NCBI GenBank assembly: GCA_006218045.1
Contig: VBWB01000008.1
Location: forward strand, 124,001 to 188,000
Length of the DNA stretch: 64,000 bases
Direction of reading: 5' to 3'
Origin: Stygiobacter sp.
GTDB taxonomy: Bacteria > Pseudomonadota > Alphaproteobacteria > Rhodospirillales > Magnetospirillaceae
In this document: piece after piece, positions 1-64,000 of the stretch
Layout of the letters: every line of letters starts with the position of its first letter
Position numbering within the stretch: position 1 is the first letter of the stretch
Translations under genes and position numbers: made by a program
The notes under the pieces: generated by a model
The model's input: only the letters and a program-made list of their open reading frames with translations
Databases searched by the model: none
What the model was told of the DNA's origin: nothing

Positions 1-650
1 ATGTGCTTGTGCACCAAGGTGCCGTTGGTCATCAGGGTCAGGCGGACCGCTGCCATGGCCGGGTCGGCGATGAATTCGCGCAGCACCCGCACCGCCGACG
101 GCACCGCCAGGGGCTCACCGCCGATCAGCGTCAGGTCGAGGGCGGCGGGCAGGGCATCCCACCAGCGCCGCACCAACTCATAGGTGATCTGGTCCTCGTC
201 TTTGCGGCGGCGAGCCACCTGCATGCAATGGGCGCAGGTGAGATTGCAGCGAAAACCGAAATTCAGGTAGATGCGTAAGGGGGTTGCCGTCGCCTCGTGT
301 CGGCCCTGGGCGAATTCCAAGGCGGCAAGACGGGCATTGGCGCGCTGGCGTGGCGACAGGTCGGGGGCGGCGGCCAGGGCATCGAGGTCGGCATAGACCT
401 GGCTTTGGTTGAGAATGGATTTGAACAAGGCGCAATCGGCGCAGCCCGGAACCATGGGGCCGTCGCCGCGACCGTCATGAGCGCGCCGCAACTCGGTCAG
501 GTGCGGCTGGTTCCAGGTTGTCGCCAGGGGTTCGTTCCGCTCTGACAGGGCGGCGTAGGTGTCGGTGGGGCCGGCATAATAGCAGCAGGCGGAAACCCGG
601 TCGTCAGGGGCCGAGATGTTGAGTTCCAGCCAGGGGGCCGAACAGCGCAT
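1..650 (-). CDS. Radical SAM protein with N-terminal SPASM-like module (3' part outside window)
   Basis: The reading frame runs on the minus strand from an ATG at 650 and leaves the window at base 1, so about 216 N-terminal residues are visible. The radical SAM cluster motif CNLTCAHC (C135-x3-C139-x2-C142) follows an N-terminal cysteine-rich stretch (C3, CC22-23, C70, C73) that looks like a SPASM auxiliary-cluster segment. Downstream, LIGGEPLAVPSA is the usual SAM-binding GGEP motif. The protein is a clear paralogue of the gene immediately upstream (653-2230) and starts two bases after that gene's TGA, so the two are probably co-transcribed. Members of this superfamily do radical chemistry on peptides, sugars or other small molecules; the substrate cannot be read from sequence. 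Its place in a glycan island suggests modification of a sugar or glycoprotein, which is inference. Confidence 0.85.
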   Translation of the reverse strand, partial: MRCSAPWLELNISAPDDRVSACCYYAGPTDTYAALSERNEPLATTWNQPHLTELRRAHDGRGDGPMVPGCADCALFKSILNQSQVYADLDALAAAPDLSPRQRANARLAALEFAQGRHEATATPLRIYLNFGFRCNLTCAHCMQVARRRKDEDQITYELVRRWWDALPAALDLTLIGGEPLAVPSAVRVLREFIADPAMAAVRLTLMTNGTLVHKH

Positions 651-652
651 GG

Positions 653-2230
653 TCAGCAATCCGTTTCGGCGGTGATACGGTATAGCGCCAGTCGGTCGGG
701 CAGCACCGCCTCGGTGCCGGCCATCATCGGCTTGAGGGCGACTTCCAGGGGGCGGTCATGACCGATATCGTCGATTGCCACCACCATGTCGACCGTGTGT
801 CCGGTGCCGTCGCGGCGCAAGTCGCGCGACAGCAGGCGCAGACCGGGCTGCGGATCGAAGACGGCGACCGCCGGCAGGGTGTCGGCTGGTTCTGCGGACG
901 GGCTCCATCCCAGGCGGATGCGCACCATGCCGGCGCCCAAGGCCGGGCGGGGAAATTGCAGCACGTAAACCTCGGCCAGGGAATCCGGGCGATAGGCCAG
1001 GGTTTCGCCCCGTTGGCGCAATGGCGCCGGCGGCAACCGACCGGTACGACCGATATGCCCGCGCACGGCGTTTCCCCCGGTCACCTCGACCAGCGTCGGG
1101 CCGGTGGCGCCGATGGCGGCGCGGTCCTGGCGCTGGTGGCCGATGCGGTCGCGGAACAGTTCCAGTTGCCCGGCCTCGGTGGTGAAGCCGGCCTCGCGGT
1201 AGATGGCGATGGCCTGGTCGAAATGGTCGCGCCAGTCGGGGGTGTCGTCGAGCAGCCAGGGATAGGACACCACGTCCTCGGCGTATTGGGGTTCCTCCAT
1301 GCCGCGGGACAGGTTGATGGAATGGAAGGTGCAGGGAATGCGGTGGGCGACGTGGAAGCGGGCGAACTCGGCCAGATAGGGCAGGCCGCTTTTCATCACC
1401 AGCGCGTTGGTGGAAAGCGTCCAGTCCGGATGGCTGGTGTCCATCAGGGCGCGGATGGCCAGCAGGTTGCGTTCCACCTCGGCCCATATGCCGCCGGCGC
1501 GGATGCGTTCATAGCCGGCGCCGATGGAATCCAGGCTGATGGCGAAGCCCAGGCGGCGTTTCGCCTTCAACGCCTCGAGATGCTTGTGCACGATGGTGCC
1601 GTTGGTGAACAGGGTCAGGCGCACGGCCTCCAGGGCCGGGTCGGCGACGAAGGCGCGGATGAATTTGATCGCCGAGGGAATGGCCAGCGGCTCGCCGCCG
1701 ATGACATCGACGCTGATGGCCGAGGAAAAGGCCGGCCACCATTTTTGCAACAGCGGCCACGACAATTCGATCTCATGCTTGCGCGTCGGGATCTGGATGC
1801 ACATGACGCAGTCGATATTGCAGGTCTGCCCGAACAGCAGGAAATAGCGCAAGGGCAGGGCCGTCGGCTGCACCCGACCGCAACGATAATCGTCGCGGGC
1901 GGCCAGGGTGTTGGCGTGCTGTTCGGGGCTCAGCCCCGAGGCCAGCAAGGCGTCGAAATCCACATAGGGGGCGCTTTGGCGGTCGGGCCGGTTCTCGAAG
2001 AAATGGCAGCCGGCGCAGCCGTTGTCCCCGTCGGTCTGGCCGTCGGGGGACTGCAAGGCGCGCACCGCCTGTAGCCTGGGGTCGTTCCACACCTCGGCGA
2101 TTTCGGGTTGGCTGTCCATCAGCGGTGCCAGCGGGATCACCGGGCCGCGATAATAGCAGCAGGAACTGATCTTGTTCTCTGCGGCGGTGATGAACATTTC
2201 GTGCCAGGGCGCGGGGCAACGCATGTTCAT
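653..2230 (-). CDS. Radical SAM protein with N-terminal SPASM-like module
   Basis: 525 residues. The ATG at 2230 is chosen because GGAGAA lies five bases upstream and the N-terminus then matches the paralogue at 1-650; a longer frame to 2338 would overlap the FkbM gene. C5, CC24-25, C72 and C75 form an N-terminal SPASM-like pattern (a CPAPW start, a double Cys, then CAGC). The 4Fe-4S radical SAM motif CNIDCVMC is at C137/C141/C144 and VIGGEPLAIPSA is the GGEP motif. About 150 C-terminal residues after the core form an extra domain with no motif I recognise. It lies 22 bp after the FkbM-type methyltransferase gene, so 3293 down to 1 looks like one operon. Likely a cytoplasmic SAM-dependent radical enzyme; substrate unknown. 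Confidence 0.85.
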   Translation of the reverse strand: MNMRCPAPWHEMFITAAENKISSCCYYRGPVIPLAPLMDSQPEIAEVWNDPRLQAVRALQSPDGQTDGDNGCAGCHFFENRPDRQSAPYVDFDALLASGLSPEQHANTLAARDDYRCGRVQPTALPLRYFLLFGQTCNIDCVMCIQIPTRKHEIELSWPLLQKWWPAFSSAISVDVIGGEPLAIPSAIKFIRAFVADPALEAVRLTLFTNGTIVHKHLEALKAKRRLGFAISLDSIGAGYERIRAGGIWAEVERNLLAIRALMDTSHPDWTLSTNALVMKSGLPYLAEFARFHVAHRIPCTFHSINLSRGMEEPQYAEDVVSYPWLLDDTPDWRDHFDQAIAIYREAGFTTEAGQLELFRDRIGHQRQDRAAIGATGPTLVEVTGGNAVRGHIGRTGRLPPAPLRQRGETLAYRPDSLAEVYVLQFPRPALGAGMVRIRLGWSPSAEPADTLPAVAVFDPQPGLRLLSRDLRRDGTGHTVDMVVAIDDIGHDRPLEVALKPMMAGTEAVLPDRLALYRITAETDC

Positions 2231-2252
2231 GTTGGTTCTCCGTACCGCCGGC

Positions 2253-3293
2253 TCAGCCGGGGATGTCCTTGAAACGGCGCTGCCGTACCTTGTCTTCGCA
2301 CAGGGCGATGAAGTCGCGGTAGCCGATCCGCCGGCCATCCACCGGCGGCACCACCAGATCGGCCAGCGCCTCGATGTCCCAGCCGGCCTCGGTCAGTTGG
2401 CCGGAATATTTCAGCAGAACCTCGATGGCGCAGTCCTGTAGGCTATAGATGTCGAACAGGGCGACCGACTTCAAGATCACCGGGACGGTGATGGCGAAAT
2501 CAGGCCATTTGGTTTCGTAAAGCGGATCGCCGAGATCGCGCAGGAACAGGGCCTCGCCCCACGACAATTGCCCGCGCGTGGTCTGGGCGGCCATGTCGTA
2601 GACGAACGGGCGGGGCAGGGCGGCGCGGGAATAGTGCCACAAATCCAGATCGAACAGGGCGAAGCCGTGCTGGCGCAGCATCAGGTCGATGTTCGAGAAC
2701 AGATTGGCCTCGGGCAGGGCGGCGCCGTGGAACTGCGCCTCCACCTGTAGGCCAAGGATGCCGCCGCCTTGCAGCAATCCGCGCGCGCCTTGCAACACCT
2801 CGTAATCGCTGCCGTCGGTGTCGATCTTGATGAAGTCGACCCGACCGATGCCCTGCTCGACGCAGTATCCATCCAGTTCAACCACCCGATCGGCAAGCTG
2901 GAGTTCCGCACCCCGGTTATCGACGTCGCGGTTCCAGTTCATCTCCAGCAGGTCTTGCGCCCATTGGGCCGTGGTGCGGGGAAAGAACTGGGTCGAACGG
3001 GCTTCGGGCGTCCACCACTCGGCGTGGGTGTGGCGGCTCCGATAGTCGTGGCAGCCGACGAATGCCGCCTCGTAGGTGTCGGTGGCAAGGCCCAGGCCGT
3101 TCAGGCGTTCGATTTCCTTGACCAGGGGGTCGAATCCCCAAACCTTGAGGTTCGGGGCGAAGTGACGCCAGTAGCGATCGATCCCCCCCGACACGCCGAC
3201 GTCGAAAAAATGAAAATCGGTTCCGGCGAAGGCGCCGCGCTCGACGAGGTGCCGGCACAGCACCGGGTCGCGGTTGTAGCTGGTCAGGGCCAT
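2253..3293 (-). CDS. FkbM-family SAM-dependent methyltransferase
   Basis: 346 residues, preceded by a good AAGGAG site. The N-terminal FFDVGVSGG (about 29-37) fits the glycine-rich SAM-binding loop, and VDFIKIDTDGSDYEVLQGA (about 152-170) is the FkbM-type IKIDxxGxExxVL signature. FkbM enzymes O-methylate polyketides, sugars and glycan termini. It is the first gene of a leftward operon with two radical SAM paralogues and is divergent from a TPR-OGT glycosyltransferase, so methylation of an island-encoded sugar is a reasonable inference. About 90 C-terminal residues follow the fold and contain no recognised motif. Confidence 0.85.
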   Translation of the reverse strand: MALTSYNRDPVLCRHLVERGAFAGTDFHFFDVGVSGGIDRYWRHFAPNLKVWGFDPLVKEIERLNGLGLATDTYEAAFVGCHDYRSRHTHAEWWTPEARSTQFFPRTTAQWAQDLLEMNWNRDVDNRGAELQLADRVVELDGYCVEQGIGRVDFIKIDTDGSDYEVLQGARGLLQGGGILGLQVEAQFHGAALPEANLFSNIDLMLRQHGFALFDLDLWHYSRAALPRPFVYDMAAQTTRGQLSWGEALFLRDLGDPLYETKWPDFAITVPVILKSVALFDIYSLQDCAIEVLLKYSGQLTEAGWDIEALADLVVPPVDGRRIGYRDFIALCEDKVRQRRFKDIPG

Positions 3294-3425
3294 GGTTTCT
3301 CCTTGGCGGGCCGTGCGGATGGGGGCGCGGCAACGGTTCTGCGTCGGATGAATTGTTTGCGGTGGCGGCTAAATTAATCGTTAAGCCGGGGGTGGCTAAT
3401 ATGCACGGCATTGCGGTTGGCAGCG

Positions 3426-5675
3426 ATGGAAGCCAGCGTGTCCGAGGATCTTTTTCAACAGGCGGTCGGGCTGGTGCAGTCGGGGCGTCTGGCCGAGGCC
3501 GGAGGCGTGCTGACCGATCTGTTGGCCGTCGCGCCCGGCCATGCCGAGGCGGCGCGGCTGGCGGTCAAGCTGCGCCTGCTTGATGGGAGCGCCACTGCCG
3601 CCGACCTGGAACATTTGGCGGCCGCCCATCCGGATCACCCGGAAATCGGCTTCGAGGCGGGGGTCGGCTGGTTGCAAGCGGGCGACCAACGCCACGCCAT
3701 CGCCTGTTTTCGCCGCCATCTTCAGCACTTTCCCGACCATTCCGGAACCTTGTTCAATCTGGCCTGGGCGCTCCGCCGGCAAGGGGCGGACAGCGAGGCC
3801 GAGGCGCTCTTGCGGCGGTTGCTGGTCCTCGTTCCGGGCCATGGCGCGGGGTGGTTCAACCTGGGCACCCTGCTGGCCGATCATGGTGATCATGCCGGCG
3901 CCGCCACCGCCTTTGAAACCAGTCTGCGGTGTGGATTCGATGCCAAGCCGGCGACGATCGGTCTGGCCTTGGCGACGTTGCGTCAAGGAAGAGTGGATGC
4001 CGCCGAAGCCATGCTTGGCGCCTTGTCTCCCGCCATCGGCCAAGAGGCGCCGGTTCTGGCCCTGCGGGCGGAAATCGCCGTGGCGCGGGGCGATGACCGT
4101 GGCGGCTTGACCCTGTATGACCAGGCGACGGCCCTGGCGCCCGATCAACTGCCGCTGAGATTGGGGCGATTGCGGCTTCAGCGCCGGCTTGGGCAGGCCC
4201 GGTCGGTCTTCGATGAAACCGTGACGGAACTCGATCGACCGCAGGCCGCCGTCGGGGTGTTGTTGGAACTGTGCGCCGCCGCCCAGGTGCTGCGTCGTCT
4301 CGATATGGCCGAGGCGGCGGCCCGCCGCGCCGTTGATCTGGCGGCGGATGACCCGACGGCCATCAACGCCTTGGCCAAGAGCCTGGCCATGAGGGGGCGC
4401 AATGCCGAGGCGGTGGCCTGTTTCCGCATGGCCCTCGCCCTGGCACCCGACAACGCCGCCCTGCATAGCAATCTGATTTATGCCATGGTGCACGATGAAG
4501 CCGGTTCGCCGCCGCAATTGTTCGCCGAGGCGCAAAATTTCGGACGGTATTGGGAAAAGCGGCTGTCGCCGCTGCCGCCGCCACCGCCATTGCCGGACGA
4601 TGATCGGCGGATGGTACGGATCGGCTATGTTTCCGCCGATTTTTGCGACCATGCCGTCGCCTATCTGATCGAGCCGCTGTTGCGCCGTCACGATCACGAG
4701 CGCTTCCATGTCACCTGCTATCACGTGGCGCGCAGTTCGGATCATGTCACCGACCGCCTGCGCGGCTTGGTGCCCCGGTGGCGGGTGTTGCCCTGCGACA
4801 GCGCCGATTTCACCGCCATGGCGGCCACCATCCGCGCCGACGGCATCGACATCCTGGTCGACCTCAGCGGCCATACCGCCGGCAATGTCCTGCCCATGTT
4901 CGCCTTGCGTCCGGCACCGGTGCAGGTTTCGGCCATCGGCTATCCCGGCACCACCGGGCTTGGGCGCATGGATTACCGGCTGGTCTATGGCGGCTCGCCC
5001 AAGGGCGGCGACGATCCCGCTTTCAGTTCCGAGACCTTGCTGCCTTTTCCCGCCTTCCTGCCGTTTCAGGCGCCGGCAGCGGCGGTCCCGGTCGGGCCAC
5101 CGCCGGTGCTGGAGCGGGGCTACGTCACTTTCGCCGCCCTCAATAAGTTCGCCAAGGCCTCGGTCGGCGCGAGACGGGCCTGGGCCCGCATTCTCGCCGC
5201 CCTGCCGCCCGCCCGGCTGGTGGTGCTGGCGCCGCCGGCGCAGGCCGAGTCCATCCGTGCCGGCTTTGTCGCCGATGGCGCCCGCGCCGAACAGGTCGAG
5301 GTGATCGAGGAACTGGCATTGGACGGATGGCTGGCGCTGATGGAGGACGTCGACATCGCCCTGGACTCGTTTCCCTATCGTGGCGGCACCACGGCCATGA
5401 TGTCGGACTGGCGGGGGGTTCCCCTGGTGGCGCTGTTGCCCGAAGGCCAGGGCAAGGATGACGACCGCCGTCTATACTGCCGCGACGAGGACGAATACGT
5501 GGCCACCGCCGTCGCCCTGGCCGGCGATCCCGACCAGTTGGTTGAACGGCGAGCGGAATTGCCGTTGATCGCCCGTCTTGACGAAGCTGCCAACGCCGAT
5601 TTGGCCATCCGGGCTCTGGAACGCCTGTTTCGCGAGATTTGGGCGACCTATCTGGAGCGGCGGAGCCGGGCATGA
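3426..5675 (+). CDS. TPR-containing O-GlcNAc transferase-like (GT41) glycosyltransferase
   Basis: 749 residues from the ATG at 3426; an in-frame TTG at 3411 is possible but has no better ribosome site. The first half (about 1-380) is a solenoid of TPR repeats with recurring LxxAxxLxPxxxxxxxxLG patterns. The second half has SPINDLY/OGT catalytic motifs in order: RIGYVSADFCDHAVAYL, DILVDLSGHTAGN, RPAPVQVSAIGYPGTTGL and, near the end, DIALDSFPYRGGTT. Bacterial proteins of this kind transfer sugar to Ser/Thr of target proteins such as flagellins and adhesins; the TPR part usually binds the target. Its TGA overlaps the ATG of the next gene, so the two are translationally coupled. Target is inferred, not shown. 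Confidence 0.9.
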   Translation: MEASVSEDLFQQAVGLVQSGRLAEAGGVLTDLLAVAPGHAEAARLAVKLRLLDGSATAADLEHLAAAHPDHPEIGFEAGVGWLQAGDQRHAIACFRRHLQHFPDHSGTLFNLAWALRRQGADSEAEALLRRLLVLVPGHGAGWFNLGTLLADHGDHAGAATAFETSLRCGFDAKPATIGLALATLRQGRVDAAEAMLGALSPAIGQEAPVLALRAEIAVARGDDRGGLTLYDQATALAPDQLPLRLGRLRLQRRLGQARSVFDETVTELDRPQAAVGVLLELCAAAQVLRRLDMAEAAARRAVDLAADDPTAINALAKSLAMRGRNAEAVACFRMALALAPDNAALHSNLIYAMVHDEAGSPPQLFAEAQNFGRYWEKRLSPLPPPPPLPDDDRRMVRIGYVSADFCDHAVAYLIEPLLRRHDHERFHVTCYHVARSSDHVTDRLRGLVPRWRVLPCDSADFTAMAATIRADGIDILVDLSGHTAGNVLPMFALRPAPVQVSAIGYPGTTGLGRMDYRLVYGGSPKGGDDPAFSSETLLPFPAFLPFQAPAAAVPVGPPPVLERGYVTFAALNKFAKASVGARRAWARILAALPPARLVVLAPPAQAESIRAGFVADGARAEQVEVIEELALDGWLALMEDVDIALDSFPYRGGTTAMMSDWRGVPLVALLPEGQGKDDDRRLYCRDEDEYVATAVALAGDPDQLVERRAELPLIARLDEAANADLAIRALERLFREIWATYLERRSRA

Positions 5676-6865
5676 ACGAAGACCGCCCCGATGCCAGGCT
5701 TTGGCGGGCCATGGGGCTGCCTTTCGGTGCCCCCGGTGAAGGGATGTCCCTGGGGGAGAGCGTGGCCCAGATCATCGGGCCGTTCTGCCGGTGGTTGGTT
5801 GGAGAGGTGGGCGACGGTGCCGTGGCGGTCATGCGCGAGGGTCGTCTGATCGCCGATTTGACCCGGTCGTTGGGGGGGGCGCCCATGGCCGAAATCTGGC
5901 TCAATCGTCGTCTGACCATGCGTGCGGCCATCGCCGATGCGGGCGATACCGAAGCTCTGCTCAATTTCCTGGTGCGGGCGCGGCGCCAGCCCTTGGACGG
6001 TGCCGCCGCCGCGCGGGAACTGGGGCTGGATCATGGGCCGCCGCCCGCGTGGCGGGCGGACGTCTTGGCCGACACGACGGCGCAGGGGCGTTTCCTCGCC
6101 TGGTTGGGGGAAGGGGATGCCGCCCGCCAGGTGAAAACGGTTGGCCGGGACTTGCGCCGGCGCCTGTTGGCCCATGTGGCCGCGTGTGGCGTCCCTATGA
6201 CCCGACCGATGACCTTGGTCGATCTTGGCTATGCCGGCAATATCCAACATGCCCTGGCCCGGATTTTGGCCATCGAGGATGGTGGGCCAGCCCCGCGCGG
6301 CCTGTATCTGCTGACCACGGCGGGTATCCGCTGGGCCCGCCGTGCCGGCTGCGTCGCCGCAGGGTTTCTTGCCGATGGCGGCGATCCCGCCCCGTTGGTG
6401 CGGCTGTTCGCCCGCTCACCCGAACCGTTGGAACTGTGCTGCACCACGCCGGGGCTGGGGACCGTGGCCGATTATGGCGAGGATGGCGCCCCTCGCCTGC
6501 TGGCGCCGCCATGGGGTGGCGATCAGGCGGCGGCCATGACCAAGCTTCAGGCCGAGGTGGCGTCGATGGTGGCCGCCGGGGCCGGCGATGTGGTTTCCGC
6601 CCGGCTATCCCTGGCCCGTCTGCTGGCCTTGCCCAGTCGAGCCGAAGCGGCGGCGGTGGCGTCGTGGGTCTATGACGAAAACATGCCGGAGGGGCTCCGG
6701 CGCCTGTGTGGTGGCGGGGACGGGTTGAGCGACCCCTGGGCCGCCGATCGGGCGCAGGTGCCGTGGCCGGCGGCTGCGGCCCGCTTGGCCGGGGTGGATG
6801 ACCACGCTTTGGTCGCCGGGGCTTTGCGTCTGATCGGTGGCGGTAGTGAATTCTTATCCAATTGA
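5672..6865 (+). CDS. HAD-like (COG5610-type) protein of glycosyltransferase loci
   Basis: 397 residues, with its ATG overlapping the stop of the OGT gene (ATGA). AVMREGRLIADL followed by IWLNRRLTMRAA resembles the 'RDGxLL...SRRA' stretch of predicted HAD-superfamily proteins of the COG5610 type. TLVDLGYAGNIQHALARIL matches their 'vDLGWxGtxQ' motif, and LELCCTTPGLGTVADY resembles the following 'ELL.TAP.GSv.gY' segment. I see no intact N-terminal DxDxT nucleophile motif, so if this is a HAD fold only the later part is present and catalysis is doubtful. Such domains are common beside or fused to glycosyltransferases. Function unknown; coupling to the OGT gene suggests a joint role. Confidence 0.55.
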   Translation: MNEDRPDARLWRAMGLPFGAPGEGMSLGESVAQIIGPFCRWLVGEVGDGAVAVMREGRLIADLTRSLGGAPMAEIWLNRRLTMRAAIADAGDTEALLNFLVRARRQPLDGAAAARELGLDHGPPPAWRADVLADTTAQGRFLAWLGEGDAARQVKTVGRDLRRRLLAHVAACGVPMTRPMTLVDLGYAGNIQHALARILAIEDGGPAPRGLYLLTTAGIRWARRAGCVAAGFLADGGDPAPLVRLFARSPEPLELCCTTPGLGTVADYGEDGAPRLLAPPWGGDQAAAMTKLQAEVASMVAAGAGDVVSARLSLARLLALPSRAEAAAVASWVYDENMPEGLRRLCGGGDGLSDPWAADRAQVPWPAAAARLAGVDDHALVAGALRLIGGGSEFLSN

Positions 6866-6909
6866 CCCTTAGGCTGGGAGGGCAGAATGCACCAGCGGAG
6901 GGAACGGTC

Positions 6910-7881
6910 GTGAAAATACTGGTTCTGGGCGGCGGCGGCTTCATCGGCAGCCATCTGGTCGAACGGCTCAAGCAAGAAGGGCATTGGGTTCGCGCCGTCG
7001 ATCTGAAATACCCGCGTTACGCCGAGACGACCGCCGACGATTTCGTCATCGGCGATCTGCGCGATTCTGATCTGGTGCGCGCGGTGATCGACACCCGCTT
7101 CGACGAGGTCTACCAGTTCGCCGCCGACATGGGCGGAGCCGGCTTCGTCTTCACCGGCGAGAACGACGCCGCCATCATGCACAATTCCGGCGCCATCAAC
7201 CTGAATGTGCTGGATGCCTGCTGGCGCCGCAACGTCAAACGCATCTTCTACTCGTCCTCGGCCTGCATCTATCCGCAGGAAAACCAGACCGATCCCGACA
7301 ATCCGGTGTGCAGCGAGGACAGCGCCTATCCCGCCCATCCCGACAGCGATTACGGCTGGGAAAAGCTGTTCAGCGAGCGCCTCTACCTGGCCTATGGCCG
7401 CAATCACGGCATGGATGTGCGTATCGCCCGCTATCACAACATCTTCGGCGAGAAGGGGTCGTGGCATGACGGGCGGGAAAAGGCGCCGGCGGCCATCTGC
7501 CGCAAGGTGGCGGTGGCCGCCGATGGCGATGCCATCGACATCTGGGGCGATGGCCGGCAGACCCGCTCGTTCCTTCATGTGTCGGAGTGTCTGGAAGGGA
7601 CCATCCGGCTGATGCGCTCGGATTTCATCGGGCCGGTCAATGTCGGCTCGCAGGAAATGGTCAGCATCAACCAACTGGTTGATGTGGTCGCCGCCATCGC
7701 CGGCAAGACGGTACGGAAAAATCACATCCCTGGGCCGTTGGGGGTGCGTGGCCGCAATTCGGATAACCGGCTGATCGCCGAGAAGCTGGGCTGGGCGCCG
7801 TCGCAGCCGCTGCGCGCCGGCCTGGAGGTCACCTATGGATGGATCGAACGGCAGGTCAGGGCCAACGCCCGCGATCTTTGA
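6910..7881 (+). CDS. GDP-mannose 3,5-epimerase-like extended SDR
   Basis: 323 residues from GTG 6910, chosen because GGAGGG lies seven bases upstream and translation then starts VKILVLGGGGFIGSH, the Rossmann NAD-binding loop. The catalytic YxxxK is YGWEK, with SSSACIYPQ before it. MGGAGFVFTGENDAAIMH, RYHNIFGEKGSWHDGREK, ICRKVA, WGDGRQTRSF and GVRGRNSDN are hallmarks of plant-type GDP-mannose 3',5'-epimerase, which makes GDP-L-galactose/L-gulose. Similar bacterial enzymes serve glycan synthesis, so the exact nucleotide-sugar is uncertain. It follows the HAD-like gene by 44 bp in the same direction and ends four bases before the convergent DegT gene. Confidence 0.8.
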   Translation: MKILVLGGGGFIGSHLVERLKQEGHWVRAVDLKYPRYAETTADDFVIGDLRDSDLVRAVIDTRFDEVYQFAADMGGAGFVFTGENDAAIMHNSGAINLNVLDACWRRNVKRIFYSSSACIYPQENQTDPDNPVCSEDSAYPAHPDSDYGWEKLFSERLYLAYGRNHGMDVRIARYHNIFGEKGSWHDGREKAPAAICRKVAVAADGDAIDIWGDGRQTRSFLHVSECLEGTIRLMRSDFIGPVNVGSQEMVSINQLVDVVAAIAGKTVRKNHIPGPLGVRGRNSDNRLIAEKLGWAPSQPLRAGLEVTYGWIERQVRANARDL

Positions 7882-7885
7882 GTAT

Positions 7886-9025
7886 TCACGCCAGGGCCGC
7901 CGCCAGGGCCGTGACCACCCGGTCCTGGTCGGCCTCGTCCAGCGACGGGAATAACGGCAGCAGGATGATGCGGTCCTGGGCCGCCTCGGAAACCGGCAAC
8001 GTCCAGGCGTGTCCGCCATAGGGGAGCTCGCGGTGGGCGTTCATGATGCCGCGGCGAGTGGCGATGCCGGCGTCGAGCATGGTTTGCATGACGGCGCGCT
8101 GGCCGCACTCCGCCGGCAGCCAAACCGGGTAGCTTTGCCAATTGCTGCGCGCCCATGGCGGCTGGACCGCCAGCGTGACCGACGGCACGCGCTGGCCGAG
8201 CGCGGTGTGGTAACGCTGGGCCAGATGGCGCCGCCGTTCCAAGATCCAGGGCAGACGGCGCAATTGCTCGCGCCCCACCGCCGCCTGCAAATCGGTCATG
8301 CGGTAGTTGTAGCCCAGTTCGGCATAGTGCTCGAAGATCACCTGGGCGGCGCCGTGCCGGGCGGTGTCGGGCACCGTCATGCCGTGCTGGCGCAGCAGGC
8401 GGAAGCGGGCGTCGAGCGCCGGGTCGGCGGTGGTCAGCATGCCGCCTTCGCCGCAACTGATCACCTTGCGCGGATGGAAGGAAAAGCAGGCGATGCGCCC
8501 GGCGGGACGGCCGATCCATTGCCATGCGCCGTCCAGTCTGATTTCGCTGCCCAGGGCGCAGGCGGCATCCTCGATCACCGGCAGGCCGTGGGCCGAGGCG
8601 ACCGCCAACAGGCCGCCCAGGTCGCAGGGCATGCCCACTTGGTGTACCACCAACACGGCACGGGTGCGCGGGGTGATCGCCGTGGCCAAGGCGGCGGAAT
8701 CCATGCCCAGGGTGGCGGCGTCGATGTCGACGAACACCGGCTCTGCCCCGACATAACGCACGGCGTTGGCGGTGGCGATGAAGCTGTGGCTGACGGTGGC
8801 CACCTCGTCTCCGGGGCCGACGCCCAGGGCGAGCAGGGCCAGATGCAGCGCGTTGGTGCAATTGGCGACGGCACAGGCGTGCGGGCTGCCGACCAGGGCG
8901 GCGAATTCCGTCTCGAAGGCGGCCACTTCCGGGCCTTGGGTCAGCCAGCCCGAGCGCAGGACGCGGGTGATTGCGGCGATTTCGGCGTCGCCGGTTTCCG
9001 GGCGGGTGATGGGGATCATGCTCAT
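7886..9025 (-). CDS. DegT/DnrJ/EryC1/StrS sugar aminotransferase (WbpE-like)
   Basis: 379 residues. PLP-dependent sugar aminotransferase: VANCTNALHLAL binds the cofactor phosphate, VIEDAACALGSE supplies the PLP-pairing Asp, and SFHPRKVISCGEGG holds the Schiff-base lysine; RMTDLQAAVGREQL is the typical substrate-side motif. These enzymes transaminate a 3- or 4-keto nucleotide sugar to an amino sugar using glutamate. It is divergent from a hexapeptide acyltransferase and a Gfo/Idh dehydrogenase, the same trio as WbpE, WbpD and WbpB that makes UDP-2,3-diacetamido-uronic acids in Pseudomonas. That pathway assignment is inference; the exact keto-sugar is not known. Confidence 0.88.
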   Translation of the reverse strand: MSMIPITRPETGDAEIAAITRVLRSGWLTQGPEVAAFETEFAALVGSPHACAVANCTNALHLALLALGVGPGDEVATVSHSFIATANAVRYVGAEPVFVDIDAATLGMDSAALATAITPRTRAVLVVHQVGMPCDLGGLLAVASAHGLPVIEDAACALGSEIRLDGAWQWIGRPAGRIACFSFHPRKVISCGEGGMLTTADPALDARFRLLRQHGMTVPDTARHGAAQVIFEHYAELGYNYRMTDLQAAVGREQLRRLPWILERRRHLAQRYHTALGQRVPSVTLAVQPPWARSNWQSYPVWLPAECGQRAVMQTMLDAGIATRRGIMNAHRELPYGGHAWTLPVSEAAQDRIILLPLFPSLDEADQDRVVTALAAALA

Positions 9026-9170
9026 GCGGGGTCTCGTGTCGGGACGGCTTCCGTGTGCAGTCTGGGCGGCAACAGGGGCGGCCTGTCAAGGTGCGATCGC
9101 GCCGCCGCCGCTTGCCGTCCTCCGTCGTCGCGGTATAAGGTGACGTCCCATCAACGCGTTGGGGATATTC

Positions 9171-9653
9171 ATGCCCGTGGCCGCATCCGCCCGCTTGGGG
9201 GTGGACACCAAGATATTTCATCCCGATCTGGTCAACATCTACGGCTGCACCATCGGCGATGGCACCACCGTGGGGCCGTTCGTCGAGATTCAGGCCGATG
9301 TGGTCATCGGCGCCCGCTGCAAGATTTCCTCGCATTCCTTTCTGTGCTCGGGCGTGACCGTCGAGGACGAAGTGTTCATCGGCCATGGCGTCATGTTCAC
9401 CAATGACCGCAATCCTCGCGCTGCCGGCCCGGACGGTCGGCTCAAGGGCAACGACGATTGGGTGTTGGAGCCGGTGGTGGTGCGCCGGGGTGCCTCCATC
9501 GGCAGTGGCGCGGTCATTCTGCCCGGCGTCGAGATCGGCGTCGGGGCCATGGTCGGGGCCGGCGCGGTGGTGGTGCGCGACGTTCCCGCCGGCATGATCG
9601 TGGCCGGCTCTCCGGCCAAGGTGATCGGCCCGGTGTCGGAGGGCGGCGCATGA
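9171..9653 (+). CDS. Left-handed beta-helix (hexapeptide) N-acyltransferase, WbpD/WlbB-like
   Basis: 160 residues from the ATG at 9171 (GGGG six bases upstream). Nearly the whole protein is hexapeptide repeats of the [LIV]-G-x4 type, with MFTNDRNPRA in the middle, a motif of UDP-2-acetamido-3-amino-glucuronate N-acetyltransferases, and the usual C-terminal VAGSPAKVIG cap. The expected reaction is acyl-CoA-dependent acylation of an amino group on a nucleotide sugar. It overlaps the next gene (Gfo/Idh) by four bases and is divergent from a DegT aminotransferase that could supply its amine. The acyl donor could be acetyl-CoA or one of the acyl-ACPs implied elsewhere in the island. Confidence 0.82.
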   Translation: MPVAASARLGVDTKIFHPDLVNIYGCTIGDGTTVGPFVEIQADVVIGARCKISSHSFLCSGVTVEDEVFIGHGVMFTNDRNPRAAGPDGRLKGNDDWVLEPVVVRRGASIGSGAVILPGVEIGVGAMVGAGAVVVRDVPAGMIVAGSPAKVIGPVSEGGA

Positions 9654-10669
9654 GCATCGGCGTCGGTGTCGTCGGTTTCGGCTATTGGGGGCCCAACCTT
9701 GCCCGCAATCTTGCCGTCGCCGACGGCGTTGATCTGGTGGCGGTGTGCGATGCCGACCCGCGGGCGCTGGCCCGGGTCGGACGCCTGTATCCCGGGGTTC
9801 GGACCTATGCCGGCTTGGATGAATTGCTGGCCGATGGCGGCGTCGACGCGGTGGTGGTGGCGACGCCGGTGCGCAGCCATGCGGATTTCGTCTTGGCGGC
9901 GTTGCGCAGCGGGCGTCATGTCCTGGTGGAAAAGCCCATGGCCGAGACCGTCGCCCAGGCCGAGCTGATGGTGGAGATTGCGGCGGCCAAGGGATTGACC
10001 CTGATGGTCGACCACACCTTCGTCTATACCGGGGCGGTCGGTCGCATCGCCGCCATGGTGCAGGCTGGCGAATTGGGACGGCTGCTCTATTACGATTCCG
10101 TGCGCATCAATTTGGGGTTGTTCCAGTCCGACGTCGACGTGTTGTGGGATCTGGCCGTGCACGACCTTTCCATCCTCGATCATCTGACCGGGGCGATGCC
10201 GGTCGAGGTGTCGTGCATCGCCCACAGCCATTTTCCCGATACGCCGGCGAACATGGCCTATCTGACCCTGTTCTATGGCGATGGGCTGATCGCCCACACC
10301 CACGTCAACTGGCTGTCGCCGGTGAAGATTCGCCAGACGGTGCTGGGCGGCGAGCGCCGCATGGTGGTCTATGACGATATCGAGCCGGACGAGAAGCTCA
10401 AGATTTACGATCGCGGCGTCAGCTTTTCCGGTGCCGCCGATTTGGCGGCGGCGCGGCGGGTGGATTATCGTTCCGGCGACGTGATCATCCCGGCCTTGGA
10501 ACGGGGCGAGGCTTTGGCCGGAGTGGTCGCCGCATTCCGCGAGGCCATCAACACCGGGCGGCCTTTATCGACGGATGGCCGGGCCGGATTGCGGGTGGTG
10601 CGGATTCTCGAGGCGGCGGGGCGTTCGGCCAAGGAACGCGGACGCGCCGTTCCGGTCAGGGGGGACTGA
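9650..10669 (+). CDS. Gfo/Idh/MocA-family nucleotide-sugar dehydrogenase (WbpB-like)
   Basis: 339 residues, ATG overlapping the preceding TGA. N-terminal VGVVGFGYWGPNLARNL is the NAD(P)-binding glycine motif; HVLVEKPMAETVAQAE is the EKP signature of the family; VDVLWDLAVHDLSILDHL holds the catalytic His in the C-terminal alpha/beta domain. WbpB-type members oxidise C3 of UDP-GlcNAcA to give the 3-keto sugar that a DegT enzyme then aminates. Co-location with a DegT enzyme and a WbpD-like acyltransferase supports that role. The preceding UDP-GlcNAc 6-dehydrogenase (WbpA) is not in the window. Confidence 0.85.
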   Translation: MSIGVGVVGFGYWGPNLARNLAVADGVDLVAVCDADPRALARVGRLYPGVRTYAGLDELLADGGVDAVVVATPVRSHADFVLAALRSGRHVLVEKPMAETVAQAELMVEIAAAKGLTLMVDHTFVYTGAVGRIAAMVQAGELGRLLYYDSVRINLGLFQSDVDVLWDLAVHDLSILDHLTGAMPVEVSCIAHSHFPDTPANMAYLTLFYGDGLIAHTHVNWLSPVKIRQTVLGGERRMVVYDDIEPDEKLKIYDRGVSFSGAADLAAARRVDYRSGDVIIPALERGEALAGVVAAFREAINTGRPLSTDGRAGLRVVRILEAAGRSAKERGRAVPVRGD

Positions 10670-10670
10670 A

Positions 10671-11639
10671 ATGAGGTTGGACGGCTGCAAGGTTCTGGTC
10701 ACCGGCGGTGCCGGCTTCGTCGGTTCGCACATCATCGACCAACTGGTCGACGAAGGCTGCGCCGACATCGTCGCCTTGGATAATCTGGTGCGGGGGCGGG
10801 TGGACAACCTGGCCCCGGCCATGGCCCGCAGTCCGGTGCGTCTGGTCGAGGGCGACATCCGCGACCGCGCCTTGCTGGACAGTCTGGTCGCCGGCTGCGA
10901 TCTGGTGTTCCACCAAGCCGCCTTGCGCATCACCCATTGCGCCGAGGATCCCCGCGCCGGATTCGAGGTCATGGCCGGGGCCAGTTTCGATCTGCTGGAA
11001 TGCTGTGTCCGCCATCGGGTGCGCCGGTTGGTGGCGGCGTCGTCGGCTTCGATCTACGGCCTCGCCGAGCATTTCCCCACCGACGAGGATCATCATCCTT
11101 ACGACAACCGCACCTTCTACGGTGCCGCCAAGCTGTTCCTGGAAGGCATGCTGCGCTCGTATCACGCCATGTCCGGTCTGGATTACGTGGCGCTGCGCTA
11201 TTTCAACGTCTATGGGCCGCGCATGGACATCCACGGCAAGTACACCGAGGTGCTGGTGCGCTGGATGGACCGGCTGAAGGCCGGTCAGCCGCCACTGATC
11301 TTCGGCGACGGCAACCAGACCATGGATTTCGTCCATGTCGTCGATGTCGCCCGCGCCAATATCCTGGCGGCCAAGGCCGAGGTGTCGGATCGGGTTTTCA
11401 ACGTCGCCCGTGGCGAGGAAACCTCGTTGCGCGATCTCGCCCGCACCCTGGCCGAGGTGATGGGGCGGAGCGAACTGACGCCGGAATTCGGCCCAGAGCG
11501 CAGCGTCAACCCGGTGCCGCGCCGTCTGGCCGGCACCGCCAACGCCCGCAAGGACCTGGGGTTCAGGGCGGAAATAGGGCTAGCCGACGGTTTGCGCGAT
11601 CTGGTCGGATGGTGGGACGCCAATCACGTCGCCGGTTGA
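10671..11639 (+). CDS. NAD-dependent epimerase/dehydratase (extended SDR, UDP-glucose 4-epimerase-like)
   Basis: 322 residues; ATG at 10671 with a very strong AGGGGGGA site, one base after the previous stop. VLVTGGAGFVGSHI is the Rossmann motif, SSASIYG gives the catalytic Ser, FYGAAKLF the YxxxK, and RYFNVYGPRMD is the substrate-loop signature. It is closest in style to WbpP/GalE/WcaG-type nucleotide-sugar 4-epimerases or dehydratases; substrate not assigned. Its last 16 bases overlap the 3' end of the convergent DegT gene at 11624-12721. Confidence 0.85.
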   Translation: MRLDGCKVLVTGGAGFVGSHIIDQLVDEGCADIVALDNLVRGRVDNLAPAMARSPVRLVEGDIRDRALLDSLVAGCDLVFHQAALRITHCAEDPRAGFEVMAGASFDLLECCVRHRVRRLVAASSASIYGLAEHFPTDEDHHPYDNRTFYGAAKLFLEGMLRSYHAMSGLDYVALRYFNVYGPRMDIHGKYTEVLVRWMDRLKAGQPPLIFGDGNQTMDFVHVVDVARANILAAKAEVSDRVFNVARGEETSLRDLARTLAEVMGRSELTPEFGPERSVNPVPRRLAGTANARKDLGFRAEIGLADGLRDLVGWWDANHVAG

Positions 11640-12721
11640 TCCGTGGGGAAGCAGGCGAGAGCCCGCGCGATGCGCTCGATTTCGCCTGCGGTCATATCCA
11701 CAGAACAGGGCAGCCCCAGAACCCGTCTGGCGAGGGTGTCGGTGACCGGCAGCGGCAGGCGAGGGCAGGGACTGAAGGCCGGCTGGCAATGCAGGCCGTC
11801 CTCCCACCAGCGCCGGGTGGCGATGGCCTGCGTTTGGCAATGGGCGGCCATGGATCGGGCATCGCCGTCCAAGGTGACGCAGGCGGTGCTGGCGACCCAA
11901 TCCGAGCCCAGTCCGGGCGGCCAGCCGACACTGTTCGGCAGGGCCCGGCGTAATCCCAGCAAGGCGGCGGCGAAGGCGGCGCGGGTCGCCGGCCAGTGGT
12001 CCAGGGCGGCCAGGGCCACCGCCGCCTGATATTCGCTGGCCTTGGCGTTGAAGCCGGGCAGCGCGGCTTGGCGGCGACCCTGGGCGAAACCGAAATTGGC
12101 GATGGCGCGGGCACGCTCCATCATGGCGGCGTCGCGACAAACGATGAATCCGCCTTCCCCCGCTCCCAGGACCTTGGTGGCGTGCAAGCTGACCACGGTG
12201 GCGAGCGTCGAGGATTGGGCGCTGTCAAAGCCGGCGGCGGCATCCACCACCACCGGCACGCGGTGGTCATGGGCGAAACGCTGCCATGGCTCCGGGTCAA
12301 GCGGGGCGCCAAACGGGGCGATGACCATGACCGCGCCGACCCTGGCCGGGGCGCGGGCGACGGCTTCGGCGGCCAGTTCCGGGGTAAGGGCCTGGCTGTG
12401 GGGATCGACATCGACAAGAAACGGCACCAAACCGGCGGCGACGATGGCGTGACCCGAGGCGGCGAAGGTCCAGGCCGGCACCGCGCACAAGGTTCCGGGG
12501 GCGGCCTGGACGGCGGTCAGCGCCACGGAAAGTCCGATGGTGGCATTGGCTGTCGGCAGAATCTCTCCGCCCAGGCGGGCGCGCAGGCGGTCTGACAACT
12601 GGTTGGACAGCGGTCCCATGTTGGAATAGGTGCGGCTGCCGTCAATGGCCCGCAAATAGGGCATCAGGCTGTCCGCCGATGGCAGCAAGGGGCGCATGAC
12701 CGGGATGGCATCTGTCTCCAT
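11624..12721 (-). CDS. Second DegT/DnrJ/EryC1/StrS aminotransferase, shorter and divergent
   Basis: 365 residues. VVVDAAAGFDSA provides the PLP-binding Asp and SLHATKVLGAGEGG the Schiff-base Lys, so it is probably active. It is diverged from the copy at 7886-9025: the N-terminal GPLSNQLSDRL replaces the usual 'TQGPEVxxFE' region, and the C-terminus is compact. It is the only gene of its strand here, wedged between an epimerase (tail-to-tail overlap of 16 bp) and divergent rmlA 84 bp away, which looks like a cassette inserted into a rightward operon. Likely forms a second amino sugar, possibly from a dTDP-keto-sugar given the RmlA neighbour (inference). Confidence 0.82.
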   Translation of the reverse strand: METDAIPVMRPLLPSADSLMPYLRAIDGSRTYSNMGPLSNQLSDRLRARLGGEILPTANATIGLSVALTAVQAAPGTLCAVPAWTFAASGHAIVAAGLVPFLVDVDPHSQALTPELAAEAVARAPARVGAVMVIAPFGAPLDPEPWQRFAHDHRVPVVVDAAAGFDSAQSSTLATVVSLHATKVLGAGEGGFIVCRDAAMMERARAIANFGFAQGRRQAALPGFNAKASEYQAAVALAALDHWPATRAAFAAALLGLRRALPNSVGWPPGLGSDWVASTACVTLDGDARSMAAHCQTQAIATRRWWEDGLHCQPAFSPCPRLPLPVTDTLARRVLGLPCSVDMTAGEIERIARALACFPTDQPAT

Positions 12722-12804
12722 GCCGGCACGCTAGCACGGAAAATCTTAACCCAATCTTGGTGAGATGCGGCCAAAATGGCCGGGCATCCAGAAGGGAGCG
12801 CGTG

Positions 12805-13680
12805 ATGAAGGGGATAATCCTCGCCGGCGGGACGGGAAGTCGTCTGCGCCCGGTGACCTTGGCGGTGTGCAAGCAATTGCTGCCGGTCTACGACAAGCCG
12901 ATGGTGTTTTATCCGCTGTCGGTGCTGATGCTGGCCGGCATCGACGACATCCTGCTGATATCCACCCCGCGCGATCAGCCCTTGTTTCAGCATCTGCTGG
13001 GCGACGGCAGCCATCTGGGCATCCGCATCGGCTATGCGGCGCAGGATCATCCCGGCGGCCTGCCCCAGGCCTTCACCATCGGCGCCGATCACATGGCGGG
13101 CGAACGGACCGCCATGATCCTGGGCGACAACGTGTTTTTCGGCGAAGGCATGGGGGCGCTGCTGGGGTCGGCCATGCTGGGGCGCGGCGCCGTCGGCTTC
13201 TGCACCCGGGTCACCGACCCGCAGCGCTACGGCGTGGTGTCGTTCGGCGCCGACGGCAAGGTCGACGGCTTGCAGGAAAAGCCGCTCACCCCGCTGTCCG
13301 ACTGGGCGATGACCGGGCTTTACGTGGTCGACGGCGATGCCGCCGCCCGCGCGGCGGCGCTCAAGCCCTCGGTCCGTGGCGAGGTGGAGATGGTCGACCT
13401 GCTGGGCGGCTATCTCGCCGGGCAGCGGCTGTCCATGATCAAGATCGGGCGCGGCTACGCCTGGTTCGACGCCGGCACCCATGACAGCCTGCTGGAAGCC
13501 TCGGAATTCGTCCGTACGGTGGAAGGCCGCCAGGGGCTGAAGGTGGCCTGCCTGGAGGAAATCGCCCTCCGGCGCGGCTTCATCGATCTGGACCGTTTCG
13601 CTGTCTTGGCCCACGATGCCGGCGATACGTCCTATGGGCGTTATTTGCGGGCGGTCCTGGCCGAAATGCGGGAGGCATGA
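12805..13680 (+). CDS. rfbA: Glucose-1-phosphate thymidylyltransferase
   Basis: 291 residues, the usual RmlA/RfbA length, from the ATG at 12805 with AAGGGAG upstream. KGIILAGGTGSRLRPVT is the nucleotidyltransferase signature and KQLLPVYDKPMVFYPLS is nearly invariant in RmlA; AMILGDNVFFGEGM and YAWFDAGTHDSLLEAS are also typical. It makes dTDP-glucose from dTTP and glucose-1-phosphate. No RmlB, RmlC or RmlD follows; instead a FabG-like SDR and a NeuD-like acyltransferase overlap in sequence, so the dTDP-sugar is probably diverted to an amino or acylamino sugar, with the 4,6-dehydratase outside the window. Confidence 0.95.
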   Translation: MKGIILAGGTGSRLRPVTLAVCKQLLPVYDKPMVFYPLSVLMLAGIDDILLISTPRDQPLFQHLLGDGSHLGIRIGYAAQDHPGGLPQAFTIGADHMAGERTAMILGDNVFFGEGMGALLGSAMLGRGAVGFCTRVTDPQRYGVVSFGADGKVDGLQEKPLTPLSDWAMTGLYVVDGDAAARAAALKPSVRGEVEMVDLLGGYLAGQRLSMIKIGRGYAWFDAGTHDSLLEASEFVRTVEGRQGLKVACLEEIALRRGFIDLDRFAVLAHDAGDTSYGRYLRAVLAEMREA

Positions 13681-14375
13681 TGGACGGCAAGGTGGCGGTG
13701 GTGACGGGGGCGGGACGGGGCATCGGCCTGGCGACGGCGCGGCTGTTGACGGCGCGCGGCGCCACCGTGCTGCGCGTCGGACTGGGCGGCGACGAGGCGC
13801 CGGATTATCTGGCCGCCGACATGGGCGACCCGGCCCGGGTGGCCGATCTTTACCGTCAGGTGCACAAACGCTTCGGTCGTCTGGATATCCTGGTCAACAA
13901 TGCCGGCATCCTGGGCGACGCCCGTTTGGGCATGATCGCCCAGGAGATGATGCACCGGGTGCTGGCGGTCAATGTGATGGGGGTGATCAACAACATCCAG
14001 GCGGCCTCCAAGCTGATGCGGCGATCGGGCGGCGGCGCCATCGTCTCGCTGTCCTCCATCGTCGGCCTGCGCGGCAATGTCGGCCAGACCGTCTACGCCG
14101 CCGCCAAGGCCGGGGTGGTCGGCGCCACCTTGTCGGCGGCCAAGGAACTGGCCGCCGACAACATCCGCGTCAATGCCGTCGCCCCCGGCTTCATTGATAC
14201 CGACATGGTCGGCCATCTCGACGCCGCCACCACCGCCGAGCGGCTGGCCGCCATTCCCCTGGGGCGGGCCGGCACGGCGGACGAGGTGGCCGAGGTCATC
14301 GCCTTTCTGTGTTCCGACGCCGCCGGCTACGTCACCGGCCAGGTGATCGGCGTCGATGGCGGGATGGTGCTGTGA
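13677..14375 (+). CDS. SDR-family oxidoreductase (FabG-like)
   Basis: 232 residues; two adjacent ATGs (13677, 13680), the second better spaced from GGAGG, and both overlapping the rmlA stop. VVTGAGRGIGLA is the cofactor loop, LVNNAGI the NNAG motif, and YAAAKAG the catalytic YxxxK; the C-terminal VTGQVIGVDGGMVL is classical for FabG-type enzymes. It may reduce a 3-oxoacyl-ACP, which would fit the ACP and AMP ligase about 3 kb downstream, or act on a keto sugar. The protein is short for FabG (usually about 245), mainly in the region after TGxxxGIG. Confidence 0.85.
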   Translation: MMDGKVAVVTGAGRGIGLATARLLTARGATVLRVGLGGDEAPDYLAADMGDPARVADLYRQVHKRFGRLDILVNNAGILGDARLGMIAQEMMHRVLAVNVMGVINNIQAASKLMRRSGGGAIVSLSSIVGLRGNVGQTVYAAAKAGVVGATLSAAKELAADNIRVNAVAPGFIDTDMVGHLDAATTAERLAAIPLGRAGTADEVAEVIAFLCSDAAGYVTGQVIGVDGGMVL

Positions 14376-15067
14376 GCGGCGCCCCCTGCTTCGTCATCGC
14401 CGGGGCCGGCGGTCTGGGGCGCGAGGTGGCGGTTTACGCCCTTGATGCCGGCTTGCGGGTACGCGGCTTCCTCGACGACACCGATGCCGATCCCCGCCGT
14501 TTCGGCCTGGATATTCCGGTGCTGTCGCCCCTCGATTCCTATGTGCCGATTGCGCATGATGTCGTGCTGGTGGCGGTGGGTGATCCTGGCGACCGCGCCG
14601 TCATCGCCGCCCGTCTGGGCGTGCGCGGCGCCGATTTCGGCCAGTTGATCCATCCGCTCGCCTATGTGGCCCGTCCTGCGGCGCTGGGGCCGGGCTCCAT
14701 CGTCGCCCCCTTCGCCACCATCGGTCTCAATGCCCGGCTCGGCCCCCATTGCCTGATCAATACCCATGCCGGCATCGGCCATGATGCCGAGTTGGGGGCG
14801 GCCTGCGTCATTTCCCCGCATGCGGTGGTCAACGGTTTCGCCCGCCTCGGCGACGGCGTCATGATGGGGTCGTCGGCGGTGGTGGCGCCGCGTGTGATGG
14901 TGGGCGCGGGGGCGACGCTGTCCGCTGGCGCGGTGGTGTTGGCCGAAGTGGCCGCCGGGGCCACGGTGTGGGGCAATCCGGCGCGGTCCTTGCCGCCGGC
15001 GCCCTCAGGGACCAGACCCGTTTCAGCCAAAGCGGAAACTGGTCTAGATTTCAAAAGTGGCCCGTGA
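14372..15067 (+). CDS. NeuD/PglD-like sugar O/N-acyltransferase
   Basis: 231 residues from GTG 14372, overlapping the previous stop (GTGA). The N-terminal half is a Rossmann-like PglD domain (FVIAGAGGLGREVAVY, then RGFLDDT); the C-terminal half is a left-handed beta-helix with GPHCLINTHAGIGHDAELG containing the catalytic His of NeuD/PglD proteins, ending WGNPARSLP. The last 20 or so residues (from about PSGTRPVS on) are encoded by an intergenic-type inverted repeat that runs into the gene, so they are probably not part of the ancestral protein. Expected role: acylation of an amino sugar made by the neighbouring RmlA/DegT enzymes. Confidence 0.85.
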   Translation: MSGAPCFVIAGAGGLGREVAVYALDAGLRVRGFLDDTDADPRRFGLDIPVLSPLDSYVPIAHDVVLVAVGDPGDRAVIAARLGVRGADFGQLIHPLAYVARPAALGPGSIVAPFATIGLNARLGPHCLINTHAGIGHDAELGAACVISPHAVVNGFARLGDGVMMGSSAVVAPRVMVGAGATLSAGAVVLAEVAAGATVWGNPARSLPPAPSGTRPVSAKAETGLDFKSGP

Positions 15068-15120
15068 CGGGCCGCTCCGGCTTATGGCATGTCCACGCTT
15101 CGCGTGAAAATGCTCTAAAC
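15008..15120. repeat. Intergenic repeat element with hairpins, running into the NeuD-like gene
   Basis: The stretch has an imperfect hairpin (AGACCCGTTTC near 15013 against GAAACTGGTCT near 15035), the perfect 15-base palindrome GGCCCGTGACGGGCC at 15059-15073 that contains the NeuD stop codon, and a segment CATGTCCACGCTTCGCG...GAAAATGCTCTA. I recognise this last string as typical of dispersed intergenic repeats in alphaproteobacteria. The 15-base palindrome appears again at 26361-26375. Together these suggest a small non-autonomous repeat that inserted at the end of the gene. Confidence 0.5.
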
Positions 15121-15150
15121 AGAATTGATCATTCGGGCAAGGGAACCGTC

Positions 15151-16899
15151 ATGGACGTGCAGGCAAAGTTGGACGAGGGCCGTGATCACCACCGCGAGGG
15201 GCGCTTCGGCGACGCCGCGCGGTGCTACAAGGCGGCGCTGGAGGCCGAACCCGACAACGTCGACGCCCTCAATCTGATGAGCGTGCTGGCGCAGATGGGC
15301 GGCGACAACCGGACCGCGGCGGTGCTGGCGGCGCAGGCCATCACTTTGCAGCCGGATTGGTACGTGCCTTATGTCTCGCTCGGCAACGCCTTGCAGGCCG
15401 GGGGCGAGCCGGGGCGGGCGGTGGATGCCTTCCAGCAGGCGGTGGCGCTTTGTTCCGAGGTGCCCGAGCCCTATCTCAACCTGGCCAACGTGCTGAACGA
15501 TCTTGGCCGTCACGCCGAGGCGGCCAAGATGGCGGTCGAGGCGGTGATCATCGACGGCTCGGTGCCCGAATCCCATAACGCCTTCGGTAACGCGCTGGCC
15601 GGCATGAACAGCCCGGAAGAGGCGGCCGAGGCCTACCAGAAGGCGGTTTACCTGCGCCCCGACTGGGACGTGCCGTGGTTCAATATCGGTGTCGCCCTCG
15701 CCGCCCGGGGCAAACACGACGAGGCCCTGGCCAGCTATCGCCATTCCATCGGCTTGGTCGATGGGGCGGTCAAGCGCTATAATCTGGCCAATTCCCTGGC
15801 GGCCGTGGGCCGTCTGGACGAAGCGGTGACGGAATATCGCGCCGCCTTGGCCCTGGACCCCGATTACATTGACGCCCACAACAATCTGGGGGCCACGCTC
15901 AAGGACATGGAACGGCTGGACGAGGCCGCATCCTGTCTGGCCGCCGCCGTTTCACGCGCTCCCGACTGCCCCGATCTGCACTGGAATCTGGCCCTGACCC
16001 AGTTGATGAAGGGCGATTGGGCCAATGGCTGGCGCGAATACGAGTGGCGTTGGCGCATGCCCACCTTCACGCCGTTCCGGCGCGATTTCGGCTGCCTGGA
16101 ATGGCAAGGCGGCGACGTTGCCGGCAAGACCGTTCTGGTCAGTGCCGAGCAAGGCTTCGGCGATGCCATCGAGTTCTGCCGGCTGGCCCCGGTGCTGGCC
16201 GAACGCGGCGCCAAGGTGGTGCTGGAATGCCGTCAGGGATTGAAACGGCTGTTTTCCACCCTGGACGGCCTCGACCGGGTGGTGTCGCCCGGCGATGATT
16301 ACGGCGATTTCGACCTGACCGTGCCGCTGATGAGTCTGCCCTATCGGCTGGGCCTGACCCTGGATGCCGTGCCGGCGACGCTGCCCTATCTGGCGGTGCC
16401 CGCAGGGGCTGGTGATTTCGCCGACGTGGCTGCCGCCCCTGGCCTCAAGGTCGGGCTGGTGTGGGCGGGTGGCGCCACGCGGCGCGACAACAGCCAACGC
16501 TCGTGCGCCGCCGCCGATTTCCGCCCGTTGCTCGACATTCCCGGCTGCACCTTCTTTTCCCTTCAGGTCGGGCCCGAGGCGGCGCAGCTGGCCGATCTGC
16601 CCGGCATCGTCGATCTGGCCCCGCGTCTGGGCGATTTCGCCGATACCGCCGCCGCCATCACCGCCCTCGATCTGGTGGTGTCGGTGGATACCGGCGTGGT
16701 GCATGTGGCCGGCGCCCTGGCCAAGCCGGTGCGCGTGCTGCTGTCGCGTCCCAGCAACGGCTTTTTGTGGATGCTGGGGCGCGAGGACAGCCCCTGGTAT
16801 CCCGGAGACTTCCGTCTGTTGCGCCAGTGCCAAGGCGGTGCCTGGGGCGAGGTGGTCGAGCGGGTGGCGGCGGAACTGCGCGCCAAGGCGGCGCCATGA
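15151..16899 (+). CDS. TPR protein with C-terminal GT9-like glycosyltransferase domain
   Basis: 582 residues; ATG at 15151 with AAGGGA seven bases upstream. About nine TPR units span residues 1-290 (for example LDPDYIDAHNNLGATLKDM). A linker GDWANGWREYEWRWRMP then leads into a heptosyltransferase-type fold with LVSAEQGFGDAIEFCRLAP, GLVWAGG and, near the end, VVSVDTGVVHVAGALAKPV, the nucleotide-sugar-binding region of GT9 enzymes. These fusions are common in Rhodospirillales and are presumed protein glycosyltransferases. It is the first gene of a unit with an overlapping ACP gene and an AMP ligase gene, which links it to the acyl-modification step. Confidence 0.85.
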   Translation: MDVQAKLDEGRDHHREGRFGDAARCYKAALEAEPDNVDALNLMSVLAQMGGDNRTAAVLAAQAITLQPDWYVPYVSLGNALQAGGEPGRAVDAFQQAVALCSEVPEPYLNLANVLNDLGRHAEAAKMAVEAVIIDGSVPESHNAFGNALAGMNSPEEAAEAYQKAVYLRPDWDVPWFNIGVALAARGKHDEALASYRHSIGLVDGAVKRYNLANSLAAVGRLDEAVTEYRAALALDPDYIDAHNNLGATLKDMERLDEAASCLAAAVSRAPDCPDLHWNLALTQLMKGDWANGWREYEWRWRMPTFTPFRRDFGCLEWQGGDVAGKTVLVSAEQGFGDAIEFCRLAPVLAERGAKVVLECRQGLKRLFSTLDGLDRVVSPGDDYGDFDLTVPLMSLPYRLGLTLDAVPATLPYLAVPAGAGDFADVAAAPGLKVGLVWAGGATRRDNSQRSCAAADFRPLLDIPGCTFFSLQVGPEAAQLADLPGIVDLAPRLGDFADTAAAITALDLVVSVDTGVVHVAGALAKPVRVLLSRPSNGFLWMLGREDSPWYPGDFRLLRQCQGGAWGEVVERVAAELRAKAAP

Positions 16900-17141
16900 A
16901 CCCCGAGCAACTGGATGGCCTGCGCGCCGTGTTCCGCCACACCTTGGACCTGGAGGCCGGGGCGGTGGTGGACGATTTGGCCTATCGCGCTTTGCCGGCT
17001 TGGGATTCCATCGGTCATATGCGGCTGGTGGCGGCCATCGAGACCGCCTTCGACGTCATGCTCGATACCGACGAGGTGATCGACCTGTCGTCTTTCGCCC
17101 AGGCGGCGGCCATCGTCGGGCGCCATCTGGGCGGGGTCTAG
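16896..17141 (+). CDS. Acyl carrier protein (discrete, glycan-locus type)
   Basis: 81 residues, ATG overlapping the TPR-GT9 stop. LPAWDSIGHMRLVAAIE is the carrier-protein motif; S38 in DSI would carry 4'-phosphopantetheine. The acidic helix around it (IETAFDVMLDTDEV) is ACP-like. It is not the primary fatty-acid ACP, which has a conserved GADSLDTVE core. The next gene, four bases on, is an AMP-dependent ligase, so the pair probably loads a specific acyl group for transfer to a sugar. Confidence 0.85.
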   Translation: MNPEQLDGLRAVFRHTLDLEAGAVVDDLAYRALPAWDSIGHMRLVAAIETAFDVMLDTDEVIDLSSFAQAAAIVGRHLGGV

Positions 17142-17144
17142 ACG

Positions 17145-18497
17145 GTGATTCCGGGGCTGGCGCCGATGTCGGCGGCGGATCGTCCGGCCTTGATCGATGC
17201 CGTCGACGGACGCCGCCTCAGCCATGCCCGCTTGGCCGAGCGGCTTGAGCGCGAGGCGGCCTTGTGGCCGCCGGGCAAGGGACTGGCGCTGGTGGCCGCC
17301 GTGCCGCGGCTCGACCGGGTGTGCCGCTGGCTGTCGCTGATGCGGGGCGGACACGCCGTCATGCTGGTGCCGCCCGAACTGGCCCCGGCCCGCCTGGATC
17401 GGCTGGTCGAACGCTATCGCCCCGACTGGCTGCTGGGATGGCCGCTCCGTTCCGGTTATGTCGGCCTTGATGCCGAGGTGCAGGCGGTGGAGCGGCCCGA
17501 TCCGCGCCCGTTGCACGCTGATTTGGCCCTGCTGCTGTCGACCTCGGGCAGCAGCGGCGCACCGCGCATGGTGCGGCTGTCGCGCCGCGCCGTCGTCGCC
17601 AATGCCACGGCCATCGCCCAAGCCCTGGCGCTGACCCCGGAGGATTGCGTCGCCACCACCTTGCCGCTGTCCTATTCCTATGGCTTGTCGCTGTTGCATT
17701 CCCATCTGGCGGCGGGGGCGTCGGTGGTTCTGAGCGGGCAAAGCGTGCTGGAGCGCGGCTTCTGGGACATGGCCGGGCAGTACGGCCTGACCTTTCTCGC
17801 CGGTGTGCCGTTCGTCTGGCAAAGCCTGCGCCGGCTTGACCTCGATGCCCTGGCGCCGGCCGGCCTGCGCTTCGCCACCCAGGCCGGTGGTCGCCTTGAT
17901 CCGCGGCTGGGCGAGCATTTCCACACCCTGATGGGCCGGCGCGGCGGCGGCCTGTTCACCATGTACGGCCAGACCGAGGCGACGGCGCGCATGACCGTAT
18001 TGCCGCCCGATCAGATGCCGGCCCGGTTGGGATCGGTGGGGCGGCCCATTGCCGGCGGTCGGATCGGCATCCGCGACGGCGTGGTGGTCTATGACGGCGA
18101 CAACGTGATGATGGGGTACGCCGAAAGCCGCGACGATCTGGGGCGCGGCGACGAACTGGCCGGGGTGCTCGACACCGGCGATCACGGTCGTCTCGACGCC
18201 GACGGCTATTTGTGGCTGGAGGGCCGCGCCGGCCGGGTGGTCAAGGTGATGGGCCTGCGCCTCGACCTCGACGAGGTGCAGGCCCGCGCCGCCCTGTTCG
18301 GTTCAGCCGCGGCGCTGGTCCGGGGTGATGACCTGCTGGTGCTGATCGCCGGGCCGCTGCCCGATGCCGCCGCCCGCGCGGCCTTCGCCGCCGAGCTTGG
18401 CCTGCCGCCGGTGGCGGTGCGCTGGCGGCAGGTGGCGGCGATCCCCTGGGCCGGCAACGGCAAGATCGACCTTGCCGCCCTCGATGCGCTGGCCTGA
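17145..18497 (+). CDS. AMP-dependent acyl ligase (acyl-ACP/CoA synthetase)
   Basis: 450 residues from GTG 17145. ANL-superfamily motifs: LLLSTSGSSGAPRMVRLS (P-loop), TMYGQTEATARM (aromatic-acyl pocket/adenylate motif), DTGDHGRLDADGYLWLEGRAG, and C-terminal IPWAGNGKIDL with the catalytic lysine. It is shorter than typical acyl-CoA ligases (about 520) because the N-terminal part before the P-loop is compressed to about 130 residues. It would activate a carboxylic acid with ATP and pass it to the ACP encoded just upstream (inference from adjacency). Confidence 0.85.
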   Translation: MIPGLAPMSAADRPALIDAVDGRRLSHARLAERLEREAALWPPGKGLALVAAVPRLDRVCRWLSLMRGGHAVMLVPPELAPARLDRLVERYRPDWLLGWPLRSGYVGLDAEVQAVERPDPRPLHADLALLLSTSGSSGAPRMVRLSRRAVVANATAIAQALALTPEDCVATTLPLSYSYGLSLLHSHLAAGASVVLSGQSVLERGFWDMAGQYGLTFLAGVPFVWQSLRRLDLDALAPAGLRFATQAGGRLDPRLGEHFHTLMGRRGGGLFTMYGQTEATARMTVLPPDQMPARLGSVGRPIAGGRIGIRDGVVVYDGDNVMMGYAESRDDLGRGDELAGVLDTGDHGRLDADGYLWLEGRAGRVVKVMGLRLDLDEVQARAALFGSAAALVRGDDLLVLIAGPLPDAAARAAFAAELGLPPVAVRWRQVAAIPWAGNGKIDLAALDALA

Positions 18498-18511
18498 GCG
18501 GCAGGCGGCGA

Positions 18512-19207
18512 TCAGCCGGATTTGGCCTGGGCCTCGGCGGCGCGCATGTCCTCCAGCACCTCGGCGCACAAGGCGATGTCCTTGTAGGGCAAGTCCTTGA
18601 TGGTCTCGGCCGGCAGGGTCCACCAGCGGGTTCTCAGCAGGCTTTCGATGATCTTCTCGGGGAAGCGGAAGCGGATGATCCTGGCCGGGTTGCCGACGAC
18701 GACGGCATAGGGGGGGACGTCGTGGGTGACCACCGCGCCGCCGCCGATGCAGGCGCCGGTGCCTATGGTGCGGCCGCGCAGCACCATGGAATTGGCGCCG
18801 ATCCACACGTCACAGCCGATGCGGGTGAAGGCGCTGGTGTCGCCGGCGGCGAAGTGCTCCTCGGCATCGGCATAATAGCTGCGCTCTTCCCCCGCGCCGG
18901 GAATGTGGCCGGTGGTCAGGTATTCCATGGGATGGCGCCCGCCGCCCAGCACCACGTTCTGCGAGATCGAGCAATGGCGCCCGATGGTCAGCATGGGCGA
19001 GATCATGCCGTTGCCCAGCATGTGTGAATGTCGGCCGACATAAAGGGCGCTGCCCAGGCCGAAGAAACTGTCCTGTTCGACGAACTGGACGCCTTCCTCC
19101 ACATAGACCATGCGGGCGGGGTGCTGGTAGGAGATTTCCGCCGTCTCGGTGAAATCCGACCAGTCGCAGGCGGAACGAATCCAGCGCAGACGGTCTTCCT
19201 CGGTCAT
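18512..19207 (-). CDS. Hexapeptide-repeat acyltransferase (xenobiotic acetyltransferase/CatB-like fold)
   Basis: 231 residues from the ATG at 19207, chosen for the GGAGG site five bases upstream; a longer frame to 19309 has no such site. Left-handed beta-helix repeats ([19 protein letters not shown]) carry the probable catalytic His, then [33 protein letters not shown] and the terminal [14 protein letters not shown] cap, as in VatD/CatB-like XAT enzymes. In glycan loci such proteins O-acetylate sugars. It converges on the AMP ligase with a 14 bp gap and lies divergent to flagellin across a 292 bp leader. Confidence 0.85.
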
Positions 19208-19499
19208 GAACGCCTCCAGGGGGTTGATGCTGGCCGGGCCAAGTATATCATGGCCTTTACCGGTCATCCGGCATCGCCACCAGGGCATATTGGCGCGCAA
19301 AAAGTTCATTTCTTTTTAACGTCGTTCATGGCATGATGCCTGTGTGGAAAAGGAGTCTGGGTCAATTGCCTGGATGCCATTCTCAGGCCGAGGGTGTGCT
19401 GCGATCCGGACCACGACATAAGGTTGTCGGCACCGAGGGTGCCAAAGGCACCGCCGCCGACAGCTTCGCTTAACTAGGCCTTCCAGAAGGGGGTGTGCC
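19208..19499 (+). promoter_or_regulatory. Flagellin leader with nested stem-loop
   Basis: 292 bases without a gene between the acyltransferase start and flagellin. At 19423-19464 an outer stem GTTGTCGGC/GCCGACAGC (nine pairs, one G-U) encloses a perfect inner hairpin GGTGCC-AAA-GGCACC at 19438-19452; the start codon is 35 bases further on, behind AAGGGGGTG. In Caulobacter the FlbT protein binds the flagellin mRNA leader and controls its stability, so a structured leader here may be the comparable target (inference). I could not fit a convincing sigma-54 or sigma-28 promoter with correct spacing. Confidence 0.5.
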
Positions 19500-20387
19500 A
19501 TGGCTGACAGTGTTACCCTATCCAACTCCATCCGTTCCAATCTGCTCTCGCTGAACCAGACCTCGACGATGGTGCAACGCACCAACTCGCGTCTGTCGAC
19601 CGGCTTGAAGGTGTCCAGCGCCATTGACGACGCGGTCGCCTACTTCCAGTCCAAGAGCTTGAACGACCGCGCCAGCGACTTGACGACCCGTAAGGACGGC
19701 ATCGATCAAGGCATCTCGTCGCTGAAGTCCGCTCTGACCTCCCTGGAATCCCAGGAAAAGATCATGGTCCAGATGAAGGGCTTGCTGCTCAGCGCCAAGT
19801 CGGCGACCAACGCCGAGCGCGCTGATCTGGCGACCCAGTATCAGACCTTGGCCAAGCAGGTCACCAATCTGGTCAACGACGCCAACTATCAGGGCCTGAA
19901 CCTGCTGAACTCCACCGTGGCTCAGCTGACCGTTCAGTTCTCCGACAAGACCGCCGCTCAGTTGGCGGTGCAGGGCGTCGACGTTCGCATCACCCAGCTG
20001 GCCGGCTTCACCTATGGTGCCGCCACCGCTCTGGGCAGGACCTTGTCGCTGGCTTCCGGCCTGACCGGTGCTGGTTCCGAATGGTCCGGCGTTTCCAACT
20101 CGGTGTCGGTGTTCGATGCGATCATCGAAAAGATGGACTCGGCGATCATCACCGTTCGTTCCAACGCGAAGACCATCGGTACCAACGTCGCCCTGCTGCA
20201 GACCCGTTCGGACTTCACCAAGTCCTATGTGAACGCTCTGAAGGAAGGCGCCGACAAGCTGAGCTTGGCCGACCTCAACGAAGAAGGCGCCAACTTGGTT
20301 GCCTTGCAGACCCGCCAGCAGCTGGGCATCCAGGCCCTGTCGTTCGCCGGTCAGCAGGAACAGGGCGTGCTGTCGCTCTTCCGTTAA
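19500..20387 (+). CDS. Flagellin (major)
   Basis: 295 residues. N-terminal SNSIRSNLLSLNQTSTMVQR and LSTGLKVSSAIDDAVAYF are the D0/D1 flagellin helices; the C-terminal RQQLGIQALSFAGQQEQ and VLSLFR close the coiled D0 domain. The central part is short, as in alphaproteobacterial flagellins. There is no signal peptide or cysteine; export is through the flagellar type III system. Ser and Thr residues in the central region (for example SGLTGAGSEWSGVSNSVSV) are candidate O-glycosylation sites, consistent with the surrounding Maf and OGT genes. It is monocistronic: a strong terminator follows 19 bases after the stop. Confidence 0.97.
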   Translation: MADSVTLSNSIRSNLLSLNQTSTMVQRTNSRLSTGLKVSSAIDDAVAYFQSKSLNDRASDLTTRKDGIDQGISSLKSALTSLESQEKIMVQMKGLLLSAKSATNAERADLATQYQTLAKQVTNLVNDANYQGLNLLNSTVAQLTVQFSDKTAAQLAVQGVDVRITQLAGFTYGAATALGRTLSLASGLTGAGSEWSGVSNSVSVFDAIIEKMDSAIITVRSNAKTIGTNVALLQTRSDFTKSYVNALKEGADKLSLADLNEEGANLVALQTRQQLGIQALSFAGQQEQGVLSLFR

Positions 20388-20405
20388 TCGGTAATGGTTT
20401 AAGGA

Positions 20406-20438
20406 ATGGTGCGGAGGCGACTCCGCACCATTTTTTTT
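20406..20438 (+). terminator. Rho-independent terminator after flagellin
   Basis: A perfect 11-pair stem ATGGTGCGGAG/CTCCGCACCAT with GCGA loop, followed by eight T residues. It separates flagellin from the downstream modification genes. Confidence 0.93.
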
Positions 20439-20487
20439 AGGCGAACAGTGATCCACTGAAAAAGTTCGTTCGAGTGGAGCGTGCCGT

Positions 20488-21891
20488 ATGTTCCAGGCTA
20501 GGTTTGCGGCCTCTTCGCCCTTGGATGCCCGACTGCACGACCTGTTATGGTCGCCGGAGCCGGCGGCGGTCGCCGCTGTCTTGCCGCTGCTGCCGGAGGG
20601 GACGGGCCGCCTGCTGGCGACGCTCGTCACCCTGCCGGAAGCGGAACGCCCGCCGCTGTGGGTGGCCATAGCCCTTCATCTCGGCCAGTTGGGCATGAAG
20701 TTGTCGCCTTGGGTGGCGTTCCACCAAGCCTTGCACCTGCTGCCCATGGCGGCGGACCGGGCGGTGGTTTACCGTATGCGGGCGGAATGGCTGGCCCGCA
20801 TCGGACACGAGGATCTGGCGGAACGGGATCAGGGATTGGCCTGCCGCATGGTTCGGCAACCACCGCGCGGAAACGTCATGGAATTGGCCGATGCCTCGGG
20901 GGCGGTGGTGTGCGCGCAATCCTCACCCCAAGAGTTCCAGCAGCTCATCCAAGGCTTTCGCTCACCATTGCTGTGCGATCCCCTGCGTGATCCGACCCAG
21001 ACCAAGGCATCGTTTCTGACGGCTGATGTGCCGGAATACGGATCGCCCTTGGATCTGTCATTCCTGATCGTCGATAGGGTCGGGCTACCTTTGCTTCAGG
21101 TCGAATGCGACGTGCTGCAAGAGGGTCATTTGGGCTGTCGCAGTTCCGCCATAGACATCGTCGTGCTGAGCGAAGCGGGGGAGGCGGTCCTTCCTCTGGC
21201 CTTGCGCCAGTTGGAGCATCTGGCCCAATGGTCCGGGGTTGACGACATCCGTCTGCAACTCTGGGACGACCAGCCGAGGGAGGCGTTGCGTCAGTGGATC
21301 ACCACCTTTCCCCATGTCTGCCGGCGCATGCGGCGGGCAACCATCGACCTGTCGGCGGACATGGACCGCATCTTGGCGGATTTTCGCCAGACCAGCCGCA
21401 ATCTGGCCCGTTGGGGGCTGCGTGAGCTTGACTTCACCTTGTCCCGAGAGGGCGGAGAGGTCGAGTTGGTCAAGGCCTATGGGGCCATGGTCGAGGAGAG
21501 CGGTCGGCATGCGGCAGAAGACGAAGGCCATCTCCTGGACCATGTCAGGCGGGGTGAGTTCGCCTTGTATGGATGCCGCGACGCTCAGCGCTGGCTGGCC
21601 CTGGTGATGGTGTCGTTTCATGCCGACGTGGTCAATTACGGTGGCTCGGTCCGGGCGCCGGATCAGGTTAAATCGGCGCTTCCGGCCCTGATGTATCAGG
21701 TCATCGCCGATGCCAAACGGCGCGGGTTTCGTCAGTTCTGCCTGGGCGACCTGCACGAGGATCCTGCGTTTAGCCCCAAGCTGCGTTCCATCGCCGCCTT
21801 CAAGGCCGGACTGACCCAAACCTTCCGCTGCGGCCAGTGGTGCGACGTGGCGGTGGGCTGGCCGCACCGCTCGGTCCGGCTGGGCGGCTGA
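20488..21891 (+). CDS. FemAB/GNAT-like acyltransferase, flagellar locus
   Basis: 467 residues. The N-terminal 280 residues have no motif I recognise. The C-terminal part resembles FemAB-type (BioF2-like) acyltransferases: FRQTSRNLARWGLRELDF, a LVKAYGAMVEESGRH helix, VVNYGGSVRAPDQVKSALPALM (the 'Y..GAs...' strand-helix) and FRQFCLGDLHEDP followed by AFKAGLTQTF, which matches the 'K..GI..FK..fG' end of the fold. Such proteins transfer aminoacyl or acyl groups to amines. Its place between flagellin and FlaF suggests it acylates an amino-sugar precursor or glycan of flagellin; this is inference. Confidence 0.65.
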   Translation: MFQARFAASSPLDARLHDLLWSPEPAAVAAVLPLLPEGTGRLLATLVTLPEAERPPLWVAIALHLGQLGMKLSPWVAFHQALHLLPMAADRAVVYRMRAEWLARIGHEDLAERDQGLACRMVRQPPRGNVMELADASGAVVCAQSSPQEFQQLIQGFRSPLLCDPLRDPTQTKASFLTADVPEYGSPLDLSFLIVDRVGLPLLQVECDVLQEGHLGCRSSAIDIVVLSEAGEAVLPLALRQLEHLAQWSGVDDIRLQLWDDQPREALRQWITTFPHVCRRMRRATIDLSADMDRILADFRQTSRNLARWGLRELDFTLSREGGEVELVKAYGAMVEESGRHAAEDEGHLLDHVRRGEFALYGCRDAQRWLALVMVSFHADVVNYGGSVRAPDQVKSALPALMYQVIADAKRRGFRQFCLGDLHEDPAFSPKLRSIAAFKAGLTQTFRCGQWCDVAVGWPHRSVRLGG

Positions 21892-21970
21892 AGGCGCCTC
21901 TTCACCGATATTTAATCGTTTGTACCAGACAATTACGGGTGTTTAGCGCCCCTCCGGGAGAAGATGTGTC

Positions 21971-22408
21971 ATGGCTTATCCCAATTACGGTCAAACCCCG
22001 TATAATTCAGTGCCTCAGCCGGGCAATCCGCGCCAGACCGAGGCCTGGGCGCTGACCGAAGCGGCCCGGCGCATGTCCTTGGCGCAAAAGGAAGGGGCGA
22101 GCAGTGATGATCTGCTGGTCGCCGTCCGCCTGAACTGGCGGCTGTGGACCATTTTCCAGGCTGAATTGTCGGGCGAGGAATCGGCGCTTCCTGACCAGAT
22201 GCGCCTGGATATGCTGTCCTTGTGCAATTTCATCGACAGGCGCTCGGTGGACATCATCGCCGAGCCGCTGCCGGCGAAGCTGGACGTGCTGATCAACATC
22301 AACCGGCAGATTGCCGCGGGCCTGTTCTCCACGCCGACGGAAGGCGCCGCGGCCGGCGAAGGCGAAGCCAACCCGGCTGCCATCACCGGCACCAACGATG
22401 TGGTTTGA
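21971..22408 (+). CDS. flaF: Flagellar biosynthesis regulator FlaF (copy 1)
   Basis: 145 residues. Family signatures are clear: TEAWALTEAARRMSLAQ, AVRLNWRLWTIFQAEL, LPDQMRLDMLSLCNFIDRR and LININRQIAAGLF. FlaF in Caulobacter and relatives is needed for flagellin secretion/translation and works opposite FlbT. A 32-residue Ala/Glu-rich tail (TPTEGAAAGEGEANPA) follows the core. It lies two genes downstream of flagellin and 31 bp before the degenerate TPR-OGT gene; a related FlaF follows the second flagellin at 57496. No flbT is seen. Confidence 0.92.
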   Translation: MAYPNYGQTPYNSVPQPGNPRQTEAWALTEAARRMSLAQKEGASSDDLLVAVRLNWRLWTIFQAELSGEESALPDQMRLDMLSLCNFIDRRSVDIIAEPLPAKLDVLININRQIAAGLFSTPTEGAAAGEGEANPAAITGTNDVV

Positions 22409-22439
22409 TAGTGAGCGGTAGTAAACCTGGGGGGACAGC

Positions 22440-24332
22440 ATGACAGAAGTCACCGGACAGATGTCCGAAAGCGCGTTCTATGCCGAAATCAAGGCGCTTC
22501 TCGATCAAAACCTGGACCAAGAAGCCCTCGACGTGGCGGAAATGGCCATGGCGCGCGGCGAAAACCACCCCTCCGCCGTTTGTGCGCTGGCGGCTGTCGC
22601 CTATCGCTCCAACATGCTCGGCAATGCCATTCAGCTGATGTCCGAACTCTTGGAATCTCCTCAGGCTCCCATCGACACCCAGGAATTGCTGGCGATCCTT
22701 TATTGTCTGGCCGGCGTGCTGCCCAAGGCGCTGTACCATGGCAAGGAGGCAACCATCGCACCGCCGGATGGCCGGATGATGGCGCTGTTCGGGCCGTCGC
22801 TGCCGTCCTTCGCCACCGCCTTGAGCACCGTCAGCTATCGTCCGCTGATGCGCGCCGGGCTGGCGGCGCTGGATGCCATGGATCTGGTCGGCGCCATCCG
22901 CTATTTTGAACAGCAATTGATGATAGAGCCCAACAGCGTCGAGACCATCGACCATTATGCCCGCGCCCTGGGCCTGAATGGGCAATCCGGCAAGGCGCTG
23001 GGCATGTTGCGCAGTCTGGTCACCCTGGGCGGAGCGAAACCGACCCTGCTGTCGCGCATCGGCGCCTGCCTGATATCGTTGGGGCGCCACGATGAGGGGC
23101 TGGCCGCCCATCGCGCCGCCGTCGCCCAGGCCGCCAGTGCCATTCCGCTGTGGGGAACCATGGTGGCCGATCTCGTCCATATCCCCGCCGGGCGCTCCGA
23201 TGCCGTGGCCGATACCGCGCGCTGGGCCGAGGCGGTGGACCGTCATTGCGTCAAGTCGCCCCGACCGGCGCCGCAATTGGGCAGTCTCGACCATCTGACC
23301 CTCGGCGTTCTGTGCTCGGCCCTGCATCCACCGGAACGGGCGGACATGCTCAGCCGCGTCGTCGGTGCCCTCGACAAGAGCCGCTTTACCGTCATCGGTT
23401 TGGGCAATGGCGAATTGTCCGCCCCCCGCAATGTCATGTATCGCGGTCTGTTCGCCCGCTGGCGCAATATCGCCGAACTTGACGTGCTGACCTTGGGCGC
23501 CCTGATCCGGGGCGAGGGGGTGGCTGTCCTGCTCGACATGGACGGTCTGGCCCTGCCCGAGCGGGCCGGGCTGTTCCTGCGCAACTCGGCTCCCATCCAG
23601 GCGGCGTGGCTGAATGCCCCGTCCCATGGTCCCATGCCGGGCGCCAATATGCATCTGGTTGGCGCCCCTGCTGATTTGCCCGGTGCCGTGGTGCTTCCCG
23701 GCGGTCGTGTGCTGATCGGCGAAGGTTTCGACGCCGGGCCGCCGCCCAGTCTTCAGGGGCAGGGATTCACCTTCGGCGCCGAGGCGTCGCTGGCCGAGAT
23801 CAGCGCCGAGACGGCGGCATTGTGGTCGGCGGTGTTGGCGACAATCCCCGGCAGCGTGTTGGCGATCCGCGATGCCGGTCAGTTCGACGAGCAGCAAAGC
23901 ATCGACCACATCATCGAGCTGTTCGGCAATTTCGGCGTCGCCCACCGCATCGACGTCATCAAGGCTGATCTGGTCCAATTCGCCCATCAGGTGGATGTGG
24001 TGCTGGCGCCGGTGCCGCATGTGAACGTGACGGCCCTGGGGCGTCTGGCCCGGTCCGGCGTGCCGGTCATCGTTCTTGCCGGCGGGAGCGCCGCCACCGC
24101 CGATCTGGCCGCCGCCTTCGCCGATGTCGACTGGGCCGGCGACATGGTGGCGGTTGATCTGCAAGCCTATGTCGGCCTGGCCGAAACCTGGGCCGGCACG
24201 GTGGAGAAACTGACGGCTTTCCGCGCTCAGGCGGCAATGCAGGCGGCCAACGGGGTGGCGTTCAACGCCGCCCGCTTCGCCGGTTCCTTCAGCCAAGCCT
24301 TGCTTGATCATCTTGCTGCCCGGGCCAGCTGA
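22440..24332 (+). CDS. TPR protein with degenerate OGT-like C-terminal domain
   Basis: 630 residues, preceded by GGGGGGA. TPR-like helices fill about 1-270. The C-terminal part follows the OGT layout: LGVLCSALHPPERADML aligns with the 'rVGYVSaDF..H' segment, LIRGEGVAVLLDMDGLALPE with 'IraD.IDILVDL.GhT', and SAPIQAAWLNAPSHGPMPGA with 'RPAPvQvswlGyPGTTG'. The catalytic-region residues of the active copy at 3426-5675 (H in GHT, the GYPGTTG loop) are not conserved, and the DSFPY motif is absent. It is probably inactive or has a changed donor; a scaffold role for Maf or flagellin is possible. Encoded directly before Maf. Confidence 0.7.
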   Translation: MTEVTGQMSESAFYAEIKALLDQNLDQEALDVAEMAMARGENHPSAVCALAAVAYRSNMLGNAIQLMSELLESPQAPIDTQELLAILYCLAGVLPKALYHGKEATIAPPDGRMMALFGPSLPSFATALSTVSYRPLMRAGLAALDAMDLVGAIRYFEQQLMIEPNSVETIDHYARALGLNGQSGKALGMLRSLVTLGGAKPTLLSRIGACLISLGRHDEGLAAHRAAVAQAASAIPLWGTMVADLVHIPAGRSDAVADTARWAEAVDRHCVKSPRPAPQLGSLDHLTLGVLCSALHPPERADMLSRVVGALDKSRFTVIGLGNGELSAPRNVMYRGLFARWRNIAELDVLTLGALIRGEGVAVLLDMDGLALPERAGLFLRNSAPIQAAWLNAPSHGPMPGANMHLVGAPADLPGAVVLPGGRVLIGEGFDAGPPPSLQGQGFTFGAEASLAEISAETAALWSAVLATIPGSVLAIRDAGQFDEQQSIDHIIELFGNFGVAHRIDVIKADLVQFAHQVDVVLAPVPHVNVTALGRLARSGVPVIVLAGGSAATADLAAAFADVDWAGDMVAVDLQAYVGLAETWAGTVEKLTAFRAQAAMQAANGVAFNAARFAGSFSQALLDHLAARAS

Positions 24333-24345
24333 ACCGGGGGCGGGT

Positions 24346-26352
24346 ATGGTCAACCAAGCATTGTTCGAGGCCAATCTGCGCTTCATCGAGCGGGAATACC
24401 CGGTCGCGTACGCGCGTCTGGCCGCATTGGGGCAACTTTTGGCGGTTCCGGTGATCGAGGATGGCGCCATTCTCGACATCGACCTTGGCGGCGGCAGGCT
24501 TTACAAGGATGACGGTCGCCGTCTGGCCAAGGAACAGGTGGATTTCTTCGAGGCGGCGCCGTCCAGAACCGGCTATAGCTCGGTCGAGGGCGTCACCGGC
24601 GACAGCATGGTTTCGCGCCGGTTCTATGATGGCATGGTCAACGGATTGGCCGAGCTTGGCGTCGATGGTTTGACCCGTCTGCCGCCGTCCGAGACCTGCT
24701 ACATGTTTGTTTTCGGCATCGGCTTGGGCTATCACCTGCCGCTTTTGGCCGAGCGCTTCGAGCTTGATCACATGATCGTGTGCGAAGCGATGGACGAATT
24801 CCTGTTCCTGTCATTGCGGACCATCGACTGGGCCGCCGTGCACCGGACCCTGAGCCAGCGGGGCTGCACGTTGCATCTGGTGCTGTCGCCCGAGCCGGCA
24901 GCGTTGAGTGCCGGTATTTCCGCCGTGATCGACCGGGTCGGTGAAATCTTCATCGACGGCGCCTATCTGTACCGTCATTACCCGTTCTGGCCGTTGGATC
25001 AGGCCTATCAGCGCCTGCTCGACGACATTCCCATCAAGATGGTCGGGCGCGGCTATTACGAGGACGAGCGCAAGATGGTGCGCAACGGCGCCGCCAATCT
25101 GTACAAATACGATCATTACCTGCTGCGCGGCACCTTCCGCCGCCGCTACGACGTGCCCGCCTTCATCGTCGCCGCCGGTCCTTCGCTGGACGAGAGCATC
25201 GAGTATATTCGCCAGTGGCGGGATCACGCCGTCATCTTCTCGTCGGGGACGACGTTGCAGGCGCTGATCGCCGCCGACATCATCCCCGATTATCACATCG
25301 AACTCGAGAATACGCCGCACACCTACAAGCTGTGCAAGCACATCATGGAACAGCGCCCGGACCTGTTTCCCGACGGGCGGCTGACCGGGATCAAGATGCT
25401 GGGGTCGGTGTCGGTCAATCCCATGGTCCCGGAGCTGTTCGACGAAAGCTATTTCTTCTACCGCGACACGGTGACCTCGACCTCGTGCTTCGGCGAGGGC
25501 GTCCAGGTGATGAACGGGGTGGGGCCGTCGATCTCCAACACCAGTATTTCGGTCGCTGCCCGCCTGGGTTTCGAGACCATGTATCTGTTCGGCTGTGATT
25601 GCGGCTGGCGTGACGCCAAGAACCATCATTCCAAGAACACCATCTATTATACGCTCGACGAGTTCGTGGTCGAAAGTTACGACGGGCAGTTCTCTTGTCC
25701 GGGAAATTTCGGCGGCACCATCCATTCCAATCTGATTTTCACCTGGACGCGGGAGATGATCGAACAGAAAATCGACCGCTTCCAGTTGAAGCTGTTCAAC
25801 TGTTCGGATGGCGCCTTCATCAAGGGATCGACGCCGAAACTGCCGGAATCGCTGTTCTTCGCCGGCGCGCCGGTGAACAAGGACGAGATTTTCAAACGCA
25901 TCCGCGACGGTTCCGAGTTCTTCAAGGCCGGCGATTTCCTGGCCAATCAGGACATCGACCGTTTCGTCCCGCAGGTCCGTCGCTTGCGCCAGGATCTGGT
26001 CGACCTCATCGATCAATGCGAGGCCGAGGGGGTGGATTTCCGCACCTTCATCGCCCGTATCACCGATTTCGACCGCGAGGGCTATCTGGGCTTCTACAAG
26101 AACGTCTATCCGTTCTTCCAAGGTCCGATCGTCGGCTTCACCAAGGCGGCGTGCTACTTCCTCAACCGCATTGGCGAAGAGAGCGCCCGCGCCCCGGCTT
26201 TCAAACGGTTTCTCACCCTTTACCGCGATCTCCACCTGGAAATGCTGCAAGAGGGCGAAGACACCTTCGGGGAAATCAAGACCATGCTGGAAACCGGGGA
26301 AGAGCCGTGGTGGGCCGATGGCCGCTCGGTGGTGCCCGGCACCACGTACTGA
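24346..26352 (+). CDS. Motility-associated factor (Maf) glycosyltransferase, MptE-like/DUF115
   Basis: 668 residues from the ATG at 24346 (GGGGGCGGG upstream). Central region has the Maf/MptE-like fold: FVFGIGLGYHLPLLAERF, then PAFIVAAGPSLDESIEYI, IIPDYHIELENTPHTYKL, GVGPSISNTSISVAARLG and MYLFGCDCGWRDAKNHHS, all hallmarks of flagellin Maf proteins. In Campylobacter, Aeromonas and Magnetospirillum, Maf proteins transfer nonulosonic acids such as pseudaminic acid to flagellin Ser/Thr in the cytoplasm before export. No nonulosonate synthase (NeuB/PseI) is in the window, so the donor sugar is open. It follows the degenerate OGT-like gene by 13 bp. Confidence 0.92.
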   Translation: MVNQALFEANLRFIEREYPVAYARLAALGQLLAVPVIEDGAILDIDLGGGRLYKDDGRRLAKEQVDFFEAAPSRTGYSSVEGVTGDSMVSRRFYDGMVNGLAELGVDGLTRLPPSETCYMFVFGIGLGYHLPLLAERFELDHMIVCEAMDEFLFLSLRTIDWAAVHRTLSQRGCTLHLVLSPEPAALSAGISAVIDRVGEIFIDGAYLYRHYPFWPLDQAYQRLLDDIPIKMVGRGYYEDERKMVRNGAANLYKYDHYLLRGTFRRRYDVPAFIVAAGPSLDESIEYIRQWRDHAVIFSSGTTLQALIAADIIPDYHIELENTPHTYKLCKHIMEQRPDLFPDGRLTGIKMLGSVSVNPMVPELFDESYFFYRDTVTSTSCFGEGVQVMNGVGPSISNTSISVAARLGFETMYLFGCDCGWRDAKNHHSKNTIYYTLDEFVVESYDGQFSCPGNFGGTIHSNLIFTWTREMIEQKIDRFQLKLFNCSDGAFIKGSTPKLPESLFFAGAPVNKDEIFKRIRDGSEFFKAGDFLANQDIDRFVPQVRRLRQDLVDLIDQCEAEGVDFRTFIARITDFDREGYLGFYKNVYPFFQGPIVGFTKAACYFLNRIGEESARAPAFKRFLTLYRDLHLEMLQEGEDTFGEIKTMLETGEEPWWADGRSVVPGTTY

Positions 26353-26360
26353 AGCGGGTT

Positions 26361-26375
26361 GGCCCGTCACGGGCC
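26361..26375. repeat. 15-base palindrome shared with 15059-15073
   Basis: GGCCCGTCACGGGCC lies nine bases after the Maf stop codon. It is the reverse complement of the 15-mer at the NeuD stop; apart from its central base each copy is self-complementary. It sits between two co-directional genes and may act as a processing or attenuation hairpin. Confidence 0.5.
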
Positions 26376-26397
26376 ACGTGTAAAAGATGGAGGCGGA

Positions 26398-26658
26398 ATG
26401 TCGGACAAGGCGGCCATCGCACAATTTCTCATCGCCGCGCTGGAACGGAAGCGCGGCCCGGTGCCCGGTGCCGATGCCGCCCAGCAGGAGCGCTACCGTT
26501 ATCTCGATGGCGGCCATGTGGATTCCTTCGGCCTTTTGCACTTCATCATGGAGATCGAGGCGGAATACGGCATCACCCTGACCGCGGAAGATACCCAATC
26601 CGACGAATTTCGCTGGATCGGCGGTCTGGCCGGGTTGATTGACGGCAAATTGGGATGA
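26398..26658 (+). CDS. Acyl carrier protein (second, glycan-locus type)
   Basis: 86 residues from the ATG at 26398 (GGAGGCGG upstream). GGHVDSFGLLHFIMEIEAEYG is the carrier motif, with S43 in DSF as predicted phosphopantetheine site. It differs from the ACP at 16896 in sequence, so two separate carriers exist in the island. Its stop overlaps the ATG of the AAC(3)-fusion gene, and an AMP ligase follows that: a compact load-carry-transfer set (inference). Confidence 0.85.
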   Translation: MSDKAAIAQFLIAALERKRGPVPGADAAQQERYRYLDGGHVDSFGLLHFIMEIEAEYGITLTAEDTQSDEFRWIGGLAGLIDGKLG

Positions 26659-28481
26659 ACGGCTACGACCGCGGCGATCTGGTCGCGGCCTTGCGTGCCG
26701 CCGGCCTGAAGGCGGGCGATTGCGCCTTCGTTTCCACCAGTCTGGGGCTGCTGGGTGCCGCCGCCGGAATCAATAGCATGGACGAGTTGTGCGCCCTGGC
26801 CCTGTCCGCCCTGCAAGAGGTGGTGGGTGAGAGCGGCTCCATCCTGGTGCCAGCCTATTCCTATACCATCGGTCGCAGCCGGGCGAGCGAGCCGGCCCTG
26901 TTCGATCCGGGCGCCACCCCAGGGGAAGTGGGGCCGTTTCCCGAATATCTGCGCCGCCAGCCCGGTGCGATGCGCTCGTGCGATCCGATGATGTCGGTGG
27001 TCGGGCTGGGGCCGGCTTGCGCGCCGCTGTTCGCGGCCCTGCCGCCCAGTTCCTATGGCGAGGATTGCCTGTTCGCCCGCATGGCGCGTTGGACCGCGAT
27101 GAAATGCGTCAGCATCGGCCTGGGCTCGAACTGGACCGCCTTCATCCATCACGCCGATTGGCTGGCGCGGGTGCCGTTCCGCTACGACAAGCTGTTCCAT
27201 GGCCTTATCCGCGATGAGTCGGGCGCGCGCGATGTGTGGTGGATGTACGCGGTGCCGGCCCGCCTGGATTGCGCCTTCGCCAATGCCCACCGCCTGGGCC
27301 GCATGGCCGAGGAGTCCGGCATCTGGCGCCATGCCCCGGTCGGACGGGCTCGGGTCTATGTCGCCGATTACGCCGATTATTTCCGCTTCACCCTCGACGC
27401 CCTGGTCGCCGACCCGTGGTTGCTGGCCCAAGGCCCGCCCGGCGACGTGTTGGCCGAGGAAGCGGCGCGCGCCGGTCATCCCGCCATCGTCGTCGACAGC
27501 GTCGCCGCTCTGTGGCCGTTGCCCAGGGCCAGCGTCAGCCCGCAGATGGATGCGGCCATGGCATTGTTGGCCCGTGACCACGGCATCGCTTTGACCCAGT
27601 ACCGCACCGGACACAACGCCTTCGACTGGGTGGTGCCGGAGAAGTGGCATTGCGCCGCCGTCAGCCTGCGCTGTGTGGACAGCGGGCGCGAGATCGCCGA
27701 CGTGGCCGCGGCCCTGTCGTCGCTGGCGGTGGACGAAGAGGTGGAGATCGACCGGCTGCACCGCCATCTCGTCGTCGCCGACGCGATGCCCTGGCACGAG
27801 GATTTCAACAACCGCGACTGGACCTTGACCCTGTCGGCGGCGAATCGGGCCGGACTGACGGGGCAGCGCTATCACGTGCGCATCGACGCGCGTGCGAGCA
27901 TGGGCACCATGACGGTGGGCGAAAGCATCGTGCCCGGCGGGAAGGATGGCGTGGTGGTGGTCGCCGCCACCCTGGCCGGCCAATGGGGCGGTGCCGAGAT
28001 GCTGTCGGGGGTGGAAACCTTGCTGGCCATGGCCCGGCAAGCCCGCGAGGAGGGCTGGGACGGGCCGGAATTGCGCTTTTTGGTCCTGCCCGGCCCGGTG
28101 GGGTTCGCCGCCTGGCTGGCCGACCATGGGCATTTGCCCATCCGCGCTGCAATGCATCTGCGCAATCTGTCGGGCGCCGGCGGCTATTTCCTCCACAACC
28201 TCGCCCCCGGCCACCAGCTGGCGGTGGCGGCGGCGCAAGCGGGGGCGGCGGTGGCAGCCGCCTCGCCGTGGTTCGACCCGCTCGCCCCCGGTCATAACCC
28301 GGTGGCCAAGGCGCGTCTGGCCGACCTGTCCTTCGTCAATCCGGTGTTCGGTCGGGCTGAGAACGATGCGCATGCCTCAACTCCCTTCGCCGGCTGGGGC
28401 ACCCGGGCCGATACTCCGGTCGAAGCCGAGGTCTCTCTTCAGGCGGCGGCGTTTTTGCTGCCGCTGTTGCGCCACGCCTGA
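26655..28481 (+). CDS. Fusion: AAC(3)-family N-acyltransferase domain plus degenerate COG4310/DUF4910 peptidase-like domain
   Basis: 608 residues. Residues 1-260 are AAC(3)-like: FVSTSLGLLGAA, ILVPAYSYTIGRS, MMSVVGLGPACAPLF, CVSIGLGSNWTAFIHHAD and VPFRYDKLF, containing the conserved His of the family. From about 320 the protein resembles the intact aminopeptidase-like protein at 33900-35174 (TGHNAFDWVVPEKW versus [25 protein letters not shown] versus [11 protein letters not shown]). The metal-ligand segment [12 protein letters not shown] of the intact protein is LAGQWGGAEMLSG here, so the His and Asn-Glu positions are lost and peptidase activity is unlikely. The AAC(3) part probably acylates an amino sugar, with acyl-ACP from the adjacent gene as likely donor (inference). 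Not an antibiotic-resistance call. Confidence 0.75.
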   Translation: MNGYDRGDLVAALRAAGLKAGDCAFVSTSLGLLGAAAGINSMDELCALALSALQEVVGESGSILVPAYSYTIGRSRASEPALFDPGATPGEVGPFPEYLRRQPGAMRSCDPMMSVVGLGPACAPLFAALPPSSYGEDCLFARMARWTAMKCVSIGLGSNWTAFIHHADWLARVPFRYDKLFHGLIRDESGARDVWWMYAVPARLDCAFANAHRLGRMAEESGIWRHAPVGRARVYVADYADYFRFTLDALVADPWLLAQGPPGDVLAEEAARAGHPAIVVDSVAALWPLPRASVSPQMDAAMALLARDHGIALTQYRTGHNAFDWVVPEKWHCAAVSLRCVDSGREIADVAAALSSLAVDEEVEIDRLHRHLVVADAMPWHEDFNNRDWTLTLSAANRAGLTGQRYHVRIDARASMGTMTVGESIVPGGKDGVVVVAATLAGQWGGAEMLSGVETLLAMARQAREEGWDGPELRFLVLPGPVGFAAWLADHGHLPIRAAMHLRNLSGAGGYFLHNLAPGHQLAVAAAQAGAAVAAASPWFDPLAPGHNPVAKARLADLSFVNPVFGRAENDAHASTPFAGWGTRADTPVEAEVSLQAAAFLLPLLRHA

Positions 28482-28493
28482 GCAGGAGCGCTG

Positions 28494-30041
28494 ATGTCCG
28501 CCATCGTTCAACATTTTCTCGCCCATGTCCGGGCGACGCCCGACAAGATCGCCCTGGTGTTTTCCGACCAGCCGGTCAGTTATGCCGATTTGGCCGAGGA
28601 GGTGCGCCGTCTCGCCGCCGGTCTGGCCGGGCTTGGCGTCGGTCGCGGCAGCCGCGTGCTGGTGCTGCTGAAGAATTGCCGGGCCTTCGCCGCCCTGATG
28701 CTGGCCGTGGCCGAACGGGGCGCGGTGATCGTCCCGGTCAGTGCCGGTCTACGCGGCGAGGCGCTGGTCACCGCCTTCACCGCCACCGAAAGCGAATTCG
28801 TCATCGGCCACGGACAGCTTCTGGCCGCGTTCGCCGGACTGGTCGCGACCGACCGTTGCCTCAGCGTCGACCACGCCGTCCCCGGCTGCTGTCTTTATGA
28901 CGAGTTGCTGGCCCGGGCGCCCGATGATTATGCCTTGGGCCGGGCTGACGATGCGGACGATCTGCCCTATATCCTGACCATGACCTCGGGCTCGACCGGG
29001 GCGCCCAAGCCGATCATCTTCTCGCAAGCGACCAAGATCGCCCGCGCCCGCAGCGCCGTCGAGTGTTATGGCCTGAAGGACACCGACGTGGTGCTGGCCG
29101 CCACCCCCCTGTACCATTCCCTGGCCCAGCGTCTGGTGCTGATGCCGTTGATGTTCGGCATGAGCGCGGTGGTGCTGGAGCCCTTCACCCCGGCGGGCTG
29201 GATGGCGGCGGTGGAACGCTGGCGGGTCAGCTTCACCATCCCGGTATCGTCGCAATTGAGCGCCCTGTTGCCGCATTTCCTGGCCGAGCCGGCGCGTCTG
29301 GCCAGCCTGCGCGTGCTGGTATCGTCATCGGCGCAGATCGCCGAAGAGCTGAAGCGCCGCCTTGCCGCCGTGCTGGCCTGCCAGTTCCACGAAATCTACG
29401 GGGCGTCGGAAGTGGGGGTGGTCTCCAACCTGTCGCCCGAGCATCCCGCCGCCAAGATGGGCAGTGTCGGCCTGCCGCTGCCCGGCATCGATTTGCACAT
29501 CCTGGGCGATGACGGCGCGGTGTTGCCTTTGGGCGAGATCGGCGAGATCGCCTGCCGCACCCCCACCGCCTTTCTCGGCTATTACAACCGCCCCGACGCC
29601 ACCGCTGCCGCCTGGCGCGACGGCTATTTCCTCACCGGCGATCTGGGCTGGGTCGATGCCGACGGGTTTTTGTACTTTTCGGGGCGCAAGAAGGACTTGG
29701 TGATCAGCGGTGGCATCAACATATATCCTATCGACATCGAGCGGGTGCTGATGGGGACCGGCTTGCTGGCCGATTGTGCCGCCATCGGCCTGCCCGACAG
29801 CTATCTGGGCGAGGCGGTGCTGGCGGTGGTGGTGCCGAAGGAGACAGCGGGTTTCGATCTCAGGCCGCTGCGCCGGGCCTGCGTGGACAAGCTGGCCGAT
29901 TACCAGCAGCCGTTGGATTTCGCGGTGGTGGCGGCCTTGCCCAAGAACGCGCTGGGCAAGACGGTCAAGCCCGAATTGCAGGAGCGGTTCAAGGGCAAGG
30001 ATCTGTCGGCGCGGCTGCGCGGCTTGCTGGGATTGAGTTAA
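28494..30041 (+). CDS. AMP-dependent acyl ligase (acyl-CoA/ACP synthetase)
   Basis: 515 residues, AGGAG upstream. Full ANL-ligase motif set: ILTMTSGSTGAPKPIIFS (P-loop), ATPLYHSLAQRLVLMPLM, EIYGASEVGVVSNL, YFLTGDLGWVDADGFLYF, GRKKDLVISGGINIYPIDIE, and LPKNALGKTVKP with the C-terminal catalytic Lys. It would adenylate a fatty or hydroxy acid and load it on CoA or on the ACP at 26398. It resembles medium-chain acyl-CoA ligases and has normal length, unlike the shorter ligase at 17145. It is 12 bp after the AAC(3) fusion gene. Confidence 0.9.
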   Translation: MSAIVQHFLAHVRATPDKIALVFSDQPVSYADLAEEVRRLAAGLAGLGVGRGSRVLVLLKNCRAFAALMLAVAERGAVIVPVSAGLRGEALVTAFTATESEFVIGHGQLLAAFAGLVATDRCLSVDHAVPGCCLYDELLARAPDDYALGRADDADDLPYILTMTSGSTGAPKPIIFSQATKIARARSAVECYGLKDTDVVLAATPLYHSLAQRLVLMPLMFGMSAVVLEPFTPAGWMAAVERWRVSFTIPVSSQLSALLPHFLAEPARLASLRVLVSSSAQIAEELKRRLAAVLACQFHEIYGASEVGVVSNLSPEHPAAKMGSVGLPLPGIDLHILGDDGAVLPLGEIGEIACRTPTAFLGYYNRPDATAAAWRDGYFLTGDLGWVDADGFLYFSGRKKDLVISGGINIYPIDIERVLMGTGLLADCAAIGLPDSYLGEAVLAVVVPKETAGFDLRPLRRACVDKLADYQQPLDFAVVAALPKNALGKTVKPELQERFKGKDLSARLRGLLGLS

Positions 30042-30113
30042 CGTTTTCGACGGAAGTAAACGTCTAAACTGGGGCTACCGGCAGAAGCGCCGGGATGACC
30101 ATGGGTGAACGCC

Positions 30114-31415
30114 ATGACCAAGACATTGAGCTGCCGCTATATCCACCACGCCCTCTATCTGGGGCCGGACCAGTTCCGCCATTGCTGCAAGCGTTTCCAT
30201 GTGGATGGGGAAATGCGCGGCGACGCGGTGGTGTTCAACGTCGATGGTGACGACGATGTCGGTCCCGACAAGGTGCTGGCGGCCAAGCGCGATCTGTGGC
30301 GGGCCATCAATGCCGGCGAAGCGACCCAATGTAGCGGCTGCCCCTATCTGACCGAGGCCGAATGGCCGGACTTGGATCGCCTGAGCCTGGACCTGATCTC
30401 GGTCGAGGCCCATTCCCGCTGCAACATGCGCTGTTCTTATTGCAGCGACATTTATTACGGCAATGTCCTGCCTAAATACGACGTCATGGCCCTGTTCGAC
30501 CGCTATGCCGAGGCGGGTGTCATCGGCGATGAGGTGGTCTTGGCCTGGGGCGGCGGCGAACCGCTGATGCTGGACGGCTTCGAGAAGATTTTCACCACCG
30601 TCTCGCGGCGGCTGAAGCCGCTTTACAACCGGGTGTTCTCCAACGCCATCCTCTATAGCCAGGATCTGGCCGATCATCTGAAGGATGGTCGCGCCATCCT
30701 CACCACCAGCATCGATGCCGGCACGGTGGAAACCTTTCGTCAGGTGCGTGGCGTCAATCAGTTGCACAAGGTGCTGGGCAATCTGCGCCGCTATGTGGAG
30801 TTCGCCGGCACCGCCAATATCGCCCTTAAATACATCTTCACCGACGGTAATTCGACGGTGGCCGAGGTCGAGGAATTCCTTGCCCGTATCCAGGAATACG
30901 GCCTGTCGCACTGCGCCTTCCAGATCAGCGCCGATTATAAATCGGCGGAGATCGGGGTCGAGCAGGTGAAAAGCGCCGTGCGCCTGTACGAGGGATTGTT
31001 GCAAGGCGGCACCGCGTCGTGCCATTTCGACGACCATTTGCGTCCGCGCATCAACCATGCCATCCGCGTCCTTCGCCGCACCGACCCGGCGGCCTTGGCC
31101 GATCTCTCCATTCTCGCCAACAACGACCGCTTCCGCGGACAGCCGGTGGTGGTGTGGGGCAGTGGCGAATATGCCGACGGGCTGATCCGCGAAAGCCTGT
31201 TCTTCGAGGAAAGCCCCATCGCCTTCTTCGTCGATTCCGATCCGGCCAAGCAAGGCGGGACGTTCCACAATGCCCCGATCAAAACCCCTGATGCCGTGCT
31301 GGCGGTGGATCACCCGGTGGTGATCGGATCGTCCTACGCCTATCAGGACATCCGTCGCGCCCTGCACGTCATGGGCGTGGGCGACCAGCGCATCGTCGAC
31401 AGCATGATTTTTTAG
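30114..31415 (+). CDS. Radical SAM protein with N-terminal cysteine module and C-terminal Rossmann-like domain
   Basis: 433 residues from ATG 30114 (GGGTGA five bases upstream); an in-frame GTG at 30105 is an alternative. N-terminal cysteines (C7, CC23-24, then CSGCPYL) form a SPASM-like pattern ahead of the core, as in the paralogues at 1-2230. The radical SAM motif is CNMRCSYC, with WGGGEPLML as GGEP. After about residue 340 a separate segment, VVVWGSGEYADGLIRE to FFVDSDPAKQGGTF, looks like the N-terminal PglD-type nucleotide-binding fold. Last gene of the run that begins with the second ACP. Substrate unknown; a role in making an unusual acyl or sugar moiety is plausible. Confidence 0.8.
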   Translation: MTKTLSCRYIHHALYLGPDQFRHCCKRFHVDGEMRGDAVVFNVDGDDDVGPDKVLAAKRDLWRAINAGEATQCSGCPYLTEAEWPDLDRLSLDLISVEAHSRCNMRCSYCSDIYYGNVLPKYDVMALFDRYAEAGVIGDEVVLAWGGGEPLMLDGFEKIFTTVSRRLKPLYNRVFSNAILYSQDLADHLKDGRAILTTSIDAGTVETFRQVRGVNQLHKVLGNLRRYVEFAGTANIALKYIFTDGNSTVAEVEEFLARIQEYGLSHCAFQISADYKSAEIGVEQVKSAVRLYEGLLQGGTASCHFDDHLRPRINHAIRVLRRTDPAALADLSILANNDRFRGQPVVVWGSGEYADGLIRESLFFEESPIAFFVDSDPAKQGGTFHNAPIKTPDAVLAVDHPVVIGSSYAYQDIRRALHVMGVGDQRIVDSMIF

Positions 31416-31494
31416 GTTACCCGTGAAAAGTCCTTCGCTCAGGGTACTTTTTCCGGTGATTTAGCCGGGTGCGGAAGAACACCTATTTTTCTTT

Positions 31495-31575
31495 CGTCAT
31501 TCCCGCGTAGGCGGGAATCCATGCCTCAGCATGGACCCCCGCTTTCGCGCACTGCTGTCCGGGATTTTTCACGGT
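31495..31575. repeat. Dispersed intergenic repeat with two tandem hairpins
   Basis: ATTCCCGC-GTAG-GCGGGAAT (31499-31518) is a perfect eight-pair hairpin, followed at once by TCCATGC-CTCA-GCATGGA (31518-31535). The string GTCATTCCCGC..GCGGGAATCCA is a very common proteobacterial intergenic repeat. It fills most of the 179 bp gap between the radical SAM gene and the GT2 gene; just before it, GAAAAGT...ACTTTTTC (about 31427-31453) forms another weak stem after the radical SAM stop. Confidence 0.65.
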
Positions 31576-31594
31576 CGACTTTTGAGGATTCGTC

Positions 31595-32668
31595 ATGGCT
31601 CCCCCCGATATCAGCGTCATCGTTCCCGTCTACAAGGCCGCCGGCTATGTGGGCAAGGGCCTGCAAAGCCTGGCGGCGCAGAGTCTGGCAGCCGACCGTT
31701 TCGAGGTCATCTGCGTCGATGATGGCTCGCCCGACGACACCTTGGCGGTGCTGGAAGCCCATGCCGCCGCCCATGGCAATGTCATCGCCCTGGGTCGCGC
31801 CGCCAATGGCGGCCCCGGTCCCGCCCGCAACAGCGGTCTGGAACGGGCACGAGGCGAGTATCTGTTCTTTCTCGATGCCGATGATTATCTGGTGCCGCAG
31901 GCGTTGGAAACCGTGCTCACCCACGCCCGCGCCCAGGATGCGGATGCGGTGTTCTATTCCTACGTCCTGGTGCAAGGGACGGACGATGCCGCCTATGCCC
32001 GGCGCAAGGACATGGATTTCCTGGTGGCTGACCGCGACCAGCGGGTTTCCAACTTCCTGGCCGGCGAGTTGGACGGCTCGGTGATCTTTTCGCTGGTGCG
32101 CCGCAGCTTGTTCACCGAGCACGGCATCACCTTCCCCCCCGGTCTGCACGAGGATATCCCGGTAATCTATCGCGTGCATTGGCACGCCGCCCGCATCGCC
32201 GTTCTGGGCGAGGATTTGTATTTCAAGCGCTACCGCCCCGATTCCATCATCAATTCGCTCGGGCATGAACAGATCGACGGGCTGCTGGCCGCGTTGCGCG
32301 ACGTCTGGGCCTTCACCCGCGCCCAAGCGCCTGATCTGGTGGCGGCTTTGCAGCCGCGTTATCGCCGTGGTCTGGTCGGGGCCATGGTGTCGCTGATCGA
32401 GAAGGCCCTGGTCTATTTCCCCACCGATGCCGGGCAGCGGCTGCAATATTATTCCTATATTCTCGACAACATCGTCGACCATGGCGATTTCGCCGGCATG
32501 GACCTGCCGACCCAGTCGAAGAAGGATCGCATCTTCACCCGCTTCATGCAGGCCTTCCACGGCGAGGCCGACCGCACCCAAGCCATGCGCCGCTTCGAGG
32601 ACATTGTCGGTGACGGTCCGGTGGTCGACAGCGCCTCGTTCACCCGCAATGCCGGTTCGTTCGCTTAA
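31595..32668 (+). CDS. Family 2 glycosyltransferase
   Basis: 357 residues; GAGG lies seven bases before the ATG. ISVIVPVYKAAGYVGKGL and VICVDDGSPDDTL form the N-terminal nucleotide-binding fold, GPGPARNSGLERARGEYL the middle, and FFLDADDYL the DxD metal-binding motif. HEDIPVIYRVHW contains the acceptor-side acidic residues typical of inverting GT-A enzymes. About 120 C-terminal residues are helical with no further domain and no membrane segment. Probably adds a sugar during glycan assembly in the cytoplasm. Confidence 0.9.
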   Translation: MAPPDISVIVPVYKAAGYVGKGLQSLAAQSLAADRFEVICVDDGSPDDTLAVLEAHAAAHGNVIALGRAANGGPGPARNSGLERARGEYLFFLDADDYLVPQALETVLTHARAQDADAVFYSYVLVQGTDDAAYARRKDMDFLVADRDQRVSNFLAGELDGSVIFSLVRRSLFTEHGITFPPGLHEDIPVIYRVHWHAARIAVLGEDLYFKRYRPDSIINSLGHEQIDGLLAALRDVWAFTRAQAPDLVAALQPRYRRGLVGAMVSLIEKALVYFPTDAGQRLQYYSYILDNIVDHGDFAGMDLPTQSKKDRIFTRFMQAFHGEADRTQAMRRFEDIVGDGPVVDSASFTRNAGSFA

Positions 32669-32758
32669 GATTAGGTTCAGTCTTGGCGGGTACAGTGGGA
32701 CCAAGGCTTGACGGGCCCAGAATCGGGCAGGCCGCACCAGAATGGGAAGGCGAGGATC

Positions 32759-33910
32759 ATGGCAGGCAACGACGTATTGGAGGTGGCCTTCATCGGCGGC
32801 GGTCTGTCGTCGGCGGTGGGCATGACCCATTTCTCCGCCACCAGCATGGACGGGCGGATGAAGCTGGTGGCCGGGGTGTTTTCCCGCAATGAGGAAACCA
32901 ACGCCCGCACCGCCGCCCTGTGGCACGTGCCGCCCGAACGCACCTATGCCGATTACCGCCAGTTGATCGCCGCCGAGGCCGGTCGCGTCGGCGCCGTCTG
33001 CGTGCTGACGCCGTCGCCCGACCATGTGGAGCAGGTGTGCGATCTGCTTGATGCCGGCATCCCGGTGATCTGCGAGAAGCCGCTGGCCCTCGATCTCGCC
33101 GGCATCGCCCATATCCGCCAGCATTACGATCCGGCCCGCCATTATCTGGCGGTGACCTTCAACTACACCGGCAACGTCATGCTGCGCGAGTTGAAGGCGC
33201 GGATGGAGCGCGGCGATTTCGGTCGCATCCATCAGATCATGGTGGAGATGCCGCAAGACGCCTTCGCCCGTCCGCCGGACATCGCCGGCCTCAACAAGGG
33301 TATCCAGTCGTGGCGGTTGACCGATGGCGTGGTGCCGATGATCTGCCTGGATCTGGGTATCCACATGCACTCGATGATCAGCTTCCTCACCGGCGAGGAG
33401 GCCAGCGAGGTGATGGGGCAGTTCGCCTATACCGACGGCTATCCGGTGGTCAGCTCGGTGCAGGCGCTGGGCCGTTATCCCAGCGGCATGGCGGCGCATT
33501 TCTGGTTCTCCAAGGCCGCCATCGGCCATAAGAACGGCCTGCGCATCCGCGTCTATGGCGATAAGGGCAGCGCCGAGTGGTACCAGATGGAGCCGGAAAC
33601 CATCCACGTCGCCTTCAAGACCGGCGAGCGCATGATCATCGACCGCGCCGCCAATGGGCTGGTGTCCAACCTGTTCCGCTATAACCGCATGAAGCCGGGC
33701 CATCCCGCCGGTTATATCGAGGCCTTCGCCAATTATTATTACGACATCGTCGACGATCTGCGCGCCGGTCCCGAGGCGCCGCGCAACCCCTATGTGTTCG
33801 GCATCGACGACGCCGAGAACGGATTGGCCCTGTTCGAGGCGGTGGCGCGCTCGCACCGCTCGGGCCAGTGGGAAAAGGTGGTCAAGTGGGAAAAGGTGGT
33901 CACGGGCTGA
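32759..33910 (+). CDS. Gfo/Idh/MocA-family oxidoreductase
   Basis: 383 residues from ATG 32759 (GAGG four bases upstream). [18 protein letters not shown] is the Rossmann loop, [18 protein letters not shown] the EKP motif, and [16 protein letters not shown] carries the catalytic His. More like large myo-inositol/sugar dehydrogenases than the WbpB-like gene at 9650. The C-terminus contains a tandem 18-base duplication (GTGGGAAAAGGTGGTCAA then the same ending CAC), giving [11 protein letters not shown]; this is also where the last 11 bases overlap the convergent gene. Likely oxidises or reduces a nucleotide sugar. Confidence 0.85.
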
Positions 33911-35174
33911 TTTCTTCCACCAGCCCGGCGGCGGCGAGACGGTCCAGAATGACGGCGCAGTCGAGCGCGTCGGCGCCGATCGTCTCGGCCAGTCCGATCA
34001 GGTCGCGCTGGCCGTCGGCATAGGCCAGCACGTCCATCATGGTTTGGACCTGCAAATAGCTGTGGGCGGTGCTGACGGTCGGATACAGCCCGCGCTTGCC
34101 CAATTGCGGCTCGCACAAGGTGGTCACCCGCCACACCCGGTTGGCCTCCAGCACCTGTAGGCAGCGTTGCAGCATGGTGAAGCCGCCTTCCAGCCCGGCT
34201 TGGCTGATCAGGTCCAGATCGTCGGCGGAGGTGTGATATTCCGGGTAGGTTGCGTATTTCGACCGCATCACCGACACCACCGGCAGATCGATTCCGGGGC
34301 TGCAATACTGGCGTTCGTCGCTGCCGCGGGTGAGAAAGCCGTAAGCCTTGAAGCCAGGGGCATGACGCGCCAGCACGTGCAAGGCGGCGCGGTCGGCCAA
34401 GCTGCCGCCCAGACGTGACGGCAGGAAGGAATAGGCGCGGTCGTCGCCCAGGCAGGTCAGGACGAAACCGGCGCGGGTATTGGCCTTCATGGCCTCAAGG
34501 TGGCGCGACAGATAGACGATGGCGCCCAAGGTTTCGGGCACGAAGACGATGCGATAGGTGAAGCGGCGCTTGGGCTGGGCCAGCAGCCAGCGGGCCAGCG
34601 CCGTCGTCACCACCGGGCCGGACAATTCGTTGTTGGCCATGGACGGATGGCAGACATAGGTGGACAGTAAAATCTCGTCGGTGGTCTCGCCGGGCAGGAT
34701 CAGTTCACCATAGCTGAGCGCGCCGGGGGCCAGGGTCGAGCGGATCACCGCCCGATAATCGCCCGGGGCCAATTGCCGTCGGCGGTTCTCGCTCAGGCAG
34801 AAGCCCCAATGGCGGCGATAATACGAGGTGACATAGGGGATCCAGTCGGGGGTCTCGGGCAGGGAATAAAGGTGGCCCTGCAATTGATCGAGACCAAGGA
34901 TCACGTCCACCGGCTCGGAATAGCCGACCACGTGCAGATTATTGTCGGCGAAGTCGACCACCTTGGCGCCGTCGGGGCCAAGGATATGGGCGTCGGTGAT
35001 GTTCCACTCGTCGGGCACGGTCCAGTCGAAGGCCCGGGTGCCGCTGGGAACCTCGTGAATCTCCAGGCCGGGCAGCAGATCGGCCAGATAGGACAGCGTC
35101 CGGCGCACGCCGTCACCGGTCAGCGAACGGCACAGCGGAAACAGGTCGCGCGCCCAATCATACATAGGGTCCAT
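33900..35174 (-). CDS. Aminopeptidase-like protein (COG4310; DUF2172/DUF4910, M28-like)
   Basis: 424 residues from ATG 35174; the frame extends further but the extra residues are proline-rich and unlike the family. The N-terminus [20 protein letters not shown] is the family hallmark; [16 protein letters not shown] provides predicted metal-binding His, Asn and Glu; [17 protein letters not shown] and [12 protein letters not shown] provide the second half of the site. A winged-helix tail closes the protein. These proteins occur in polysaccharide and glycan loci, with uncertain substrate; deacylation or peptide-bond cleavage on a sugar is possible. A degenerate copy is fused to AAC(3) at 26655. 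Confidence 0.85.
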
Positions 35175-35214
35175 GGTCGGTTCCGGCGGTGGTGACGGCG
35201 TCAGCTTGGCCCAT

Positions 35215-35251
35215 GCCCCGGTTTCTGGCAAGGCCGAGCCTTGACCGGGGC
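35215..35251 (+). promoter_or_regulatory. Stem-loop upstream of glyQ
   Basis: GCCCCGGT/ACCGGGGC (eight pairs) encloses CAAGGC-CGA-GCCTTG. It lies in the 139 bp gap between the divergent COG4310 gene and glyQ, about 60 bases before the start codon. There is no T-run after it and no T-box specifier pattern that I can recognise; it may terminate transcription weakly or influence the glyQ leader. Confidence 0.35.
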
Positions 35252-35313
35252 TGACGCGCTGGTTAGGTTTGCCATCCGATCTCTTTCACACACTCAAAAG
35301 ACGGCGGAAATCC

Positions 35314-36193
35314 ATGGGCCATACCGGCGCCAAGAAGCCCAGCTTCCAGCACTTGATCCTGACGTTGCAGAATTTCTGGGCGGAACAGGGCTGTGTCATC
35401 CTGCAACCCTATGACATGGAAGTGGGGGCGGGCACCTTCCACCCGGCCACCACCTTGCGCGCCCTGGGGCCGGACCCGTGGAAATGCGCCTATGTGCAGC
35501 CGTCGCGCCGGCCCAAGGATGGCCGCTATGGTGAAAACCCCAACCGCCTGCAACATTATTACCAGTTCCAGGTGCTGTTGAAGCCGAGTCCGGCCAATTC
35601 GCAGGAATTGTATCTGGAAAGCCTGCGCCGCCTGGGCGTCGATCCCCTGGCCCACGATATCCGCTTCGTCGAGGATGATTGGGAAAGCCCGACCCTGGGC
35701 GCCTGGGGCCTGGGCTGGGAAGTGTGGTGCGACGGCATGGAGGTGACCCAGTTAATGCGACCCCGTCGCCGTCGAGCTGACCTATGGCCTGGAACGTCTG
35801 GCCATGTACATCCAGGGCGTGGAAAATGTCTATGACCTGGATTTCAACGGCGAGGGCGTCAAGTATGGCGACGTCTTCCTGCAAGCCGAGCGGGAATATT
35901 CCGCCCATAATTTCGAGCATGCCGACACCGAGATGCTGTACCGGCATTTCGTCGACGCCGAGACCGAATGCCAGAACCTGCTGGCCGCCGGCCTGGCGCT
36001 GCCGGCCTATGACCAGTGCATCAAGGCGTCGCACCGCTTCAATCTGCTCGATGCCCGCGGCGTCATTTCGGTGACCGAGCGGCAAAGCTATATCGGGCGC
36101 GTCCGCGCCCTGGCCAAGGCGTGCTGCGAAGGCTGGCTGGCCTCGCGCGGTTCGCAAACCATGTTCGCCTCCGGCGAAACGAAGGGGGCGTGA
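35314..36193 (+). pseudogene. glyQ: Glycyl-tRNA synthetase alpha subunit, interrupted by an internal deletion
   Basis: The gene begins normally at ATG 35314 ([16 protein letters not shown], then [20 protein letters not shown]) and reads correctly to GMEVTQ, codon 146. At about 35753 the frame breaks: the expected family segment FTYFQQVGG(I/L)E is missing, and the text resumes in another frame as [21 protein letters not shown], running to the stop at 36193. The number of missing bases needed to rejoin the two frames with the family sequence is about 29, which explains the shift. The first frame ends at 35835. As glyQ is essential with the intact glyS just downstream, this may be an assembly error or a strain-specific lesion complemented elsewhere. 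Confidence 0.85.
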
Positions 36194-36196
36194 TCC

Positions 36197-38269
36197 ATGG
36201 CCGAGTTGCTGCTTGAAATCTTCTCGGAAGAGATCCCCGCCCGCATGCAGGCCCGCGCCGCCGAGGATTTGCTGCGCCTGGTCAGCGACGGCCTGGGCAA
36301 GAACGGCCTGAGCTTCGACGGTGCCCGTTCTTATGTCACCCCGCGTCGTCTGGTGCTGGTGATCGAAGGCTTGCCCACCGCCGGTCCCGACGTGTCGGAA
36401 GAAAAGCGCGGCCCCCGAATCGGCGCCCCCGAACAGGCCATGGCCGGTTTCCTCGCCTCCACCGGCATGAGCCTGGAGCAGTTGGAAAAGCGCGATACCG
36501 GCAAGGGCGAATTCTATTTCGCCATCATCAACAAAAAGGGCCGCCCGACCGTGGACGCCGCCAAGGAGGTCATCGAGGCCGCCATGGCCGACTTCCCCTG
36601 GCCCAAGTCGCAACGTTGGGGGGCCGAGACGGTGCGCTGGGTGCGACCGCTGCAATCGATCCTGTGCCTGTTCGCCGGCGCCGTGGTGCCGGTGAGCTTT
36701 GGCCCCATCCGTGCCGGCAATGTGTCGCGCGGCCATCGCTTCCTCGCCCCGGCGGAATTCACCGTAACGGATTTCGCCGATTACGCTGGCAAGCTGGCCG
36801 CCGCCAAGGTGGTCCTCGACCCGGTGGAACGTCGCCATGCCATCTTGCACCAAGCGGAAGATGCCGCCGCCGCCGCCGGTTTCACCTTGCGCGCCGATGA
36901 CGGCCTGTTGGCCGAGGTCACCGGGCTGGTGGAATATCCCAATGTCATGATCGGCGTCATCGACGACAAGTTCATGGCGGTGCCGCAAGAAGTGCTGATC
37001 ACCTCCATGCGCTCGCATCAGAAGTATTTTTCGCTGCTCAAGGCCGATGGTTCGCTGGCGCCCCGCTTCCTGGTGGTGTCCAACATGGAAACCAATGACA
37101 ACGGCGCCGCCATCACCGCCGGCAATCAGCGGGTGTTGCGCGCGCGTCTGTCGGACGCCGCCTTCTTCTGGGACACCGACCGCAAGCAGCGGCTGGATTC
37201 GCGCCTGCCCAAGCTGGCCGAGCGCCTGTTCTATGCCAAGCTCGGCACCATGGCCGACAAGGTCGAGCGCATGGCCACCTTGGCCCGCCACCTGACCGCC
37301 TTCGTCGAGGCCGCCCATGCCGACGAGGCCGAGCGCGCCACCCGCTTGGCCAAGGCCGATCTGTCCACCGAAATGGTCGGCGAGTTCCCCGAGTTGCAGG
37401 GCATCATGGGCCGCTATTACGCCCTGGGCGACGGCGAGACTCCCGCGGTGGCCGATGCCATCGCCGGTCATTACGCCCCGCAAGGGCCGTCGGATTCGGT
37501 CCCCACCGCGCCCTTAACCATCTGCGCCGCCCTGGCCGACAAGATCGACTCCCTGGTCGGTTTCTTCGCCATCGACGAAAAGCCCACCGGCTCCAAAGAC
37601 CCGTTCGCGCTGCGCCGGGCCGCCTTGGGTGTCATCCGGCTGGTGGTGGAAAACAATCTGCGGCTGCCGTTGTTCGCCGTGCTCCAGTTCGCCCATTCGC
37701 TTTACAAGCCGGGCGTGCTGTCGGCGGACCCCAAGATGGTCGCCAACGACCTGTTGGACTTCTTCGCCGATCGCATGAAGGTGCATCTGAAGGAAAAGGG
37801 CGTGCGCCACGATCTGGTCAACGCGGTCTTCGCCCTGGGCGACGAGGATGATCTGGTCCGCCTGCTGGCCCGCGTCGATGCCCTGGCCGACTTCCTGCGT
37901 TCGGACGATGGCTCTAATCTTCTGATCGCATATCGCCGGGCGGCGAATATCGTTAAGATAGAGGAAAAGAAGGACGGCACCAGCTTTGCCGGCCCCGCCG
38001 ACGTCTCGCGCCTGCAACAGCCCGAGGAACAGGCCCTGGGTCAGGCCTTGGCGCCGGTGCGCGATGCCCTGGCCCATGCGCTGAAGGCGGAGAATTTCGC
38101 CGATGCCATGGCCGCCCTGGCCCAGTTGCGCCGACCGGTGGATGCCTTCTTCGACAAGGTGACGGTCAATGCCGACGAGGCAGAATTGCGTGTGAACCGC
38201 CTGAAATTGCTGGCGGAAATCGGGGCAGCCATGGGCGAAGTCGCCGATTTCTCCAAGGTCGAAGGCTAA
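36197..38269 (+). CDS. glyS: Glycyl-tRNA synthetase beta subunit
   Basis: 690 residues, the normal length for GlyS. It starts [17 protein letters not shown] and has the diagnostic [43 protein letters not shown] and [22 protein letters not shown] motifs; [11 protein letters not shown] and the C-terminal DALP-type helical domain ([14 protein letters not shown]) are intact. It forms an alpha2beta2 enzyme with GlyQ to charge tRNA-Gly; the beta chain binds tRNA. The ATG is three bases after the glyQ stop, so it is translated from the same message as the broken glyQ. Confidence 0.97.
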
Positions 38270-38355
38270 CAATCGGTCAAGGGCGGGGGCCATACCCCCG
38301 CCACAAGCGAGCGATCGCCCCATGGGGGCCGGAAGCGTTGAAAAAGGACAATGCT

Positions 38356-41040
<2,685 letters not shown>

Positions 41041-41061
41041 TCTGTCGTTTGAGTGATGACG

Positions 41062-41094
41062 AAAACCCCGGTCGGAAACGGCCGGGGTTTTTTG
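41062..41094 (+). terminator. Rho-independent terminator after ppdK
   Basis: AAAACCCCGGTC-GGAAAC-GGCCGGGGTTTTTT, a GC-rich stem with T-run, 22 bases after the ppdK stop. Confidence 0.9.
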
Positions 41095-41173
41095 TTGTCG
41101 AAAAGGGAGCGCCCCGCCGGCGGTCGAGTAAGCCTCTTCCCTGTCGGGGGCCAAGCGGTTACCTTGCCGCGCC

Positions 41174-41902
41174 ATGACCCCCGCCCCATCCTTTGAGCCC
41201 CTGACCCGCGTGCAATCGCCGCCGTCGCGCTGGCGCCATCTGGCGCCGGTGCTGTCGGTGTTGCTGCATCTGCTGCTGGCCGGGGTGTGGATGGGCTTTC
41301 CGCTGCCCGATCTGCCGGCGCCGGAACCACAGGCGGTCACCGTCGATCTGGTGCCGCCGCCACCCGCTCCGCCGCCCGCCGCCGCCAAGGATGGCGGCGC
41401 CCCGGCGGGCAAGCCGGGGGCCGAGGGCAAGCCCATTCCGCAACTGACCGATGGCGATCTGGCGGAAAAGTCGACGCCGGTATCGGAAAGCCAAAGCCCC
41501 AAGCCGGCTCGGCCCGATCCGGTGGCCGCCATCGCGGCCCCCAAGCAGAAAAAGCCGGCCCCGGTCAATCAGAACGAACGCGATTGGGTGTTGTCGCGGG
41601 TGTTGCGCCACTGGCAGCCGCCGGCGGGATTGTCGGCCTATGACAAGGCCGATATCAGCCTGCGGGTCAAGGTTTTGGCTGACGGCCATTTTTCCGACAT
41701 CTATGATTCAAGGCGGCGCTGGAATCCGGTCGAGGTGTTTGACGGCTATCAGAACCTGCCGGCCAACGCCATCCAGCGCCGCATCATCGATGCCATCTAT
41801 GGGGCCATCCGCAAGGCGCAGCCGCTGCCGCTGCCCGATGCCCTGAGACAGAAGGCGCCGTTTGATTTAAGGTTGGATTTCCGTTTCAAGGATGCGCGCT
41901 GA
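41174..41902 (+). CDS. TonB/TolA-like energy-transducer protein
   Basis: 242 residues. One membrane segment near the N-terminus (LAPVLSVLLHLLLAGVWMG, about 23-41) with a short cytoplasmic start, then a Pro/Ala/Lys-rich periplasmic linker (VDLVPPPPAPPPAAA) and a C-terminal domain around VNQNERDWVLSRVLRHWQPP that resembles TolA/TonB C-terminal domains. No TonB-box partner or ExbB/ExbD/TolQR is adjacent, so the assignment is to the general architecture only. It ends 12 bp before the receiver-domain gene. Confidence 0.65.
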   Translation: MTPAPSFEPLTRVQSPPSRWRHLAPVLSVLLHLLLAGVWMGFPLPDLPAPEPQAVTVDLVPPPPAPPPAAAKDGGAPAGKPGAEGKPIPQLTDGDLAEKSTPVSESQSPKPARPDPVAAIAAPKQKKPAPVNQNERDWVLSRVLRHWQPPAGLSAYDKADISLRVKVLADGHFSDIYDSRRRWNPVEVFDGYQNLPANAIQRRIIDAIYGAIRKAQPLPLPDALRQKAPFDLRLDFRFKDAR

Positions 41903-41914
41903 AGGGGGAGGGGA

Positions 41915-42391
41915 ATGAGCTCGGCACCGAAACTTGAACGCTTCAGCACCGACGGTGTCACCGTTCTGGTGATCGAGGACGACGAAACCACCCGATCCCT
42001 GTTGGTGCGCATGCTGAAGACCATGGGCGCCGCCCAGGTCTATGAAGCCAGTCATGGCGGCGACGGTCTGCGTCTGGCCTGGGAGATGAAGCCGACCATC
42101 GCCGTCTGCGACATCGACATGGCGCCGGTGGATGGTCTGTCGTTCCTGGGGGGGGTCAGGGCAGCGCTGGAACCCAAGGTGTCGGCCCTGCCGGTGGTGA
42201 TGTTCACCGCCACCAAGGACAGCGCCGCCATGGAGAAAGTGAAGGCACTGGGGGTTCAGGGCTATCTGTTGAAGCCGTTCAACCCCAAGGGCTTCGCCAC
42301 CTATATGTGCGACATCGTCGCCAAGCACCACAAAACCGACTGGGGCGGCATGGGGACGCCGCCGGCGGCGGAAGAAAAAGAAAAAACCTAA
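41915..42391 (+). CDS. CheY-like response regulator (single receiver domain)
   Basis: 158 residues. VTVLVIEDDETTRSLL gives the acidic pair, VCDIDMAPVDGLSFL carries the phospho-acceptor Asp (D66), VVMFTATKD the conserved Thr, and GYLLKPF the conserved Lys. There is no output domain; a charged tail (AAEEKEKT) ends the protein. The extra residue between DIDM and P relative to the usual DxxMP is a small oddity. Its stop codon overlaps that of the convergent hemerythrin gene. Cognate kinase not identifiable; the large kinase at 52850 is 10 kb away. Confidence 0.9.
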   Translation: MSSAPKLERFSTDGVTVLVIEDDETTRSLLVRMLKTMGAAQVYEASHGGDGLRLAWEMKPTIAVCDIDMAPVDGLSFLGGVRAALEPKVSALPVVMFTATKDSAAMEKVKALGVQGYLLKPFNPKGFATYMCDIVAKHHKTDWGGMGTPPAAEEKEKT

Positions 42392-42813
42392 CGTCCGTTA
42401 CGGTCGAGCAGATGGCTTTTGTAGCCGAGATCGTGGCGGATGATGTGTTCCACCAATCCAGTGCGTACCTTCAGCAGCGCCTGGGCGAAGCCGTTATCGT
42501 GGGGCGAGACATAAAGCGGGGTGATCAGCCAGCGCAGGTGGTTGTGCTCCTGCCTGTGGAAATGGGTTTCGGGGTAGCCGATGTCGTCGAACACCCGCTC
42601 CTCGGTGTTGAAGTGGTAAGCCATCACCGCCGCCACGTCCTCATCCAGCAGGCGCTGGCGGGCCGAGGCACTGTCAAGAACGGTCAGGCTGCACAATTCA
42701 TTGTACATATCGATCATCGACCGATGCTCGGCATCGATGTCGGCCTCGTCGATGGCGAAAGCTGCCAGCCAGGGTACCGGCCGCAGCAAGCTGTCGCGGT
42801 ATAGTGCGGACAA
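42388..42813 (-). CDS. Bacteriohemerythrin-like protein
   Basis: 141 residues if started at TTG 42813, which has a strong GGGGAGGGG site six bases upstream; the longer frame to ATG 42939 adds 42 residues that do not look like the family. Predicted di-iron ligands: H30 (DAEH), H67 and E71 (HFNTE), H86 and H90 (HRQEH), H123 and D128 (HIIRHD), in the right order and spacing. It binds O2 or NO at a non-haem di-iron centre; bacterial members act in oxygen sensing or delivery, often in aerotactic microaerophiles. Confidence 0.85.
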   Translation of the reverse strand: MSALYRDSLLRPVPWLAAFAIDEADIDAEHRSMIDMYNELCSLTVLDSASARQRLLDEDVAAVMAYHFNTEERVFDDIGYPETHFHRQEHNHLRWLITPLYVSPHDNGFAQALLKVRTGLVEHIIRHDLGYKSHLLDRNGR

Positions 42814-42926
42814 CTGGAGCCCCTCCCCATTGCTGCGCTTGCGAACAGCGAGCAGTTTAAAAGAGTCGCAGTGACGACCGCAAAGGAAAATGTGCGCTTT
42901 ACATATATGTCTTTGGTTGATGGCGG

Positions 42927-43136
42927 CTACTCCTGCCATCCCGGCTTGGCGCTTTCCTGGTCGGCCTGGGTGCGGCTAAGGCCGATATCGGCCAGCATCC
43001 GGTCATCCAGGCGGGCCAGGGCGCGGCGCTGCTGGGTGCGTTCAATCCAGGTCAGGATAAGATCAATCCTCTCGACCAGGGGGATTGCGCGCGAGGATGT
43101 CGGGATAAATGAACCCATCCAATTTAGAAGCGTCAT
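42927..43136 (-). CDS. DUF1127 small protein (YjiS-like)
   Basis: 69 residues. The C-terminal half RRALARLDDRMLADIGLSRTQA is the DUF1127 signature (short Arg-rich helix, then 'L..L.d..L.DIGl.R'). These small proteins bind RNA or act in phosphate and stress responses in some alphaproteobacteria. It is divergent from a MocR-family regulator, the same arrangement as yjiS-yjiR of E. coli, suggesting regulation by that neighbour. Confidence 0.8.
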   Translation of the reverse strand: MTLLNWMGSFIPTSSRAIPLVERIDLILTWIERTQQRRALARLDDRMLADIGLSRTQADQESAKPGWQE

Positions 43137-43210
43137 AACATTGACTCCATTTGATGTGGTATTGAATTAATGATTGACGGGGCTGATGAGTCAATTGCAT
43201 CATTGCCACC
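43137..43210. promoter_or_regulatory. Divergent promoter region with ATTGAC repeats between DUF1127 and MocR genes
   Basis: AT-rich 74 bp. Direct repeats ATTGAC at 43140 and 43173 (33 bp apart) with a related ATTGAA at 43161; ATTGACTC (43140-43147) and GAGTCAAT (43188-43195) form a perfect inverted repeat. GabR- and PdxR-type MocR regulators bind direct repeats in such divergent regions, so this is a candidate autoregulatory operator. Confidence 0.45.
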
Positions 43211-44596
43211 ATGTCAAATTGGCTCCCCGATCTGTCGGCCCATGCCGGCCCTAAATACCGCGCCATCGTCGATGCCATCGCCGCCGACGTGGAGGCCCGC
43301 CGGCTGCTGCCCGGCACCCGCATGCCCACCCATCGCGATCTGGCCTGGCGGCTGAAGGTGACGGTGGGCACCGTCGCCCGCGCCTATACCGAGGCCGAGC
43401 GGCTGGGCCTGTTGTCGGGGGAAGTGGGGCGCGGCACCTTCGTCACCGACCCCGACCGCAAGGAGAGCGGTCTGGGGCAATACCTGTCGGTGGCCTGGGC
43501 GCCCCATCCCGGTATCGTCAACATGGCGGTCAACCGCCCGTCGGGCGACCAGGGCGCCTGGGCGGTGGGGCCGGTGCTGGCGCAATTGGCGCGGCGGCCC
43601 GATCTGTCGCAATTGCTGTCCTACAATCTGGAGGTGGTGGCCCAGCGCCACCGCACCGCCGGGCAGAAATGGCTGAAACTGGAAGGGGCCGAGGTGCCGG
43701 TCGAGCAGGTGTCGGTCACCGCCGGCAGCCAGCAGGCCCTGGTCGCCGCCATCGTCACCCTGACCCGCCCCGGCGACACCATCCTGGCCGAGGAATACAC
43801 CTATCCCGGCTTCAAATCGGCGGTGTCCATGCTGGGGCGGTCGCTGACCGGGGTGATGATGGATGATGGCGGCCTGATTCCCGACGAGGTCGAACGCGGC
43901 TTCGCTCGTGGTGCCCGCCTGCTCTACACCACCGCCACGGTGCAGAATCCGACCACCGCCACCTTGTCGGAAGACCGCCGCCGCGCCATCGCCGAAGCGG
44001 CGCGCCGCTATGACGCCTTCATCCTGGAAGACGGCGTACACCGTTTTCTCGACCCCATTGCCCCTCAGCCCCTGCTGGTCCATGCGCCGGAACGAACCCT
44101 TTATCTGACCACCTTGTCGAAAAGCGTGACGCCGGGCTTGCGCTGTTCGTTCTCGGCCCTGCCGCTGGCGGTCAAGTCGCGCTTCGACGCCGCCATCGGC
44201 GCCCTGTCCCTGGCCTTGCCGGTGCCGCTTTTGGAAGCCGCCTGCATGCTGATCGACGAGGGCACCGCCCAGGAGGCAGCGGAACGCCAGCGCCGCGACG
44301 CCCTGGCCCGCATCGCCTTGGCCGGGGAAATCCTGGGGCTCGGCCATCCGCGTCCGGCCTTCAATGTCTGGCTGCCCATGACCCTGCCGTGGACGTCGTC
44401 GTCCTTCGTCGCCGAGGCGGCGCGACGGGCGGTCAGCCTGCCGCCCACCGATTCCTTCGCCATCGGGCGACCGCACATGGATGGGGTGCGGGCCTCGGTC
44501 ACCGCGCCGCCGGACATGGAGACCCTGGCCCAGGCCTTGCGCATTCTGGCGGAATTGCTGGCCTGCGGCAGTGCTCCGTTGGCGATGACGGTATAA
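43211..44596 (+). CDS. MocR-family transcriptional regulator (GntR wHTH + class I aminotransferase fold)
   Basis: 461 residues. N-terminal GntR winged helix at about 10-75 (KYRAIVDAIAADVEARRLLPGTRMPTHRDLA, split here for length, with TVARAYTEAERLGLL as recognition-helix part). The rest is an aminotransferase-like domain: VTAGSQQALVAAI, YTTATVQNPTTATL, FILEDGVHRF and TLSKSVTPGLRCS with the PLP lysine. MocR proteins sense PLP or an amine and control vitamin B6 or amino-acid genes. Likely regulator of the divergent DUF1127 gene and possibly of the chrA gene 41 bp downstream. Confidence 0.9.
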   Translation: MSNWLPDLSAHAGPKYRAIVDAIAADVEARRLLPGTRMPTHRDLAWRLKVTVGTVARAYTEAERLGLLSGEVGRGTFVTDPDRKESGLGQYLSVAWAPHPGIVNMAVNRPSGDQGAWAVGPVLAQLARRPDLSQLLSYNLEVVAQRHRTAGQKWLKLEGAEVPVEQVSVTAGSQQALVAAIVTLTRPGDTILAEEYTYPGFKSAVSMLGRSLTGVMMDDGGLIPDEVERGFARGARLLYTTATVQNPTTATLSEDRRRAIAEAARRYDAFILEDGVHRFLDPIAPQPLLVHAPERTLYLTTLSKSVTPGLRCSFSALPLAVKSRFDAAIGALSLALPVPLLEAACMLIDEGTAQEAAERQRRDALARIALAGEILGLGHPRPAFNVWLPMTLPWTSSSFVAEAARRAVSLPPTDSFAIGRPHMDGVRASVTAPPDMETLAQALRILAELLACGSAPLAMTV

Positions 44597-44637
44597 TGTC
44601 ACTGGCCTTTGCCGCCACCTGATGCCACCTTGACGGC

Positions 44638-45870
44638 ATGAGTCCAAGCTATCCGGAAACCCTGCGCACCTTCTTGCGCATCGGCCTGTTGTCGTTCGGC
44701 GGTCCCGCCGGTCAGATCGCCACCATGCATCGCATCCTGGTGGAGGAAAAGCGCTGGCTGGACGAGCCGCGCTTTTTGCACGCGCTCAATTTCTGCATGC
44801 TGCTGCCGGGGCCGGAAGCCCAGCAACTGGCCACCTATTCCGGCTGGCTGCTGCATGGCACCCGTGGCGGCTTGGCGGCGGGCATCCTGTTCGTGCTGCC
44901 CGGCTTTCTGGTCATGCTGGGACTGGCGGCGCTTTATGCCGGTCTTACCCATGTGCCGGTGGTTCAGGGCCTGTTCCTGGGGCTGAAGCCGGCGGTGCTG
45001 GCGGTGGTGGTGCAGGCGGGCTTGCGCATCGGCACGCGGGCGCTTTCGGATAATTGGGCGCGTGGGCTGGCCTTGGCCTCGTTCCTGGCCATTTTCGTGC
45101 TTGCCGTGCCGTTTCCGCTGATCGTGCTGGCCGCCGGGCTGGCCGGCTGGCTGCGTGGTCGTGGCGGCGCGGTGCCACCGCCGGCGCCCAAGGCCGGCAA
45201 CACCCTGGGCACGGCGCTGCTGTGGCTGCTGTTGTGGCTGGCTCCGGTGGGTTTGGCCTGGGCTTATGGCCAGGGCGCCTTCGCCACCATCGGCATGTTC
45301 TTCGCCAAATTGGCGGTGGTGACTTTCGGCGGTGCCTATGCGGCGCTGTCTTACGTGGCGCAGCAGGCGGTGGAAAACCACGGCTGGATCAGTGCCGGCG
45401 AAATGCTGGACGGTCTGGGGCTGGCGGAAACCACCCCCGGTCCGCTGGTGCTGGTCAATCAATTCGTCGGCTTCTTGGCCGGCTATCGTCAGCCCGGCGG
45501 CCTCAATCCGTGGCTGGGCGGGGTGTTGGCCGCCAGCCTGACCGTATGGGTGACCTTCGTCCCCAGTTTCCTGTGGATTTTCGCCGGCGCCCCCCATGTG
45601 GAACGCCTGCGCGGTCATGCGGCGCTGTCGGCAGCGTTGTCGGCGATCACCGCCGCCGTGGTCGGCGTCATCTTCAATCTAGCCCTGTGGTTCGCCCTGC
45701 ACGTGGCCTTCGCCCGTTTCGACGGCAATTGGCCGCAATGGGACAGTGCTCAGCCGTTGCAACTGGTCTTGGCGGCGGGCGCCATGGTCGCCATGCTGCG
45801 CTTCAAGCTGGGCATGCTGCCGGTGCTGGGGGTTTGCGCCGCTATTGGTGCGGTGGCCAGTCTGGTTTAG
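44638..45870 (+). CDS. chrA: Chromate transporter (CHR family, long-chain two-domain)
   Basis: 410 residues with about ten hydrophobic segments. Two homologous halves: LRIGLLSFGGPAGQIATMH and the HALNFCMLLPGPEAQQLA motif in the first, and KLAVVTFGGAYAALSYVAQQ with GLAETTPGPLVLVNQFVGF in the second; both are hallmark CHR motifs. The protein resembles ChrA, which exports chromate in exchange for sulfate. Start ATG 44638 has only a weak ribosome site. No ChrB regulator is visible. Confidence 0.92.
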   Translation: MSPSYPETLRTFLRIGLLSFGGPAGQIATMHRILVEEKRWLDEPRFLHALNFCMLLPGPEAQQLATYSGWLLHGTRGGLAAGILFVLPGFLVMLGLAALYAGLTHVPVVQGLFLGLKPAVLAVVVQAGLRIGTRALSDNWARGLALASFLAIFVLAVPFPLIVLAAGLAGWLRGRGGAVPPPAPKAGNTLGTALLWLLLWLAPVGLAWAYGQGAFATIGMFFAKLAVVTFGGAYAALSYVAQQAVENHGWISAGEMLDGLGLAETTPGPLVLVNQFVGFLAGYRQPGGLNPWLGGVLAASLTVWVTFVPSFLWIFAGAPHVERLRGHAALSAALSAITAAVVGVIFNLALWFALHVAFARFDGNWPQWDSAQPLQLVLAAGAMVAMLRFKLGMLPVLGVCAAIGAVASLV

Positions 45871-45924
45871 CGCCGAGCCTCAACGTGAGGTCCGGTGCTT
45901 GCGAGTATCCGAGCGAGCGGCCAA

Positions 45925-45940
45925 GGGCGCGGAGGCGCCC
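45925..45940. other. Hairpin in the chrA/MFS convergent gap
   Basis: GGGCGC-GGAG-GCGCCC, six perfect pairs, in the 94 bp gap between the convergent chrA and MFS genes. No T-run on either side, so a terminator role is only possible. The rest of the gap shows nothing. Confidence 0.3.
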
Positions 45941-45964
45941 GCCCGGCGAGGGGCAATGATGACG

Positions 45965-47125
45965 CTAAACCAGCGGTTTGCCATCCCAGCGTCTGGCCAG
46001 CAGCAGGGCCAGGGCGAAGCCGGCCAGCGACAAGGCGGACATGACCAGGAAGGCGCCGCCGCCCATGCCGTCGTACAGGTGCCCGGCCAGCGGACTCATC
46101 AGGCCCGGTGCCGCCCCCATGGCCACCGCCGACAGCATGCCCTGAGCCCGGGCCGACAGGCTGTGCGGAACGGCGCGGGCGATGAAATGCATGGCCCCCA
46201 GATGGGCGCAGCCGAAGGTGGCGGCATGCAGAAGCTGGGCCATGGCCAGGGCCGGCACGGCGGTGACGCTGCCCAAGAGCAGCCAGCGGAGGATGCCGGC
46301 GGCGGTGGCGATGATCAGCAACCGGCCCGGCCCCAATTTACCCACCACCCAGCCGGAGAAGGCGAACAGCAGCACCTCGGCGATGACCCCTTCGGCCCAC
46401 AGCAGGCCGATGGTGTCGCCATCGATGCCCGCCGCCTGCCAATGGATGGTGGCGAAGGCGTAATAGACGGTGTGCGAGGCGCTGCCCAGGCTGGCGACGG
46501 CGAGAAAGGCGAGGAAGGCCGGATGCTTCAACAGCGGCCAGATGGGGGTGCGACGGTCGCGACTGGCCGAGATGGCCGCCGAGGTCGGCAGCGACCAGCA
46601 GGCCAAGGTGGTCAGGGCCAGGGCGGCGGCCACCACCCACACCAGCACCGGCGGCGGCTCAGCGGTCATCAAGGCCCCGGTGGCGATGGCGCTGGCGATG
46701 AAGCTGAGCGACCCCCACAGGCGCAGCCGGCCATAATCCAGGCGTTGGCGCTGGCTTTCCATCATGGACAGGCTTTCGCCCAGGGGGAAGATGCCCGACC
46801 ATAGCCCCACCGCCAGCACCGTCACCGCCAGGATCGGCCAAAAGCCGTCGGTGAGGGCGAACAGCAGCCAGATGGTGGTGGCGGCCCCGGCCAGGATCAG
46901 CATGGGCTTGCGCCGGTCGCCATGGCGGTCGACCAGATGGCCGACGCTGGGACTGACCATGATCTTGGTCAGATAGGTGGCCGCCATGATCAGGCCGATA
47001 TCGGTCGGCCCCAGCCCCTTGTCCTTCAGCCACAGGGGCCAGAACGGCATGTGGGCGCCCACCGCCGTGAACAAGGCGGCGTAATAGAACGACAGGCGCA
47101 GGGCGGTGCCGGTGCGCTGGTTCAT
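45965..47125 (-). CDS. MFS transporter (MFS_1-like)
   Basis: 386 residues with about 12 membrane segments, from ATG 47125, which overlaps the upstream deacetylase stop. LVDRHGDRRKPML is the MFS loop 2-3 signature (G/D-R-xx-RR/K); GMLSAVAMGAAPGLMSPLAG marks the second half. It resembles HcaT/MFS_1-like permeases. The frame extends upstream to 47290, but that part is Arg/Pro rich and lies within the deacetylase gene. Translational coupling to a ChbG/HpnK-type deacetylase suggests transport of a sugar or lipid-linked product (inference). Confidence 0.85.
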   Translation of the reverse strand: MNQRTGTALRLSFYYAALFTAVGAHMPFWPLWLKDKGLGPTDIGLIMAATYLTKIMVSPSVGHLVDRHGDRRKPMLILAGAATTIWLLFALTDGFWPILAVTVLAVGLWSGIFPLGESLSMMESQRQRLDYGRLRLWGSLSFIASAIATGALMTAEPPPVLVWVVAAALALTTLACWSLPTSAAISASRDRRTPIWPLLKHPAFLAFLAVASLGSASHTVYYAFATIHWQAAGIDGDTIGLLWAEGVIAEVLLFAFSGWVVGKLGPGRLLIIATAAGILRWLLLGSVTAVPALAMAQLLHAATFGCAHLGAMHFIARAVPHSLSARAQGMLSAVAMGAAPGLMSPLAGHLYDGMGGGAFLVMSALSLAGFALALLLARRWDGKPLV

Positions 47126-48030
47126 GATGACGGGGGGAACAGCGGCGACAGGGCGATGCGGCGCTCGGCCAGATCCATCACGCATGCGTCGGACGCGAGG
47201 AAGCGGTATTCCACCTCGCGCTGATGGGTCAGGCTGTCGGCGGCGAGCAGTTCGGCATCCACCAGGCCGGGATGCACCATCATCAGACAATACGGGCCGG
47301 GATGGCTGGTGAAGCGGCTGAACAGGCGGGCGAAGGCGATACGTCCGGAAAAGTCATAGACACCCCGGAACGACCGGTTGTGCGGGATGCCCATCCGTTC
47401 CAGCCGGCGGCGGAAGCCGCGTCCCAGTTCGGAAATGACCAGGGCGCGTACCGGCGACACGCCCCGGGTCAGGATGGACAGGGGCGCCTCGGCGCAGGAG
47501 CGCACCCAGCCCTTGCCGCCCAGGCGCCGGCGCCAGAGGTCGACCACCACGTCACGGATGATCGGCAATTGATGCACATGGTGATGACCGTCGAGGAAAT
47601 CGGGGGCGCGGCCGAAATGCGCTTCAAAGGCATCGAGCTGGCGGGTGATCTCGGCGGCGATTTCCGCCCGGTCCAGGCGTCGGGCCAAGGCCCGCTTCAA
47701 AAGCGTGCCCAAGGACGGCAATTTTCCCAGCGGGGCCAGATCGGGCATGGCCCCCAGGGGCGTCTGATCGGTCAGGGTGATGTGCAGGCCGATCTCGGCC
47801 ATGCCGTCCAGCGGCTTCAAGGCGGCGGCGGCCTCGGGCCAATGGCGGCTGCCGGTCATGCAGCCGGTGGCCTGCAACCGCCCCAGGGCGATCAGGTGGC
47901 GGATGGCGGCGCTCACCCCCGGGGCCAGACCGTAATCGTCGGCGCATAGGGTGATGCGGTGGCCGTGCCGACGGCTTTGCCCATGGCCGAGATTGACCGC
48001 CTGACCGCTTTTCTCCACAGTACCGCCCAT
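47122..48030 (-). CDS. ChbG/HpnK-family carbohydrate deacetylase (YdjC fold)
   Basis: 302 residues from ATG 48030. LCADDYGLAPGVSAAI carries the metal-binding Asp, EIGLHITLTDQTPLG the first His, and FLDGHHHVHQLPIIRD the His-rich motif; this is the YdjC/HpnK pattern. HpnK deacetylates an N-acetylglucosamine-bearing hopanoid; ChbG acts on chitooligosaccharides. The neighbours, an MFS transporter and a divergent polyprenyl-phosphate-sugar-type GT2, suggest a lipid-linked sugar (inference). The longer frame to 48126 overlaps the GT2 gene and is not favoured. Confidence 0.85.
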   Translation of the reverse strand: MGGTVEKSGQAVNLGHGQSRRHGHRITLCADDYGLAPGVSAAIRHLIALGRLQATGCMTGSRHWPEAAAALKPLDGMAEIGLHITLTDQTPLGAMPDLAPLGKLPSLGTLLKRALARRLDRAEIAAEITRQLDAFEAHFGRAPDFLDGHHHVHQLPIIRDVVVDLWRRRLGGKGWVRSCAEAPLSILTRGVSPVRALVISELGRGFRRRLERMGIPHNRSFRGVYDFSGRIAFARLFSRFTSHPGPYCLMMVHPGLVDAELLAADSLTHQREVEYRFLASDACVMDLAERRIALSPLFPPSS

Positions 48031-48052
48031 CCTTGATCCTTCGTGGTGTGCC

Positions 48053-49027
48053 ATGACCGAAAGCGCCGAAAAGCCCGTTGCCCCGGTTCTGTCCCTGGTG
48101 GTGCCCATGTTCAACGAGGCGGGCAACCTGGACGGATTGTTCGACCGGTTGGCCCAGGTGATGGCCGATCTGGGCGAAAGTTACGAAATCGTCTGCGTCG
48201 ATGACGGCAGCCGCGACGACACCGTCGCCCGGGCGCTGGAGCATCGCCGCCGCGACCCCAGGATAAAGGTGGTGGAACTGTCGCGCAACTTCGGCAAGGA
48301 ACTGGCCCTCACCGCCGGGCTGCGCCACACCAGCGGTCAGGCGGTGGTGATGATCGACGCCGATTTGCAGCATCCGCCGGAAGTCATCAAGGACATGATG
48401 CGGGAATGGCGCCAGGGCTTTGAAATGGTCATCGCCGTGCGCCGCCACCGCGATGACGAAAGCGCGGTCAAACGATTGGCGGCCAAGGTTTTCTATGAAG
48501 TGTTCGGGCGGGTGTCGGAAGTGCGCCTGCCGCCGGGCGCCGGTGATTTCCGTCTGCTCGACCGCAAGGTGGTCAAGGTGCTGAACGCCATGCCGGAACA
48601 CGCCCGCTTCATGAAGGGGCTTTATGCCTGGGTCGGCTTCCGCCAGACCATCATCCCTTTCGACGTGGCCGAGCGCAGCCATGGCGAAACCAAGTTCAAC
48701 CTGTTCCGCCTGTGGCGGCTGGCCATCGACGGCATCACCTCGTTCACCTCGGTGCCGCTCAAGGTGTGGACCTTCATGGGCATGGTGGTGGCCAGTTTCG
48801 CCTTGTTGTACGGCCTGTTGTTCATCGTCAAGACGTTGATCCTGGGCATCGACGTGCCGGGCTATCCGTCGCTGATCGTTGCCATCACCTTCTTCTCCGG
48901 CGTGCAACTGATCAGCCTGGGGGTGATCGGCGAATATCTGGGCCGCGTCTTCGCCGAGGTGAAGAACCGCCCGCTTTATGTGGTGCGCGAAGCCCATGGC
49001 TGCGGCGATACGGTTGACAAGGGATAG
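48053..49027 (+). CDS. GT2 dolichyl-phosphate-mannose-synthase-like glycosyltransferase with membrane anchor
   Basis: 324 residues. LSLVVPMFNEAGNLDGLF, IVCVDDGSRDDTV, VVMIDADLQHPPEVI (DxD region), LSRNFGKELALTAGLRH and AERSHGETKFN are GtrB/ArnC/YfdH-type motifs. Two C-terminal membrane segments follow (FMGMVVASFALLYGLLFI, and LIVAITFFSGVQLISLGVIG), then EYLGRVFAEVKNRPLYVV. Such enzymes move a sugar from UDP/GDP to undecaprenyl phosphate. Divergent from the deacetylase gene with a 22 bp gap, giving a three-gene glycolipid-type cluster. Confidence 0.88.
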   Translation: MTESAEKPVAPVLSLVVPMFNEAGNLDGLFDRLAQVMADLGESYEIVCVDDGSRDDTVARALEHRRRDPRIKVVELSRNFGKELALTAGLRHTSGQAVVMIDADLQHPPEVIKDMMREWRQGFEMVIAVRRHRDDESAVKRLAAKVFYEVFGRVSEVRLPPGAGDFRLLDRKVVKVLNAMPEHARFMKGLYAWVGFRQTIIPFDVAERSHGETKFNLFRLWRLAIDGITSFTSVPLKVWTFMGMVVASFALLYGLLFIVKTLILGIDVPGYPSLIVAITFFSGVQLISLGVIGEYLGRVFAEVKNRPLYVVREAHGCGDTVDKG

Positions 49028-49071
49028 GCAAAAACCCCATATCCCCTTAAGTCTTATGGAAAGGTGGGGAA

Positions 49072-49518
49072 ATGCTGTCCAGCAAAGCCAAATACGGCCT
49101 GAAGGCCATGGTCTATCTGGCGCGCCACGCCGATGACGGCTCGGTGCTGATCGCCGACATTGCCGAAGCCGAATCCATCCCCAAGAAATTCCTGGATGCC
49201 ATCCTGCTGGAACTGAAGAACCGCGGTTATCTGTCGTCGAAAAAGGGCAAGGGCGGCGGTTATACCCTGGCCAAGCCGGCCCTACAGATCATGGTGGGCG
49301 ATATCGTCCGTGTCCTCGACGGCCCGCTGGCGCCGGTGCAATGCGTGTCGCGCACCGCCTATCGCCGCTGCGATGATTGCCGTGACGAAACGGCGTGCGC
49401 CGTGCGCGCGGTGATGGGCGAGGTACGCGACGCCATCGCCGCCATCCTGGACAACACCACCTTGGCCGACATGGCCTTCAGCAAGAAGGCCGAGCCGGTG
49501 CTGATGTACGACATCTGA
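49072..49518 (+). CDS. Rrf2-family regulator with Cys cluster
   Basis: 148 residues; AAGGTGGGG before the ATG. SSKAKYGLKAMVYLAR is the Rrf2 winged-helix start; LLELKNRGYLSSKKGKGGGY is the wing. C91, C100, C103 and C109 lie where IscR and NsrR bind an iron-sulfur cluster, though spacing (8, 2, 5) differs from IscR (5, 5). It may sense iron, NO or redox state. No isc or suf genes are nearby; it sits between a GT2 gene and a convergent YihY-type gene. Confidence 0.88.
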   Translation: MLSSKAKYGLKAMVYLARHADDGSVLIADIAEAESIPKKFLDAILLELKNRGYLSSKKGKGGGYTLAKPALQIMVGDIVRVLDGPLAPVQCVSRTAYRRCDDCRDETACAVRAVMGEVRDAIAAILDNTTLADMAFSKKAEPVLMYDI

Positions 49519-49524
49519 TCGCGC

Positions 49525-50754
49525 TCATTCGCCGTCGCAGGTCAGGATCTCGCGCAGTTTCACCGTCAGGATTGGCTGGCTTTGGCTTCGCGCCTGCTGG
49601 ATCAGCCCGTCGACCTTGGCCCGCCACGGCGCTTCGGCGGTCGAGGCATCGAGGTCGAGATCCAGGTCAAGGGCGGTGATCAGATCGGCCAAGGTGGTGA
49701 CCTCGAGGTCGCGGGCCAGCACCACCTTGCGGCGGAGGGTCGGCGCGGTGAAACCGGCACCGTGCAGTTGCACCAGCAATCGCATCATCTCCCGCTCATG
49801 GGCCGAGGTCCGTGCCAGCAACTCGCGCCGGCTGGCGCCGCCACTGCCCTGGCGGGCGCGGGCATGAAGGATATCCAGAATTTCCAGCGCCAGGGCCAGA
49901 CGCCGGCCGGGGCGCGACGGTCCGGTGCTCAGGTGCTGGCCGCTGCGCCATTCGGGCAGGGCGGCGGTGAGTTCCGCCCCGACCAGGATGGCCAGCCAGG
50001 ACAGATAGGTCCACAGCAGGAAGACCGGCAACACCGCCACCGCCCCATACAGGCTGGCATAGGTGCGCGACGAGGTGATGTAGAGGCCGAAGCCCCAGCG
50101 TAAGCCGGCGAACAGCAAGGCGGCGGCCACCGCCCCCCACAGGGCGTCGCGCACCGCCACCCGGCGGTTGGGCACGGCGGCGAACATGACGGCGAAGGCC
50201 AGGGTGGTGAGGATGGTGGGCAAGGGCAGGGCCAACAGTGGGGTCAGCGCCTTGCCCACCGACCAGCGCGACCAGGCGGTGACATAGCCTTGCAGCGACA
50301 AGGCCGCCCCCATCAGCAGCGGCCCCAGGGTCAGGGCGGTCCAATAGACCAGCAGTTTGGACAGCGGTGAGCGCGCCTTGGCGACGCGGAAGATGGCGTT
50401 CATGGTGCCTTCGATGGTCACCAGCAGCATGATGGCGGTGACCACCAGCGACAGGATGCCCACCGCCGACAGCCGCCCGGCATTGTCGATGAAGCGGTTG
50501 ATCTGCAATTGCACCACTTCGCCGATGGTGGGCGCGAAGGTGCGGAACGACCAGCTCACCAGATCCTGGCGCACCGAATCGAAGGCGGGGAAGGCGGCCA
50601 GCATGGCCAAAGCGATGGCGAACAGCGGCACCAGCGACAACAGCGAGGTGAAGGCCAGCGACCCGGCCATGCGTGAAATGCCGTCGTCGCGCCCGCGCCG
50701 GGCGGCGAAGCGCAGAAATCCCCACACCTGCCATGCCGTGGTCCGGGCATCCAT
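49525..50754 (-). CDS. YihY/virulence factor BrkB-family membrane protein
   Basis: 409 residues from the ATG at 50754. Six membrane segments, including GSLAFTSLLSLVPLFAIALA and TYASLYGAVAVLPVFLLWTYLSW, whose 'YG...P.flLW.Y.sW' motif marks the YihY (former RNase BN) family. A C-terminal soluble extension of about 130 residues contains a winged-helix-like stretch (TSAHEREMMRLLVQLHGAGF) and an Asp/Leu run LDLDLDLDAS, not found in short family members. Function unknown; the earlier name 'ribonuclease BN' is not supported for this family. Converges on the Rrf2 gene. Confidence 0.85.
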   Translation of the reverse strand: MDARTTAWQVWGFLRFAARRGRDDGISRMAGSLAFTSLLSLVPLFAIALAMLAAFPAFDSVRQDLVSWSFRTFAPTIGEVVQLQINRFIDNAGRLSAVGILSLVVTAIMLLVTIEGTMNAIFRVAKARSPLSKLLVYWTALTLGPLLMGAALSLQGYVTAWSRWSVGKALTPLLALPLPTILTTLAFAVMFAAVPNRRVAVRDALWGAVAAALLFAGLRWGFGLYITSSRTYASLYGAVAVLPVFLLWTYLSWLAILVGAELTAALPEWRSGQHLSTGPSRPGRRLALALEILDILHARARQGSGGASRRELLARTSAHEREMMRLLVQLHGAGFTAPTLRRKVVLARDLEVTTLADLITALDLDLDLDASTAEAPWRAKVDGLIQQARSQSQPILTVKLREILTCDGE

Positions 50755-50853
50755 TCTCCCGCTTCCCCCTTTTGCCGATGACCTTACTTCGTGTAGGATG
50801 CCCGCCGCCTTCGCAGGCCACAAGACAACTTTGCGATTCTAGAGAGGACCAGT

Positions 50854-51672
50854 ATGACCGCTCCCACTCCGTTGATGGCCGGCAAAAAGGGCTTGATCAT
50901 GGGCGTCGCCAACGACCGCTCCATTGCCTGGGGCATCGCCCAGGCCGCCCGTGCCCAGGGGGCCGAGCTGGCCTTCACCTTCCAGGGCGAGGCGCTGGAA
51001 AAGCGCGTGCGTCCCCTGGCCGAATCCGTGGGGTCGGACATCGTCCTGCCGTGCGACGTCTCGGACGAAGCGTCCATCGACGCGGTCTTCGAGACCCTCA
51101 AGGCCAAGTGGGGCAAGCTGGATTTCGTCGTCCACGCCATCGGCTATTCCGACAAGGAACAGCTGCGCGGCCGCTACGCCGACACCACCTTGGACAATTT
51201 TCTGAAGACCATGCACATCTCGGTCTTCTCCTTCACCTCGGTGGCCCGTCGCGCCGCCGGCATGATGCCCGATGGCGGCTCGCTGCTGACCCTGACCTAT
51301 TACGGCGCCGAGCGGGTGATGCCGCACTACAACGTCATGGGCGTGGCCAAGTCGGCGCTGGAAGCAAGCGTGCGCTATCTTGCCGTCGACCTGGGCAAGC
51401 AGAACATCCGCGTCAATTCCCTGTCCGCCGGTCCGATCAAGACCCTGGCGGCTTCGGGCATCGGCGATTTCCGCTATATCCTCAAGTGGAATGAATACAA
51501 CAGCCCGCTCAAGCGCAACGTCACCTTGGAAGACATCGGCGGTTCGGGCCTGTACCTGCTGTCGAACCTGTCGTCGGGCGTGTCGGGCGAGTGCCATCAC
51601 GTGGATTGCGGCTATCACGTGGTCGGTATGAAGGCGGTGGACGCCCCCGACATCACCGTGTCCAAGGACTGA
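50854..51672 (+). CDS. fabI: Enoyl-ACP reductase (NADH)
   Basis: 272 residues; AGAGAGGA before the [22 protein letters not shown] is the FabI cofactor motif (not TGxxxGIG), [15 protein letters not shown] and the catalytic pair [13 protein letters not shown] (Tyr-x6-Lys) are diagnostic, then [17 protein letters not shown]. Reduces enoyl-ACP in the last step of each fatty-acid elongation cycle. C-terminal tail ([10 protein letters not shown]) is normal for alphaproteobacteria. Five bases before aroC, so probably one operon. Confidence 0.97.
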
Positions 51673-51677
51673 TCCTG

Positions 51678-52772
51678 ATGTCGGGAAACGGTTTCGGCCA
51701 TACCTTCCGCTTCACCACCTTCGGCGAGTCGCATGGCCCCGCCATCGGCTGCGTCATCGACGGCGTGCCGCCGTTGCTGCCGCTGTCGGAGGCGGATATC
51801 CAGCCCTGGCTGGATCAACGGAAGCCCGGCCAGAACCGTTTCACCACCCAACGGCAAGAGGCGGACCAAGTCCGCATCCTGTCCGGGGTGTTCGATGGCG
51901 TCACCACCGGCACCTCCATCGGCCTCATGATCGAAAACACCGATCAGCGGTCCAAGGATTACGGCGACATCAAGGACACCTATCGTCCCGGCCACGCCGA
52001 TTGGGTCTACGAGCAGAAATACGGCATCCGCGATTATCGCGGCGGCGGACGCTCGAGCGCGCGGGAAACCGCCATGCGGGTGGCCGCCGGCGCGGTGGCG
52101 CGGGTGATCCTGGCGGCCCTGGCCCCGGGCATCGTCATCCGTGGCGCCATGGTGCAGATGGGGCCGCATGCCATCGACCCCGGGCGCTGGGATTGGGACC
52201 AGCGTCAGGCCAATCCGTTCTGGTGCCCCGATGCCGAGACCGTGCCGGTGTGGGAAAGCTTCCTCGACGGCGTGCGCAAGGCCGGATCAAGCACCGGCGG
52301 CGTGGTCGAAGTCACCGCCTCGGGCGTGCCTGCCGGGCTGGGGGCGCCGGTCTATGACAAGCTGGATGCCGATCTGGCCAAGGCGATGATGAGCATCAAC
52401 GCCGTCAAGGGCGTGGAAGTCGGCGCTGGCTTCCTGGCGGCATCGCTGTCGGGCGAGGACAACGCCGATGAAATGCGCATGGGGCCGGATGGCCGCGTGC
52501 GGTTTCTGTCCAACAATGCCGGCGGTATTCTGGGCGGCCTGTCCACCGGCCAGGACGTGGTGCTGCGTCTGGCGGTCAAGCCGACCAGTTCGATCCTGAT
52601 CCCGAAGAAGAGCGTCGACCGCCACGGCAACGATATCGAGGTCATCACCAAGGGCCGCCACGACCCCTGCGTCGCCATCCGCGCCGTGCCGGTGGCCGAG
52701 GCGATGATGGCGGTGACCCTGGCCGACCACCTGTTGCGCCACCGGGCGCAATGCGGTCTTTCCTTGACCTGA
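51678..52772 (+). CDS. aroC: Chorismate synthase
   Basis: 364 residues from the ATG at 51678. Signatures [60 protein letters not shown] and [20 protein letters not shown] are all intact. Converts EPSP to chorismate with reduced FMN, the last step of the shikimate pathway. Normal length for the family. Follows fabI directly, as in many alphaproteobacteria; the large histidine kinase gene begins 77 bases later in the same direction. Confidence 0.98.
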
Positions 52773-52849
52773 GGTTTGGCCCAAAGGATCATGCTGATCC
52801 CTTGGTCCATTCACAGGTCGTCGTGCCCCCCCCGACAGCGCCCGCCTTC

Positions 52850-55800
52850 ATGATCGTTGTGCGGCGTCTGCTGCGGCCGGTGCCGCTGGCCGCCCTGGCG
52901 CTGGCGCTGTGTCTGTGCGGGTTGCTGGCGCTGCATCTGTGGCGCAGTCATGTCAAGGCCGAGGCCGATGCCCGCCTGATCACCAGCACCTTGGGTCAAG
53001 CCATCGAACAGCATGTGGCCGGCCAGATGCGCGGTATCGCCACGCTGTTGGACGAAGTCGCCGCCATGGTCACCGAGCAGGGCCAGGGGCCTCCCGCTCT
53101 GGCCGGGAATCTGGGCGAACGGCTGTTGGTGTTTCCCGAAATCACCGGTCTGGTGTTGATGCGCGGCAATGGCGATTGGGTCGATTTGGGCAGTGACGAG
53201 CATCTGGCCCCCTCACAGGCGGCTTGGCTGCACGACCGTCTGCCCGGCGGCGCCGGTTTGGTCATCGGCCCGCCCCATGTCCAGGCCGGCGATGGACATC
53301 GGGTGCAGGTGGTGGCGTGGCTGTTCCCGCATGAAGATGGGACCGCCGCCATCGCCACCAAGCTGGACGTGAACGGTCTGTCGGCCTTTTTGCAGACGGT
53401 GCGGGTGCCGGAAACGGCGATGCTGGCGGTTATCCACCGCTCCTCGGCCAAGGTGGTGGCTGCGGTGCCGGAACCCGATGGCGGCTTCGCCCGGGATTTC
53501 CCCCGGCCCGACGCGGCCATCGGCACGGTGTTGCCGGTGGAGGGCCTGGACCTGGATGTCTGGGTGATGGCCGACCAGGGCAGCGCCTTTGCCCTGTGGC
53601 AGGGCAATGCCGTTTTAGGCGGCCTGTTGCTGGTTGTGCTGTGCGCGGCCATCCTGCTGTGGGCGCGGCGCGGCGATGCCGCTTGGTGTCATCTGACCCG
53701 GGCCCGCGATGGCCTGGAAAATCTGGTGATCAGTCGCGGCGAGGAATTGCGCCGGGCCCGCGCTTTGCTGGAACAAAAGGTCCGTCAGGTCAGCGCCGCC
53801 AATCGCGAAATGCAGCGCCTCTCCATGGTCACCGCCCACCATCTGCAAGAGCCGTTGCGACCGTTGGTCAGCTATAGCCAGATTCTGTTGCGTCGATTGC
53901 CGGCGGATTGGCACGACGCCCGCGCGCGGCTGGAGCGGCTGATCCAGGGCGGCAAGGATATGAAAATCCTGCTGCGCGGCTTTCAGCAACGGGTGGCCGC
54001 CTTGGGCATCGACGCGCCGATGGCGACGGTCGAATTACGGCAAGTGGTGCAGCGGGCCATGGTCGATGCCGATATCGCAATCCCCATCCGCCTGGGGACA
54101 TTGCCGGCCCTGGATGTGGCCGGCGACGGCATTCCCGAGGTTCTGGTCCAGGTGCTCAGAACCCTGGCGAGCTGGGGGGCGGCGACCATCGACGTCGAGG
54201 CCGAGTTGCAAGGCCAGGACTGGCTCTTGCGCATCTCGGGCGGCGGCGGTGAAACGGCGGTGGCGGTGCGGATATGTCAATCCCTGGCCGGTCTCAATGG
54301 GTTGGAGCTGTCCTATGGCGAGGGCTGCTTTATCCTGGCCTTGCCATCATCGGACCCGTCGGTGGTCGATGCGCCGGCAGCGGCGGCGGCGCCCTTGCCC
54401 CGGCAGTTCACCGCCCGGATCCAGGCCTTGGCTTTGATCGCCGCGGTGCTGGTGGCCATGGGCTGGCAGATGCTGCGCGAACGCGACAGCGCCATCCATG
54501 CCGCCCAGGTGCTGACCCTGGCGGTGGCCAATTCCATCGATCAGCAAATCTCGGGGTCGTTGCGCGGCATCGACACGGTTCTGGCCGAGGCCGCCGCCAT
54601 GATCACCCGGGGCGAATATCTCAACCGCACCTTTTCGGTGCGCATGGAAGGCATATTGCGGGCCTACCCGGAAATCCGCCATATCAGTATGGCCGATGCC
54701 TCGGGCCGGATGTCGACGGCGATGTGGCCGCCGCGTCTGGTGCCGGGGGGGGCTATCGACGTCAGCGACCGCACCTATTTCCAGGCGGCCCGGGCCAATG
54801 CGCGGGAGCGGTCGCAGATGGTGGTGGGCGACCCGGTGCTGGGGCGCATCAACAGTGAACGCTCGTTGCACGTGGCCCGTCCCCTGGTGGACGACAAGGG
54901 TGATTTCGCCGGCATCGTCTATGCCAGCCTCGATCCCGATGTCTATGCCCGTTTCCTTGACCGGGTGCTGCTGGACCGCGACGGCGGCACCGCGCTGATC
55001 GGCGCCAATGGGCGGATGATCGCCCGCGCCCCGGCCCATGTGGAAAAGTTCGGCATCGACATTTCCAGCAGCGATCTGTTCACCCGGTGGCTGCCGCAGG
55101 CGCCCATGGGCACCGCCCACCTGATTTCCAAGGCCGACGGCAACGACAAGTACCTGGCCTATCGTCTGCTGTCGCCCTATCCGCTGGTGGTGACCTCGGC
55201 CGTGTCGCGCAATCGGGCCTTGGCCCTGTGGCAGCGTGGTTTGACCGGGGCGGTGATGGTCGGGACGTTGCTGTCGGTGACGCTGTTCCTGCTGGCCTGG
55301 ACGGCGGATCGCGGCATGGCCCGCATTCGCCGTCGTCAGGGCGAATTGGCGGTCGAGGTGGCGCGCCGGACCCAGGGATTGGAAGCGGCGCGGGCGCTGT
55401 CGGACAGTCGCGCCGCCAGTCTGGACCGCTTGAACGGACAGTTGCGCGACCTTTTGGGGGTGGTCACCCGCGACCTGCAAGCGCCGCTGGCCGTCTTGCA
55501 GGACGAGGCCGGGCGGTTGGCCGCTGACCTTGTCGCCGCCGACAGCCGGGAGAAGCCGGAAGAGCTGGATTATGTTCTGGCCGCCATTGCCCGTTTGGCG
55601 GCATTGCTGCGCGACTTCCAGCGTTTCGTCTCCATCACCAGCATGTCGGCCCAGCCACAAAAGGTCGATCTCGGTGGGCTGGTGCGGTTGGCGGTCGACG
55701 ACATGGAACGGCGCTTCGGCCCGGCGGTGTTGCTGGTGGAGGCGGAAAACTTGCCGACCATTCGTGTCGATGGCGGCATGATGCTGGAATTGCTGGCGCA

Positions 55801-56101
55801 GATTTTCACCAACGCCGTCACCTATGGGCGGCGGTCGCAGGCGGTGTCGGTGCGGATCGGTGCCCAGGTCGATGTTGGGGGCTGGCGGTTGGACATTATC
55901 GATGACGGACCGGGCTTTCCGCCCGAACAGCTCAGCCACGATCCCCAGATGTTCGATACCGGTATCGGGCAATCGGCGGATTCCACCGGCATCGGTCTGG
56001 CCATCTGCCGGGTCATCGCCCAGGCCCATGGCGGCGAATTGTGGTTGAGCAACGGCGCTCAAGGCGGCGCCGTGATCAGTATCAGCCTGCCGGAGAATTA
56101 A
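52850..56101 (+). CDS. Tandem-module sensor histidine kinase, two sensor-kinase units in one chain
   Basis: 1083 residues from ATG 52850 (a GTG at 52823 is possible). Module 1: membrane segment 11-30, periplasmic sensor about 35-250, membrane segment 254-271, a DHp helix with H330 in AHHLQEPLRP, then a remnant of the ATPase domain (about 420-500) with no N-box, no DxGxG and no GxGxG. Module 2: membrane segment 525-541, dCACHE-like sensor about 545-795 (DRTYFQAARAN, VYASLDPDVYARFLD), membrane segment 798-818, a DHp helix where the His position is R874 (TRDLQAPL), then a complete ATPase domain: FTNAVTYG (N988), DDGPGF (D1019), STGIGLAI. Thus the phospho-acceptor His survives only in half 1 and ATP binding only in half 2. 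An LLxx-type partner regulator is not adjacent. Confidence 0.8.
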   Translation: MIVVRRLLRPVPLAALALALCLCGLLALHLWRSHVKAEADARLITSTLGQAIEQHVAGQMRGIATLLDEVAAMVTEQGQGPPALAGNLGERLLVFPEITGLVLMRGNGDWVDLGSDEHLAPSQAAWLHDRLPGGAGLVIGPPHVQAGDGHRVQVVAWLFPHEDGTAAIATKLDVNGLSAFLQTVRVPETAMLAVIHRSSAKVVAAVPEPDGGFARDFPRPDAAIGTVLPVEGLDLDVWVMADQGSAFALWQGNAVLGGLLLVVLCAAILLWARRGDAAWCHLTRARDGLENLVISRGEELRRARALLEQKVRQVSAANREMQRLSMVTAHHLQEPLRPLVSYSQILLRRLPADWHDARARLERLIQGGKDMKILLRGFQQRVAALGIDAPMATVELRQVVQRAMVDADIAIPIRLGTLPALDVAGDGIPEVLVQVLRTLASWGAATIDVEAELQGQDWLLRISGGGGETAVAVRICQSLAGLNGLELSYGEGCFILALPSSDPSVVDAPAAAAAPLPRQFTARIQALALIAAVLVAMGWQMLRERDSAIHAAQVLTLAVANSIDQQISGSLRGIDTVLAEAAAMITRGEYLNRTFSVRMEGILRAYPEIRHISMADASGRMSTAMWPPRLVPGGAIDVSDRTYFQAARANARERSQMVVGDPVLGRINSERSLHVARPLVDDKGDFAGIVYASLDPDVYARFLDRVLLDRDGGTALIGANGRMIARAPAHVEKFGIDISSSDLFTRWLPQAPMGTAHLISKADGNDKYLAYRLLSPYPLVVTSAVSRNRALALWQRGLTGAVMVGTLLSVTLFLLAWTADRGMARIRRRQGELAVEVARRTQGLEAARALSDSRAASLDRLNGQLRDLLGVVTRDLQAPLAVLQDEAGRLAADLVAADSREKPEELDYVLAAIARLAALLRDFQRFVSITSMSAQPQKVDLGGLVRLAVDDMERRFGPAVLLVEAENLPTIRVDGGMMLELLAQIFTNAVTYGRRSQAVSVRIGAQVDVGGWRLDIIDDGPGFPPEQLSHDPQMFDTGIGQSADSTGIGLAICRVIAQAHGGELWLSNGAQGGAVISISLPEN

Positions 56102-56571
56102 TTCTTCTCGGCCCGTTCGTACAGACCGCGATTCCAGCGCAGGTATTGGGTGCCGGTATCGATGGTGCGCCAATTGTCGACAACCTGCTCGGTGGCGAAG
56201 ACGGTGTCTTCGTCGCCCCACGACCAGCCGATGGCGTTCCAGCCCTTGTCGGTCCAGGCGGCGACTACCAGGGGAAAGCCGTGCTCGGCTTCCCAGCCGG
56301 TCTTGGTGACCATCACCATCAGTTCGGCGCGACCGTCATGATCCAGGTCGAAGCGTCCGGCGCGGACCGATGCGCGGTCGAAGGCCAAAGGATCCTGGGT
56401 CTGGAAATAAGCCTGCCAATGGGTCTTGACCAGCCCGACGATGTCATCCCGACCATTGTCGCCGATGGGCAGCAAGGCGATCTGGCCGACGGGACGCAGC
56501 TGATCCTCCTGCGCCAGGGCAGGGGAGGAACACAGCAGGGTCAGGGCGATCAGGGCGTGTGCGTGGCGCAT
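56098..56571 (-). CDS. Exported protein of unknown function with DxDxDG motif
   Basis: 157 residues from ATG 56571; upstream in-frame ATGs exist but the signal peptide MRHAHALIALTLLCSSPALA starts here, with likely cleavage before QED. RFDLDHDGRAELMVMV is a DxDxDG Ca-binding-type motif followed by a strand, as in FG-GAP/EF-hand-like repeats; AAWTDKGWNAIGWSWGDED may be a second strand. Likely periplasmic. Its stop overlaps that of the kinase gene, and it is divergent from flagellin 2. Function not recognised. Confidence 0.7.
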   Translation of the reverse strand: MRHAHALIALTLLCSSPALAQEDQLRPVGQIALLPIGDNGRDDIVGLVKTHWQAYFQTQDPLAFDRASVRAGRFDLDHDGRAELMVMVTKTGWEAEHGFPLVVAAWTDKGWNAIGWSWGDEDTVFATEQVVDNWRTIDTGTQYLRWNRGLYERAEKN

Positions 56572-56680
56572 GGTTGGGTGAAACATAAGAAGGGTGCAGT
56601 GCAACGTCAACGTGGCAATTTGCCGGCCCGACCGCATATGTGATATGTTGGGCCTGGGCGCTTATGACGGGATCAGAAAG

Positions 56681-57496
56681 ATGCCGGTTGATCAGATCAA
56701 CCTGACCGCTTCGGCGCGGGACGTTTTGGTGACGCAACAAAGTCTGACCGCCAGCGCGGCGCAGCGCTCGCAAAATCTGTCCACGGGCCGGAAAGTCAGC
56801 CGGGTCACCGATGACGCTGTCGCCTTTGCCGCGGCCCGGGCCTTGACAGAACGGGCGAGCGACCTGTCGGCGGTCAAGGATTCGGTGGGGCAAGGCGTTT
56901 CCACCATCAATGCCGCCCTGGCCGGGGCCGAAGGGGTGAATTCCCTGCTCGACCAGATGAAGGGCGTCGCCAGCGCCGCCATCGCCAGTGGCGATTCCAC
57001 CGAGCGGAATGCGCTGGCCACCCAGTACAATCAATTGCGTGGGCAGGTGGATTCCCTGGCCGCCGATGCCGGTTATAACGGCGTCAACCTGCTGTCGGCC
57101 TCCTCCTCGGCCCTGACCGTGGCGTTTGGTAGTCAGGCCGGCGACAGCCTGACCGTCAGTGGCCGCAACGTCAGTGCGACCGGTCTGGGGGTGGCGGCGG
57201 TGGCCGCCGACGGCAGCGATTTTTCCGCCAGTACCCTGGCCCAGTTGGACAATGCCGCCGCCACCGTCAATTCCGTCCAATCCAGTTTGGGCAGCAACCT
57301 GACGGCGCTGGGCATCCGCGGCGAGGCGGCGGCCAGCCAAGCGGTCATCGCCCAAGACGGCGCCGCCAAGCTGACCGAGGCCGACCTGAACGAGGAAGCG
57401 GCCCTGCTGGTGGCGACCCGAACCCGCCAGCAACTGGCCCGCGCCGCCCAAGGGGTGTCGCAGCGGGCGCAGGAATCGCTGCTGACCCTGTTCTGA
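56681..57496 (+). CDS. Second flagellin (short)
   Basis: 271 residues from ATG 56681. N-terminal DQINLTASARDVLVTQQSLT, then RSQNLSTGRKVSRVTDDAVA, and the C-terminal LLVATRTRQQLARAA and QESLLTLF are flagellin D0/D1 helices. The central part is very short and the N-terminal helix lacks the usual 'NSIxSNLLSLN' pattern of the copy at 19500. Both ends differ enough to suggest a minor or specialised filament subunit. Its stop codon overlaps the start of a FlaF gene. Confidence 0.9.
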   Translation: MPVDQINLTASARDVLVTQQSLTASAAQRSQNLSTGRKVSRVTDDAVAFAAARALTERASDLSAVKDSVGQGVSTINAALAGAEGVNSLLDQMKGVASAAIASGDSTERNALATQYNQLRGQVDSLAADAGYNGVNLLSASSSALTVAFGSQAGDSLTVSGRNVSATGLGVAAVAADGSDFSASTLAQLDNAAATVNSVQSSLGSNLTALGIRGEAAASQAVIAQDGAAKLTEADLNEEAALLVATRTRQQLARAAQGVSQRAQESLLTLF

Positions 57497-57864
57497 TGCC
57501 GCGTCCGCCGCCGGTCAATCCCTTCGCCGCCTATGGCCGTGCCCAAGGCTCGGTCCTGCCCTTGCGTCAGGCCGACGCCCTGGCCTTCACCCAGGCGGCC
57601 AATCTGCTGGAAGACTGTCTGCAGAACCCTGACCGCGCCCGGCGCGAGGCTGCGCTCAAGTGCAATCAGCGCCTGTGGACCCAGGTCCAGCGCCTGCTGT
57701 CGCGCGCCGATCATCCCTTGCCGGCGGATGTGCGGGCCAATCTGCTGGATCTGTCCCGCTTTATCGATCGTCAGACCCTGAAGGCGCTGATCAGCGGTGC
57801 CGACGACGATCTGCGTCCGCTGGTCAAGATCAACCGGGAGGTGGCGGCGGGACTGGTCGAGTGA
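57496..57864 (+). CDS. flaF: FlaF-like flagellar regulator (copy 2)
   Basis: 122 residues; ATG overlaps the flagellin 2 stop. AALKCNQRLWTQVQRLL, LPADVRANLLDLSRFIDRQT and LVKINREVAAGLVE match the FlaF family and the copy at 21971. It lacks that copy's C-terminal extension. Coupled translation with flagellin 2 suggests each flagellin has its own FlaF. Confidence 0.88.
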   Translation: MPRPPPVNPFAAYGRAQGSVLPLRQADALAFTQAANLLEDCLQNPDRARREAALKCNQRLWTQVQRLLSRADHPLPADVRANLLDLSRFIDRQTLKALISGADDDLRPLVKINREVAAGLVE

Positions 57865-58000
57865 TATTTTTTCGCATATAAACAACACAAAAAATATGTT
57901 ATACATATAATCAATCAAGACAACATGTGAGTTTTTGTGTTGAAATCGCCTTCGGCAATGCGATATAGAATATCAACACTGTGAAACTTGCGAGTTCGCC
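57865..58000. promoter_or_regulatory. AT-rich intergenic region with nested inverted repeats
   Basis: This 136 bp gap is far more AT-rich than its surroundings. CAACACAAAAA (57883-57893) and TTTTTGTGTTG (57932-57942) form a perfect 11-base inverted repeat; inside it ATATGT-TAT-ACATAT (57894-57908) is a second one. It lies after FlaF copy 2 and before the rhodanese gene. It could terminate the flagellin 2 operon, hold an operator for the rhodanese gene, or both. Confidence 0.5.
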
Positions 58001-58333
58001 ATGAGCATCCTCAATTCCGCCCTGATCGAGTTGGACCCCGCCACCGTCAACACCCTGCTGCAAAGCGGCGAGGCCGTGCTGGTGGACGTGCGCGAGGACG
58101 ACGAATTCGCCGAGGAACACATCGCCGGCTCACAGCTTTACCCCATGAGTGATTTCGAGCTGGACAAATGGCCGTCCTTCCCCGGCAAGAAGGTGATCAT
58201 CTCGTGCCTGGGGGGCGTGCGCTCGGCTGCCATCGGCAACAAGCTGATCTCGGCGGGCCACGGTTGGGTGACCCACATGAAGGGCGGCCTCAACGCCTGG
58301 AAGGATGCCGGACTGCCCACCATCACCCCCTAA
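58001..58333 (+). CDS. Rhodanese-like sulfurtransferase, single domain
   Basis: 110 residues. VLVDVREDDEFAEEHIAGS is the CH2A-type start of the rhodanese fold; ISCLGGVRS is the active-site loop with Cys at about residue 69. The loop lacks the classical CRxGxR arrangement but keeps G and R. Single-domain rhodaneses (GlpE-like) transfer sulfur to acceptors; no specific partner is adjacent. The AT-rich gap upstream is its likely promoter. Confidence 0.9.
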   Translation: MSILNSALIELDPATVNTLLQSGEAVLVDVREDDEFAEEHIAGSQLYPMSDFELDKWPSFPGKKVIISCLGGVRSAAIGNKLISAGHGWVTHMKGGLNAWKDAGLPTITP

Positions 58334-58407
58334 TGGTCCCATCACCTTGACCTGGGAGGGGGGCGCGCTTACACCAGTAAGGCCCTTTTCCCTGCAAGGT
58401 GGATTTC

Positions 58408-60162
58408 ATGCGCCGCATCGGCCGTATCATCGTCGCCATCCTGGCCGCCATCGGCCTCGCGGTCCTGTTGCTGACCGGTGGCGGCATCTGGGCCGCCATC
58501 GCCTTCAAGGGCAGTACCGAGCCCCGCCTGCCCAAGGACATGATCCTGTCCCTGGACCTGGAGGCGAAGTTCCGTGAAACCCCCTCGGGCGATCCCTTCG
58601 CCGCCTTGGCGGGCGAACGCGCTTATGTGATGCGCCAGGTGATCGCCGCCATCGACCATGCGGCCACTGATCCCAAGGTCAAGGGATTGTTCGCCAGCTT
58701 GGGCAGCGGTCAGCTCAGTCTGGCCTCGGCCCAGGAAATCCGCGATGCCGTCAGCCGCTTCCGCGTTTCCGGCAAGCCTGCCGTGGCTTTCGCCGAAACC
58801 CTGGGCGAGGGCGGTAACGGCACGGTGGATTATTTCCTCGCCTCCGGCTTTTCCCAGGTCTGGGTGCAGCCCTCGGGCGAGGTGGGGTTGGTCGGCTTCG
58901 CCGCCGAATCGCCCTTCCTGAAAGGCACGCTCGATCTGTTGGGCATCCAGCCGCAACTGGCCGGGCGCAAGGAATACAAATCGGCGATCGAGACCTTTAC
59001 CGAGACCGGCTATAGCCAGCCGCACCGCCAATCGCTGGAGGCGATCCTGGACGCGTGGTCGGGTCAGGTCGTCGACAGCATCGCCCAGGGCCGGCGCATG
59101 GGCCAGGACAAGGCCATGGCCTTGTTCGGCAAGGGGCCGTTCCTGGCGGCGGAGGCCTTGTCGGCGGGGCTGGTCGATCATCTGGGCTATCGTGATCAGG
59201 CGCTGGCCGCCGCCGGTGCCGCCGGCAAGAAGGGCGAAGAGGTGGATGTCGCCGCCTATGCCGCCCATCTGCCCAAGGGCAGCGGCCCGCGCATCGCCGT
59301 TATTACCGGCAGCGGCGCCATCAGCCGGGGCGGCGACGACAGCCCGTTCGCCGATGATGACGGCTTCGGCGCTGGCATTATCGCCGCCGCCTTCCGCGAC
59401 GCCGTCGATGATCCGGCGGTCAAGGCCATCTTGTTCCGCATCGACAGCCCCGGCGGTTCCTATGTGGCGTCGGATACCATCTGGCATGAAGTGGGGCGCG
59501 CCCGCGCCGCCGGCAAGCCGGTGGTCGCCTCCATGGCCGGGGTGGCGGCCTCGGGCGGCTATTTCGTCGCCATGGGCGCTGATCGGGTGGTGGCGCAGCC
59601 GGGCACCATCACCGGCTCCATCGGCGTGTTTTCCGGCAAGATGGTGCTGGCCGACTTCTGGAGCAAGCTGGGGGTGAGTTGGGATGGGGTCAAACGCGGC
59701 GACAATGCCGATATGATGAGCGCCAACCACAAATTCAGTCCCCAAGCCTGGGAACGGCTGAACCGCAGCTTGGACGCCATCTACGCCGATTTCACCGGCA
59801 AGGCGGCCAAGGGTCGCAATCTGGCGCCGGACCGCATGGAGGAACTGGCCAAGGGCCGCATCTGGGCCGGCTCCGACGCCCGGGCGCGGGGATTGGTCGA
59901 TGCCCTGGGCGGCTGGGACGTGGCCCAGGGGCAGGTGCGTGAGCTGCTGAAACTGGCCCCCGACGCCGACCTGGATCTGGTCGCCTATCCCAAGCCCAAG
60001 GCGCCGTGGCAGAAACTGGCCAGGATGTTGGGCGGCGGCGGCGGTGTGGCCGAGGATGAGGGCATGCGCGCCCTGCTGCGTCTGGCCCGCGTCCTGGCCC
60101 CGGTGGCGGCGCAGTTGGAGAACGGCGGCACCTTGCGCTTGCCGGCGGGGGCGGCGCCGTGA
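58408..60162 (+). CDS. sppA: Signal peptide peptidase SppA (protease IV, 67K type)
   Basis: 584 residues from ATG 58408 (AAGGTGG five bases upstream). One N-terminal membrane segment (IIVAILAAIGLAVLLL). Duplicated ClpP-like domains: in the first half GRKEYKSAIE carries the general-base Lys, in the second SMAGVAASGGYFVAMGAD carries the nucleophile Ser, as in E. coli protease IV. It degrades cleaved signal peptides in the inner membrane. Its stop overlaps the start of the SDR gene. Confidence 0.93.
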   Translation: MRRIGRIIVAILAAIGLAVLLLTGGGIWAAIAFKGSTEPRLPKDMILSLDLEAKFRETPSGDPFAALAGERAYVMRQVIAAIDHAATDPKVKGLFASLGSGQLSLASAQEIRDAVSRFRVSGKPAVAFAETLGEGGNGTVDYFLASGFSQVWVQPSGEVGLVGFAAESPFLKGTLDLLGIQPQLAGRKEYKSAIETFTETGYSQPHRQSLEAILDAWSGQVVDSIAQGRRMGQDKAMALFGKGPFLAAEALSAGLVDHLGYRDQALAAAGAAGKKGEEVDVAAYAAHLPKGSGPRIAVITGSGAISRGGDDSPFADDDGFGAGIIAAAFRDAVDDPAVKAILFRIDSPGGSYVASDTIWHEVGRARAAGKPVVASMAGVAASGGYFVAMGADRVVAQPGTITGSIGVFSGKMVLADFWSKLGVSWDGVKRGDNADMMSANHKFSPQAWERLNRSLDAIYADFTGKAAKGRNLAPDRMEELAKGRIWAGSDARARGLVDALGGWDVAQGQVRELLKLAPDADLDLVAYPKPKAPWQKLARMLGGGGGVAEDEGMRALLRLARVLAPVAAQLENGGTLRLPAGAAP

Positions 60163-60902
60163 ACGGGGCCGGGCCCAAGACGGTGGTGATCACCGGCGCC
60201 AGCCGGGGTATCGGCCATGCCATCGCCCGGCGTTTTTTGGCGGAAGGTTGGCGCATCATCACCTGTGCTCGGGCCGCGGCACCGCCGGAATGCCGCCGTG
60301 ACCCCAACTGGGTGCATCACATCCCCACCGATCTGGCCGATCCGGCCAGCACCCAGGCCTTCATCGCCGAGGCCAACGCCCTGTTGGCCGGTCAGCCGTT
60401 GCATGCCTTGGTCAACAATGCCGGCATCAGTCCCAAGACTCCGTATAAGGAGCGCCTGGGCGTGCTCAACGGTTCCATCGACGGCTGGAAAGAGGTGTTC
60501 GAGCTCAATTTCTTCGCCCCCTTGCGTCTGGCTCGTGGTTTCGCCAGCGCCCTGCACAAGGGCAAGGGGGCGGTGGTCAACATCACCTCCATCGCCGGCC
60601 ATTTCGTCCACCCCTTCGCCGGCTCGGCCTATTCGACGTCCAAGGCGGCGCTGTCGGGGCTGACGCGGGAAATGGCGGTGGAACTGGCGCAATTGGGGGT
60701 GCGGGTCAATGCCGTCGCCCCCGGCGAGATCAGCACGGCGATGATTTCCGCCGAATACGAGGCCCTGGTGCCGCGCATTCCGCTGGATCGCATGGGCAGC
60801 CCCGAGGACGTGGCCGGCACCGTGTTCCGGCTGTGTGGAGACGATTTCGCCTATGTCACCGGCACCGAGATTTTCGTCACCGGCGGCCAGCACCTTTATT
60901 GA
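60159..60902 (+). CDS. SDR-family oxidoreductase
   Basis: 247 residues from GTG 60159, overlapping the sppA stop. VVITGASRGIGHAIA cofactor loop, LVNNAGISPKTPY, VNITSIAGHF with the catalytic Ser, and YSTSKAALSGL with YxxxK are all present; C-terminal VTGTEIFVTGGQHLY. Classical SDR; substrate unknown. Its last seven bases overlap the 3' end of convergent oxyR. Confidence 0.9.
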   Translation: MNGAGPKTVVITGASRGIGHAIARRFLAEGWRIITCARAAAPPECRRDPNWVHHIPTDLADPASTQAFIAEANALLAGQPLHALVNNAGISPKTPYKERLGVLNGSIDGWKEVFELNFFAPLRLARGFASALHKGKGAVVNITSIAGHFVHPFAGSAYSTSKAALSGLTREMAVELAQLGVRVNAVAPGEISTAMISAEYEALVPRIPLDRMGSPEDVAGTVFRLCGDDFAYVTGTEIFVTGGQHLY

Positions 60903-61792
60903 AAGCCGGCCTTCAACGCCTCGCCCAGCAGACGGAACTCGGCCTTGCGCGGGCTGGACGGGCGCCAGGCCAGGCCGATGCCGCGCGAGCCGGCGCCCTG
61001 CAACGGGCGGGTGATCACGCCGGTGCCGGCCAACACGCCGCTTTTCACCGCCATTTCCGGCAGCAGCGTCACCCCCAGACCGTTGGCGACCATCTGCACC
61101 AAGGTAGCGAGCGAGGTGCCCAAAACCCCTTCGCCCTTGGCCGGGCCGGGCAGGTGGCAGGCCGATAATGCGTGGTCGCGCAGGCAATGGCCCTCTTCCA
61201 GCAACAGCAGATCCTGGCCGATCAGATCGGCGGAGGTGAGGTCGGAACGCTGGGCCAGCGGGTGGTCGGGCGGACAGGCCAGCATGAAGCCGTCATCGGC
61301 GATATGCATGGTCTCGATTTCCGGCGAATCCCAGGGCAGGGCGATCAGGGCGGCATCCAGGTCGCCGGTGGCCAGACGGTCCAGTAGCCGCGCCGTCAGG
61401 TCCTCGCGCAGGAACAGGCGCAAGGCGGGATAACGCTGGCGCAGATGGGGCAGGGCGCGAGGGAGCAGATAAGGCGCGATGGTCGGGATCACCCCCAGAC
61501 GCAGCGGCCCCGACAGCGCCTCGGTCGAGGCGGCGGCCAGATCGGCGATGTCCTCGGCCCCGCGCAGCACCACACGGGCGCGGGTCACCACCTGTTCGCC
61601 CAGGGGGGTCAGCATCACCTTGCGCTTGGTCCGTTCCACCAAGGTGACGCCCAGGATGGTTTCCAATTCCTGCAACCCCGCCGATAGGGTGGATTGGGTG
61701 GCCAGGCAGGCCTCGGCGGCGCGACCGAAATGCAGGTGCTCGGCCAGGGCGGTCAGATAGCGCAATTGGCGCAAGGTGGGGAGGGGGCGCAT
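60896..61792 (-). CDS. oxyR: OxyR-type LysR regulator (hydrogen-peroxide sensor)
   Basis: 298 residues. N-terminal LysR winged helix LRQLRYLTALAEHLHFGRAA and TQSTLSAGLQELE. The redox motif EEGHCLRDHALSAC has two cysteines with eight residues between them, as C199 and C208 of E. coli OxyR, so it probably senses peroxide by disulfide formation. Divergent from dps, a classical OxyR target, across 233 bp. Confidence 0.92.
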   Translation of the reverse strand: MRPLPTLRQLRYLTALAEHLHFGRAAEACLATQSTLSAGLQELETILGVTLVERTKRKVMLTPLGEQVVTRARVVLRGAEDIADLAAASTEALSGPLRLGVIPTIAPYLLPRALPHLRQRYPALRLFLREDLTARLLDRLATGDLDAALIALPWDSPEIETMHIADDGFMLACPPDHPLAQRSDLTSADLIGQDLLLLEEGHCLRDHALSACHLPGPAKGEGVLGTSLATLVQMVANGLGVTLLPEMAVKSGVLAGTGVITRPLQGAGSRGIGLAWRPSSPRKAEFRLLGEALKAGFQ

Positions 61793-61860
61793 ATCATCGT
61801 CTCCATCGATTTATATTACAATAATAACCAATTGGATCGATGTATGGAAGGCGCCTATGG
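61793..61860. promoter_or_regulatory. Likely OxyR operator/promoter region between oxyR and dps
   Basis: AT-rich segment directly before the oxyR start. TTATATTACAATAATAA near 61810 is a near-palindrome and ATCGAT occurs on both sides (61805 and 61836). LysR-type regulators bind such interrupted AT-rich dyads. The dps promoter would read the other way from here. Confidence 0.4.
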
Positions 61861-61874
61861 TTCGTCTGTCGCCT

Positions 61875-61938
61875 GGCGACGGCCTCCTCTCCTAGCCCTC
61901 CCCCATCCCTACCCCCAGGGCGGGAGAGGAGGTTCGCC
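61875..61938. repeat. Inverted-repeat element in the dps leader
   Basis: CCTCCTCTCC (61883-61892) and GGAGAGGAGG (61923-61932) are perfectly complementary, extended outside by GGCGA/TCGCC; the loop is C-rich. It resembles dispersed 'CCTCTCCC...GGGAGAGG' intergenic repeats and lies in the untranslated region ahead of dps. Confidence 0.5.
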
Positions 61939-62025
61939 ACTTTCAAGTCTTTCTCATATGTACCCATGGATTGTGGGAGCCTTTGGGCGTAGGCTTCGGC
62001 TATCAACCCGTGAAAGGAGATGATC

Positions 62026-62520
62026 ATGGCCAAGAACAAAGCCGCTAAAATCGAGCAGATCGACATCGGCATCGAGGAAAAGACCCGCCAGAAGATCGGT
62101 GAGGGGCTGTCGCGGCTGCTGGCGGATACCTACACGCTGTATCTGAAGACCCATAACTTCCACTGGAACGTTACTGGTCCCATGTTCAACACCTTGCATC
62201 TGATGTTCGAGACGCAGTACACCGAGCTGTCGCTGGCTGTCGACCTGATCGCCGAGCGCATCCGCGCCCTGGGCCTGCCGGCACCCGGTACGTATGGCGC
62301 CTTCGCCAGCCTGACCAGCCTGAAGGAAGAAGACGGCGTCCCCACCGCTGAAGAGATGATCCGCATTCTGGTCAAGGATCAGGAAGCGGTGGTGCGGACC
62401 GCCCGCTCCATCTTCCCGCTGGTGGACGAGGCCCATGACGAACCCAGCGCCGACCTGCTGACCCAGCGCATGCAGGTGCATGAAAAGACCGCCTGGATGC
62501 TGCGCGCCTTGCTGGGCTGA
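62026..62520 (+). CDS. dps: Dps-family DNA-protecting ferritin
   Basis: 164 residues. ATG 62026 is chosen because AAAGGAG lies six bases upstream; the ATG at 62020 abuts that site. [20 protein letters not shown] carries the ferroxidase His and the following helix [16 protein letters not shown] the partner acidic residues; the N-terminal KNKAAKIEQ is a lysine-rich tail that may bind DNA. It oxidises Fe(II) with peroxide and stores it, protecting DNA. Divergent from oxyR. Confidence 0.95.
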
Positions 62521-62524
62521 TACG

Positions 62525-62560
62525 AAAAGGGTGGGATGCTTGCGCATCCCACCCTTTTTT
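62525..62560 (+). terminator. Rho-independent terminator after dps
   Basis: AAAAGGGTGGGATGC followed by GCATCCCACCCTTTTTT: a long GC-rich stem with T-run, starting four bases after the dps stop. The T-rich tail on the other strand could also serve the convergent gene at 62572. Confidence 0.93.
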
Positions 62561-62571
62561 GCCGATCGGCC

Positions 62572-63456
62572 TCAGCGGATGGGCTGAAGCACGTCCATCT
62601 TCAGTTTCATGGTGCCCTCGGGGTGCAGCTTGCCGCCCTCGCGCACGATCAGCAGGGCGTGACGCGGGTCGTCGGCCCGCTGCATGCTGGTGGCCAACAG
62701 GATCTCTGCCACCTTGGCCGCCTGGCTGGCGCGGGCTTGCGGCGTCAGGGCGATGTCGTTGCCGTCTTCGTTCAAGGCGGGGGCTGCGATTTTCTGCAAT
62801 TCACCGCCCACGTCCAACACCATGGGCCGGCCATTGCCGGTCAGGCTGGCGCTCATGCTGGGGTTGATGGTGGTGATGGCCACCCGTTCCAGCCCGGCAT
62901 CCACGGTCTTGCCCTTTTGCACGGTGACCGACAGCCCTTCCAGATAAAGCGCGGCGGTCGAGCTCGATTGTTCGGCCTGGAGGATGACGCTGGAAACCGG
63001 CGGGCGGACGCCGACGCCGTCATGGGCGGCGCGGTTGGCGACCATCTCGGCGACGCGGCTGACATCGAACTTACCGACGCCAAGGGCGTCGATCAGCCAG
63101 GAAATGTCGTTCATGGCGGTGTTGAAGGCCTGTTTCAGCGAGCGCTGGCCGGCCTTGTCATTGTCTTCTTCATTGCCATTGCTGATCTCGTCGAACAGAT
63201 TGCGCTTGGCGCGGAGGCTGTCGGGATCGGTCAGGTCTGGAGTCTTGATCTTCTGTTGCAGCCACGCCTCGGCGATGGTCTTGCTTTCGCTCATTTCGGC
63301 GACGATGTTGCGTGCCGGCGCCGACAGGTCGACGGCGTCGCCCACGACAGCCGCGGCGCTGCTGGCCTGGACCGGTTGAACCAAAAAGGTGGCGGCCTGC
63401 GTCGAAGCGGCGATGGCGGCTTGGGTACGCTTGGCAATCTCGAGATCGTCGACCAT
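62572..63456 (-). CDS. Conserved-looking protein of unknown function
   Basis: 294 residues from ATG 63456 (AAGGGT upstream); a longer frame runs back into insertion-sequence debris and is not believed. The N-terminal third is helical and polar (DDLEIAKRTQAAIAAST, then QPVQASSAAAVVGDAVDLSA), the middle has NTAMNDISWLIDALGVGKF, and the C-terminal part has beta-type LSVTVQKGKTVDAG and HALLIVREGGKLHPEG. No signal peptide, membrane segment or motif that I recognise. Convergent with dps. Confidence 0.65.
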   Translation of the reverse strand: MVDDLEIAKRTQAAIAASTQAATFLVQPVQASSAAAVVGDAVDLSAPARNIVAEMSESKTIAEAWLQQKIKTPDLTDPDSLRAKRNLFDEISNGNEEDNDKAGQRSLKQAFNTAMNDISWLIDALGVGKFDVSRVAEMVANRAAHDGVGVRPPVSSVILQAEQSSSTAALYLEGLSVTVQKGKTVDAGLERVAITTINPSMSASLTGNGRPMVLDVGGELQKIAAPALNEDGNDIALTPQARASQAAKVAEILLATSMQRADDPRHALLIVREGGKLHPEGTMKLKMDVLQPIR

Positions 63457-63560
63457 GGACGTGACCCTTCTTGTCAGTCTGCCGAAAGCATAGTGCCGCG
63501 CCATTCTGCGCGGCACTGTATTTTGACCAAAATGTGGAAAAAATGCAATGAAAAGAACTC

Positions 63561-63720
63561 TAGAGCCGATTCCGTTCAATCGGAATCCGCTTGGCGGCCC
63601 GGCCACCGCTTTCTTGTAGACCTCGCCTTTGGCGAGGATGGCCCCGGCGATGCGCGCCATCTTGCGCATCAGCAAGGCCGTCAGCCATGCCCCCGTTTCG
63701 GCGCGCCGCCATCACAGGGT
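63561..63720 (-). mobile_element. Insertion-sequence remnant (IS110/IS116-like transposase C-terminus) with adjoining hairpin
   Basis: On the minus strand this stretch reads AWLTALLMRK joined to MARIAGAILAKGEVYKKAVAG, which resembles the C-terminal end of IS110-family transposases (typically '...LLxRKPxKVAAVALANKMARIAWAILAKGExY') with the intervening part deleted; a stop just upstream shows it is only debris. At its far end GATTCCG-TTCAAT-CGGAATC (63568-63587) forms a perfect seven-pair hairpin within GAGCCGATTCCG, a common alphaproteobacterial intergenic repeat. The rest of 63457-63560 shows nothing. Confidence 0.5.
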
Positions 63721-64000
63721 TCAGCTCACCGACTGGATATAGCGGGTCACTTGGTCGTGCATGGAATTAACCACGTGGGCCAGCTTGCGGGCGCTCCAGA
63801 TCACCCGCACGGTACCGGCGCAGGAATGGGCCGAGGATTGCGAGAGCTGCGAGACGCTGGTCGACACGTTTTCGGCTTCCTGCACCACGCCTTCGATATT
63901 GCGGGAGATTTCCTGGGTCGAAGCTTCCTGCTGCTGCACGGCACCGGCGATGGCGGCGGAAATGCCCTCGATGCTTTCGATGGTGTGGACGATGTCGGCG
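63721..64000 (-). CDS. Methyl-accepting chemotaxis protein, C-terminal end only
   Basis: The frame enters from the right edge and stops at 63721, giving 92 residues. IVHTIESIEGISAAIAGAVQQQ and EASTQEISRNIEGVVQEAENV are the helical C-terminal part of the MCP signalling/methylation bundle with its alternating heptads. The last 25 residues (RVIWSARKLAHVVNSMHDQV) are unlike the usual pentapeptide tether end. Sensor and hairpin tip lie outside the window. Confidence 0.85.
   Translation of the reverse strand, partial: ADIVHTIESIEGISAAIAGAVQQQEASTQEISRNIEGVVQEAENVSTSVSQLSQSSAHSCAGTVRVIWSARKLAHVVNSMHDQVTRYIQSVS

Follow-up and report, generated by a model that had tools for sequence, protein, structure and literature searches.

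Split and tandem histidine kinases

Spo0B and ChpT are stand-alone soluble histidine phosphotransferases, in which a DHp His is combined with an ATPase-like domain unable to bind ATP. DivL-type pseudo-histidine kinases carry a residue other than His at the acceptor position, and DivL regulates another kinase. The ATPase and the acceptor are divided between partners in the mycobacterial kinases Rv0600c and Rv0601c. Mammalian membrane adenylyl cyclases show a tandem membrane duplication, and their two catalytic halves have complementary active-site residues.

CheA3 and CheA4 of Rhodobacter sphaeroides form a split histidine kinase in which neither protein autophosphorylates alone, and up to 1.7% of kinases are potentially split and bifunctional (PMC3591291). 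TodS has two transmitters and a receiver, with a four-step His-Asp-His-Asp relay and autokinase activity also in the second module (PMC4321377). In a census of kinases, 2 of the 15704 non-hybrids had several transmitters, and 51 of the 4650 hybrids had two (PMC3018481). Rv0600c and Rv0601c are reported to work with TcrA (PMC9274095).

The kinase considered here lies in a 64,000-nucleotide stretch of Stygiobacter sp. contig VBWB01000008.1, called the window below. Like CheA3/CheA4, it has its predicted kinase activity and its phospho-acceptor on separate modules; CheA3 and CheA4 are two CheA-type proteins, whereas the window kinase has HisKA-type modules in one chain, in halves homologous end to end (PMC3591291). 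It shares two DHp-ATPase modules per chain with TodS-type kinases, but TodS lacks membrane spans and has a receiver between the modules, whereas the window kinase has no receiver and shows reciprocal loss (PMC4321377, PMC3018481). Set against a TodS-like, two-transmitter layout, no receiver was found between the transmitters, and the half-2 acceptor position holds R874, not His. The preliminary description of this locus had called such a split within one polypeptide unusual, which fits the non-hybrid figure of the census. A half as degenerate as half 1 would probably escape such a census.

Half 1 resembles Spo0B and ChpT, as usually defined, in having a DHp with His and an ATPase-like domain without ATP-binding motifs and lid, but these two proteins have neither a sensor nor an attached kinase. 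Half 2 is similar to DivL in its non-His acceptor position; unlike DivL, it has a His-bearing partner in the same chain. Rv0600c/Rv0601c are two genes and the window kinase is a one-chain tandem, with ATPase and acceptor on different partners in both cases, and the adenylyl cyclases, being a different enzyme, offer an analogy only. Split kinases made of two proteins have been described before, as have tandems in which both modules keep the His. Our literature searches, with most subscription journals outside their coverage, turned up no one-chain, receiver-free, reciprocally decayed tandem.

Architecture of the window kinase

The preliminary description had proposed the order sensor-DHp-ATPase in both halves through internal duplication, a half 1 that keeps H330 with an ATPase domain devoid of N-box, G1 and G2, and a half 2 with an intact ATPase domain and Arg at R874. 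All of this was borne out, including the residue numbering. The features, all on the plus strand, are as follows.

52850..56101, plus strand: tandem histidine kinase, 1083 aa and stop; ORF translation without internal stops
52880..53599, plus strand: half 1 (residues ~11-250), presumed membrane helix 1 and a dCache-type sensor of reduced length; from profile alignment to the half-2 sensor and predicted secondary structure, boundaries approximate
53600..54001, plus strand: half 1 (residues ~251-384), presumed membrane helix 2 with the signalling helix and DHp1; from alignment and predicted fold, boundaries approximate
53837..53839, plus strand: His330 codon, half-1 phospho-acceptor position, H-box HHLQEPLR; His in 7/7 tandems
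54014..54385, plus strand: half 1 (residues ~389-512), degenerate ATPase domain CA1; the Asn of the N-box, the Asp of G1, the ATP lid and the glycines of G2 are gone
54407..55249, plus strand: half 2 (residues ~520-800), presumed membrane helix 3 and the dCache_1 sensor; Pfam dCache_1 553-755, dCache_1_like 697-784
55250..55654, plus strand: half 2 (residues ~801-935), presumed membrane helix 4 with the signalling helix and DHp2; below-cut-off HisKA 865-930
55469..55471, plus strand: Arg874 codon, half-2 phospho-acceptor position; the 7 tandems read R,R,R,T,T,T,A here
55655..56098, plus strand: half 2, intact ATPase domain CA2 (N988, DDGPG 1018-1022, TGIGL 1046-1050); Pfam HATPase_c 980-1082, E 6.6e-18

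The frame is separated by 77 bases from the end of the upstream gene (51675-52772), which we take to be aroC from its translation, recognised by eye. An in-frame ATG at 52751, within the last part of that gene, is a possible alternative start of the kinase. H330 lies within AHHLQEPL and R874 within TRDLQAPL.

All Pfam matches were confined to half 2, namely HATPase_c, dCache_1 (E 3.5e-15), dCache_1_like and the below-cut-off HisKA (E 0.01), and half 1 alone (residues 1-537) matched no Pfam family at E<=1. The identity of half 1 therefore comes from its profile alignment with half 2 and from the predicted fold, and domain-based annotation would probably display one single sensor kinase. Pfam found no Response_reg in the kinase, and the genome scan showed none at this location either.

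Profiles of the two halves, each built from the same six orthologues, aligned collinearly over 461 columns with 25% identity (E 1.3e-26), spanning sensor, signalling helix, DHp and ATPase. In this alignment Arg874 of half 2 stands opposite His330, the N-box residue Asn988 opposite Thr438 and the G1 residue Asp1018 opposite Gly464, while the G2 motif TGIGL faces TAVAV, the G2 glycines being gone; about 23 columns are missing from half 1, which is without the F-box/ATP lid. Both sensors align to one dCache-type sensor, sensor 1 being shorter and more diverged, with the dCache assignment made by Pfam for the half-2 sensor and by profile alignment only for the half-1 sensor. Of the two different sensors first described, two diverged sensors are thus present, but they are not unrelated. 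The acceptor His is found only in half 1 and the catalytic motifs only in half 2, never both in one module, so that acceptor and catalytic domain belong to different modules, each incomplete, within a single 1083-aa frame; the relatives are likewise single frames. Judged from the alignment, the kinase is an internally duplicated frame of two homologous sensor-DHp-ATPase units with reciprocal loss.

AlphaFold2 modelling of DHp1-CA1 (226 aa) gave a best model with a mean pLDDT of 80.2 (other four models 52-62) and a pTM of 0.52, in which two long DHp helices are accompanied by a small lid-less ATPase-like sandwich. The PDB matches listed for it (50 of 632 at E<=10) were sensor-kinase cores, e.g. 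ZraS, CpxA and HK853, with E of 1e-8 to 1e-6 and low TM-scores of 0.33-0.44, and neither Spo0B nor ChpT was among these 50. The full-length model, of modest confidence (mean pLDDT 73.6, pTM 0.46), showed two sensor-DHp-ATPase units and four long helices as candidate membrane spans, and among its PDB matches were kinase cores and the extracellular domain of a histidine kinase (3lif).

Conservation and ancestry of the reciprocal pattern

The preliminary description had suggested a search for this architecture in other genomes, where conservation of both decay patterns would support it. Tandems, taken as matches at E<=1e-80 spanning both halves, were present in 7 of 13 genomes of the genus, the window's own genome counted, and absent in six, and the reciprocal pattern was seen in all seven. 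A scan of the named genomes, seeded on two peptide patterns, gave matches in M. sulfuroxidans J10, Magnetospirillum sp. 64-120, Magnetospirillum sp. W65, M. aberrantis SpK and Rhodospirillaceae bacterium UBA6219. Six tandems have complete frames and that of G012 is cut by the contig end; no internal stop was found in any of the seven. L009 is an orthologue at 86%. An assembly or frameshift artefact was rejected because open frames with the same pattern occur in seven genomes.

The half-1 acceptor position is His in every tandem, and the half-2 position never is. The six CA2 residues checked (N988, D1018, G1020, G1022, G1047 and G1049) are identical in 7/7. Of the 25 columns around the H-box, half 1 has 16 that are invariant and half 2 has 4. 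The half-1 ATPase is degenerate in six tandems, and in M. aberrantis (L014/L042) the domain is absent: the first unit is a sensor and DHp, CA1 is gone, and a short linker leads from DHp1 into the next membrane helix, with the half-1 His and CA2 retained. An intact half-1 ATPase and a half-2 His, either of which the preliminary description had named as counting against it, were each found in 0/7. The pattern varies in the residue at the half-2 His position and in the two extents of half-1 ATPase loss; its recurrence in all seven tandems in spite of this is beyond chance, although one loss may be ancestral to all of them, and they are therefore not seven independent cases.

A second His acceptor in DHp2, also named in the preliminary description as counting against it, was rejected for the window protein, which as read by eye has no His across residues 816-960; none is invariant there in the seven rows. 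M. aberrantis has two His slightly downstream of its Ala in the half-2 DHp, so that in this one protein another acceptor may be present. In 317 genomes of the order, 25 matches reached E<=1e-85: the 7 tandems, plus a further 18 whose open frames measure 569-733 aa. Among 385 evenly sampled genomes of the class, two matched, and only the window's own is a tandem; both searches scored two candidates per genome.

Nei-Gojobori dN/dS was below 1 in all six domains in four pairs (overall 0.11-0.62), pairs that overlap in species, three of the four lying within G008, G011 and G012, with dS up to about 1.07; G005 and M. aberrantis were left out. The values were 0.11-0.28 for the window and G007, 0.14-0.29 for G008-G011, 0.16-0.31 for G008-G012 and 0.25-0.62 for G011-G012. 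The lowest value belonged to CA2 in three pairs and to sensor 2 in the fourth, and the highest fell on CA1, DHp2 or sensor 1, depending on the pair.

Among single-module relatives, 29 loci were read, L142 being treated as a copy of L043 (same length, same motifs), and the His was kept in 28/28 distinct ones (25 aligned; L006, L136 and L032 read separately). The nearest single kinases, L043 and L044, combine a half-1-like H-box, HHLQEPLRPIVSYSQ, with G1 and G2 motifs, which makes a complete kinase the likely ancestor. By strict patterns, G1 is missing in L003, L139 and L031, G2 in L028 and L029, and both in L006; a complete ATPase is therefore claimed only for the nearest singles L043, L044 and L015. 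The residue after an acceptor His is usually an acid, and that after H330 is His. This was rejected as a sign of half-1 decay, since the nearest single kinases carry His or Gln there.

In a maximum-likelihood tree of sensor and DHp (38 rows; L031, whose His was seen in the alignment, left out), all 14 halves and five singles formed one clade (96/91). With the end-to-end alignment of the halves, this led us to reject a fusion of two unrelated kinases. Half 2 was one clade in this tree (100/99), and half 1 of six orthologues sat on a long branch apart from M. aberrantis half 1. Constraining half 1 to monophyly cost 9.7 log units and was not rejected (AU p 0.24); constraining all halves cost 12.7 log units (AU p 0.156). 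In a DHp-only tree, the seven half-1 rows joined weakly (72/67, with a long-branch warning) beside the five singles, with half 2 apart. These sequence comparisons allow a single duplication behind all tandems, M. aberrantis included, but do not prove it, because M. aberrantis half 1 stands apart in the free tree and half 2 stands apart in the DHp-only tree.

In the window and in L038-L040, the kinase lies between aroC and a 179-aa gene, itself beside a flagellin-like gene; the contig of L041 starts inside the kinase and has the same downstream order. Other neighbours are presumably fabI, a rhodanese and sppA, with the flagellin-like gene likewise recognised by eye from its translation. Five of seven other congeners (G001, G003, G004, G006 and G009) have an empty site, with the 179-aa gene directly after aroC and nothing that matches the kinase in the gap. 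Of the remaining two, the G002 contig breaks off, and the flank searched in G010 yielded no 179-aa gene. M. aberrantis is one of the five with an empty site (G004), and its tandem lies at another place, between two other kinase frames (neighbours read by eye). The distribution suggests that the locus is a lineage-specific gain, with repeated loss as a less simple alternative. No linked receiver gene was found near the kinase, the closest on the contig being at 41963-42289 of the window, about 10.5 kb upstream. The same genome has a second one-frame tandem (L150:1130-4549, 1139 aa) with HisKA, HATPase, receiver, HisKA and HATPase, which keeps the His in both H-boxes as read by eye. Therefore, tandem architecture alone does not bring reciprocal loss.

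Possible mechanism and its alternatives

From the sequence pattern, we consider it probable that the reading frame of a dCache histidine kinase underwent an internal duplication and that the copies then shared out the catalytic work, CA2 phosphorylating H330 within a chain or across a dimer. DHp1 would provide the sole phosphorylatable His (H330) and CA2 the sole ATP-binding catalytic domain. We infer that DHp1 and DHp2 pair, most likely as a four-helix bundle in one chain (a pseudo-heterodimer) or else across two chains, and that CA2 phosphorylates H330 in trans, a geometry that would be needed because its own DHp has no acceptor. DHp2 would then be a dimerization scaffold, and CA1 may be a structural, stabilising or docking domain, dispensed with in M. 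aberrantis. The phosphate of H330-P would pass to an unlinked response regulator as output. With the presumed membrane topology, the two homologous, diverged sensors may both act on one active site and so integrate two signals. Points that weigh against this reading are the modest confidence of the full-length model, the lack of a receiver domain nearby, the His that follows H330, and the trees, which leave a common duplication unproven. A more specific version, which we put forward only tentatively and with some doubt, is a covalent pseudo-heterodimer, in which one chain forms the DHp four-helix bundle with one donor and one acceptor, and a single trans-phosphorylation per molecule is gated by the two dCache sensors.

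Half 1 might instead be a Spo0B/ChpT-like phosphotransferase fed by another kinase or response regulator, with half 2 a DivL-like regulatory pseudokinase and no mutual phosphorylation. The ATPase-like fold predicted for CA1, without a lid and with dN/dS of 0.28-0.47, is as expected for a docking domain, and the lack of a linked receiver gene agrees with this. A pure pseudokinase, however, need not keep the checked CA2 catalytic residues, which are retained in all seven tandems, and M. aberrantis half 1 has no ATPase remnant at all; the listed PDB matches (50 of 632) were also sensor kinases and not Spo0B or ChpT, at low TM-scores. We regard this alternative as rather unlikely.

RetS/GacS and DivL/CckA are examples of mixed kinase complexes, and the protein could be active only in such complexes, with CA2 acting on a foreign DHp and a foreign ATPase domain acting on H330. 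HATPase_c matches number 97 in the genome, a figure that takes in other ATPases as well, and the M. aberrantis tandem is flanked by two kinase frames; yet the four flanks compared (L038-L041) hold the same non-kinase genes as the window, and the exact complementarity of the halves in one chain would be a coincidence, which makes this explanation quite improbable. Random decay in a relict or incipient pseudogene could be read from the long half-1 branch of six orthologues and from the six of 13 genus genomes without a both-halves match at E<=1e-80. It is very hard to reconcile with seven frames free of internal stops, with dN/dS below 1 in every domain in the four pairs, and with the fact that precisely the complementary catalytic residues are invariant. 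We therefore give it hardly any credence, and retain phosphorylation of H330 by CA2 as the probable mechanism.

Engineered mixed dimers are a common means of asking whether a histidine-kinase dimer needs two active sites and whether its signalling is asymmetric by nature. In the window kinase, a single polypeptide apparently carries one fixed donor and one fixed acceptor, an arrangement that several species retain; the halves can thus be mutated separately, without subunit mixing, and the tandem could be a natural test of how two-part sensors work. The invisibility of half 1 to Pfam suggests that counts based on domains overlook kinases in which a second module has decayed. If the pseudo-heterodimer reading is true, the window kinase would be a natural, obligately asymmetric kinase and would represent a class hidden from domain-based annotation, with a half 1 that matches no Pfam family.

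Insertion site and neighbouring genes

The kinase gene lies between aroC and a gene for a 179-aa protein, and a flagellin-like gene, so named by eye from its translation, is found nearby.

Window 52773-56101: site occupied by the kinase gene, between aroC and the 179-aa gene
Window 56681-57496: flagellin-like gene

The site between aroC and the 179-aa gene was without the kinase in five of the seven congeners examined. The latter gene is convergent with the kinase gene, whose stop shares four bases with it (56098-56101). The same order of kinase and flagellin-like gene as in the window was also found in the four kinase-bearing relatives whose flanks were compared (L038-L041).

Other tandem kinases

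L042:4075-12741: M. aberrantis tandem lacking CA1 (the degenerate ATPase domain of half 1), flanked by two other kinase frames, all in one direction
L150:1130-4549 (contig C46, about 94629-98048): second tandem kinase of the window's own genome, a single frame

No receiver was noticed by eye near the M. aberrantis tandem among frames of at least 220 aa. The second tandem has two HisKA-HATPase units with a receiver in between; read by eye, both units have the phospho-acceptor His, and the lid and G2 region of the second ATPase domain looks shortened.

Acceptor motif of single kinases

In six of the single-module relatives (L043, L044, L028, L029, L015 and L032), the residue just past the phospho-acceptor His was His or Gln, never an acid, and the motifs at this position were HHLQEP and HQLQEP.
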